38,097 nucleotides of DNA from Muribaculum sp. (GTDB lineage: Bacteria > Bacillota > Clostridia > Lachnospirales > Lachnospiraceae), in the NCBI GenBank assembly GCA_023663735.1, contig JAMPGV010000024.1:1-38097 (forward strand), read 5' to 3'. The stretch's first letter is position 1; each line of letters opens with the position of its first letter. Below, in pieces: positions 1 through 38,097 of this stretch. The notes under the pieces were generated by a model. The model worked only from the letters and a program-made list of their open reading frames with translations. It ran no database searches and was not told the origin of the DNA. Made by a program: the position numbers and the translations under genes.

Positions 1-28
1 AAAATTTTCAATGTTCTTTAAAATTTAG

Positions 29-1231
29 CTTGACTTTTTATTTGCAGGCTCAAAAGAGGTAAAGCTTCACCGCTTAAGTGACTGGTATCATAAAGGTACC
101 TTTTACAACGCTCACAACTTTTGTGTTCACAGATATCACTGCAGGAAAACAAATGTATGTGGTAAGATTATTCTTTGCAACATCAAGTGTACTTCCTGCC
201 CCACATGCAATCAGACCTGCTCTGAATACGTCAGGGAAAGATGCAACCGCCTCGACAAGGCTCCCTATGTATGCAATGGCTGCCCTAAAGCAATCAATCA
301 TTGCACGATTTCCCATAAATACCGTTACGATGCCATTTTTGCTGATCGTAAGTACAGGGAATGCCTTTCGTCATCCAGAGCGGGCATTAACATGTCAAAG
401 CAAGAACTTCATCAAAAGGATATGGTCATCACCCCTCTTATTTATCAGGGACAGTCACCCTATCAGATCATTACAAACCATCCGGAACTGGATATGTCTG
501 TCAGGACACTGTATTCCTATCTTGATGATGGCATTCTCACCGCAAGAAACATCGACCTGAAACGCAAAGTAAAGTTCAAGCCGCGTAAGGTACATAAAAC
601 GCAGATCAAAGACCGTACTGTTTTCGAAGGCCGCATGTATTCCGATTTTCAACAGCTGGGGCTTGATCATTTCGCCGAGATGGATACCGTTCATTCCTTA
701 CAGGAATCCAAACGGGTTATCCTGACCTTTTTCTTGACCCGTGAAAAACTGTTTCTTGCTTTCATTATGAACCGATGTACCAAAGGATCTGTAAAGCTGA
801 TCTTTGACAAACTGGAACGCCAGCTGAGAACATATGAGTTCCTCGCATTGTTCAGTACGATCCTGACTGACCGCGGTTCGGAATTCGGAGATCCGGAGAC
901 TTTAGAGACAGGCTCAAATGGAGTGATTCGTTCAAGCATCTACTACTGTGATCCCATGAGAAGCGGTCAAAAAGGCGGCATTGAACAGGTTCATACCATG
1001 CTCCGCATGGTTCTGCCTAAGAAAACCAGCTTTGAATTCCTCACCCAGTGGGATCTGAGAACCATCGTCGATCATATAAATTCCACTCCGCGTGAAAGCC
1101 TTGGCGGTCGTACACCTTACAACGTGGCACTGGAAAACTATGGCATTGATATACTGAAAGCACTTCAGCTTAGGCCGATCCCTCCCGATGAGGTCAATCT
1201 GACACCTAAGCTGATACGCTTTAACCGTTAA
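29..1231 (+). pseudogene. IS30-family transposase, 5'-truncated
   Basis: DDE transposase that would cut and rejoin IS30-type element ends. From the ATG at 392 the frame encodes 279 residues with the IS30 catalytic core: D98 in AEMDTV, D160 in LTDRGSEF and E199 in KGGIEQVH. The same frame stays open upstream to position 29 without a start. There it encodes the cysteine-rich stretch typical of this IS30 subgroup (CTSCPTCNQTC, then APYVCNGCPK) and the end of the DNA-binding helix (SKEVKLHR). An in-frame TAG at 26-28 closes it, so the first half of the helix-turn-helix is missing. Either the element is truncated near position 40 or the frame broke left of it. I see no clear left inverted repeat inside the window. 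Probably an inactive remnant; the catalytic half itself looks intact. Confidence 0.85.
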
Positions 1232-1661
1232 CTTATCATGAAAATCTGCTGTCAGACTGGAACTTAACAATTCACATTTTGGGGATGTGGCCTGTGAAAT
1301 TCAGTCTCGCACACCGAATGTCCGGAGGCTTGTTTGCCATGTCGTGAATTCAGATATTTCATGGGAAGTTAGTCTAATTATAGCAGTTCCCAGCAAAATG
1401 TGCCTTATAAAAATCAATAAAATCAGGAAAATTTAAAGGGCAGTGGAATTTACCCTTGCACTGGAATTTAAAATTTCAAGTCAGCTTGAAAATAAAGGGC
1501 TTTCGATTTTCTAAAGAAAAATTCAGTGATTAAAATAGTGGCGCAACTTGACATATATCATTACTTATGCTATAAATAATATGCTGTTATGTTACCAACA
1601 GAGAAACAATTCTCGCAATTCGGAAATTTGTCAAAACTCTTATGCACATAGCTTAACTAGT
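1232..1661. other. Non-coding stretch after the IS30 remnant
   Basis: No open frame with a start and ribosome binding site was found here. It probably includes the right end of the IS element. A partial repeat GCAGTGGAATTTA / GCACTGGAATTTA occurs at about 1441-1471, followed by a short inverted repeat TTTCAAG-tcag-CTTGAAA near 1477-1494. Composition turns strongly AT-rich after about 1370, marking entry into the accessory module. Which repeat is the true IS terminus cannot be decided without the left end. Confidence 0.4.
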
Positions 1662-1690
1662 TTGACAATTTAAGAAAAGTATTATATGAT
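1662..1690 (+). promoter_or_regulatory. Sigma-A promoter of the DUF3990 module
   Basis: TTGACA at 1662-1667 and TATGAT at 1685-1690, separated by exactly 17 nt. This is almost the perfect housekeeping consensus. Transcription would start near 1697, giving a leader of about 20 nt before the ATG at 1717. Confidence 0.8.
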
Positions 1691-1716
1691 AATAGTACCA
1701 ATGAGGGGAATTGAAT

Positions 1717-2331
1717 ATGTTATTATATCACGGAACAGATAATTTAAGCGCAGAGAATATATTAAAGTCTGGCGTTAAGTTTGAAATATGTGATCAGTAC
1801 ACTGATAATGGGCGAGGATTTTATTTAACAAATAATAGGGAGTTTGCTGAAGTCAGAGCATCCGTTATGTCATTGCCGCCCAAAATTCCCGTTGTGATAG
1901 AAATGTTTTTTGACGAGAATCGAGCGAAGGAAGAATTAAATATTTTACGATTTGATGAAACATCGGATGATTGGAGACTTTTTGTTACATTTAATCGTGC
2001 AGGATTAGAACATTATAATGTAATGAGTTTATATTTTCCTCAAAAGCTTAATAATCTTAACCATTTTTATGATATAGTTATAGATTATCCTGCCGATTCT
2101 GGGATATCTAACATTACAGATAAAATAGATAAATTGTTAGACAAAGCGAAAGAGTCGCCAAAACCGCTTAAGGTATATAGAAATAAGCTCATTAGACAAA
2201 TAAACCTAATTAATGTGGGGAATAGCGATTTATTGTCTAAACAGTACTCTTTTCATACTATACGGTCTTTGAAATTTTTGCATATAAATGGAATATTTTA
2301 TATTCCCGAGTTCATAATGGATAGGAGATGA
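1717..2331 (+). CDS. DUF3990-type, ADP-ribosyltransferase-like protein
   Basis: 204 residues. The N-terminus has the layout of the DUF3990 family, which is related in fold to ADP-ribosyltransferases: LYHGT (H5-G6-T7), then about 26 residues later GRGFYLT (Y36), then a helix with FAEVRA. In ADP-ribosyltransferases the HGT and FYLT motifs line the NAD pocket; activity here is inferred, not shown. The C-terminal half is not recognisable. I chose the ATG at 1717 because GAGGGG at 1703-1708 sits 8 nt before it, whereas a TTG at 1711 would be too close. Much more AT-rich than genes after 2980, suggesting horizontal transfer. The next gene starts 4 nt downstream, so the two are almost certainly co-expressed. 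A toxin or effector role is the obvious hypothesis. Confidence 0.65.
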   Translation: MLLYHGTDNLSAENILKSGVKFEICDQYTDNGRGFYLTNNREFAEVRASVMSLPPKIPVVIEMFFDENRAKEELNILRFDETSDDWRLFVTFNRAGLEHYNVMSLYFPQKLNNLNHFYDIVIDYPADSGISNITDKIDKLLDKAKESPKPLKVYRNKLIRQINLINVGNSDLLSKQYSFHTIRSLKFLHINGIFYIPEFIMDRR

Positions 2332-2335
2332 TACT

Positions 2336-2617
2336 ATGAATGGAGTAATGCTATCAATGCAAAATAAAAATTCAGTTCTAAAAGAAACTGCATTAAAATC
2401 TATAATTAATATACTTATTACGCAATATAATGTGTCAAGAGATATGGCTTGGATGTTGATCCAACAAAGTAAAATTGATCAAATTTTTGACAGGAATGCT
2501 GAAATTGCATCCCATACATCTAATAAAACATGGGCCAAGCGAGCTTATGAACAGTTAGATGTTAATGATTATGAATTGGCGTTTCCTTATGATTCTCTAC
2601 AAATTAGGAATCAATAG
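2336..2617 (+). CDS. Small partner protein of the DUF3990 gene
   Basis: 93 residues, no recognised domain. Predicted mostly helical and soluble: the first 60 residues (KSIINILITQ, SRDMAWMLIQQS) look like an alpha-helical bundle, with no signal peptide or membrane segment. It starts 4 nt after the stop of the DUF3990 gene, with GGAG about 8 nt before its ATG, so translation is probably coupled. Small helical proteins of the DUF3791 kind are often found beside DUF3990 genes. I cannot assign this one to that family with certainty, but the arrangement fits a two-gene toxin-antitoxin or effector-immunity pair. AT-rich like its neighbour. Confidence 0.55.
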   Translation: MNGVMLSMQNKNSVLKETALKSIINILITQYNVSRDMAWMLIQQSKIDQIFDRNAEIASHTSNKTWAKRAYEQLDVNDYELAFPYDSLQIRNQ

Positions 2618-2673
2618 AATGTATTTATAAGTATGGCTCATTTTATATAGGGTAAACCTCGACTTTTAGACAG

Positions 2674-2702
2674 TTGCTTTTGTCTGGCAAATGTGTTACT
2701 AT
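2674..2702 (+). promoter_or_regulatory. Candidate promoter of the 37-aa peptide gene
   Basis: TTGCTT at 2674-2679 and TACTAT at 2697-2702 with a 17-nt spacer, 35 nt before the AGGAGG site preceding the peptide. The -35 also sits inside a small inverted repeat AGACA...TGTCT (2668-2685). Moderate match only. Confidence 0.4.
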
Positions 2703-2737
2703 TTTATCAGAGCAAATCAAAGGAGGGCCATGCCGCT

Positions 2738-2851
2738 ATGTCTATTATTTTATTTGGAGGATTGTTAATTATTATCATTGCCGTGGTGATCGCAGTAGTT
2801 TCCTCCGTTGTGTCTGCCGTTGCCGCCGATCAGGACGAGGATGTAGATTGA
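2738..2851 (+). CDS. 37-residue single-pass membrane peptide
   Basis: Short gene: N-terminus MSIILFGGLLIIIIAVV, then a continuous hydrophobic helix to about residue 29, then an acidic tail (DQDEDVD). Likely a small integral membrane protein with its charged tail exposed. Support for a real gene: AGGAGGG at 2721-2727 lies 11 nt before the ATG, a plausible promoter lies at 2674-2702, and a strong terminator at 2919-2958 follows on the same strand with nothing else to terminate. The overlapping longer frame (2674-2868) reads as arginine- and cysteine-rich nonsense and lacks a ribosome binding site. Function unknown; small stress or quality-control peptides and type I toxins share this look, but no antisense RNA partner is evident. 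Confidence 0.6.
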   Translation: MSIILFGGLLIIIIAVVIAVVSSVVSAVAADQDEDVD

Positions 2852-2866
2852 ATCTATTGCATCTAT

Positions 2867-2906
2867 AAAAGGGATTCCGAAAAGGATTCCCGAAAAAGGA
2901 TTCCGG
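2867..2906. repeat. Three 13-14 bp tandem repeats
   Basis: AAAAGGGATTCCG (2867-2879), AAAAGGATTCCCG (2880-2892) and AAAAAGGATTCCGG (2893-2906) sit head to tail between the 37-residue peptide gene and its terminator. Probably slippage-derived. Confidence 0.7.
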
Positions 2907-2918
2907 TAAGTAGAACAT

Positions 2919-2958
2919 ACATGCCCTGTGGAAGAGACTCCGCAGGGCATGTTTTTAT
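2919..2958 (+). terminator. Rho-independent terminator
   Basis: Perfect 10-bp stem ACATGCCCTG / CAGGGCATGT (2919-2928 with 2943-2952) followed by TTTTTATTT. The T-run is only on the plus strand, so it ends the transcript of the 37-residue peptide. The stem may also protect the 3' end of the convergent isomerase mRNA. Confidence 0.85.
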
Positions 2959-2983
2959 TTGCATTTATTTATGGCATTCCCAT

Positions 2984-4468
2984 TTATGCAAAAGGATTTT
3001 CCGTAGGATACATCATCCCCTTGGGCTGGTTGAAATTCAGATCTTCCACGGGAACTCCCACATATTTGAACACTTCATACAGCGCTTTGCCATAGTGTCC
3101 GAACGCCACCGCACCGTGATGGGGATAATTTTTCTCGATCAGCACATGCCGGTAGAACCGCCCCATCTCCGGAATGGCGAACACACCGATACTGCCGAAG
3201 GAACGGGTTGCCACGGGAAGCACCTCGCCCTGCGCAATGTAGGCGCGCAGCTTGTTGTCCGCCGTGGACTGCAGGCGGTAAAACGTGATGTCGCCGGGAA
3301 CGATATCGCCCTCTAACGTACCCTGCGTCACTTCCTCCGGCAGGGTTCTCGCCATGATCATCTGATACTTCATATTGCAGAAAGAAAGCTTCTTGGAGCA
3401 GGTATTGCCGCAGTGGAAACCCATGAAGGTGTCCCTGTGGGTATAATCAAATTTCCCCTTAATCGCCTCCTCATACATATCGTCCGGGACGGAATTGTTG
3501 ATATCTAAAAGCGTCACGACGTCCTGACTCACGCAGGCGCCGATGAACTCGCTCAGACATCCGTAGATATCCACCTCGCAGGATACGGGGATCCCCATGC
3601 CCGTGAGACGGCTGTTGACATAACAGGGTACGAAGCCGAACTGTGTCTGGAAGGCGGGCCAGCATTTTCCCGCAACCGCCACATACTTGCGGTACCCTTT
3701 ATGCGCCTCCACCCAGTCCAAGAGCGTCAGTTCATACTGCGCCAGCTTCGGCAGCACGTCGGGCTTTAAATTGCCCGCGCCCAACTCCGCTTTCATCTCC
3801 TCAATCTTGGCGGGGATTCTCTCGTCTCCCTCATGTTTCTTAAACGCCTCGAACAGATCCAGCTCCGAGTTCTCCTCGATCTCCACCCCCAGATTATAAA
3901 GCTGCTTGATGGGCGCGTTGCAAGCGAGGAAATTCAAAGGTCTCGGCCCGAAAGAAATAATTTTCAAATCGGACAGCCCGATAACCGCTCTGGCGATCGG
4001 CACGAACTCGTTGATCATATCTGCGCATTCCTCCGCCGTACCCACCGGATATTCCGGAATGTAGGCCCGCACGTTCCTCAATTTGAGATTATAGCTGGCA
4101 TTGAGCATCCCGCAGTAAGCGTCTCCCCTGCCGCCCATCAAATCGTTCTGGCTCTCCTCCGCCGCCGCAATAAACATCACAGGACCGTCAAAATGCTTGG
4201 CCAGAAGGGTCTCCGAAATCTCCGGACCGAAATTGCCAAGGTACACGCACAGAGCGTTACAGCCCGCCTTCCGGACGTCCTCTAACGCCTGTACCATGTG
4301 GATCTCACTCTCCACGATGCACACCGGACATTCGTAAATCTCCGCGCCGTCATACTTTGCCTTGTAGGCTTCCGTCAGAGCCTTCCGCCGGTTTACGGAA
4401 AGGCTCTCCGGAAAGCAGTCGCGGCTCACGGCCACAATACCGATTTTCACTTGGGGTAAATTGTTCAT
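2984..4468 (-). CDS. L-fucose/L-arabinose-isomerase-family aldose isomerase
   Basis: 494 residues. Belongs to the fucose-isomerase superfamily that interconverts aldoses and ketoses with a divalent metal. The metal-ligand pair is visible as E298 in PVSCEVD and D322 in LLDINN, spaced 24 residues as in FucI, and a FHCGNTC motif lies near residue 353. The N-terminal half holds the nucleotide-like fold of the family (VYLGNFGPE). At 494 residues it is shorter than typical FucI (about 590), matching the broader COG2407-type group whose substrates are mostly unknown. AGGAGG precedes the ATG. It is the last gene of the minus-strand unit, 34 nt after xylulokinase, so it probably feeds a ketose such as xylulose or a relative to that kinase. 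The exact sugar is not predictable from sequence. Confidence 0.8.
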   Translation of the reverse strand: MNNLPQVKIGIVAVSRDCFPESLSVNRRKALTEAYKAKYDGAEIYECPVCIVESEIHMVQALEDVRKAGCNALCVYLGNFGPEISETLLAKHFDGPVMFIAAAEESQNDLMGGRGDAYCGMLNASYNLKLRNVRAYIPEYPVGTAEECADMINEFVPIARAVIGLSDLKIISFGPRPLNFLACNAPIKQLYNLGVEIEENSELDLFEAFKKHEGDERIPAKIEEMKAELGAGNLKPDVLPKLAQYELTLLDWVEAHKGYRKYVAVAGKCWPAFQTQFGFVPCYVNSRLTGMGIPVSCEVDIYGCLSEFIGACVSQDVVTLLDINNSVPDDMYEEAIKGKFDYTHRDTFMGFHCGNTCSKKLSFCNMKYQMIMARTLPEEVTQGTLEGDIVPGDITFYRLQSTADNKLRAYIAQGEVLPVATRSFGSIGVFAIPEMGRFYRHVLIEKNYPHHGAVAFGHYGKALYEVFKYVGVPVEDLNFNQPKGMMYPTENPFA

Positions 4469-4487
4469 CAGATCGTCCTCCTTCTAT

Positions 4488-4515
4488 TTTATTTGCTCAT
4501 GTTTATTTGCTCATG
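4488..4515. repeat. Perfect 14-bp tandem duplication across the xylB stop
   Basis: TTTATTTGCTCATG occurs at 4488-4501 and again at 4502-4515. The duplication covers the xylB stop codon, so the final codons ATG AGC AAA TAA are present twice; translation stops at the first copy. It lies between xylB and the ribosome binding site of the isomerase. Confidence 0.9.
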
Positions 4516-5981
4516 ATATCATACACTTTTTTGCAGGCGGGATAAATTTCCCTGAATTTGGCGTATCGCTCCTCATATTTGGCCACCAGCTCAGGTTCCG
4601 GTTCCACCGTCTCCGCCACCTTTACGATCCACTCCGCCGCGGCTTCCACGTCAGGATACGCCCCGCAGGCCACCGCGGCCAGCATCGCCGCCCCCAGCGC
4701 GGGGCCTTCTTCGCTCTCGATCACGTCCACTTTGAGGTTCATAATATTGGCGATCATCTTCTTCCAGAGGGGACTCTTTGCTCCGCCTCCGCAGATCTTG
4801 GTGCGCTCAGGACGAATGCCCAGAGATCTGGCCACTTCCAGAGAATCCCGCAGCGCGAACGCCACACCCTCCAGCACGGCCTGCGTCAGATCGGTGCGAG
4901 TGCTGTCCATGGTCATACCGATAAAGGTTCCCCGAGCTTTGGGATCATTGTGGGGCGAGCGCTCCCCCATGAGATAGGGCAGAAAAAAGACGGTATTTTC
5001 CCCCAGCTTCTCCGGCGTAATCCCCTCCTGCTCCGCCTGATATTGATTGGTGTGCAGAATCTCCTCCATCCACCACTTGTTGCAGGATGCAGCGCTGAGC
5101 ATACATCCCATGAGGTGATAGCTTCCGTCCGCATGGGCGAAAGAATGCAGCGCGTTATTCCGATCCACCCGGAACTCCTTCGAGGAGAGAAAAATCGTGC
5201 CGCTGGTCCCCAGAGAGAGATTGCATCCGCCCGCTCCCACGGTTCCCGTTCCCACCGCAGCCGCGGCGTTGTCCCCGGCCCCCGCCGCGACAATACAATC
5301 CTTGGAAAGGCCAAGCTCTCGCGCCACTTCCGGAAGCACGCATCCCACTTTCTCATAACTTTCGTAACAGCGCGCAAGCCAGCGCTTCTCCACGCCGCAG
5401 ATCTCACACATTTCCTCGGACCAGCGGCGGTTCTTCACATCGAACAAAAGCATACCGGAAGCGTCCGACACATCGGTACAGTGGACGCCCGTAAGCTTGT
5501 AGGCGATGTAGTCCTTGGGCAGCATGATCTTGGCGATGCGCGCGTAATGTTCCGGCTCATGCTTCTTGACCCAGAGGATCTTCGGCGCGGTAAATCCGGC
5601 AAATGCGATATTGGCCGTATATTCCGACAGACGCTTTCTGCCGATTGTCTCGTTGAGATACCCGCATTCCTCGGCGGTTCTGCCGTCGTTCCAGAGAATC
5701 GCGGGGCGGATTACCTCATCCTTCTCATCCAGAAGCACCAGCCCGTGCATCTGTCCGCCGAAACTGACGCCCGCCACCTGAGAGGCATCCGTCCCCTCCA
5801 GCAGTTCCCGGATACCGTCCTTCGTCTGCCGCCACCAGTCGGACGGATTCTGCTCCGACCAGCCGGGCCGAGGAAACGACAAGGGATATTCCTTTGACAC
5901 AATTTTCCGGATCTGCCCCTCGCGGTCCATGAGCAGCAATTTGACCGCGGAAGTCCCCAAATCCACACCAATAAACAGCAT
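4503..5981 (-). CDS. xylB: Xylulokinase
   Basis: 492 residues, standard length. FGGY-family sugar kinase that phosphorylates D-xylulose to xylulose 5-phosphate with ATP for the pentose phosphate pathway. Visible motifs: phosphate loop DLGTSAVK (from D7), the substrate-contact motif GGQMHG (75-80) characteristic of xylulokinases, WNDGR (98-101), the catalytic aspartate D237 in GAGDNAA, and the C-terminal GGGAKSPLW signature. The GGGGTG-containing ribosome binding site lies just before ATG 5981. It sits 33 nt after the transglutaminase-like gene and 34 nt before the isomerase, so all could be on one transcript, although the upstream three genes are functionally unrelated. A ribulose-type substrate is possible given the fucose-isomerase-like partner. 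Confidence 0.9.
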   Translation of the reverse strand: MLFIGVDLGTSAVKLLLMDREGQIRKIVSKEYPLSFPRPGWSEQNPSDWWRQTKDGIRELLEGTDASQVAGVSFGGQMHGLVLLDEKDEVIRPAILWNDGRTAEECGYLNETIGRKRLSEYTANIAFAGFTAPKILWVKKHEPEHYARIAKIMLPKDYIAYKLTGVHCTDVSDASGMLLFDVKNRRWSEEMCEICGVEKRWLARCYESYEKVGCVLPEVARELGLSKDCIVAAGAGDNAAAAVGTGTVGAGGCNLSLGTSGTIFLSSKEFRVDRNNALHSFAHADGSYHLMGCMLSAASCNKWWMEEILHTNQYQAEQEGITPEKLGENTVFFLPYLMGERSPHNDPKARGTFIGMTMDSTRTDLTQAVLEGVAFALRDSLEVARSLGIRPERTKICGGGAKSPLWKKMIANIMNLKVDVIESEEGPALGAAMLAAVACGAYPDVEAAAEWIVKVAETVEPEPELVAKYEERYAKFREIYPACKKVYDIMSK

Positions 5982-6014
5982 TGCACCCCATCCTTTCTAC
6001 ACATTTATTTGATT

Positions 6015-8312
6015 CTATTTCTTTTTTCTGCGTCTGTGCCGAAATAACGCCCTGATCCTGCGGAGTTCCCTGCGGAGTCTGCCGCAGTCATAATCTGTTT
6101 CCCCGGCAAAAAACACTTGATAAAGCGCTTGTTCCTGTTCCGGCCCGATTTCCAGACCATACCCTTCCCGCAGCCGGTTCAGCTGATCCTGCAAAGTGCG
6201 CAGCGCGCCGTAATTTTCGTCTTTCTTTCTGAGGATTCGCAGAATCCTCCCGTATTCCAGCCGAACCTGTTCCGCCCCGGGAAGCCGCCTCTCCTTCCGG
6301 ATCCGACGGATTTTTACAATCGTCAGCACGGCCGCAGTCAAGAGCGCCGCCAAAAGCAGTACATAAGTCATACCGCCCAGCGCGTTCTCCAGATATGCCC
6401 CAAGATTGCCCGTACCCAGATTCAGCTCCGTATTTTCACCGCTCAGATTCATAAAGGCGTCCCAGAAGGACGTGGTGTCTTCCTCCTCCGAAGCCGCGGG
6501 AGTCGGATCCACTACGACCCACCCCTTGTCCGCCACATAGATCTCCACCCACGCGTGGGCATAGGCGTCGGGAATCTCAAGCTCTACCAGAGCCGTCTCG
6601 CCTAACGGCGCATAGCCATCGTAGTATTCTTCATAGGCGGCGTCCTCCACCAGCACGCCGTTTAACACCACGTCTGTATAGGAGAAGGCGTAACCCTCCA
6701 CATATCTGGCGGGAATCCCCATCTGGCGGAACAGCATCGTCCCCGCCGACGCAAAATGCGCGCAGTAACCTTTTTTGTTCTCCGTCAAAAAATGCGTAAT
6801 ATAATCGGAATTGCCGAAATAATAGCCCGGCCGCAAAGTATAGGAATAATTCTCCGCAAAATACTTCACGACCTGATCCGCGATCTCTTCCTCCGTACCC
6901 GCAAAGCCCGCCGCCTCGCACACGTTCCGCACCGCCCTTGCGCAGCTCTCCGGCACCGTCAGATACGCCTCATCCGCCTGACCCGCAGCTCCCGCCGCCA
7001 ACCGTGCTTCCCCGGACGCCGGATAATAGGTGTAGACATCATAAATCTCGCCGGCGGGATAAAAGTTTCTGGTAGGATCCGGCTCAACATCCGGCCCAAA
7101 CCGAGCAGAAACCCAATGGAGGATACCCGGTGTATCCATCGTATAATACGGCCGGTACTCATAATCATACGAAGCGCCCACCCGCCGTATTTCCATGACG
7201 CCCCTGCCCTGTTTGGAAGCGTCCCTCTCATAGGCGGCTTGACGGCTCCGCACCGTCTCCTCCATCAGCCCGTCGTCGGGCAGTCCGGCCTCAGCCGCGG
7301 TCCACCGCATTCCCTCGTAATCGCGCCCCGTAAACGCCTTTAGATACACGGGATCGAAACTGTAGGGCGTGTAGCGCACGATCAAATCCGTCTCATAGCT
7401 GGGCATGACCGAGGATCCTCTGCTCAGCATACCGCCGCTGATTCCGGCTCCCATATCGTCTGTGCGGAACAAAGCCCTGAGGCCGAATTGGAGCAGATTA
7501 CTCATCTGATGCCCCGTTGACACCTTGACCGCATTGTCAGGCACGATTCCCGTGTAAACCTGCTCCGGCAGAAGGAACGATACGCCCCGCACAAGCAGCA
7601 CAGTCATCACGGCCGCCAGCGGAATCACATAGCGCATCCGTCTTGTGAGCCGGTCTCCCATGCGGGAGCTTTTGACGTTTCCTCCCTGCAAAATGGCTGC
7701 GGTCATATACCCGGTCAACAAAAACAGCACATAGATCATGGACGGAGACCGCTCGAAATAGAAAGGAACCACAAAGAAGACCAGCGTATCCGAAACCACC
7801 CGGAACAGGCTGCATTTGCGCTGTAGATAAATATTGAACAAAATCAGCGCCACCATCCCCATGAACAGCACAAAGGCCGTGATCGTCATATACTCGTCCT
7901 GCACGACCAAATCATATTCCGTGCCGTTCTGGACGCCCAGATAAGACCGGGCTATGGCGAAAATCTTGTTGAGGATGGCATAGTACCCACTGTTGATCAC
8001 CCAGTAATTTGTAAGAGCGACATACATATAGACTGCAAAAAGCCCCAGACTGCACAGATTGGTAAGCCACTTTTTCCCCGTCTCATAGACGGCACTCAGA
8101 AACAGCGCCAGCAGAAACAGCACCAGCATACAGACGCCGCTATTGTACTCGATCTCGAAAGCGGACAAAAACCCTCCCAGCGTGCCGTAGACGAGCAGAA
8201 AAAGCAGCAGCGCCTTGGCAAGCGCCGCCCAAAAGTCATATTTTCTCTCCTCCTGCACCTGTACAAGAGCAAGTTCCGGCTCCTGCTGCTTTCTTTTACT
8301 GAATATATGCAC
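6015..8312 (-). CDS. Membrane transglutaminase-like protein
   Basis: 765 residues from a GTG start. Several hydrophobic helices fill roughly residues 30-250. An extracytoplasmic transglutaminase-like domain follows, with a complete Cys-His-Asp triad: C517 in KKGYCAHF, H586 in AYAHAWVE and D602 in VVVDPT. A further membrane helix (about 650-675) leads to an arginine-rich cytoplasmic tail. This is the TgpA/DUF3488-type architecture paired with MoxR and DUF58 genes. I chose GTG 8312 because AGGAG lies 9 nt upstream. Longer frames reaching 8384 would run deep into the DUF58 gene, whereas this start overlaps it by only 17 bp, typical of translational coupling. Likely acts on cell-surface proteins or peptides; the substrate is unknown. 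Confidence 0.85.
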   Translation of the reverse strand: MHIFSKRKQQEPELALVQVQEERKYDFWAALAKALLLFLLVYGTLGGFLSAFEIEYNSGVCMLVLFLLALFLSAVYETGKKWLTNLCSLGLFAVYMYVALTNYWVINSGYYAILNKIFAIARSYLGVQNGTEYDLVVQDEYMTITAFVLFMGMVALILFNIYLQRKCSLFRVVSDTLVFFVVPFYFERSPSMIYVLFLLTGYMTAAILQGGNVKSSRMGDRLTRRMRYVIPLAAVMTVLLVRGVSFLLPEQVYTGIVPDNAVKVSTGHQMSNLLQFGLRALFRTDDMGAGISGGMLSRGSSVMPSYETDLIVRYTPYSFDPVYLKAFTGRDYEGMRWTAAEAGLPDDGLMEETVRSRQAAYERDASKQGRGVMEIRRVGASYDYEYRPYYTMDTPGILHWVSARFGPDVEPDPTRNFYPAGEIYDVYTYYPASGEARLAAGAAGQADEAYLTVPESCARAVRNVCEAAGFAGTEEEIADQVVKYFAENYSYTLRPGYYFGNSDYITHFLTENKKGYCAHFASAGTMLFRQMGIPARYVEGYAFSYTDVVLNGVLVEDAAYEEYYDGYAPLGETALVELEIPDAYAHAWVEIYVADKGWVVVDPTPAASEEEDTTSFWDAFMNLSGENTELNLGTGNLGAYLENALGGMTYVLLLAALLTAAVLTIVKIRRIRKERRLPGAEQVRLEYGRILRILRKKDENYGALRTLQDQLNRLREGYGLEIGPEQEQALYQVFFAGETDYDCGRLRRELRRIRALFRHRRRKKK

Positions 8313-9327
8313 CCTTGTATACTCCTGTCTGAATCCGTATATAGCTTTCCCCGGGATGCTCGACGGCCATCTGTTCCTCCACATGTCCGGGCTGATGCAG
8401 CCCGCTGTCGCTCAAGATCTCAAAAAGCGCATTCTCAAGCTCTCCCTGTTCGGCCAGAAAACGCCCCCTGAGTCCGTCTCCCCGCCCCGGCCAATAGAGC
8501 TGAACCGGGTATTCCTTGTGCAGCAAGAGCCTGCACAGCCGATACAAAGCCTCCATCAAATCGTCGTTGCGGCCCTTATCCTCCTCCAGCGGCAGCAGCA
8601 CGTTAATCTTTTCCCGGCCCGCCGCCATACGCTCCCGAACCATCATCTTTCCCTGCTTGGCGGACAGCTTCCAGTGAATGCTCTTCAACTCGTCCCCGGG
8701 AATATACTCCCGGATCTCATACTCGGGATTGTAATCCGTTCCTCTTCTCTTGCTCTCGTCCTCCTTGGGAAACCCTTCCACGCAGGCAAACAGCTCCTCC
8801 GTCTCCTCCCCCTCGGAGAAACCGGGCCAGACCACCGTGGACGCGCCCGTCCGTCTGCAGCCCGTCAGATAACAGAGATGCAGCAGATCATACACCACAA
8901 ATTCTTCGATCCGGACTTCCACGCATCCCGCATACCGGCTGTTCAACATCTGCCGGATCCGGCTTCCGCCCGCGGGAGCCGCCCAGAGATGTTCTTTCCG
9001 GCGCTCCGAATATCCCGTGAACACATTGCTCCAGCTGTAAACCACATCTGCCGCGAACCCGGCGAATCTCCCGCCATTCTCCACATGGATGTCAAAGGAG
9101 AATGAGGTGTCTCTCCCCACCCTGTCCGCCGGAAGCACAGCCTCCGCCCACAGTTTGTCCCTGTCATACCACAGAAAAAACACCGAGACCGCCGCGCCGC
9201 CCAAAAGCAGAACCATAATTAAAAACAACATGTAACTGCGGAAGAAATCCCACAGCCACACAAACATCGCAAACAATAGGACAAATCGGAGAATCCCTTT
9301 TATGCTCAGCCGCAGCTTGTTTTCCAT
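8296..9327 (-). CDS. DUF58 domain membrane protein
   Basis: 343 residues. Two N-terminal membrane helices (about residues 8-50) are followed by an extracytoplasmic-like segment. The DUF58 core carries YEIREYIPGDELKSIHWKLSAK, shown here as the diagnostic piece IHWKLSAK, in a von Willebrand A-like fold. Start is ATG 9327, which shares one base with the moxR stop (TGATG). An upstream in-frame extension is only the antisense-phase of moxR and has no binding site. DUF58 proteins form conserved pairs with MoxR ATPases, thought to be a chaperone system that activates a membrane or metal-dependent client. Here the client is probably the transglutaminase-like protein encoded next. Confidence 0.85.
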   Translation of the reverse strand: MENKLRLSIKGILRFVLLFAMFVWLWDFFRSYMLFLIMVLLLGGAAVSVFFLWYDRDKLWAEAVLPADRVGRDTSFSFDIHVENGGRFAGFAADVVYSWSNVFTGYSERRKEHLWAAPAGGSRIRQMLNSRYAGCVEVRIEEFVVYDLLHLCYLTGCRRTGASTVVWPGFSEGEETEELFACVEGFPKEDESKRRGTDYNPEYEIREYIPGDELKSIHWKLSAKQGKMMVRERMAAGREKINVLLPLEEDKGRNDDLMEALYRLCRLLLHKEYPVQLYWPGRGDGLRGRFLAEQGELENALFEILSDSGLHQPGHVEEQMAVEHPGESYIRIQTGVYKGAYIQ

Positions 9328-10247
9328 CAGACCGCATGTATCCTTTCCGTAATCTCCACAATCGCATCCGACACATCCATGCCCTCCGCCCGGGCCTTGG
9401 CGTTCAGATGAATGCGGTGCCGCCACACGTCGTCTATCACCGACAGCACGTCCTCCGGCACCACATAGTCGCCGCCGCGCATAAGCGCCATGGCCTTGGC
9501 CATCTTTAACAGGGCAATGCTGCCGCGGGGACTGACTCCCAGCGCGATGCGCGGATCTTTTCTGGTGGCTTCCGTGAGGTTGACAATATACTCGTGCATA
9601 GCATCCTCCACGTGAAGCTCCTCCGCCTGTTTGCGCAGTTCCATCAGACGCTCCACGGTAATGACGCTCTGCACCTGATTTAAGCCTGCGCCCGCGCTTC
9701 CCTTCAAAATATCCACCGCCGCCTCATGGGCGGGATATCCCATATTCAGGCAGATCAGAAAACGATCCAGCTGCGACTCCGGGAGAAGCTGGGTGCCGGA
9801 GGAACCGAACGGATTCTCCGTGGCGATAACCGTAAAAGGACTGGGCAGCGCATGGGACACACCGTCCACCGTCACTTTGGACTCTTCCATCACCTCCAAC
9901 AAGGCCGACTGCGTCTTGGAGGAGGTGCGGTTCAGCTCGTCCGCCAGAAATAAATTGCAGAATACCGCTCCCTGCCTATATTCAAATTCGCCCGTCCCGC
10001 TGTTATACATGGTAAATCCCACGATATCGCTGGGCAGCACATCCGGCGTAAACTGCATTCTCTTATAAGAAAGCTCCATGGCCTTGCCGAGAGCCATGGC
10101 CAGCGTGGTCTTGCCCACCCCGGGTATATCCTCCAATAGCACATGCCCGCCCGCAAGCACCGCCGCAAGGACTTTTCGGATCACCCGGTCTTTGCCCTTC
10201 ACCACCAGATTGACCTGTGCCACAATTTGTTCCAGCTCACTGTTCAT
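9327..10247 (-). CDS. MoxR-family AAA+ ATPase
   Basis: 306 residues, typical length. Walker A is GVGKTT at 43-48, Walker B is LFLADELNR, sensor 1 is IATENPF and a sensor 2-type arginine is in GVSPRGS. These define the MoxR/RavA branch. Cytoplasmic chaperone-like ATPase that works with the DUF58 protein encoded next. AAGGA lies about 10 nt before ATG 10247. It is the first gene of the moxR, DUF58, transglutaminase operon, with one-base and 17-base overlaps between successive genes. A promoter candidate lies at 10280-10308. Confidence 0.92.
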   Translation of the reverse strand: MNSELEQIVAQVNLVVKGKDRVIRKVLAAVLAGGHVLLEDIPGVGKTTLAMALGKAMELSYKRMQFTPDVLPSDIVGFTMYNSGTGEFEYRQGAVFCNLFLADELNRTSSKTQSALLEVMEESKVTVDGVSHALPSPFTVIATENPFGSSGTQLLPESQLDRFLICLNMGYPAHEAAVDILKGSAGAGLNQVQSVITVERLMELRKQAEELHVEDAMHEYIVNLTEATRKDPRIALGVSPRGSIALLKMAKAMALMRGGDYVVPEDVLSVIDDVWRHRIHLNAKARAEGMDVSDAIVEITERIHAV

Positions 10248-10279
10248 TTGTCAGATTCCTTTCGATTATGATTATCAAT

Positions 10280-10308
10280 AGTGTATCATTTCCATAGAAT
10301 ATTTTCAA
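10280..10308 (-). promoter_or_regulatory. Candidate moxR operon promoter with inverted repeat
   Basis: Read on the minus strand: TTGAAA (10308-10303), a 17-nt spacer, then TACACT (10285-10280). A 7-bp inverted repeat TTTCCAT...ATGGAAA (10289-10295 with 10308-10314) covers the spacer and could be an operator. Confidence 0.45.
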
Positions 10309-10378
10309 TGGAAAAGATGTCCCCGTTTGGGTTCCCGCATTTCCAAGTTAAGGCATAGAAAGATTTGACTGCATCAAA

Positions 10379-10423
10379 ATACACCCTCCACAACTCTCAG
10401 AAACCGGCTGTAGAAGGGTGTAT
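10379..10423 (-). terminator. Probable terminator after rrf2
   Basis: ATACACCCT (10379-10387) pairs with AGGGTGTAT (10415-10423), a perfect 9-bp stem with a 27-nt loop. On the minus strand it follows the rrf2 stop and is trailed by a short T-rich run. Loop size is large, so it is a moderate prediction. Confidence 0.5.
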
Positions 10424-10456
10424 AAAAATGAAATAGTGAAAAATCTTAAAATTTTA

Positions 10457-10897
10457 TCAGATACTGTAGTCCAACGCTTCCGTCCGCTTTCTGTGGCGGT
10501 CCGCCAGATCCGCGATGGTCACGCCGTCCACCACTCCGTCTATGGCCTGCGCCAATTCTTTCCAGACATTCAGCGTCTCACAGGTATCGCATCTCTCGCA
10601 GACCTCCGCCCCGTCCTCCAGACAGGCCACAGGCGCAAGGCTTCCCTCCGTGACCCGCAGCACCATGCCGACGGTATACTCTTCCGGCGCTTTGGCCAGC
10701 CGGTATCCGCCCTGTGCGCCGCGGACGCTTTTCACATATCCCGCACGGCTCAACGCGGCGATGATCTGCTCCAGATATTTCTCAGAAATGCCCTGTCTGG
10801 CCGCAATGTCCTTCACCTTGATACATTCGCCCGTATTGTTCAGCGCCAGATCCAGCATGACCCGCACCGCGTATCTGCCTTTGGTCGAGATTTTCAT
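10457..10897 (-). CDS. Rrf2-family transcription regulator (cysteine/methionine context)
   Basis: 146 residues. The winged-helix N-terminus has the family signature MKISTKGRYAVRVMLDLA, and the recognition helix region has SEKYLEQIIAAL and GAQGGYRLAK. Four cysteines follow at C92, C100, C103 and C106 (C-x7-C-x2-C-x2-C). They occupy the place of the iron-sulfur ligands of IscR, so metal or FeS sensing is possible; CymR-type regulators of cysteine metabolism usually lack them. I chose ATG 10897, not 10903, because GGAGGT abuts the latter. It is encoded 27 nt after metQ in the same direction and is last in the cysK-metNIQ group. It therefore most likely regulates this sulfur regulon, including itself. 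Confidence 0.88.
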   Translation of the reverse strand: MKISTKGRYAVRVMLDLALNNTGECIKVKDIAARQGISEKYLEQIIAALSRAGYVKSVRGAQGGYRLAKAPEEYTVGMVLRVTEGSLAPVACLEDGAEVCERCDTCETLNVWKELAQAIDGVVDGVTIADLADRHRKRTEALDYSI

Positions 10898-10924
10898 TGC
10901 CATACCTCCGCATATCTCCCTGAA

Positions 10925-11734
10925 TCAGTCAAACGGAATCACGCCGCCGTTATACTGATCCGTAATATACTGTCTGATCGTGTCAGATTTCAGCGCATCT
11001 ACCAGCGCTTTGATCTTCGCACTGTTCTCATTTCCCTCTTTGACGGCAATGACGTTCACATAGGTGGCCGCCGCCTCGGATTCGACACTCTCGTATACCA
11101 ATGCGTTTTCCGCCACAGAGTATCCCGCCTCCATTGCATAGTTGCCGTTCATGATCGCAAAGGACACATCGGGCAGCGTTCTGGGAATCTGCGCAGACTC
11201 CAGCTCCACCAGCTCAATCTCGTAGGGATTGTCAACGATATCCACCTTGGTGGCCGTGAGACCCGCCCCCTCTTTCAGTGTGATATAACCGTTGTCTTGA
11301 AGCAGAAGCAAAGCTCTCGCCTCGTTGGTGGTATCGTTGGGAACGGCGATGGTTGCCCCCTGTATATTGGCCAGATCGGATTCCTTTCCGGGATACAGGC
11401 CGAACGGCTCATAGTGAATACCGCCCGCGTTCACCAGATGCGTCTTGTTTTCCTCGTTGAACTCGTTCAGATAGGGAATGTGTTGGAAAAAGTTCGCGTC
11501 AAACTCTCCCGACTCCACCACATTGTTGGGCTGCACATAGTCGTTGAACACCTTGATCTCCAAAGTATACCCCTGCCCCTCCAGAATCGGCTTCGCCTGC
11601 TCCAGAAGCTCCGCATGAGGGACTGCACTCGCCGCCACTTTGATCACCTTGTCATCTTTGCTTCCGCCGCATCCGGTGAGCGCACTTACGCCCAGTACCG
11701 CCACGGCGATCCATGCCAATACTCTCTTTTTCAT
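10925..11734 (-). CDS. metQ: Methionine ABC transporter substrate-binding lipoprotein
   Basis: 269 residues. Signal peptide with lipobox LTGC (C22), then the NlpA/MetQ fold: VAASAVPHAELLEQ, NFFQHIPYLNEFN, and IAVPNDTTNEARALLLL with the ligand-contact asparagine and arginine. Captures L- or D-methionine (or related sulfur amino acids) outside the membrane and delivers it to MetI/MetN. Encoded downstream of metN and metI and separated from metI by 164 nt holding two hairpins, which may set a separate expression level for the binding protein. Confidence 0.93.
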   Translation of the reverse strand: MKKRVLAWIAVAVLGVSALTGCGGSKDDKVIKVAASAVPHAELLEQAKPILEGQGYTLEIKVFNDYVQPNNVVESGEFDANFFQHIPYLNEFNEENKTHLVNAGGIHYEPFGLYPGKESDLANIQGATIAVPNDTTNEARALLLLQDNGYITLKEGAGLTATKVDIVDNPYEIELVELESAQIPRTLPDVSFAIMNGNYAMEAGYSVAENALVYESVESEAAATYVNVIAVKEGNENSAKIKALVDALKSDTIRQYITDQYNGGVIPFD

Positions 11735-11768
11735 AATATTCTCCTCTTTTCTGCGCCGCTATGTATTC

Positions 11769-11824
11769 GTCCGCATCCTGCGGCGCGCCGATGCGGACGC
11801 TCTATGTCAAACGGCCGGAGCCGT
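11769..11824 (-). promoter_or_regulatory. Two hairpins in the metI-metQ gap
   Basis: GTCCGCATC pairs with GATGCGGAC (11769-11777 with 11790-11798), a perfect 9-bp GC-rich stem, and ACGGC-cgga-GCCGT follows at about 11811-11824. Neither has a T-run on the minus strand, so an mRNA processing or stability element fits better than a terminator. It could raise metQ mRNA relative to metNI. This is inference from structure and position. Confidence 0.45.
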
Positions 11825-11898
11825 CCGCCATCTTTTGTTGATTATTTCATTCCTTATTCCATTCACCGCTTGTCGGTCTTCCATTTTCTTCCATGCGC

Positions 11899-12576
11899 TC
11901 AGTTCAGCCTTCTGTCCAGCTTCTTGGCCAGCTTAGTACCCAGCCATTGCATGATCTGCACCAGCAGCACCAGCAGCACCACCGTCACCAGCATGATATC
12001 CGTCTGATAGCGGTAGTAACCGTAATTGATGGCTGTCGCACCCAGACCGCCGCCGCCCACGACGCCCGCCATCGCCGAGTAACCCAGCACGGTACCCAGC
12101 GCAATGGTAGCGCCTACGATCAAGGACGTCCGCGCCTCCCCGATCAATACCTTAGTGATGATCGTCCAGAGATTCGCGCCCATGCTCTGCGCCGCCTCGA
12201 TCACCCCTTTATCCACCTCCAGCAGAGAGGATTCCACCATACGGGCGATAAACGGAGCCGCCGCCAGCGTCAGGGGAACCACCGTGGCCGTAGGACCGTA
12301 AGATTTGCCCACAATGGCTTTGGTAAACGGAATCACCAAGATCAGCAGAATCAAAAACGGAATGCTCCGCACAACGTTAGCCACAAAATCCAAACCTTTA
12401 TAAACCAACCGATTGGGGCGCAGTCCGTCCTTGGCCGTAATCACCAGCAGAACGCCCATAGGCAGTCCCAGCACATATCCCAGAATTGTTGACGCAAGTG
12501 TCATATAGAGTGTTGCGAGGATGTCGCCGCCCAGCATTTTCCAGATCTCCGACTGCAAAATCATCATATCAGACAT
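11899..12576 (-). CDS. metI: Methionine ABC transporter permease
   Basis: 225 residues with about five membrane helices. The BPD transporter loop that docks to MetN is seen in the GANLWTIITKVLIGEARTSL region (short form EAAQSMGAN). Start ATG 12576 is chosen because GGAGGTGGAG precedes it. It overlaps the metN stop by 8 bp, showing tight coupling. Forms the membrane channel for methionine uptake with MetN and MetQ. Confidence 0.93.
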   Translation of the reverse strand: MSDMMILQSEIWKMLGGDILATLYMTLASTILGYVLGLPMGVLLVITAKDGLRPNRLVYKGLDFVANVVRSIPFLILLILVIPFTKAIVGKSYGPTATVVPLTLAAAPFIARMVESSLLEVDKGVIEAAQSMGANLWTIITKVLIGEARTSLIVGATIALGTVLGYSAMAGVVGGGGLGATAINYGYYRYQTDIMLVTVVLLVLLVQIMQWLGTKLAKKLDRRLN

Positions 12577-13576
12577 AGGACTCCACCTCCTCCACCGCAA
12601 GCTTTCTCTCTTTCAAATAATGAATCATACGGTTGGCTACCGCTTCGTCCTCCGGCAGCTGCAGGATCATCTGTCCGTGGGCAATACCGCCGATATCCTT
12701 GGTATCCGCCAAGAGAATATTCACCGGAGATTTACACTCCAGAACCATGTTGGCAATCACCGGCTCAAAGGAAGAATTTTCGCTGAACACAATGCGGATG
12801 CACCGTTTGCCCGCCATCTCCTCCGCCTTGGCGTCCACCATGAACACCAACTTCTTGGCTGCCTTGGATTTCGGGCTTTTAAAGACCTCCTCCACCGTTC
12901 CGTGTTCCGCCAGTTCGCCGGAATCTATGATGGCCACATGGGAACAGATCTCCCGCACCACACTCATCTCGTGGGTGATAATGACGATCGTAATGCCGAA
13001 TTCCCTGTTGATCTGGCGCAGCAGCTGGAGAATCGCCTTTGTGGTCGTAGGATCCAGCGCGCTGGTCGCCTCGTCGCAGAGCAGAATCTTGGGGTTGTTG
13101 GCCAGCGCCCTCGCAATGGCCACGCGCTGTTTCTGCCCGCCGGAGAGCTGTGAGGGATAACCGGATTCTTTCTCCGCAAGCCCCACGATCTCCAGAAGTT
13201 CTCTGGCTCGTTTCACCGCATCCGCCCGCTTCATCCCGGCGATGGCCATGGGAAAACACACATTGTCCAGCACGCTCTTCTGCATTAACAGATTAAAATG
13301 CTGAAAAATCATGGCGATATCCGTCCTGACGCTGCGGAGTTCTTTCTCCTTCAACGTCGATAAATCCTGATTTTCAATCCACACTGTCCCGGACGTGGGA
13401 CGCTCCAGAAAATTCAGGCAGCGCACCAGCGTGGATTTGCCCGCGCCGCTCATGCCGATGATGCCGTAGATTTCTCCCCGATGAATATCCAGATCAATAC
13501 CTTTTAGGGCTTCCACCTGATTGCCGTTACCGATAAAAGTTTTACTCACTTTCTGTATCCGAATAATCGGTTCCAT
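12569..13576 (-). CDS. metN: Methionine ABC transporter ATP-binding protein
   Basis: 335 residues. Walker A GMSGAGKST (41-49), Q-loop at FQHFNLL, signature LSGGQKQR, Walker B ILLCDEAT and H-loop ITHEM are all present. The C-terminal NIL domain (about residues 265-335), which senses methionine and inhibits transport in MetN proteins, is also present. Powers methionine import. First gene of metNIQ; its own promoter lies at 13627-13655. The leader contains GGTTACGGAAAGG, a 13-mer also seen before vanW and the 35-residue peptide gene. Confidence 0.94.
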   Translation of the reverse strand: MEPIIRIQKVSKTFIGNGNQVEALKGIDLDIHRGEIYGIIGMSGAGKSTLVRCLNFLERPTSGTVWIENQDLSTLKEKELRSVRTDIAMIFQHFNLLMQKSVLDNVCFPMAIAGMKRADAVKRARELLEIVGLAEKESGYPSQLSGGQKQRVAIARALANNPKILLCDEATSALDPTTTKAILQLLRQINREFGITIVIITHEMSVVREICSHVAIIDSGELAEHGTVEEVFKSPKSKAAKKLVFMVDAKAEEMAGKRCIRIVFSENSSFEPVIANMVLECKSPVNILLADTKDIGGIAHGQMILQLPEDEAVANRMIHYLKERKLAVEEVESYV

Positions 13577-13626
13577 TGGTATCTTCCTTTCCGTAACCCT
13601 TCTGTTTCACCCGTCTATACTCGAAG

Positions 13627-13655
13627 ATTTTAACACGTCGCCGACATTCCTGCAA
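13627..13655 (-). promoter_or_regulatory. metN promoter
   Basis: On the minus strand TTGCAG (13655-13650), a 17-nt spacer and TAAAAT (13632-13627), about 50 nt before the metN start. With the hairpins after cysK it makes metNIQ-rrf2 at least partly independent of cysK. No SAM riboswitch, S-box or T-box is visible between it and the gene. Confidence 0.55.
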
Positions 13656-13680
13656 GTACAAACCCTTTGAAAAGTGAGAA

Positions 13681-13738
13681 GAATGCCCGCTTTTGGCATT
13701 CCTCCGTGTGAGAACATAGGAGTGGACTTTTCTCACAC
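13681..13738 (-). terminator. Double hairpin at the cysK 3' end
   Basis: Stem 1 is GTGTGAGAA with TTCTCACAC (13706-13714 with 13730-13738), perfect 9 bp, and includes the cysK stop codon. Stem 2 is GAATGCC with GGCATTC (13681-13701). On the minus strand stem 2 is followed by TTCTCACTTTTC, a weak U-tract. Likely partial termination between cysK and metN. Confidence 0.55.
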
Positions 13739-14674
13739 TTCCTCCGAGAACATGGGCGTGGACAGATAGCGGTCTCCGGAATCCGGCAGAAGCGCCACAA
13801 TGGTTTTTCCCGCATTCTCGGGACGCCCGGCCAACACCTTCGCCGCATGGAGCGCCGCGCCTGAGGTAATCCCCACAAGAATGCCCTCCCTGTGGGCAAC
13901 GGCTCTTCCTGCGGCAAATGCCTCCTCCGTGGTCACGGTGATAATCTCGTCATAGATCTGCGTATTCAAGACGGAAGGCACAAAGCCTGCGCCGATCCCC
14001 TGCAGTTTATGCGGCCCGGGCTTGCCGCCGGAGAGTATGGGGGAATCCGCCGGTTCTACCGCCACTACCTTGATATTGGGATTCTTGGATTTCAGATAGG
14101 TACCCACGCCCGTCACGGTTCCGCCCGTCCCCACGCCTGCCACAAAGATATCCACCTGTCCATCCGTATCCTCCCAGATCTCGGGACCTGTGGCAGCCGC
14201 ATGAGCCGCCGGATTGGCCGGATTGTCAAACTGTCCCAGAATCACCCCGCCGGGGATGGACTGCTCCAGTTCCTCAGCCTTGGCGATCGCCCCTTTCATG
14301 CCTTTAGCGCCTTCCGTCAACACCAGCTCCGCGCCGTATGCCTTCAGAAGATTCCTGCGCTCCACGCTCATCGTCTCGGGGAGCGTGAGGATCGTCCGAT
14401 ACCCCTTGGCCGCCGCCACGCTGGCCAGCCCGATGCCCGTATTGCCGGAAGTAGGCTCAATAATGACGGAACCTTTCCGCAGGATTCCTTTCTTCTCGGC
14501 GTCCTCGATCATGGCGAGAGCAATCCTGTCCTTCACGCTGCCCGCCGGATTCAAATACTCCAGCTTCACCAGAATCGTGACATTGTCAATGCCCTCGGCT
14601 TTGCTGTAATTCTCTGTCTTCAGCAAGGGCGTATGTCCGATCAACTCCGTAGCTTTGTTATAAATTCTGCTCAT
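13733..14674 (-). CDS. cysK: Cysteine synthase A (O-acetylserine sulfhydrylase)
   Basis: 313 residues, standard length. PLP-dependent enzyme that makes cysteine from O-acetylserine and sulfide in the cytoplasm. The PLP lysine is K48 in PAGSVKDR. The substrate loop PTSGNTGIG and the phosphate-binding loop [10 protein letters not shown] are present. The start ATG 14674 has GGGAGG about 8 nt upstream. Head of a sulfur block (cysK, metNIQ, rrf2) and the best candidate target of the Rrf2 regulator: a palindrome overlaps the -10 of its strong promoter. Confidence 0.95.
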
Positions 14675-14721
14675 ATGAATGTCCTCCCTTGTATTTCCTA
14701 CTATTCATATAGGTTTTATTT

Positions 14722-14756
14722 GTATGTATCATACTACTTCAACACCGTGCTGTCAA
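14722..14756 (-). promoter_or_regulatory. cysK promoter with palindromic operator candidate
   Basis: On the minus strand TTGACA (14756-14751), exactly 17 nt, TATGAT (14733-14728). The perfect palindrome GTATG-TAT-CATAC (14722-14734) covers the -10 box, a classic repressor position. A further inverted pair ATATGAAT / ATTCATAT lies in the leader next to the start codon. The promoter call is strong; the operator is inferred. Confidence 0.75.
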
Positions 14757-14921
14757 CACTTTTTAAAATTTTATTCCGAAAGTTTTATTCCGTAACGGAC
14801 TTTATCCCCGAACGCATCCTTGACTTTTTTATTGTTTTGCTTCAATATAAAAAGGCAAACTATAAAGAGACAGACTGCACAAAACAATCCCCACACACTA
14901 CCGATTACAGGGAGGTCTATT

Positions 14922-16301
14922 ATGAGCTACGGTTCCCACTATGACGCAGACGCCAATCTTTATCAGGTTCCTTTTATGGGAAATCATTTTATTGAAAATA
15001 GGGAGACTCTCGTCGTCCGCGTTCCCGGCTCCAAGAGCATCACCAACCGCGCGCTGCTCTTAGCGACGCTTGCGGAAGGAACCTCCACCCTGCGGGGTGC
15101 ACTGTTTTCCGACGATTCCCGACATTTCCTGAAATGTGTGCAGGATTTGGGATTTGAGGCCGTGGCGGATGAGACGACGCAAACGATCCGCGTCACCGGA
15201 TGCGGCGGAGCCGTTCCCCGGCAAGAAGCCTCTTTATATGTGGGAAGCGCAGGTACCGCAGCGCGTTTTCTCACCGCATATCTGGGCGTCTCGCAGGGCG
15301 TCTACCACATGGACGCCTCCCGGCAGATGCGCCGCCGTCCCATGGCGCCTCTGCTGGACTCCCTGAAAGAGCTGGGCTGTGAGATTCTCTATAAGGAAGA
15401 AGAAGAGAAGACGGCGCAAGAAGAGAGACATTCCCATGAGGGATATTTTCCTTTTATAATAAAAAGCCACGGCTTCGGCAGAGACGCCATCACCGTGGAT
15501 ATCGAACACAGCAGCCAGTTCCTGAGCGCCCTGCTCATCGCCTCCCGTCTTGCGTCGAAAGACTTTACCGTCCGGATACAGGGCAGCCACGGCATGGCTT
15601 ACATCGAGATGACCCGCCGGATGATGGAACAGTTCGGCGTATGTGCAGAACAGACGGACGAGCGGACTTTCCGGACGGCCGCAGGACAGCGGTATCTGGC
15701 TTTGGATTATCAAATCGAACCCGACGTGTCCGCCGCGTGCTATTTTTATGCCCTTGCGCCTCTGCTGGGCGTTCCCGTGCTGGTGGAACATGTCCGTTTT
15801 GACTCTTTACAGGGCGACGTGGCTTTCCTGAAGATTCTGGAGCGGATGGGCTGCGCTTTGGAAGAACGGGAACAGGGCGTCGCAGTCCTGCCGCCCGCAG
15901 ATCATAGATTCCACGGCGTCACTGCGGATCTGTCCGCCTGCTCGGATCAGGCCATCACGCTGGCCGCCATCGCTCCTTTCGCGGATTCCCCCACCACCAT
16001 CACCGGAATCGGACATATCCGTTTTCAGGAGAGCGATCGGATACACGCGATTGTCACGGAACTTGGCCGGATGGGCGTCCGCTGCGAAGAGGACGCTTCC
16101 TTAGGCAGCATCACCGTCTATCCCGGCTTCCCCAAGCCTTGCGTGGTGGACACTTACGACGATCACCGCATAGCCATGGGCTTTGCGCTGACCGGCCTGC
16201 GCGTTCCGGGCGTCGCCATCCGTGACCCCGGCTGCTGCCGGAAAACTTTTGAAAATTATTTCGAGGTGCTGGAAGATGCTCTCGGACGATTGGGATCCTG
16301 A
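14922..16301 (+). CDS. aroA: 3-phosphoshikimate 1-carboxyvinyltransferase (EPSP synthase)
   Basis: 459 residues. Joins shikimate 3-phosphate and phosphoenolpyruvate in the shikimate pathway to aromatic amino acids. Signatures: VPGSKSITNRALLLA with the phosphate-binding lysine and serine, SAGTAARF, and the C-terminal DDHRIAMGFAL. The loop at about residues 155-175 is rich in Glu and Lys (KEEEEKTAQEE), a small lineage insertion. ATG 14922 is chosen because GGGAGG lies 8 nt upstream; the frame upstream of it is AT-rich leader. Transcribed away from cysK and standing alone rather than in an aro operon. Confidence 0.94.
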   Translation: MSYGSHYDADANLYQVPFMGNHFIENRETLVVRVPGSKSITNRALLLATLAEGTSTLRGALFSDDSRHFLKCVQDLGFEAVADETTQTIRVTGCGGAVPRQEASLYVGSAGTAARFLTAYLGVSQGVYHMDASRQMRRRPMAPLLDSLKELGCEILYKEEEEKTAQEERHSHEGYFPFIIKSHGFGRDAITVDIEHSSQFLSALLIASRLASKDFTVRIQGSHGMAYIEMTRRMMEQFGVCAEQTDERTFRTAAGQRYLALDYQIEPDVSAACYFYALAPLLGVPVLVEHVRFDSLQGDVAFLKILERMGCALEEREQGVAVLPPADHRFHGVTADLSACSDQAITLAAIAPFADSPTTITGIGHIRFQESDRIHAIVTELGRMGVRCEEDASLGSITVYPGFPKPCVVDTYDDHRIAMGFALTGLRVPGVAIRDPGCCRKTFENYFEVLEDALGRLGS

Positions 16302-16382
16302 TTTTTGATCCGATCAAATCAGAAGATCCTTGGCGTGACCATCTCAATAGCACAGGAAAACGATTTTCCGGCGCCTTGGGAC

Positions 16383-16447
16383 TTGTATCCGGCTTCCGTC
16401 TATGTTAAAATGAATTAATTTAGCAGTTTAAAGTTCTACACTTTAAA
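16383..16447 (+). promoter_or_regulatory. Symporter promoter candidate and downstream palindrome
   Basis: TTGTAT (16383-16388), 17-nt spacer, TAAAAT (16406-16411). Just after the expected start point is the perfect inverted repeat TTTAAAG-ttctaca-CTTTAAA (16427-16447), a likely operator or roadblock site. The symporter ATG follows at 16485 after an AGGAAAAAG ribosome binding site. Confidence 0.45.
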
Positions 16448-16484
16448 TCTCTAAAACAAAACGGAAGAAAACGAGGAAAAAGAC

Positions 16485-18017
16485 ATGAAAGTAGTTGTAT
16501 TAGTGGTTTACTTTGCAGTATTGATCGGCATCGGACTCTATTGCCGCAAACATGCCACCGATGTGAACGGCTTCGTATTGGGCGGCAGAAACGTAGGCCC
16601 GTGGCTCACGGCTTTCGCCTACGGCACCTCCTACTTCTCGGCGGTGGTGTTCGTGGGATATGCGGGACAGTTCGGCTGGAAATACGGGATTGCCGCCACA
16701 TGGGCGGGCATCGGAAACGCCGTGATCGGCTCGCTGCTGGCATGGGTAGTTCTGGGAAGAAGAACCCGTCTGATGACGCAGCACCTGAATTCGGCGACCA
16801 TGCCCCAGTTCTTCGGGGAACGCTTTCAGAGCAAGGGACTGAAAATCGGCGCATCCGTCATTATTTTCATCTTCCTGATTCCCTACACCGCCTCTCTGTA
16901 TAACGGACTCTCCCGCTTGTTCGGAATGGCGTTTCACATCGACTATTCCGTCTGCATCGTGCTGATGGCGGTGCTGACGGCTATTTATGTGATTGCGGGC
17001 GGATACATGGCCACGGCGATCAACGATTTTATTCAAGGTATTATTATGCTCTTCGGCATTGTGGCGGTGATTGCCGCCGTTTTGATGAGCAAGGGCGGAT
17101 TTATGGCCGCTTTGGACGGACTGGCGCGGGTAACCGACTCTTCAGTGGCGGAGACCCCCGGAATCTTTGCGTCTTTCTTCGGCCCGGATCCCTTGAATCT
17201 CCTGTTTGTGGTGCTTCTGACTTCCCTTGGAACATGGGGACTTCCGCAGATGGTGCAGAAATTTTACGCCATCAAAAACGAGGGCGCCATCAAGAAAGGA
17301 ACCATCATCTCCACGCTCTTTGCGCTGGTGGTATCGGGCGGCTGCTATTTTCTGGGCGGCTTCGGCAGACTGTTCTCGGATCAGATCGACATCGTAGCGG
17401 ACGGCTATGATTCCGTTGTACCCACCATGCTCTCCGGCTTAAGTCCCATGCTGATCTCACTTGTGGTGATCTTGGTGCTGTCGGCCTCCATGTCCACTCT
17501 GTCCTCTCTGGTGATGGCCTCCAGCTCCACTTTGACCATTGACTTTCTGAAAGACAATTTCATTAAAAATATGAGTGAGAAAAAACAGGTGCTGTTGATG
17601 CGGATTCTGGTGGTGGTATTTATCGCCATCTCCTCCGTCATGGCGCTGATCCAGTACAAGAGCGCCATCACCTTTATCGCCCAGCTCATGGGCGTGTCAT
17701 GGGGCGCGCTGGCAGGAGCTTTTCTGGCGCCTTTCCTGTATTCGCTGTATGCGAAATGGGTTACCAAGGCGGCTTGCTGGGCAAGTTTTATCTTTGGTTC
17801 CGTGCTGATGGTGCTGAATATTTTCTTCCGCAGTTCCTTCCCTGTCATTCTGCAGTCTCCCATCAACTGCGGCGTCATCGCCATGCTGGCGGGTCTGGTG
17901 ATCGTGCCGGTGGTGAGCATATTTACCAAGAAACCCGACAACAGGCTGGTGGAAGACGCTTTCCGGTGCTACGAGAAAGAGACGACCGTGGCGCAGAAAA
18001 CTTCACTGGGCAGATAA
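16485..18017 (+). CDS. Sodium:solute symporter family transporter
   Basis: 510 residues with about 13 membrane helices. Matches the SSS (PutP/PanF-like) family: N-terminal GGRNVGPWLTAFAYGTSYFSA, and the Na-site region around LVVILVLSASMSTLSSLVMASSS (short form SASMSTLSSL). Imports a small solute with sodium. The substrate is not predictable; pantothenate, proline, sugar or carboxylate carriers share this fold. It stands alone with its own promoter and a palindromic site in the leader, and its stop faces the convergent gene 15 nt away without a clear terminator. Confidence 0.88.
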   Translation: MKVVVLVVYFAVLIGIGLYCRKHATDVNGFVLGGRNVGPWLTAFAYGTSYFSAVVFVGYAGQFGWKYGIAATWAGIGNAVIGSLLAWVVLGRRTRLMTQHLNSATMPQFFGERFQSKGLKIGASVIIFIFLIPYTASLYNGLSRLFGMAFHIDYSVCIVLMAVLTAIYVIAGGYMATAINDFIQGIIMLFGIVAVIAAVLMSKGGFMAALDGLARVTDSSVAETPGIFASFFGPDPLNLLFVVLLTSLGTWGLPQMVQKFYAIKNEGAIKKGTIISTLFALVVSGGCYFLGGFGRLFSDQIDIVADGYDSVVPTMLSGLSPMLISLVVILVLSASMSTLSSLVMASSSTLTIDFLKDNFIKNMSEKKQVLLMRILVVVFIAISSVMALIQYKSAITFIAQLMGVSWGALAGAFLAPFLYSLYAKWVTKAACWASFIFGSVLMVLNIFFRSSFPVILQSPINCGVIAMLAGLVIVPVVSIFTKKPDNRLVEDAFRCYEKETTVAQKTSLGR

Positions 18018-18032
18018 CCTTGCGGCAGTCCA

Positions 18033-18605
18033 TCAAGCGGCTGCTTTTTGAGCCTGAGGCGCTTTGCTCTTTTGGCGATACAGGCATCGAAACACCGTGC
18101 GGACCAAAGGCTGGATGAAAAACAGCTGGGTAAAAAATGCGAACGGGAAATTAAAACACACCAGCTTCAGCCAGTTTGCAAGCAGCGTAAGGATGTGGAA
18201 TCCGGCATAGTAAGGGTAGTACAAAATGGCCGCGAGGAAACTCATCATCGGACACATCAGCCCGACCGTGGCGCAGATGATAGCCGTCTCGAACAGCATC
18301 GGGTGGTCTTTTCTGAGGTCAAAAACACGGCTGGCCAGCTTAAAAGACAGCGGACTCCCCACGGTGAGTTCCAGACAGTACGCCAGCGCAAACTCGATCA
18401 GTACCACGGCCCAGATCGGCACGGCTTGTCCCAGCACCGAGATTCCGCCCATGGCGTTTATGGCGGCAAGGACAGAGGACTCCCCGGTCAGAGTCATAAA
18501 TGTACTGCCGTTTATGACATACAGGCTGAAGAACACATAGGCGTGGACGGTGACAAGTACGGTAAGAAGTGCGAAGACCATTCGCTGTGATTGATTTTGA
18601 GGCAT
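18033..18605 (-). CDS. Four-helix membrane protein, DUF2798-like
   Basis: 190 residues, about four membrane helices arranged as two similar halves: QRMVFALLTVLVTVHAYVF near residue 7 and MLFETAIICATVGLMCPMM near residue 105. The duplicated layout resembles two DUF2798 units. ATG 18605 is used because GGAG lies 8 nt before it; the longer frame upstream has no binding site. The C-terminus ends in basic and Ala-rich residues (KAPQAQKAAA). Function unknown. Convergent with the symporter. Confidence 0.6.
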   Translation of the reverse strand: MPQNQSQRMVFALLTVLVTVHAYVFFSLYVINGSTFMTLTGESSVLAAINAMGGISVLGQAVPIWAVVLIEFALAYCLELTVGSPLSFKLASRVFDLRKDHPMLFETAIICATVGLMCPMMSFLAAILYYPYYAGFHILTLLANWLKLVCFNFPFAFFTQLFFIQPLVRTVFRCLYRQKSKAPQAQKAAA

Positions 18606-18667
18606 AATTTTTCTCCTTTTCCATGACGTTTGATTGAATGTTTTGAACCAAGCCGATATTATGACGC

Positions 18668-18738
18668 AAAAAGACACAAACGGCGCTTCCATAATTCTGT
18701 AATCAGATTTACGTGCGAAGCACCACTTGTGTCTTTTA
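18668..18738 (-). terminator. Large imperfect hairpin terminator
   Basis: Arms 18668-18690 and 18716-18738 are about 23 nt each with roughly five mismatches; the outer part AAAAGACACAA / TTGTGTCTTTT is perfect. On the minus strand the stem is followed by a T-run, fitting termination of the membrane protein gene ending at 18821. T-rich sequence on the other side suggests it works in both directions. Confidence 0.6.
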
Positions 18739-18820
18739 TGTTTTTAGATTCTGCCTATTTCATTTTATCGGTGATTGGTCAATTTACCTTTGAGATCATA
18801 TCACACAGAAAATCAAAAAG

Positions 18821-19294
18821 TCAAGCATTTTTATCCGAGATTCGTTCCGCTGCCCGCAGAACACTCAGAATCAACAGAAAGACCAGCGCGGCGTTTGCAA
18901 AGATCCGTGTCTGGGCAAATGCGGATGTGACAGCGCTGAGTCCCGCCACATAAGAGGCCCCTTTTCTTACCGCAGCCATAAGCTGAATCCGGCTGCAGAT
19001 CGTCCCCAGCACATCATAGACGATCAGAACTACGCAACTGTATACGGTGGCAGACAGCCACAAAGCTTTCCCACAAGACTCCCCGCGGATCAGATCCAGC
19101 GCGCCGAAGACCAGACAGGGAATGCCCGCAAAGAGCAGCTGCACCACGGCGCCCAGCGGATAATAATTGTGCCACGGGGTATCCGGCACATAATAATACA
19201 GATAGGAATCCTGCAGCAACAGTACCCCGGCGCCCGCCGCGATAAACAGCACCGCCATTGCGACCACCACAATCGGCAAACCCTTCTTCATCAT
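18821..19294 (-). CDS. Four-helix membrane protein of unknown function
   Basis: 157 residues with four predicted membrane helices (about residues 5-22, 44-64, 80-97 and 118-150). The start MMKKGLPIVVV is a classic basic N-terminus leading into a helix. ATG 19294 is preferred because GGAGAG lies about 7 nt upstream; an in-frame ATG at 19318 lacks a good site. I do not recognise a family. Notable context: the start codon lies 34 nt downstream of the left terminus of a 208-bp foldback repeat, so that repeat would form its 5' leader or supply its promoter. Confidence 0.6.
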   Translation of the reverse strand: MMKKGLPIVVVAMAVLFIAAGAGVLLLQDSYLYYYVPDTPWHNYYPLGAVVQLLFAGIPCLVFGALDLIRGESCGKALWLSATVYSCVVLIVYDVLGTICSRIQLMAAVRKGASYVAGLSAVTSAFAQTRIFANAALVFLLILSVLRAAERISDKNA

Positions 19295-19328
19295 GATTGC
19301 TCTCTCCATCCTTTCCATATCCCGTCAA

Positions 19329-19536
19329 TAGGTGTTTGCGAAACACTCACTTCGGAAAGTGTCATTGTGCAAATTGCACATTCAACGCAGACACGCTTTC
19401 GCTCCCACCTCACCGTAGTGGCACATAAGGCGCTAAAATACAGCGCCTAAGTGCCAACGGTTCGCTAGGGTCTGCTTATGAATATACAATCTGCACAATT
19501 TGGATTTCGAAAAATATCATTTCGCTATCACCTATT
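19329..19536. repeat. Foldback repeat, long copy 1 (MITE-like)
   Basis: 208 bp, nearly identical to the copy at 26584-26794. Flanked by direct repeats CCGTCAA (19322-19328 and 19537-19543), consistent with a target-site duplication. Ends are imperfect inverted repeats (TAGGTGTTTGCGAAAC left; reverse complement of the right end reads AATAGGTGATAGCGAAA). The interior folds as nested pairs: ATTGTGCA with TGCACAAT, ATTCA with TGAAT, GCAGAC with GTCTGC, CCGT with ACGG, TGGCAC with GTGCCA, and AGGCGCT-aaaatac-AGCGCCT at the tip. A small side hairpin ACACT...AGTGT lies near the left end. No ORF of note inside, so non-autonomous. Confidence 0.85.
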
Positions 19537-19602
19537 CCGTCAAAGTAATCGCTGATATAATTATAAAAGTCTGGAGAAATCTTGTCAACTTTTCCGATTC
19601 CG

Positions 19603-20388
19603 CTACTCCCGCATCTTAGCCAGCACACGTCCGAACTTCATCCATCTCTCCCTGTCCTCTTTCTTATTGTTGTCTATGGTAAACGTGATGCCATAGTCGT
19701 TTAGCGGTTCCAGCACAAAGGAGCGTGCTTGACGTACTTTCCGCAGATAGGCGCGGCTGGTCTCCGTATTGATAAAAAGCCCGGTATCTCCGTCCCGAGG
19801 AATGGTCTTGGACATCAACAGGATGTCTCCCTCATTATAGACCGGATACAGATAATCGCTTGTGATGCGGATTGCACAGTGCAGATCCGCCCCAAACCGC
19901 TTTCGATAGGCGGAAACATTGAGTTTCTCCACATTCACTGAATCCCAGATCATACCGTCCTCATGATTGCCTGTGGGCGTCAACAGACTGATATAATCCT
20001 CCGCCTTCTCGGGCGGCACACGTGTCAGAAACGCAGTCTCGAAATCCACAATGGAGGCGACAAACCTCAATTGTGTGGCCGTCAGATGGCGCATTTTGCT
20101 CATGATCTGCAAAACAAGCGAACTGTCATCCCCACAGAGTTCCGAAATTCCTTTGCCTGTAAGCTCCTGCATCTGATGGGCGATAAATAAGTCAACTTTG
20201 GAAGTCTCCCCGGCAACCATTTTCTTGTACCCGGAGATTGACATATCCACCTCTTTCGCCATCTGTGCCTGCGTCAATCCCAGCGAGGTGCGTTCCCGCT
20301 CCAAGTTCTCAATGAAATTTGTGTTGATTTCCTGCCTTGTCATTTCTTTCGTACTATGCTTGTAGAATCTAAGCCTAATATTACGCAT
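19603..20388 (-). CDS. XRE-family regulator with degenerate S24-like domain
   Basis: 261 residues. A helix-turn-helix spans about residues 35-70 (GLTQAQMAKEVDMSISGYKKM). The C-terminal half (about 160-250) looks like the LexA/CI S24 peptidase fold: IRITSDYLYPVYNEGDILLM, then AYLRKVR with the catalytic-type lysine. Where active proteins have GDSM-x-P, this one has SDYLYP, so the nucleophilic serine is replaced by tyrosine and self-cleavage is unlikely. Probably a repressor using that fold for dimerisation or ligand sensing. No strong ribosome binding site at ATG 20388; an internal ATG at residue 16 is an alternative start. It is a lone gene with no phage neighbours in view. Confidence 0.75.
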   Translation of the reverse strand: MRNIRLRFYKHSTKEMTRQEINTNFIENLERERTSLGLTQAQMAKEVDMSISGYKKMVAGETSKVDLFIAHQMQELTGKGISELCGDDSSLVLQIMSKMRHLTATQLRFVASIVDFETAFLTRVPPEKAEDYISLLTPTGNHEDGMIWDSVNVEKLNVSAYRKRFGADLHCAIRITSDYLYPVYNEGDILLMSKTIPRDGDTGLFINTETSRAYLRKVRQARSFVLEPLNDYGITFTIDNNKKEDRERWMKFGRVLAKMRE

Positions 20389-20734
20389 TTATCTTTTGTA
20401 TACCGTTCTGGAATGGTGTTCTAGCCTGTCTGATAAAAGAAAAAACAGAACGTGTTATATATGATTATTTATTATTATATTAAATTATCATATATGAATC
20501 AAGAAAAATTTTTGAGGTTTTAGGAATCGTAAAATAGGGATTTTCCCCCAGAAAAGGGAGGATGCCAAGGAACACCCGTTCCTTGGCATTTATTATGAAA
20601 AAGTTTTGTAAACAAGTAACTTGTAATCAACCTTGATCTGTACTCCTAGTATATGGCACAGAAATGTCTAAAACATGATACAAAATTGAAAAAATCTTAA
20701 AATAAATGTGAACAAAATATGAACAAAACAATCG
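20389..20734. other. AT-rich intergenic region with palindromes
   Basis: No gene seen. Contains a 9-bp inverted repeat ATATATGAT...ATCATATAT (20457-20465 with 20487-20495) upstream of the XRE gene, which could be its operator. The strong hairpin at 20562-20589 and an AT-rich tail after the cyclophilin gene complete the stretch. Confidence 0.5.
20562..20589. terminator. Strong 11-bp hairpin between cyclophilin and XRE genes
   Basis: ATGCCAAGGAA-cacccg-TTCCTTGGCAT, a perfect 11-bp stem. On the plus strand it is followed by TTATTATG, on the minus strand by CCTCCCTTTTC. It most likely ends the cyclophilin transcript on the minus strand, though the U-tract is weak in both directions. Confidence 0.6.
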
Positions 20735-21256
20735 TCAGAGCTTCTCCGGCTCCGGATAGTCCTCCCCGAACGTCTCCACCGTAACGCTCTTCATCACCTG
20801 ATCCTCCAGCGGCCTGTCGGAATAATCGGTCGCCGTCTCAGCGATGCGGTTGACCACATCCATTCCCTCGACCACCTTGCCGAACGCCGCATAACCGCCG
20901 TCCAAGTGGGGGCTTGTCTTGTGCATGATAAAGAACTGGCTTCCGGCCGAGTCCGGGTGCATGGCTCTGGCCATGGACAGCACGCCCTCGGTGTGCTTCA
21001 GATCGTTCGCAACGCCGTTCTGCGCAAACTCTCCCTTGATGCTATATCCCGGGCCGCCCATTCCGGTACCCTCGGGACATCCTCCCTGAATCATGAATCC
21101 GCGGATGACGCGGTGGAAAATCAGGCCGTCATAATAGCCCTTTTTGATCAGACTGATAAAATTGTTGACAGAGACGGGCGCGGTCTCAGGATAGAGTTCC
21201 GCTTTGATGACGCCGCCGTCCTGCATGGTGATGGTTACAACGGGATTTTTTGCCAT
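20735..21256 (-). CDS. Cyclophilin-type peptidyl-prolyl isomerase
   Basis: 173 residues, a single cyclophilin domain with no signal peptide, so cytoplasmic. Catalytic region FHRVIRGFMIQGG (arginine in FHR), GSQFFIMH and the substrate-pocket LDGGYAAFGKV are intact. Speeds proline isomerisation during folding. AAAGGAAATT precedes ATG 21256. Single gene, divergent from the GNAT gene. Confidence 0.93.
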   Translation of the reverse strand: MAKNPVVTITMQDGGVIKAELYPETAPVSVNNFISLIKKGYYDGLIFHRVIRGFMIQGGCPEGTGMGGPGYSIKGEFAQNGVANDLKHTEGVLSMARAMHPDSAGSQFFIMHKTSPHLDGGYAAFGKVVEGMDVVNRIAETATDYSDRPLEDQVMKSVTVETFGEDYPEPEKL

Positions 21257-21360
21257 AAAAAATTTCCTTTCTGTTCTAAAATATTGTATACTAAAATGAA
21301 TCTGTCCATCATTTATTGTAACCGAATTAACGCGGAACGTAAAGGGGCGAATGCAAATCT

Positions 21361-22203
21361 ATGAACCATATCAAATATTATTTAAAAAAGGTCATCCTTC
21401 TCCCGATCAAGGGAAAATCCGCCGCGGAACCCGACGCGTCCGCCAAAGGTCCTGATGCTCCGGACGGCCAAGCTGCGGAGGAGGCGGTTCTCTACATCAC
21501 GGACGACAGCCCTACGGCCCGCAGGCTGCTCGCGCAAGGCCGGGCGGTACTCGTCTATCTCCATGCGGGAAACCGGGACGCCGATTTCTCTTTCTGCAAA
21601 TATGCCTGTGAGGATCCCACGGAACTCGACCTGCGGTATCTGGACCGAATTTATCGGCGTTACCGGGCGATCCCATGGGACATTCTGGAGACCGAACGCT
21701 GTCTGGTGCGGGAGACCACGGTGGAGGATGTGGACGATTTTTACCGAATCTACAGCGTTCCTTCCATTACTAAGTACATGGAGCCGCTCTATGAAGATCC
21801 GGAGGAAGAACGCGCTTATGCACGGGACTATATCGAGCAGGTGTATGCGTTTTACGAATTCGGCATGTGGACGGTGGTAGACAAATCTTCGGGGGAAGTC
21901 ATCGGGCGCGCCGGTCTCTGCTTTCGGGAAGGCTATGAAGATCCGGAGCTGGGATTCGTCATCGCCGCGGACAGACAGGGGCAGGGGCTTGCCACGGAGG
22001 TCTGCGGGGCGATTCTGCGCTATGGCGGGGAGACGCTTGGGTTTGGGAAAATACAGGCCTTCGTCCAGCCGGACAACGCCGCGTCCCTGCGGGTGTGCGG
22101 GCAGCTCGGCATGAAAAAGACAGGTCATGCACGACTGCAGGGAAAGGAATACCTGATCTATGTCTGGGAAGATCACTCTCCATCACCTGTACTTGACAGG
22201 TGA
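21361..22203 (+). CDS. GNAT acetyltransferase with extra N-terminal domain
   Basis: 280 residues. The C-terminal half (about 115-270) is a RimJ/RimL-type N-acetyltransferase: LVRETTVEDVDDFYRI, then ELGFVIAADRQGQGLATEV with the acetyl-CoA loop RQGQGLA, then PDNAASLRVCGQLGM. The first 115 residues (VLYITDDSPTARRLLAQGR, RYLDRIYRRY) resemble a shortened HAD-like Rossmann domain seen fused to GNAT domains in related Lachnospiraceae proteins; it lacks a visible DxD nucleophile motif here. Substrate unknown. The purine-rich site AAAGGGG is 12-13 nt before the ATG, longer than usual. Confidence 0.75.
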   Translation: MNHIKYYLKKVILLPIKGKSAAEPDASAKGPDAPDGQAAEEAVLYITDDSPTARRLLAQGRAVLVYLHAGNRDADFSFCKYACEDPTELDLRYLDRIYRRYRAIPWDILETERCLVRETTVEDVDDFYRIYSVPSITKYMEPLYEDPEEERAYARDYIEQVYAFYEFGMWTVVDKSSGEVIGRAGLCFREGYEDPELGFVIAADRQGQGLATEVCGAILRYGGETLGFGKIQAFVQPDNAASLRVCGQLGMKKTGHARLQGKEYLIYVWEDHSPSPVLDR

Positions 22204-22253
22204 GTTCGTTGTTGCTATCATGGAAATCAACACAAGAATGTAGAGGTATGCAT

Positions 22254-23192
22254 ATGAGCAAAAAGAAAGTTGTCGTTTCTCTCGGACATGAGTCGCTGGG
22301 TTACACCACATTGGAACAGTGGGACGCAGTCAAAGTTACCGCAAAGGCGCTGGCCGATCTGGTGGAGGCCGACTGCCAGCTGACCATCACTCATTCCAAC
22401 GGCCCGCAGGTCAGCATGATCCATAAGGCGATGACCGAACTGCGCCGAGTATACATTGATTACACTCCCGCTCCCATGTGCGTGTGTTCCGCCATGAGCC
22501 AAGGCTATGTGGGATATGATATCCAGAACGCCCTGCGCGCCGAACTGCTCAACCGGGGCATCTCCAAGCCGGTGAGTACCATTCTGACGCAGGTCACGGT
22601 AGACCCCTACGATGAGGCATTTTACGAGCCTACCAAATTGATCGGCCGCTATATGTCTAAGGAAGATGCGGAAATTGAAGTGAAAAAGGGCAATTATGTG
22701 CGGGAGACGCCCGGCAAGGGCTTTCGGCGCGTGGTGGCCGCCCCCAAACCCATCGACATCGTGGAAATCGAAGCGATCCGCACATTGGCCGATGCGGATC
22801 AAGTGGTCATCGCCTGCGGCGGTGGCGGGATTCCCGTTATCGAGCAGAAACACGCCCTGAAAGGCGCATCCGCCGTCATTGAGAAAGACGCCATCGCAGG
22901 CAAACTGGCAGGAGACCTCATGGCCGACGAACTGATTATCCTCACCAATGTGGACTGTGTGTACCGGTCTTTCGGCGCCAATGACCAGACTCCCCTGCCT
23001 GTTCTAACCGTTCCTGAGGCGCAGGCCGCCATGGCGGAGGGCGAATTTGAGGAAGGTACGATGCTGCCCAAGATCGAGGCCGCCATATCTTATCTAAGCC
23101 GCGTGCCTCAAGGCAAAGTGCGCATCACATCCATGAAATGCGTAAAGGACGCCATCAAAGACAAAGCCGGCACCCTCATCACACAAGCATAA
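22254..23192 (+). CDS. arcC: Carbamate kinase (divergent N-terminal motif)
   Basis: 312 residues, family length. Converts carbamoyl phosphate and ADP to ATP, CO2 and ammonia. Recognised by THSNGPQVS (equivalent of THGNGPQVG), SQGYVGYDIQNAL, PVSTILTQVTVD, GFRRVVAAPKP, CGGGGIPVIEQ, EKDAIAGKLAGDLMAD and TMLPKIEAAI. The N-terminal glycine motif differs: canonical GGNAL is replaced by LGHESLG. ATG 22254 is chosen because GAGGT lies about 7 nt upstream; an ATG at 22248 is too close. No arginine deiminase, ornithine or oxamate transcarbamylase genes lie nearby, so it may serve purine, ureide or agmatine breakdown encoded elsewhere. Confidence 0.85.
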   Translation: MSKKKVVVSLGHESLGYTTLEQWDAVKVTAKALADLVEADCQLTITHSNGPQVSMIHKAMTELRRVYIDYTPAPMCVCSAMSQGYVGYDIQNALRAELLNRGISKPVSTILTQVTVDPYDEAFYEPTKLIGRYMSKEDAEIEVKKGNYVRETPGKGFRRVVAAPKPIDIVEIEAIRTLADADQVVIACGGGGIPVIEQKHALKGASAVIEKDAIAGKLAGDLMADELIILTNVDCVYRSFGANDQTPLPVLTVPEAQAAMAEGEFEEGTMLPKIEAAISYLSRVPQGKVRITSMKCVKDAIKDKAGTLITQA

Positions 23193-23200
23193 TCCAATCC

Positions 23201-23225
23201 TTACGGCGCGCTCTCCGCGCCGTAA
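23201..23225. terminator. GC-rich hairpin between convergent genes
   Basis: TTACGGCGCG-ctctc-CGCGCCGTAA, a perfect 10-bp stem that contains the stop codon of the carbonic-anhydrase-like gene and lies 8 nt after the carbamate kinase stop. It lacks a T-run on both strands, so it is a 3'-end structure rather than a textbook terminator. Confidence 0.5.
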
Positions 23226-23755
23226 TCTGCTCTGCACGCTCTGGCCTCTTCCACATAAAGAGCCGCATTGTGCAGATTCTTTGCAATCTCCGCCTCGGTA
23301 ACGCTGCGCTTGATCTTGGCGGGACTCCCCAAAACCAGCGAATTGTCCGGCACCTGCGCATCCTGTGTCACTAACGCGCCCGCACCCACAATACAGTTTC
23401 GCCCGATCTGCGCTCCATTCATGATGATCGCTCCCATGCCGATCAGGGAATTGTCTCCCACGGTGCATCCGTGGACGATAGCGCCGTGTCCCACGGTCAC
23501 GTTTTCCCCGATGACGACGGGATGGCCGCCGTCTAAATGCACCACCGCATTGTCTTGAATATTGCTTCCCCTGCCGATCTCCACAGACCCTCTGTCGCCG
23601 CGCACGACGGCATTGTACCAAATCCCCACATCGGCTCCCACCGTCACGTTTCCCAGCACCACCGCGCCGGGCGCAATAAAGGCCGTCTCGTGAATCTGTG
23701 GCCGAACGGACTGTGTGCCTTGCATGTCCCGATCTTTCGATTGTCCCTCTGCCAT
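23201..23755 (-). CDS. Gamma-carbonic-anhydrase-family protein
   Basis: 184 residues built from left-handed beta-helix hexapeptide repeats. The three metal-binding histidines of gamma-carbonic anhydrases are present: H73 in AVVHLD, and H90 and H95 in VGHGAIVHG. The conserved VRGDRG and IGMGAIIMNGA turns are also present. Would hydrate CO2 with zinc or iron; many members (YrdA, PaaY-like) have other or unknown roles. ATG 23755 follows AAGGAGTTTGGAG. The longer upstream frame runs into a repeat and is not coding. Last gene after VanZ; the 63-nt gap holds the short repeat locus. Confidence 0.88.
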   Translation of the reverse strand: MAEGQSKDRDMQGTQSVRPQIHETAFIAPGAVVLGNVTVGADVGIWYNAVVRGDRGSVEIGRGSNIQDNAVVHLDGGHPVVIGENVTVGHGAIVHGCTVGDNSLIGMGAIIMNGAQIGRNCIVGAGALVTQDAQVPDNSLVLGSPAKIKRSVTEAEIAKNLHNAALYVEEARACRADYGAESAP

Positions 23756-23784
23756 CTCCAAACTCCTTATCGTATTACTATTTG

Positions 23785-23818
23785 TTAGGCGTTTGCGAAA
23801 CGCTCTAATTTGCAAATT
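23785..23818. repeat. Foldback-repeat terminus, short locus A
   Basis: Contains TTAGGCGTTTGCGAAAC, matching the left terminus of the 210-bp elements, followed by the perfect palindrome AATTTGCAAATT (23807-23818), which recalls the TGCAAATTGCA segment inside the long copies. Probably an internally deleted copy. Its outer edge is 30 nt before the start codon of the carbonic-anhydrase-like gene. Confidence 0.6.
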
Positions 23819-24391
23819 CTACCGAGCCAGCCGCTCCACTTTCGGAAAGCATTTCCACAACAGCGCATAAAGCGTTCCGCCCAGCGCCGCGCCCAGAAAA
23901 TTCAAAAGGATATCGTCCACGTCCACCGACCTGCCGACGAAAAGCTGGCAGAACTCGATCAGCATCGGCAAAAGCAGCGCCAACACGCCCACTTTCCACG
24001 GCGAACGGAATCTCTTCCAGAGCAGCGGCAGCCCCAATCCCCAAGGGATAAACATGACGATATTGCCCACGATATTTACCCGGATGATATCCGGATTTGA
24101 CATATATTTCAGATAGCTCCTGATCGTCCTAAAAGGAACCAGATTGACGCCGATTCCGTACTCCAGCCGTCTCCACGCATGGGCAAAGCTCTTCACGCTG
24201 AGCAATTCCTGCCCGTCTTGGAGCGTCAACGCCAAAAGCCCCAGCATAAACAGCGTAAATACGGCCAGCACAAGTTCCCTGACCGGCCTGCACGCATCTT
24301 TCCGCACCGCCACCCAGACGAATCTTGCCACACAGTACAAGGGCAGAAGAGATAGGACAATCCGCAGCATATTTGATAAATATAGCGACAT
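23819..24391 (-). CDS. VanZ-family membrane protein
   Basis: 190 residues, four to five membrane helices. VanZ signatures are present: VNLVPFRTI, VNIVGNIVMFIPWGLGLPLL, LIEFCQLFVGRSVDVDDILLNFLGAALG (short form RSVDVDD). VanZ homologues can lower teicoplanin susceptibility by changing surface binding, but most chromosomal members have unknown roles. ATG 24391 with upstream GGAAAG is preferred over an in-frame TTG at 24409. It lies 5 nt after the trmL stop. Confidence 0.88.
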   Translation of the reverse strand: MSLYLSNMLRIVLSLLPLYCVARFVWVAVRKDACRPVRELVLAVFTLFMLGLLALTLQDGQELLSVKSFAHAWRRLEYGIGVNLVPFRTIRSYLKYMSNPDIIRVNIVGNIVMFIPWGLGLPLLWKRFRSPWKVGVLALLLPMLIEFCQLFVGRSVDVDDILLNFLGAALGGTLYALLWKCFPKVERLAR

Positions 24392-24396
24392 TTTCT

Positions 24397-24900
24397 TCAC
24401 ACTTTCCAATGTAGTCTGTGCAGTTCCCCCTCGCCCTGCATGTTCTGAAAATGATTCTGGCGCAGAGCCTCGTACAATATGACGGCCACCGAATTGGCCA
24501 GATTCAAGGAACGGATCCCGGGCAGCATAGGAATGCGGATGCAGTCCTCCTCATGCTCTACCAGAAGCTCCTCGGGAATCCCTGCGCTTTCTCTGCCGAA
24601 CATGATAAAATCATCCGGCCCGAATACCGCTTCCGTGTATGTGCGCTTTGCTTTCGTCGTCGCCATCCAGAGTCTGGCTCCCGGATGCTTCTCATACTCC
24701 CGTAGGAACTCTTCATAATTGAGATAGCGCTCCACGGAAAGCCTTTCCCAATAGTCCATGCCCGCCCGCCGGATCTCCTTTTCATTCAGGCGGAATCCGA
24801 GCGGCTCAATCAAATGCAGACTTGTGCCTGTCGCGACACAAGTCCGCCCGATATTTCCCGTATTTGCCGGAATCTCCGGCTGATGTAACACAATGTGCAT
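24397..24900 (-). CDS. trmL: tRNA (cytidine/uridine-34-2'-O)-methyltransferase
   Basis: 167 residues, the minimal SPOUT methyltransferase. Opening motif HQPEIPANTGNIGRTC, then LIEPLGF, and the knot motifs FGRESAGIPEELL, RIPMLPGIRSLNLANSVAV (short form IRSLNLANS). Methylates the wobble ribose of leucine tRNAs using S-adenosylmethionine. Starts 6 nt after the aminotransferase stop, in the Lrp, aminotransferase, trmL, VanZ operon. Confidence 0.94.
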   Translation of the reverse strand: MHIVLHQPEIPANTGNIGRTCVATGTSLHLIEPLGFRLNEKEIRRAGMDYWERLSVERYLNYEEFLREYEKHPGARLWMATTKAKRTYTEAVFGPDDFIMFGRESAGIPEELLVEHEEDCIRIPMLPGIRSLNLANSVAVILYEALRQNHFQNMQGEGELHRLHWKV

Positions 24901-24906
24901 AGGTCA

Positions 24907-26079
24907 TTATCCTTTTTCTGCCCGCAGTTTATTCACAAAGCGCTCCAATCTGCCGATGGCCACCTTGAGATTTTCCAAAGAATACGCATAGGAAATCCGC
25001 ACAAATCCCTCCCCGCTGTCTCCGAATGCAGTGCCGGGAACCACAGCCACGCGTTCCTCCTCCAGAAACCGCTGCGCAAATTCATCGCTGGTCATGCCGA
25101 ATTCCCCGATATAAGGGAACACATAGAATGCGCCGTAAGGCTCGAAACACGAAAGCCCCATCTCCCGGAATGCGTTCAAGAGATACCGTCTGCGCTGATT
25201 GTAGGCCACGCGCATCTCCTCGATATCCGCATCCCCGTTTTTCAAAGCCTCCACCGCAGCGTACTGGCTCGTGGTGGGCGCGCACATGATAGCAAACTGA
25301 TGAATCTTGGTCATCTGCCCGATGATATTGGCGGGACCACAGGCATAGCCCAGCCTCCAGCCCGTCATGGCGTATGCCTTGGAAAATCCGTTGATTAGGA
25401 CTGTCCGCTCCCGCATACCGGGGAGACTGGCAATGGATACATGCTTCTCCTTGTAGGACAATTCCGCATAAATCTCATCGGAAATGACAAATATGTCATG
25501 TTTCAAGATAACCTGTGCGACTGCTTCCAGATCCTCCCGCTCCATAATCGCTCCGGTCGGGTTGTTGGGAAACGGCAAAATCAATACCTTGGTCTTGTCC
25601 GTGATGGCTTCTTCCAGCTCCTGCGCCGTGAGACGGAACTCATTTTCCGCCTTGAGATTAATAATCACAGGCTTCGCCCCCGCAAGGATGGCGCAAGGCT
25701 CATAGGACACATAGCTGGGCTGGGGAATCAGCACTTCCTCCCCGGGATTGACCATAGCCCGAAGCCCCATGTCAATCGCCTCGGAGCCGCCCACGGTAAT
25801 CAGCACCTCTTTGGCCCAGTCATACTCGATTTGGTTCCTGCGCTTCATGTAATTGCAGATCTCCTGCCGAAGCTCTTTTAAACCCGCGTTGGAGGTATAG
25901 AAGGTACGTCCCCGCTCCAGAGAATAGATTCCCTCGTCCCGGATATGCCATGGGGTGTCAAAATCCGGTTCGCCCACTCCCAGCGAGATCGCGTCCTTCA
26001 TTTCACTGACGATGTCAAAAAACTTTCGGATGCCCGAAGGCTTGATTTCTACTACTTTATCTGCTAAAGGATTTCTCAT
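24907..26079 (-). CDS. PLP-dependent class I/II aminotransferase
   Basis: 390 residues. Fold type I aminotransferase with PLP lysine K234 in INGFSKAYAMTGWRLGY, the ring-contact D201 in ISDEIY, PNNPTG at 171-176 and the substrate arginine in GEGFVRISYA. It resembles the aspartate/aromatic group; the amino acid used is not certain. Its ATG overlaps the stop of the Lrp-family gene by 4 nt (ATGA), so the regulator and enzyme are translationally coupled. This Lrp-aminotransferase pairing is common in Clostridia and suggests control by the amino acid handled. Confidence 0.9.
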   Translation of the reverse strand: MRNPLADKVVEIKPSGIRKFFDIVSEMKDAISLGVGEPDFDTPWHIRDEGIYSLERGRTFYTSNAGLKELRQEICNYMKRRNQIEYDWAKEVLITVGGSEAIDMGLRAMVNPGEEVLIPQPSYVSYEPCAILAGAKPVIINLKAENEFRLTAQELEEAITDKTKVLILPFPNNPTGAIMEREDLEAVAQVILKHDIFVISDEIYAELSYKEKHVSIASLPGMRERTVLINGFSKAYAMTGWRLGYACGPANIIGQMTKIHQFAIMCAPTTSQYAAVEALKNGDADIEEMRVAYNQRRRYLLNAFREMGLSCFEPYGAFYVFPYIGEFGMTSDEFAQRFLEEERVAVVPGTAFGDSGEGFVRISYAYSLENLKVAIGRLERFVNKLRAEKG

Positions 26080-26558
26080 GGCGTAATCATCTCTCTTTCA
26101 TCTTCCGGCTTCTGAGTGAAAATCGTGCCGTGATCTTTGTATTTTTTCAAAATAAAATGTGTCGCGGTGGAAAGCACCTGCTCCAAAGGCGCGAGCTTAT
26201 CCGACACGAAGGAAGAAACCTCCCGCAGCGTCTTCCCCTCCAAAATGACCATCAAGTCAAATCCGCCGGAGATCAGATAGACGCTCCGCACCTCGGGATA
26301 CCTGTAAATGCGCTCCGCCACATTGTCGAATCCCTGTCCTCTCTGGGGCGTCACCCGCACCTCGATCAGCGCGGTCACTTTGTCCAGAGAAGTCTTCTCC
26401 CAATTCACCAGCGTGTGATATCCGCAGATGACGCCCTCGTCCTCCAGCGCCTGCAGTTCGTTCACCACGTCAATCTCCTGCACTCCCAGAATGACCGCCA
26501 GTTCCTTCAAATCAATGCGGCTGTTTTTCTCAATGACCGCCAATAATTCTTCTCTCAT
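26076..26558 (-). CDS. Lrp/AsnC-family transcription regulator
   Basis: 160 residues. N-terminal winged helix (LLAVIEKNSRIDLKELAVIL), then the RAM amino-acid-binding domain with ALIEVRVTP, YPEVRSVYLISGGFDLMVI and a C-terminal helix. Expected to bind an amino acid as an octamer and regulate the coupled aminotransferase. AAAGGAACGG precedes ATG 26558. A long foldback repeat ends 25 nt upstream of the start, so it separates this operon from the HypE-like gene and would lie in its promoter or leader. Confidence 0.9.
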   Translation of the reverse strand: MREELLAVIEKNSRIDLKELAVILGVQEIDVVNELQALEDEGVICGYHTLVNWEKTSLDKVTALIEVRVTPQRGQGFDNVAERIYRYPEVRSVYLISGGFDLMVILEGKTLREVSSFVSDKLAPLEQVLSTATHFILKKYKDHGTIFTQKPEDEREMITP

Positions 26559-26583
26559 TTTCCGTTCCTTTCTATGATTTACA

Positions 26584-26794
26584 AAAAACAGGTAATTGCA
26601 AAACTCTTACTTCGGAAAGAGTCATCGTGCAAATTGCACATTCAACGCAGACACGCTTCCGCTCCAACCTCACCGTAATGGCACATAAGGCGCTAAAGTA
26701 CAGCGCCTAAGTGCCAACGGTTCGCTAGGGTCTGCTTATGAATATACAATCTGCACAATTCGGATTCCTAAAAATATTGTTTCGCAATCGCCTA
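26584..26794. repeat. Foldback repeat, long copy 2 (MITE-like)
   Basis: 211 bp, same orientation as 19329-19536, with no insertions or deletions through the central ~170 bp and only a few substitutions there. Flanked by direct repeats ATTTACA (26577-26583 and 26795-26801), different from those of copy 1. Terminal inverted repeats read GGTAATTGCAAAAC and, from the other end, GGCGATTGCGAAAC. The small hairpin near the left end is ACTCT...AGAGT here against ACACT...AGTGT in copy 1: a compensatory change. The right end also pairs with the 3' end of the neighbouring gene (ATCGCCTAA with TTAGGCGAT, 26787-26819). Confidence 0.85.
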
Positions 26795-26810
26795 ATTTAC
26801 AGCAAATAAT

Positions 26811-27827
26811 TTAGGCGATGGATCCAATCTCATAAAGACTGTCCGGCTGCGGGCGGTCCAGATAGCGCGTCTCCTCCCCGTTGAGAATCAGTCTGTCTCT
26901 GCCGGCTGTCACCTTTCCCACCACCGCCGCCGGAATCCGTTCCGCCTCCAAGGCTTCCGCCAGTTGGGTGCCGTCGGCGCAAGTCATCAGAAGACAGCCC
27001 CCCGATAAAAGCGTGTAAGGATTCACATTACAGTGGTTGCAGACTTCCACAGTCTCCTGTCTGATCGGCAGCTTCTTTAAGTCGATGGTCAGTCCAACGC
27101 CCGCGCCCTCCGCCAGCTCCCAAAGCGCGGCGAAAATCCCGCCCTCGGAAACATTGTGCAGAACGCACACGTTGGACTGCACCGCAGCTGCGGCCTCCGG
27201 CACGGTGGACAAATATCGGTCAAACCCCGCGGCCGTCTCAGGAAGCCACGCCGGATAGCGCGCTTTTAGGCTCTCCCCGAAACGCTTTGCCAGAATGGCG
27301 GTTCCCTCCAAGCCAATCCATTTGCTCACCACCACATCCTGTCCCGGACGGGCGGCTTTCACCGTGTGATACGACGCCTCGCGCAAGCCCTCTCTCTGCT
27401 CGGCCAGAACCGCACCGTATGCCGTCGCCATGATCAAAGGTTCCCTCACCGCCGCCGTAACTCTGGCCTGTGCCTGTGCGATCTGAATGCCCAGCCCGCC
27501 GCAGGTCTCTTCCGCTTCAGCCATGATTCCCTTTAGCGTCGGTTCCTCGGTCTCGGAAGGAAGCAGGATGCTCAACGCGACAGCCGCGGCCGCACCGCCG
27601 CGGCAAGCCAGAAGATTTGCACATTTGATCATCAAGGAAGCAACAGGCTCCGTTCCCTCCTGCACGCAGGATAATATGACACTACTGTCATTGTTAGGGC
27701 CGTCAAACGCAAAAAGGGCGCAGTCTTCCCCTATGCCTGCGCCGCTTATCACTTCTCTGCGTTTTGTCTTGATCTGCTGCAATATGGAACGTTTAAAAAC
27801 GTTCTCCGTTACCCTGCCAGTCTTCAT
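26811..27827 (-). CDS. HypE/AIR-synthase-related protein
   Basis: 338 residues. Two-domain PurM/AIR-synthase fold as in HypE and ThiL relatives: N-terminal GEDCALFAF corresponds to the metal/ATP-binding GDDAA-type motif, then SLMIKCANLLACRGG, and in the second domain LHNVSEGGIFAALWELAEGAGVG (short form VSEGGIFAALWE), then NPYTLLSGGCLLM. Probably an ATP-binding enzyme; no hydrogenase genes lie nearby, so true HypE function (nickel-site cyanide ligand) is doubtful. ATG 27827 follows AGGAG by 7 nt. It lies 31 nt after vanW on the same strand. Confidence 0.75.
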   Translation of the reverse strand: MKTGRVTENVFKRSILQQIKTKRREVISGAGIGEDCALFAFDGPNNDSSVILSCVQEGTEPVASLMIKCANLLACRGGAAAAVALSILLPSETEEPTLKGIMAEAEETCGGLGIQIAQAQARVTAAVREPLIMATAYGAVLAEQREGLREASYHTVKAARPGQDVVVSKWIGLEGTAILAKRFGESLKARYPAWLPETAAGFDRYLSTVPEAAAAVQSNVCVLHNVSEGGIFAALWELAEGAGVGLTIDLKKLPIRQETVEVCNHCNVNPYTLLSGGCLLMTCADGTQLAEALEAERIPAAVVGKVTAGRDRLILNGEETRYLDRPQPDSLYEIGSIA

Positions 27828-27858
27828 GAACGGCTCCTGTGGGCGGCTTTCACATCGG

Positions 27859-29328
27859 CTAATCCTCCTCCACAACCACCGGCTGGGGGGTCGTGAGAAG
27901 CGCGATCACATTCCGCACATGATCGATATTGCCTGTTCCGATGGCCGCCATAATCTCATTATATGCATTGGGATCGCCGGTAGCGGTTCCCACCGTTGCA
28001 CTTCTGGGTGACATTTTATAGCTGCTGCTGTTGATCTGCTCGCGGCTCACTTCCTCGCCGTTCTCCGTGACAATCTTCCAAAGGCGCGCTTTGTACCCGG
28101 TGTGTGCGCTCTCCGAGACAATATAGCCAAGAGGCTTGGAAGCGTCCGCATAAATCGTATCCGTCTCGGGACGGATAATCTCCAGCACTTCGCTCTCATA
28201 TTTTACGGCATGACCCTCGTCTCTGGTCTCCTTCCCGTAAATATTGAACGTGATGCGCTTGTTCTGCGTATAGCCCTCAATATAAATAGGAGCGTCCAGA
28301 TTGTTCACGAATCGGAAGTCCTTCCCGGAACTCTCCGCAATGGCCGCATCCGCGGAAGGCTCCACATAGGCGACGATCATGGAGTGGTTATGCCGTTCCG
28401 TGACGTCTAACTCCGACTTCAGCACCGCGTTGTATAATGTGGTGGACACTTGACAGATTCCGCCGCCCAGACTGTCCACCACCTTGCCGTTCATATAGGA
28501 GCCGGCCATATAATATCCGTTTTTCTCCGTAAAAGGCGCCACCATGTCATAAGTGGAAAATTCCTCCCCGGGATACAGCGTCGTACCGTTGATCAGATTG
28601 CATCCGTTCTCCACATTGGCGCTTCTGGAAGTGCCGGAAGTGCTGTAGGAAGTGGTAAAACTTCCCAGAAGATCCGTCACCGCCGCCAGCTCCTCCGCGC
28701 TGCCCCTCGGCTCCTTGACCACAATGTCCAGCGCGATGCTGCAAGGCTTCTGATCCCACGATCCCGTCAGATACTCATAAATCGTGTCGATGGAAGTTTC
28801 CACGTCCAGCACGGATCCGGCCTGCCCCTCCAGCACTTCAAACTGTCCGTCCTCGCTGCGCTTCAACGAAACGTTCACGGCTTTCTTATCATATTTTACA
28901 CATTTAGAAGCCAATATCTCATTGATGGCTTCCACGTCGAAGTCCAGATCAATATGAAAAACGTAATTCTCATGTTCCAGATCTTTTAGCGCCTTGTAAC
29001 GCTGGATGATATTGCCCGTCCTGCCTAACCGCATGGCCTCCTCGGGCAGACTCTCGTTCGCCCAGCTCACGCCCAGATCGCCCGCCGTTACTACCACCTC
29101 GTGATTGTCCGCCGCCTCCAGCGTAATCTCCACAGCGCGCAGTTCTTCTATGTAAAATTCCACCGCCGCGCGGGCCTGTTCCGCAGTTTTGCCCGACAGG
29201 GCGATATCGCCCGCATAGACGCCCGGCTTGATGGTATCCTCTTCCGCCGCCTGTACCGTTGCGCCAAGGCAGAACACCGACAGCAGCAGACACAGGACAA
29301 AGTTCCCTGTTTTCCAAATCTTTCCCAT
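27859..29328 (-). CDS. Secreted VanW-family protein
   Basis: 489 residues. A signal peptide (residues 1-28, LLLSVFCLGATVQA) directs export. Two peptidoglycan-binding-like YoaR repeats cover about 35-215. The VanW core follows: NLINGTTLYPGEEFSTYD, GYYMAGSYMNGKVVDSLGGGICQVSTTLYNAVL (short form GGGICQVSTTLYN) and RHNHSMIVAYVEP. A G5-like region follows (KARLWKIV, VSREQINSSSY). Probably acts at the cell wall; biochemical role unknown, and link to vancomycin resistance is historical only. Its leader shares about 25 bp with that of the small peptide gene upstream. Confidence 0.9.
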   Translation of the reverse strand: MGKIWKTGNFVLCLLLSVFCLGATVQAAEEDTIKPGVYAGDIALSGKTAEQARAAVEFYIEELRAVEITLEAADNHEVVVTAGDLGVSWANESLPEEAMRLGRTGNIIQRYKALKDLEHENYVFHIDLDFDVEAINEILASKCVKYDKKAVNVSLKRSEDGQFEVLEGQAGSVLDVETSIDTIYEYLTGSWDQKPCSIALDIVVKEPRGSAEELAAVTDLLGSFTTSYSTSGTSRSANVENGCNLINGTTLYPGEEFSTYDMVAPFTEKNGYYMAGSYMNGKVVDSLGGGICQVSTTLYNAVLKSELDVTERHNHSMIVAYVEPSADAAIAESSGKDFRFVNNLDAPIYIEGYTQNKRITFNIYGKETRDEGHAVKYESEVLEIIRPETDTIYADASKPLGYIVSESAHTGYKARLWKIVTENGEEVSREQINSSSYKMSPRSATVGTATGDPNAYNEIMAAIGTGNIDHVRNVIALLTTPQPVVVEED

Positions 29329-29412
29329 AATAACTATGCCTTTCCGTAACCTGCGGATTTGAGGCGCAGGTACAATATCTGCAAGACGAAAGTCTTTAAA
29401 ATAGCATTTGAA

Positions 29413-29520
29413 TTAGTATATAAAGTATGATAAAGTGGGAATGACCATAGCCAACACCAAGATAATGACGATAATACCGGCCACGCGCCGTTTGGTTTTC
29501 CGATTGTTCATGTTAAACAT
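29413..29520 (-). CDS. 35-residue single-pass membrane peptide
   Basis: Starts MFNMNNRKTKRR, a basic cytoplasmic N-terminus, then one hydrophobic helix (AGIIVIILVLAMVIPTL) to the C-terminus SYFIY. Typical of small conserved Firmicutes membrane peptides. GGTGG lies about 6 nt before ATG 29520; an ATG at 29532 and one at 29511 are alternatives. It precedes vanW on the same strand, 84 nt away, and both share the leader GCGGGTTACGGAAAGGCAT (one mismatch). Function unknown. Confidence 0.5.
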   Translation of the reverse strand: MFNMNNRKTKRRVAGIIVIILVLAMVIPTLSYFIY

Positions 29521-29557
29521 AACAGCCACCATGCCTTTCCGTAACCCGCGGACTTTT

Positions 29558-29576
29558 GTGTTTCGCAAACGCCTAT
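29558..29576. repeat. Foldback-repeat terminus, short locus B
   Basis: GTGTTTCGCAAACGCCTAT, the reverse complement of the left terminal motif of the long elements, in opposite orientation on the DNA. The orientation relative to its downstream gene (start 29607) matches the other three loci; the gap from its edge to the ATG is 31 nt. Confidence 0.5.
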
Positions 29577-29606
29577 CGATTTTCGTAATCTGAAAGGATA
29601 TTATAT

Positions 29607-30233
29607 ATGAAATTTTATGTTTTGGCAAGTTTTATTATCTTTATTCTTGTGATCAACCACAGCATCCGCAGAAACAACCGCTCTCTGGAGCAAAAAAACC
29701 GAATCTTCTGGGACAGGGAGCGCCGCGCCAACCAGACCCGCCGCAAACCCTTGGACAATCTGGACTACATCCGTATTCCTCTCGAGAAACTGCCCATGGA
29801 GCTTCTCAAGGAAGACAGTAAAGTGGCGGACTGTCTGCGCATCGTAAACGACCTCTCCCTACAGCCCGTGGTGAACCTCACAGGATATTCCAACACAGAT
29901 TTGAAACTGGAATACGGCACCGCCAACATCACGGTACTGACGGAGTATGACCAAAATTATACGCTGCTGGCCAACACGCTGCAGCAGTGGGCCGAGCGGC
30001 TGTATCAGGCGGGAGAAATCGACGCCGCCCGCGAGATTCTGGAATTTGCCGTGAGTACCCGCACGGATGTGTGCGGCGCTTACGACCTGTTGTCCGAAAT
30101 CTACCGGAGAGAAGGCAGACAGGACCGGATTGCCGAACTGGCCAAAACTGCCGAAAGTCTCAATTCCCTCAACCGGGAACGGATTCTCCGTCATTTGAAG
30201 GCACAAGACGGCGGCTCCGGATCTGATCAATGA
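29607..30233 (+). CDS. Membrane-anchored TPR-like protein
   Basis: 208 residues. One N-terminal membrane helix (residues 3-17, YVLASFIIFILVINH), a charged segment, then a C-terminal helical region (about 115-200) with TPR-like spacing: LANTLQQWAERLYQAGEIDAAREIL and DVCGAYDLLSEIYRREGRQDRI (short forms LYQAGEIDAAREIL, YDLLSEIYRREG). Probably a cytoplasmic scaffold held at the membrane; no specific family recognised. GAAAGGA precedes ATG 29607. Its last 65 bp overlap antisense with the exonuclease gene. Confidence 0.65.
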   Translation: MKFYVLASFIIFILVINHSIRRNNRSLEQKNRIFWDRERRANQTRRKPLDNLDYIRIPLEKLPMELLKEDSKVADCLRIVNDLSLQPVVNLTGYSNTDLKLEYGTANITVLTEYDQNYTLLANTLQQWAERLYQAGEIDAAREILEFAVSTRTDVCGAYDLLSEIYRREGRQDRIAELAKTAESLNSLNRERILRHLKAQDGGSGSDQ

Positions 30234-30903
30234 TACGGCTGGCCTCTCTTCTGGTCAATCTCTCCACATCTGCATTCAAAACTATTTTATGCTGCTTGAG
30301 CAGACGATATAACTGTTCTTTCTGCGCCTTCGTGGCGGGCGTGTCCCGCTTGACTTGATACCGCAGGGGCGACGGGACAAAGAGCGCACCCTCGTCCTGC
30401 TCCCCGAACAGCTCCCCCAATTTCCCGTACAGAAGCATCGTAGCCTCCGCATCCTCCAAAGCCCTGTGGGCGCGGTGGGGAATCCCATAATATCGGCACA
30501 GATAGTCCAGATTCCGATGCTCCAGCTCCGCCAGATACCTCCTCGCGATCTTCAAAGTATCGACGCCGTCCTTTTCAAAAGGAATCTTCCGATCCACCGC
30601 CACCTTTTTCAAAAAGGAATAGTCGAACAGAATACTATGCCCCAGAAGCGGCAGATCCTCCAGAAAGGTAAACGCTTCCTCCAGCACGTCTTCCGGATAA
30701 GGCGCGTCCGCAAGATCTTCGTCCCGGATTCCCGTGAGTTCCACAATGCGCTCCTCCAGTTTCCGCCCGGGATTTACAAACGTGGAAAAACGATCCGTGA
30801 TCCGCCCCTTTTGCACTTTCAGTGCGCCAATCTCGATGATTTTGTCCCATTTCGGGTTCAAGCCCGTAGTCTCCAGATCAATACTGATATAACTGTCCGT
30901 CAT
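30169..30903 (-). CDS. DEDDh 3'-5' exonuclease (PolC/DnaQ-like)
   Basis: 244 residues. Exo I SIDLETTGLNP with D9 and E11, Exo II GHSILFDYSFL with D94, and Exo III HRALEDAEAT with H146 and D151: the full DEDDh set using two metal ions. The C-terminal 70 residues are basic and helical and may bind nucleic acid. Stand-alone proofreading-type exonuclease or RNase T-like trimming enzyme. Its ATG overlaps the radical SAM stop by 4 nt (ATGA). The 3' end overlaps the convergent TPR-like gene by 65 bp. Confidence 0.9.
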   Translation of the reverse strand: MTDSYISIDLETTGLNPKWDKIIEIGALKVQKGRITDRFSTFVNPGRKLEERIVELTGIRDEDLADAPYPEDVLEEAFTFLEDLPLLGHSILFDYSFLKKVAVDRKIPFEKDGVDTLKIARRYLAELEHRNLDYLCRYYGIPHRAHRALEDAEATMLLYGKLGELFGEQDEGALFVPSPLRYQVKRDTPATKAQKEQLYRLLKQHKIVLNADVERLTRREASRIIDQIRSRRLVPSNDGESVPG

Positions 30904-32681
30904 CTATCCCTCACCGCCTGTTCCTCCGCCGCATCTTCGCCCGCGATCACTTGAACCGCCGCCTGCGCGTTCAGCGGATCCCGCGCGCGGTAATCAAACA
31001 GCACATACCGCAGGCTTTTGTTCTCGCGGATATCCCCGCCGGACTGCTCCCACACGGTATACCGAAACGGCTCCAGATGCGTCATCCTGCCGAGCTGTTT
31101 CCAGTCATACCCCTCATAGGCGGGCAGAAATGCGCGCTCCCTCTCTTCCCGCTTGTAAAAATTCCGGATAAACTCCTTTTCCTCCGCATTCGGATCCGCT
31201 GCAAAATCCGGGCGGCTCTTCACATTTTCCCGCAGATACAGGTCATACGTCAAAAGCTCCCTGTAGACCTCTGCGTGCTTCCCATCCCGCTCCAGCGCAA
31301 ACTCCAAAAGCACCTGATAGCGGTACGCTCTGGCGGGACTCTCCGTCAGATATCCCTTCTTGCGATAATCGTCCGCAAGCGCCTCATACAGGGCAAAGGG
31401 ATGTGGAAAAACGCGCTCCAGAAAGCGCAGCGTATGCGTAAACTGGCCGCTGTTATAATACAGCTCCACCATCTCCTCCACACGCTTTAACCGCCGCATC
31501 TCCCCATAGGAAAGCCACTTAGTCAAAAGCGTCTCATAGGGCGGCTCGTCCAGATACCGGATCCCATATGCCGCCGCCTGCTCCGCCATGGGCGAACCTT
31601 TCAGCACTTTCAGAAAACCCAGCTGAAGCTGCTCTGGGCGCATAGCGTAAACCCTGTTAAAAGATTCCGCAAAAGTCCCATAATCCTCATAGGGCAGCCC
31701 TGCGATCAAATCCAGATGAATATGGATATTATGACCCTGTCGGATGGCGGCCACCACACACTCCAGCCGCTCCACATCCGCCGTGCGGCAGACCGCCCGC
31801 AGCGCCTTAGGATGAAAGGACTGTACGCCGATCTCCAGCTGCACCTGACCGGGGCGCAGTCGGTTCAAAAGCGCAATCTCCTCCTCCGTCAGTCTGTCCG
31901 CCGCAATTTCAAAATGGAAATTTGTGACGCCATTGTCATGTTCGTGCAGATAGGACCAGACCGCCATGGCGTGTTCTCTGTTGCAGTTAAACGTGCGATC
32001 CACGAATTTTACCTGTTTCACCCGCCTGTCCAGAAAAAACTGCAGCTCCCGCTCCACAGTCGTAAGATCGCGGAGCCGGACGCTCTTGTCGATGGAAGAC
32101 AGACAGTACGTGCAGCGGTAGGGACAGCCGCGGCTGCTCTCATAATAGATGATCCGGTTATCAAACGCGGACAATTCCGCTCCGGCCTCCCCGTAGAGAA
32201 AAGGCAGCGCGCTCAGATCGATCGTCTCCCGGCGGGGAGTATATCCTTCCGGAAGACAGAGTCCTTCGATTTCCTCAAGCGTCCCCCGGCCGTTTACATA
32301 CCAGCGCATCAAATCCCTAAAAGACGCCTCGCCCTCGCCCACCATAATGCCCTTTACCCCGGGGAATGCCCGCAGAATCTCCGGCGCGTCGTAGCTCACT
32401 TCCGGGCCTCCCAGCCACAAATCCGTGTCCGGCAGAATCTTCGGCAGCTCCCGGATCAGTTCCCGGATCAGGCTCCAGTTCCAGATATAACAGGAAAATC
32501 CCACCGCATCCGGCTTTTTCTCGTAAAGATCCGCCAGAATATCCGGCATACGCTGATTGACGGTATACTCCGCAAGTTCGATATGCGGCCGCATCTCCTC
32601 CCCGGCATAAGCCCGCAGACTGTAGATGGCGGGATTGGAATGAATGTATTTGGCATTTACCGCCGTCAATAAGAACTTCAT
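30900..32681 (-). CDS. B12-binding-domain radical SAM protein, DUF4080 type
   Basis: 593 residues. An N-terminal cobalamin-binding-like Rossmann domain (about 1-140; LWLGGPEVSYDAPEIL, IMVGEGEASF) is followed by a radical SAM domain with the FeS motif SRGCPYRCTYCLSS, and a long C-terminal DUF4080 region. Would use S-adenosylmethionine and a 4Fe-4S cluster for radical chemistry, perhaps methylation; the substrate is unknown. The DxHxxG cobalamin signature is not evident, so corrinoid binding is uncertain. ATG 32681 follows AGGAGG by 6 nt. Co-transcribed with the exonuclease. Confidence 0.9.
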   Translation of the reverse strand: MKFLLTAVNAKYIHSNPAIYSLRAYAGEEMRPHIELAEYTVNQRMPDILADLYEKKPDAVGFSCYIWNWSLIRELIRELPKILPDTDLWLGGPEVSYDAPEILRAFPGVKGIMVGEGEASFRDLMRWYVNGRGTLEEIEGLCLPEGYTPRRETIDLSALPFLYGEAGAELSAFDNRIIYYESSRGCPYRCTYCLSSIDKSVRLRDLTTVERELQFFLDRRVKQVKFVDRTFNCNREHAMAVWSYLHEHDNGVTNFHFEIAADRLTEEEIALLNRLRPGQVQLEIGVQSFHPKALRAVCRTADVERLECVVAAIRQGHNIHIHLDLIAGLPYEDYGTFAESFNRVYAMRPEQLQLGFLKVLKGSPMAEQAAAYGIRYLDEPPYETLLTKWLSYGEMRRLKRVEEMVELYYNSGQFTHTLRFLERVFPHPFALYEALADDYRKKGYLTESPARAYRYQVLLEFALERDGKHAEVYRELLTYDLYLRENVKSRPDFAADPNAEEKEFIRNFYKREERERAFLPAYEGYDWKQLGRMTHLEPFRYTVWEQSGGDIRENKSLRYVLFDYRARDPLNAQAAVQVIAGEDAAEEQAVRDR

Positions 32682-32756
32682 AATGTCCTCCTGTGGGAAA
32701 ATTCCTGCGCGCAAGAGCCGGAATCTCTTTTGGGTATTTTTGCATTTGCGATTTCC

Positions 32757-32786
32757 TTTACAAAGGCGTCCGCCCTATGATAAAAT
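32757..32786 (+). promoter_or_regulatory. Promoter candidate for the DUF4190-like gene
   Basis: TTTACA (32757-32762), 18-nt spacer, TAAAAT (32781-32786). Followed by a structured leader at 32791-32860. Confidence 0.45.
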
Positions 32787-32790
32787 AGAT

Positions 32791-32860
32791 ATGTTGCACC
32801 GCCAACAATGTGGGACAATACCGTCCCGCCACAACATGCCGGATGCTTGGACAACGCATC
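32791..32860 (+). promoter_or_regulatory. Structured 5' leader
   Basis: Outer pair ATGTTG / CAACAT (32791-32796 with 32832-32837) encloses the hairpin GTGGGAC-aatacc-GTCCC (32810-32827). A second hairpin GATGC...GCATC (32842-32860) directly precedes the GGAAAGG ribosome binding site. It matches no riboswitch class I know. Could be a protein-binding or thermosensitive leader; unproven. Confidence 0.4.
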
Positions 32861-32875
32861 GGAAAGGACAAAATA

Positions 32876-33550
32876 ATGGCCAGATACATACAAGATATCG
32901 TATTGAACAAACCGGACGACTTCGTAAACTTTATTATGAACGATTTTATCCAGAAACACGGCTTTAAGCTTGCCGACTGGAAGGGGCAACCCGCTTACCG
33001 CGCGGGCGACATTATGTTCGAGGGCTATAAATATCTGATATGGTCTTATCAAAACGGAATTTTTCATTTGGAGGCATGGCTCCGCGGTACCTTCGGCGGC
33101 GAATGGGATCTGGAGGGATTTGTGGGCTGCGCCCAGAAAGGGCCGTACAAAAACCTGCTGAACCAGCTGCTTGCCACTTTGGGCCAGCCGCTTCCCCAGA
33201 ACACCGCACCTGCGCCCGGGGCGTCCGCCAACGGCAGTTTCGACCAAAACGGAGCATCCCCCGTTCCAAATCCCACGCCAGCCATGGTTCCCGTGCAGAC
33301 CACGGACAACCACACGGCCGCTACCCTCTCTCTCGTGTTCGGCATTCTCTCCATCGTGTGCTGCTGGAGTTATCTCCTCTGCATCCTGTTCGCCGTGTTA
33401 GGCTTCTCACAGTCGCGCATGGGACAGGGTTCCAGCAAAGCCGGTATGGCGAAAGCAGGCAAAATCTGCAGCATCGTGGGCGTATCCCTGATGGCCGCAT
33501 ACTATGTCATCTACATAGGACTCTCCGTGTTTCTTGCCATCTTGTCCTAA
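32876..33550 (+). CDS. DUF4190-like membrane protein with N-terminal globular domain
   Basis: 224 residues. The first ~105 residues form a compact soluble domain (KLADWKGQPAYRAGD, WSYQNGIFHLEAWLR) I cannot place. A proline/alanine-rich linker (about 106-145) follows, then two membrane helices with the DUF4190 style pattern ATLSLVFGILSIVCCW and AKAGKICSIVGVSL. The domain plus linker probably faces the cytoplasm. GGAAAGG lies 8 nt before ATG 32876. Divergent from the radical SAM operon; convergent with capA with only 14 bp between stops. Confidence 0.65.
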   Translation: MARYIQDIVLNKPDDFVNFIMNDFIQKHGFKLADWKGQPAYRAGDIMFEGYKYLIWSYQNGIFHLEAWLRGTFGGEWDLEGFVGCAQKGPYKNLLNQLLATLGQPLPQNTAPAPGASANGSFDQNGASPVPNPTPAMVPVQTTDNHTAATLSLVFGILSIVCCWSYLLCILFAVLGFSQSRMGQGSSKAGMAKAGKICSIVGVSLMAAYYVIYIGLSVFLAILS

Positions 33551-33564
33551 TGCGGGGCGGACAG

Positions 33565-34821
33565 TCACCGGATAATGTAACCGTTCTCATCAAATTGCAG
33601 GCCAAAGTCCCCGCTGTATTCGTTTATGCGGCCGATGATGCGTTTCGCCTCATCTCCCTCGGCGGGCGTTGGCCTGTAATCGTTTCTGGAAGGGTCGGAT
33701 GTGACGGAACACGGTATGATTTGAAATTCCGTCTCCTCCTGCTTCTGCCCATCCACAAACATAAAGGTCTGCCGGGCGATCATGGTATCCTTATCCGTGG
33801 GATTCCGGTTGGCTCCAAAGCAGAAATTGGCCAGACTGTAGATGATATATTTTCCTTGATATTCTTCCACGCCTTGAAGCACATGGGGGTGATGCCCGAT
33901 CACCAGATCCGCCCCCCAGTCGATACATTCCCGCCCGAACTGCTGCTGGAACTCCGTGGGATAGTATTCCCGCTCGATGCCCCAGTGGCAGCAGGCCAGA
34001 ATCAGATCCGCCTCCTCCTCCCGAAGTTTGGCGATTCCCTCCTGCATCTGTTTCTCCACGCCCTGTCCCCATGCGATCTCATTCACGGACACGAATCCGA
34101 TCCGGATTCCCTTCGTCTCATACATTCCCACGTTGCTGTCATATGCATATACAATCCCCGTAGGTTCCAATGCGGCCAGCGTGTCCTTGGTTCCGTTCTC
34201 CCCGAAGTCCAGTCTGTGGTTGTTGGCCATGCTCACGGCCTCTACACTGCCGCAGGCCAGAATGTCCGCATACTCCGGATCCCCCTTGATATTATAAGTT
34301 CTGCCGGGATTGAGTTCCTCGGAGAACGTCAGCACACCCTCCAAATTCACAATCGTCAAATCATCCTGAGAGAAAATATCATATACATTTTCCAGAAAAT
34401 AGCTCGGATCTTCCACCGTATCATACATCTGCCGGAAGGACCAGCTGTAATCCTGTCCCACATAATTGCCCATGGTCATGTCCCCCGCTGCACTGACGGT
34501 GATCGTGACCACGTTTTCCTTGTTGACATCTGTGTCAGTGACATTTGTGTCTTTTTCTTCCTCGGACAGCCGGCTGCTTTCGCTTTCCGAGGACACGGGA
34601 ATGCGCTCCGGCTGTATAGTCTGAATGGAGGGATCGGTTTCCTTCCCGTTCAGATAACCGCATCCCGCACAGACCGCCAGCACACAAAATGCCGCCGCCA
34701 CATGGCGGATCATTCTGTGTCTGTTTGGCTCACCCGCTTTGATTTGGCGGTTTGATCTCATTTGACGATCCGATTCGGCATACTTGGGATCGACGGTTAT
34801 CATTTCGTTTCCTCGGCTCAT
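33565..34821 (-). CDS. CapA-family metallophosphatase-like protein
   Basis: 418 residues. A short cytoplasmic leader, then a membrane or lipoprotein-like segment near residues 38-55 (HVAAAFCVLAVCAGCG), a Ser/Glu-rich linker, then the CapA/PgsA fold: AAGDMTMG, VNLEGVL, SMANNHRLDFGENG, CCHWGIE and GHHPHVLQG carry the predicted metal ligands. CapA proteins take part in poly-gamma-glutamate export or surface polymer turnover; no pgsB/pgsC genes are present here. ATG 34821 shares one base with the LCP stop (TGATG) and follows GGGGGG. Confidence 0.88.
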   Translation of the reverse strand: MSRGNEMITVDPKYAESDRQMRSNRQIKAGEPNRHRMIRHVAAAFCVLAVCAGCGYLNGKETDPSIQTIQPERIPVSSESESSRLSEEEKDTNVTDTDVNKENVVTITVSAAGDMTMGNYVGQDYSWSFRQMYDTVEDPSYFLENVYDIFSQDDLTIVNLEGVLTFSEELNPGRTYNIKGDPEYADILACGSVEAVSMANNHRLDFGENGTKDTLAALEPTGIVYAYDSNVGMYETKGIRIGFVSVNEIAWGQGVEKQMQEGIAKLREEEADLILACCHWGIEREYYPTEFQQQFGRECIDWGADLVIGHHPHVLQGVEEYQGKYIIYSLANFCFGANRNPTDKDTMIARQTFMFVDGQKQEETEFQIIPCSVTSDPSRNDYRPTPAEGDEAKRIIGRINEYSGDFGLQFDENGYIIR

Positions 34822-36170
34822 CACAGTCCCCCCGTAAATTCCGAATGTGATTCTTCCTCCTGCGGCTCGAACAACAATTTGTGCAGATACTCCCTGTTGG
34901 CCTCAAAATCCACGTCCAGCACGGCCATCCCCCGTATCGTCGCATTCTGGTAGGTTCCCTGCAGGGGAATGCTTCCCTGCTCGATCTCATACGTCAAAAT
35001 CTGCGGCGCCACCAGACTTAAGCGGTAACATTCCCACTGCGTCAGATTGGTGGTCAAATTGGGCATCAGCCCGTCCACCAGCTCTCCCGGATGCAGAAGT
35101 AATGTTTTCGGCAGTTTGTGTACCACCTCCGCCAACACTTTTCTCTGGCGTTCCGTCCTGCCAAAATCCGTGCCGATATAACGGTTTCTCGCATAAGCAA
35201 GCGCCTGCGGGCCGTTTAGATGCACCATGCCCTCCGCCGAAGGATCCATATAATCCGTACCGAATTCCTTGTCCGTGAGCAGATTGTATTCGTTCAAATA
35301 AGCGTTCACCCATTCGATCTCCGCAGAGGAAAGCTCCAGATCCACGCCTCCCGCCGCGTCCACCAGATTGGCAAAAGCCTCAAAATTTACCGACATATAG
35401 CGATTTACCGTGATACCCAGATTCTTCTCCACCGTCTCCATGAGAAGCTCCGCCCCGCCAAAGGAATAGGCCGCGTTCAGCCGATTGCCGTCATGCCCCG
35501 GGATCTCCACATACATATCCCGCAGCAGGGAAGTCATATAAATCTTCTTCGTCCTCGTGCTGACAGACAAAAGAATCATGGCGTCCGATCTGCCGTCCTC
35601 CCCGTTTTGTCTGGAATCGTTCCCGATCAAAAGAATGTTGATCACGCCGTCCTCTTTCATGGGAGCGGAAGCTACGCTCTCGATCTCATGATAATTCAAT
35701 TTGCTGTAAACCTGCCCGACCGCCCAATAAAGTCCTGCTGCCAAAAGTGCGATCACAAGCGCGACGGTAAGCAGAAGGCGCTTGAAACTGAATTTTTTCT
35801 TCTTATTTTTCTTCTTGTTTTGGTTTTGAGAATGCTTCGTGTGCTTGCCGCTATGGGGCGCTTTCTGTGCTGTGGATGTCCCTTTCCGTCGGTTCCTGCT
35901 GCCCGAGTTGCTCCGACTGCTCAAGTTGTTCCGGCTGCTCAGGTTGCTCCGGCCACCCGGGTTGCCTCGGCTGCCCGGGTTGCATCGGCCACCCGTCCTC
36001 CGCGGATGCCCCATGGCGTCCCAATCTGTCTCATACTCTCTGTTTCGTCTGTCCGTGCCGATAAGATCAATCTCCTTCTGTGTCTGTTGACATGTCTTCT
36101 GCCGCGTCTCCTGCTGTTGCTGCCGGAGAAAGTCCTCCAGCCCGCGCTGAATCCGCTCCATATCATTCAT
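34821..36170 (-). CDS. LytR-CpsA-Psr (LCP) family protein
   Basis: 449 residues. The long cytoplasmic N-terminus is Gln-rich (RQQQQETRQK), then holds five hexapeptide repeats, then a basic stretch KKKNKKKK before one membrane helix (about 130-150). The outside LCP domain follows, with INILLIGNDSR, GRSDAMILLSV, SLLRDMYVEIPG, RLNAAYSFGG and LAYARNRYIGTDFGRTERQR, including the arginines that hold the polyprenyl pyrophosphate. LCP enzymes attach teichoic-acid-like or capsular polymers to peptidoglycan. ATG 36170 follows AAAGGAG; a TTG 8 codons upstream is less likely. Coupled to capA, so surface polymer assembly is the likely shared job. Confidence 0.92.
   Translation of the reverse strand: MNDMERIQRGLEDFLRQQQQETRQKTCQQTQKEIDLIGTDRRNREYETDWDAMGHPRRTGGRCNPGSRGNPGGRSNLSSRNNLSSRSNSGSRNRRKGTSTAQKAPHSGKHTKHSQNQNKKKNKKKKFSFKRLLLTVALVIALLAAGLYWAVGQVYSKLNYHEIESVASAPMKEDGVINILLIGNDSRQNGEDGRSDAMILLSVSTRTKKIYMTSLLRDMYVEIPGHDGNRLNAAYSFGGAELLMETVEKNLGITVNRYMSVNFEAFANLVDAAGGVDLELSSAEIEWVNAYLNEYNLLTDKEFGTDYMDPSAEGMVHLNGPQALAYARNRYIGTDFGRTERQRKVLAEVVHKLPKTLLLHPGELVDGLMPNLTTNLTQWECYRLSLVAPQILTYEIEQGSIPLQGTYQNATIRGMAVLDVDFEANREYLHKLLFEPQEEESHSEFTGGL
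35892..35981 (-). repeat. Five 18-bp tandem repeats in the LCP gene
   Basis: Encodes NPGSRG, NPGGRS, NLSSRN, NLSSRS, NSGSRN: consensus N-x-(G/S)-(S/G)-R-x, a flexible positively charged linker. DNA units are similar (GGTTGCTCC-type on the plus strand), so copy number may vary between strains. Confidence 0.75.
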
Positions 36171-36190
36171 GGACGCCGTCTCCTTTCCCG

Positions 36191-36457
36191 TCAATCCCCG
36201 CAGTCCAAGACATCGAACGGCTGTCCTTTGGCCCAGGGACTTCCCACATCACAACGTCCGTGATGATATGCTCTGGAGAGAATTTCTCCCTCTCCTTCCT
36301 CCACCTGCAATTTCATCCTGCTCCCGCCGGACTGCGTATAATCGTCCAAAAGCCGGATGATATCCTCCACAGCAGCGTCCTTTGCCTGTCCGCTTTCGGG
36401 CAGCGACTCTTCCTCCGCCTCCCGGTGATTACCGCTATATAAATCCGAATCCTGCAT
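36191..36457 (-). CDS. Small acidic protein before the LCP gene
   Basis: 88 residues, acidic N-terminal half (REAEEESLPESG), no membrane segment and no recognised domain. The part AVEDIIRLLDDYTQSGGSRMKL looks helical then beta. GGGGGAAAG lies before ATG 36457. It ends 20 nt before the LCP start, so it is the first gene of an operon with LCP and capA and may be a cytoplasmic accessory or regulator of the surface polymer system. Function unknown. Confidence 0.6.
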   Translation of the reverse strand: MQDSDLYSGNHREAEEESLPESGQAKDAAVEDIIRLLDDYTQSGGSRMKLQVEEGEGEILSRAYHHGRCDVGSPWAKGQPFDVLDCGD

Positions 36458-36508
36458 GTTTCTTTCCCCCTGTCTCTCATGCGATTCCTCTTAATGACTT
36501 CCGGTATT

Positions 36509-37931
36509 TCAACATTTTTTATACATCTTTCCCTTTGTACTGCCGGTTGCTTCTATTTTTCCCTGCTGAATTAAATCCCTCAATAATTCTTTAATACGAG
36601 ACTCTTTAACAAAAACGACTTTTTCAAAGTCTGACACTCTATACCATACGTCATATTGCATACTGTTTAAAATCAATTCCTGTTTTTCTAAAGTTTTTTT
36701 CGTCACTTTTTTTTCGCCGCTTTTTTTCGCCGCTTTTTTTCGTCATCTTTTTTCGCCGTTTTCCCCTGCTTCATCTTTAAGACTAAAGTAACCTGATTTA
36801 AAATCGTATCCTCAATTAGCTCCGGCTTCTCCCATCCTTGCTTCTCCCAGACGCTCAATATTGTTGGAAACCCTGAACCAACATTATCTCCGTATCCCGC
36901 CATGCGGAGCATTGACTGCATTCTCGGATTCCTCGCCTTTGAATTTCCGCCCTGAAAGATCTGTTCTCTTGGAATTTTTAATACGCCGGGATTTGTGATC
37001 TCAAATCCTTCTGCCGTCTTAACTACTTTCAGGGTTCCCTCGATCATATAATCTGCGTGAATGATCATATTTACACAAGCTTCCCTGACCGCTCTATGCA
37101 ACGGGGTATCGTCCTCCCTGATATACCCTTTCAATTTAAAGGGTTTAGGCAGTTCCGCTGTAAGCTTTGGAAGCACTTTCCCAAGGAAATTAAATGCATT
37201 GTCATAAAAATATTGTCAAACACATCACGTACAGCCAATCCGCTTCCAAACATCATAAGCCCCGCCAGCGTCAATCCCTCAATACCTTTATCTCTGTCTT
37301 TTCTATATCCGCCAAGCATTTCCAGAAAATGTTTATCGTCATAAGTATTCCAAATATGTTCCCCGTTTTCATTTTGAAACCTCATGCGGTATGCACGCAG
37401 CGTATCCGCATCTACATCATCCATCGTATAATGTTCTATTACCATGTCATCCACACCCTCTGCATTTTGATCGCGAAACATTGCCCGGATCTCTGCGTTG
37501 GTACAATGATAATCACCCTCATGATTTCTCTTAAATGTCCCTGTAAAAGGATTACTCCCAACATATACCGGTCGCGTCTGAAAATTCGCGCGCGGAACTC
37601 GAATTACGATAAGGCTGATGGTATCTTCCACGACCTGAAATACATCATCATTCTTCAAAAGATTAATATTTACCTTGTCAGAATGAATCGTGTTCCAAAA
37701 ATCTTCCAGTTGTTTAGAAGGATTTTCGATTCCCTGAATGATAAAACGTTCTTCCGGCTTGGTTTTCTTCTTGTTTTCATCTACACCGAGAATAATGTAA
37801 CCGCCTTTGGTATTTGCAAAAGCAGAATAAGATTCATAGATAGATCTCGGCACGCTGCTTTCCGCTTTTTTGCACTCTACATCTACCTTTTCGCCCTTAT
37901 ATATAATTTGTTTTAATTCCTGCATATTCAT
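36509..37931 (-). pseudogene. AlbA_2/Schlafen-like ATP-binding protein gene, broken
   Basis: Three consecutive minus-strand frames make one protein. Frame 1 (37931-37131) has the AlbA_2 domain: VECKKAESSVPRSIYESYSAFANTKGGYIILGV. Frame 2 (usable from about 37210, ending 36703) has the HATPase-like part typical of RecG-related COG2865 proteins: DDTPLHRAVREACVNMIIHADY and AGYGDNVGSGFPTI. Frame 3 (36706-36509) has a winged helix. About 25-35 residues (the family's DYRE...W segment) are missing at the first junction near 37198-37217, where ATTGTC occurs twice 14 bp apart, suggesting deletion between short repeats. The second junction is an A8 run with stop TGA. AT-rich, unlike its left neighbours. 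Probable role in defence or regulation before decay. Confidence 0.7.
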
Positions 37932-38097
37932 AAAATATCACCTGCCTAAACTCCCTGCCCTATTATCACCAATTAACTGAAGTAAGTATAACAAAGGAAA
38001 GAATACCTGCCAAGAAAAAAATAAATGAAAAATGAAGCACAGTCGCTAGGGTAAAGTTTTTGTAGGAAAATGAAATAGATAAGAGAAGAAAGCACCT
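37932..38097. other. AT-rich flank
   Basis: No gene or clear signal seen up to the window end. It contains the upstream region of the broken AlbA_2-like gene; no convincing promoter pair was found. Confidence 0.4.

Follow-up and report, generated by a model that had tools for sequence, protein, structure and literature searches.

Many of the structured RNAs known from bacteria are leaders or riboswitches. Two other kinds of folded sequence occur as repeats: REP sequences, which are thought to act as exposed single-stranded DNA hairpins, and bcr1 repeats, which have a conserved RNA fold. Ordinary bacterial MITEs are short and non-coding, have inverted ends and target duplications, and occur in many copies. 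The bcr1 repeat of the Bacillus cereus group is described as short, interspersed and with mobile features, averaging 39 copies per strain (PMC6542083), and MRSC-65-2 as a multi-copy structured motif whose orientation to genes is inconsistent (PMC11109978). The repeats analysed here resemble ordinary MITEs, bcr1 and MRSC-65-2 in these respects. The TwoAYGGAY RNA (Rfam RF01731), listed in PMC2864571, has two AYGGAY loops, which have been proposed to bind CsrA (PMC4333381).

The window (the whole stretch of DNA that was analysed, 38,097 nucleotides of a Lachnospiraceae genome that probably belongs to the Acetatifactor group) contains two near-identical repeats, as a sequence-only reading had claimed: pairwise alignment gave 91% identity over 208 nt, free of gaps. 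Their identification as copies of a non-autonomous DNA transposon (MITE) is supported, and the explanation as a whole, i.e., two such copies enclosing the core of an unrecorded structured-RNA family, is very probable. Both copies are reported on the RNA-bearing (minus) strand. Copy 1 (19329-19534, 206 bp) has inverted ends at 19329-19344 and 19519-19534, and a core at 19375-19487 with a three-way junction, a P4 loop of GAAA and an R1 model score of 122.2 bits; it is bordered by a 9-bp target duplication with one mismatch, TCCCGTCAA on the left (19320-19328) and TTCCGTCAA on the right (19535-19543; row L001). Copy 2 (26589-26794, 206 bp) has inverted ends at 26589-26604 and 26779-26794, and a core at 26635-26747 that scores 120.5 bits and has a P4 loop of GGAA (also GNRA); its target duplication is of 12 bp with two mismatches, ATTTACAAAAAA on the left (26577-26588) and ATTTACAGCAAA on the right (26795-26806; row L010). 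The sequence-only reading had found these repeats but had drawn their limits at 19329-19536 and 26584-26794, which the ends now correct. The AGGCGCT and AGCGCCT arms separated by 7 nt, and the similar terminal inverted repeats within the copies, are literally present as it had said. On both strands, none of 200 shuffles equalled the native repeat in folding (z of -6.84 on the plus strand and -10.74 on the minus strand); because shuffles never fold as well, and because the genome holds many further copies, a chance repeat is excluded. Two solitary ends, both exact matches, also lie in the window. That at 23786-23801 (plus strand) is probably a truncated copy, since allowing up to 3 mismatches revealed no second end close by, and that at 29560-29575 (minus strand) is probably another.

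The ends consist of a 16-bp inverted sequence, TAGGCGWTTGCGAAAC, which is common to the copies. End-like sites with up to two mismatches number 103 and 92, compared with 4 and 6 for the reversed pattern. When anchored on these ends, target duplications of 9 to 15 bp are seen in 36 of 49 examined copies from this genome (1/960 for the control with mismatched flanks) and in 14 of 40 copies outside it (control, 5/777); the score used detected none in 13 and 26 copies, respectively. The 7-bp direct repeats CCGTCAA and ATTTACA, previously taken to be the target duplications, are present as exact parts of the 9- and 12-bp duplications, and a duplication length of 7 bp is rejected, as the duplications are longer once anchored on the ends. 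The element is also missing from relatives at two loci: L040 has it where L187 does not, and L246 and its orthologue L054 have it where L251 does not, although the element-free sites have diverged too far to reveal a single target copy. With conserved ends, duplications and two loci at which a relative lacks it, the earlier claim of a mobile element is supported.

The 206-bp form is too short for 80 codons and has no transposase gene. There are also longer forms (254-289 bp) and end-only forms (51-90 bp), the latter with 10-bp duplications in five of eight, as judged by eye. A related transposase, which the sequence-only reading had suggested, was not found in searches with three protein families and in the fetched loci: PF01609, PF06782 and PF00872 gave no match in this genome (an assembly 87% complete; the PF06782 control also gave no match), and the fetched loci contained no autonomous element with the MITE ends. 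A 1.2-kb candidate for such an element (C11, 111198-112441) was rejected, its enclosed gene being aminotransferase-like as judged from the translation. The pair of RNAs flanking a gene in L143 was likewise rejected as a transposon, as the arrangement is orthologous in L284; the gene between the pair is polysaccharide-deacetylase-like, below the NCBIfam cut-off.

As judged from aligned copies, the covariation that stands up is that of the interior core, on the minus strand. The core comprises an outer stem, a three-way junction, a long helix that contains a bulge and bears an apical hairpin, and a GNRA mini-hairpin. In alignment A1, changes on both sides occur at 23 of 34 pairs, with 93.1% of cells paired versus 79.9% when shuffled. 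The corresponding counts are 27/34 in A2, 33/34 in A3 and 31/34 in A5, which lean towards the model because A2 to A5 were fitted to it. Core covariation exceeds both shuffled and slid controls. Contigs L160-L276 were found by a pattern in which a GNRA loop is compulsory and P1, P2 and P4 are partly fixed; loops and wobble pairs were therefore recounted without them. Outside this genome, 107 of 112 cores, none brought in by the pattern, have a GNRA loop in P4 (position 2 being A, G or C, and position 3 A or G), P4 being unrecognisable in 13 of the 125 non-pattern cores. In these 125 cores, G-U exceeds A-C by 60 to 16 over P1out, P1, P1b and P3, whereas P2 has no G-U excess (15 vs 21). With L160-L276 included, the values are 233/238 for GNRA and 133 vs 36 for G-U and A-C. 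The outer arms have no such excess outside this genome (G-T 366 vs A-C 402) and have one within it (236 vs 112), where copies share ancestry; 295 copies entered the count.

Another compensatory change had been put forward in a side hairpin, where ACACT/AGTGT becomes ACTCT/AGAGT. The swap is real in the two window copies, but a five-pair stem is not generally kept. Among 36 distinct versions of this stretch in this genome, a narrow search found a perfect hairpin of at least 3 bp in 25 and none in 11, at least three of which have CTAC/GTAG beyond the searched offsets. The paired letters vary between versions, and ACTCT is also found with AGTGT. Because the side stem varies in this way among the genome copies, the swap was rejected as proof of selection.

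The core is abundant. In this genome there are at least 74 interior copies by model (150 of 747 candidates scored) and at least 53 BLAST matches (40 of 126 candidates scored), and copy numbers per genome in the wide searches are likewise lower bounds. Within the genus, 100 of 138 genomes have the core, as do 152 of 397 sampled Lachnospiraceae genomes (134 of 334 genera). One match lies beyond Lachnospiraceae, and 0 of 375 genomes of the class outside the family have the core. Phage and plasmid records, in which near relatives were possibly left out, gave no DNA match to the element. A viral link was rejected: of two pattern matches in viral contigs, neither was returned by the model.

The same core is found elsewhere within elements bearing other ends, by itself at the apex of hairpins specific to each locus and, in one genome, within a 465-485-bp element whose other half is a TwoAYGGAY RNA. 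Eleven pairs of stand-alone orthologues were compared between G187 and G340 (genus g26): the cores are 79-100% identical and the arms of three pairs 62-75%. In L304/L299, L155/L300 and, less clearly, L134/L286, both stem arms appear to have been replaced, with the core kept. The stand-alone RNA is probably functional, since orthologous sites retain it and show compensatory changes, which were seen by eye in the alignments. Close inverted pairs are divergent in 16 cases and convergent in one; orthologues, for instance L057 and L233, were each counted.

Many copies are found near the start or stop of a gene, as would be expected of a cis-acting leader or terminator for adjacent genes. Such an identity is very improbable and was rejected, for the core has no fixed orientation to the downstream gene: 92 are in the same and 103 in the opposite orientation to co-directional genes, which is random. 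These counts derive from 314 copies (339 before merging those with identical core and 60-nt flanks), for which a codon-usage script called genes on both sides in 257, one side being missing in 57. Moreover, the g26 copies neighbour unrelated housekeeping genes (19 distinct proteins) and, by eye, have no consistent U-tract. A retro-element, in which the RNA is copied by reverse transcriptase and inserted by target priming, would account for the conserved RNA core and for duplications whose length varies from 9 to 15 bp; the identical 16-bp sequence at both ends as inverted repeats, and the existence of end-only forms with 10-bp duplications, render this equally improbable. It could also be supposed that the repeat is a palindromic DNA repeat only, whose fold results incidentally from foldback ends and template switching and whose RNA is unselected. 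Consistent with this, outer arms from other genomes lack strand preference, and private mutations per site are evenly spread in 39 copies here (0.247 in the core; 0.233 and 0.262 in the arms). Because these mutations are equally common in core and arms, insertions in this genome look near-neutral after landing; because core mutations are undepleted here, selection is seen across lineages and in stand-alone copies rather than per insertion. The earlier proposal of a structured RNA under selection is supported family-wide (covariation, GNRA loops) but not for each insertion here. A mere palindrome is highly improbable, given that the asymmetric junction, the bulge, the GNRA loop and the internal-loop letters are conserved in 134 of 334 sampled genera, and that g26 cores are more alike than the arms of three of the pairs.

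The remaining alternative is that the interior works as a single-stranded DNA hairpin during replication or transposition and is bound by a transposase or host protein, like REP. This would fit with the random orientation to genes, with the arms outside this genome that favour neither strand, and with promoter scans without clear signal (mean z 0.59, SE 0.17; 32 strands, 16 divergent spacers); in addition, GCGAAAGC is unusually stable as a DNA mini-hairpin too. Nevertheless, the P4 loops obey an RNA rule (GNRA), G-U is favoured over A-C in P1out, P1, P1b and P3, though G-T would be milder than A-C in DNA too, and movement of the REP type would not be expected to leave target duplications. A single-stranded DNA role is, on balance, unlikely.

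On the preferred explanation of MITE copies enclosing a structured RNA, a transposase acting in trans would recognise the ends and cut AT-rich intergenic DNA with a stagger that is usually 10-12 bp, in keeping with the site composition and duplications. Comparison shows the fold and spread of the core, which would be transcribed as an RNA from the minus strand of the window. The MITE most likely originated when ends of this kind became placed around a hairpin with the RNA, because the same RNA sits in other-ended elements and alone; copies in this genome appear to drift almost neutrally once inserted. By analogy with what has been proposed for the TwoAYGGAY RNA, the best guess, made tentatively, is that the core is a protein-binding RNA captured by MITEs. 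A more doubtful suggestion is that a single hairpin module, whether RNA or single-stranded DNA, is old enough to be found across a bacterial family and could recur at the centre of transposable elements that are unrelated, its fold acting in cis for mobility or host tolerance. By seeding long inverted repeats, the hairpin would allow different transposon ends to turn into MITEs around it; the apparent replacement of arms at orthologous loci and the 16:1 divergent pairing are traces that such a module could leave.

The significance of the core is that a covarying RNA occurs in many copies, regardless of gene orientation, within elements that have several kinds of ends. This links a class of RNA with the rearrangement of genomes in the Lachnospiraceae, a family dominant in the gut, gives a route to the protein partner of the core, and suggests a shared way of life for the TwoAYGGAY RNA.

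No family of Rfam 15 matches the core at gathering score (0 matches in the window), and selected loci compared with Rfam 15 gave TwoAYGGAY only, away from the core; a sub-threshold mir-71 match that overlaps the L299 core (25 bits, gathering 50, E 0.44) looks like chance. No paper describing the core was found in the literature searched, though one may have appeared that gives it a different name. The TwoAYGGAY RNA has two AYGGAY tip loops and the window core has none; its model gave no cmscan match at the core, two matches adjoining the core or falling elsewhere, and this genome has one TwoAYGGAY RNA compared with at least 74 cores. MRSC-65-2 is presented as one long stem bearing a UYCCGG repeat (PMC11109978), whereas the window core is a three-way junction. 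The mobility of bcr1 is tied to a TTTAT motif, the repeat is confined to one species group, and an inverted-end MITE with 9-15-bp duplications is not described in the available portion of that account (PMC6542083). A bcr1-type repeat was rejected, as the window MITE has duplications of 9-15 bp of varied sequence and its hosts are Lachnospiraceae. Ordinary MITEs differ in another way: rather than an evident transposase-gene remnant, the interior of the window MITE is a conserved RNA, common to elements bearing other ends.

In the window, the two copies of the MITE span 19329–19534 and 26589–26794, each 206 bp long with limits set by its inverted ends, which read inward as TAGGTGTTTGCGAAAC and TAGGTGATAGCGAAAT in copy 1 and as CAGGTAATTGCAAAAC and TAGGCGATTGCGAAAC in copy 2. 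The sequence-only reading had described near-identical elements at 19329–19536 and 26584–26794; the near-identity holds (91% over 208 nt, gap-free), and the limits are replaced by those of the inverted ends. Solitary ends lie at 23786–23801 and 29560–29575. A 28-nt direct repeat (29333–29360 and 29528–29555; 89% identical, 195 bp apart) stops just short of the latter, and 13-nt units are repeated in tandem at 36694–36757 (4.8 copies, consensus TTTTTTTCGCCAC).

The MITE has inverted ends, target duplications, many copies and two loci at which relatives are free of it. Anchored on the ends, duplications of 9–15 bp were found in 36 of the 49 copies of this genome (9, 10, 11, 12, 13, 14 and 15 bp in 1, 6, 10, 12, 2, 4 and 1 copies, respectively), 20 of them exact, whereas swapping the right flanks among copies gave 1 duplication in 960. 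The AT content of the duplicated DNA is 71%, versus 56% at a distance of 20–40 nt. Of 40 copies outside this genome that have ends of this type, 14 show duplications (control, 5 of 777). Copy 1 has a duplication of 9 bp with one mismatch and copy 2 one of 12 bp with two mismatches; the 7-bp repeats earlier taken for the target duplications are exact parts of these. Sites lacking the element, to which the mobile-element reading had looked, exist in relatives at two loci: the flanks of locus L040 are matched in its relative L187, which is without the element, and L246 and its orthologue L054 (flank identity 95–96%) carry the element and L251 does not. At both, the intergenic regions are too diverged for a single target copy to show.

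The window's own assembly (2.65 Mb in 73 contigs, 87% complete) yielded at least 53 matches to copy 1 as BLAST query (40 of 126 candidates scored) and at least 74 to a covariance model built from the interior (150 of 747 scored). End-like sites with at most two mismatches numbered 103 on one strand and 92 on the other, versus 4 and 6 when the pattern was reversed. Contigs C12, C25, C27, C41 and C55 start about 55–65 bp from an element copy or end, which implies that the assembly breaks at the repeat; thus, the count probably falls short of the true copy number. Forms of 254–289 bp with an additional interior hairpin occur beside the 206-bp form, and the fetched loci include eight ends-only forms (51–90 bp, all differing from one another), five of which have 10-bp duplications as judged by eye. 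At L041 and L033, two or more elements form arrays with a common flanking direct repeat, as if one target had been hit repeatedly.

The core of the MITE (19375–19487 and 26635–26747, both minus strand) has a conserved, covarying fold and occurs in other settings as well. The earlier proposal of a structured RNA is upheld by folding of the minus strand (−102.3 kcal/mol, z −10.74, versus −75.2 kcal/mol, z −6.84, for the plus strand) and by covariation in four alignments of cores (A1, A2, A3 and A5). A1 (43 cores from this and related genomes) yields a single structure, comprising P1 (GCAGAC/GUCUGC), P1b, the long, bulged helix P2 (bulge of two nt), the apical hairpin P3 and the mini-hairpin P4, with both-side changes at 23 of 34 pairs and 93.1% of cells paired, versus 79.9% when shuffled and 24–41% when slid. 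The other alignments were fitted to the covariance model and have both-side changes at 27 of 34 pairs in A2 (94 rows from named contigs picked by pattern; 92.0% paired versus 74.8%), 33 in A3 (107 rows, 103 distinct; 93.4% versus 70.8%) and 31 in A5 (38 rows, of which 33 are distinct; this genome supplied 4, genome G006 13 and genus g26 21; two of the 38 copies are also in A1; 96.3% versus 68.1%). P4 covaries in A3 and A5; it is unrecognisable in 13 of 125 cores from outside this genome and not chosen by pattern, and in 107 of 112 such cores its loop is GNRA (GAAA 55, GAGA 31, GGAA 11, GCGA 5, GCAA 4, GGGA 1), as in 44 of 47 cores of this genome, those in the window being GAAA and GGAA. In P2, two G–A juxtapositions alternate with Watson–Crick pairs, and orthologous loci of two species show compensatory core changes by eye, e.g. 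L301/L306 in P2, P3 and P4.

Across P1out, P1, P1b and P3 of the same 125 cores, G–U exceeds A–C by 60 to 16, and P2 has no G–U excess (15 versus 21). For the outer arms, G–T and A–C were called equal outside this genome (366 versus 402; 240 copies), and stand at 236 versus 112 among the related copies within it. By these counts, the tip of the core behaves as a folded strand would, and the outer stem, outside this genome, as a DNA palindrome would. Possibly, the core RNA is transcribed and has a protein-binding role. Promoter scans gave no clear signal, and the orientation of the core to genes is random: of the 257 copies (out of 314 after deduplication) with a called gene on each side, 92 have both genes on the RNA strand, 103 have both opposite, and the two mixed settings account for 34 and 28. 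Within this genome (39 copies), the core has 0.247 private substitutions per site, compared with 0.233 and 0.262 for the arms and 0.375 and 0.312 for the ends; since core and arm rates are similar, the insertions here look near-neutral. Close pairs of neighbouring copies (under 500 bp; e.g. L063:712–826(−)/1090–1204(+) and L226:2391–2518(−)/2685–2806(+)) were divergent in 16 cases, tandem in 5 and convergent in 1; at 500–3000 bp, the counts were 5, 4 and 3.

Within the genus, the covariance model matched 100 of 138 genomes, and within the family 152 of 397 (134 of 334 genera). Matches at class level (11 of 391 genomes) all fell within the family, which supplied 16 of the 391, as did four of five at phylum level (398 genomes); inspection of the fifth, L320, showed the conserved core with an outer stem of 19 nt. 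Scanning named genomes by pattern gave at least 117 stretches, the 80 titles listed being Lachnospiraceae, Acetatifactor, Roseburia, Eubacterium, Eubacteriaceae, Clostridium and Clostridiales. The copy on a Candidatus Acetatifactor stercoripullorum contig (L239) lies at coordinates identical to those in G016, of the window's genus, so the window probably belongs to the Acetatifactor group.

With three mismatches allowed, several end types were found around the core: TAGG-type ends (38 copies from other genomes), GTAACAGTTCAGCC ends (8 copies, 196–226 bp, six with plausible 6–8-bp duplications, counted without a control), GGGGTGGGGAAA ends (9 copies, one, L176, doubtful) and TAAATGGAAAGTTAG ends (6 copies of 465–485 bp, all in G006, a single contig), the last two types showing no clear duplications. 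In g26, the core forms the tip of long hairpins that have no ends in common, and lies beside ordinary genes (19 distinct proteins), e.g. murB/rapZ, folC/valS, ilvN/ilvC and ispD/tsaD. G187 and G340 share eleven of these loci as orthologues, with core identity of 79–100%; arm identity drops to 62–75% in the pairs L304/L299 and L155/L300 and, less distinctly, in L134/L286, where the L134 stem is itself weak. Different ends thus probably came to enclose an RNA-bearing hairpin, and a transposase probably acts on the MITE in trans; a search for a transposase of the MITE, covering three protein families and the fetched loci, found none.

No Rfam family matched the core at gathering score, the scans giving one chance match off the core and one mir-71 match, below threshold, that overlaps a core, and a literature search found no published description of it. 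A known RNA does accompany the core: the other half of the MITE-like G006 element is a TwoAYGGAY RNA (RF01731, E 3e-17), divergent to the core (L308:1779–1941, plus strand), and a TwoAYGGAY RNA also lies at L160:1176–1338 (minus strand) in another MITE-like element, with ends resembling GTAACAGTTTAGCC by eye.
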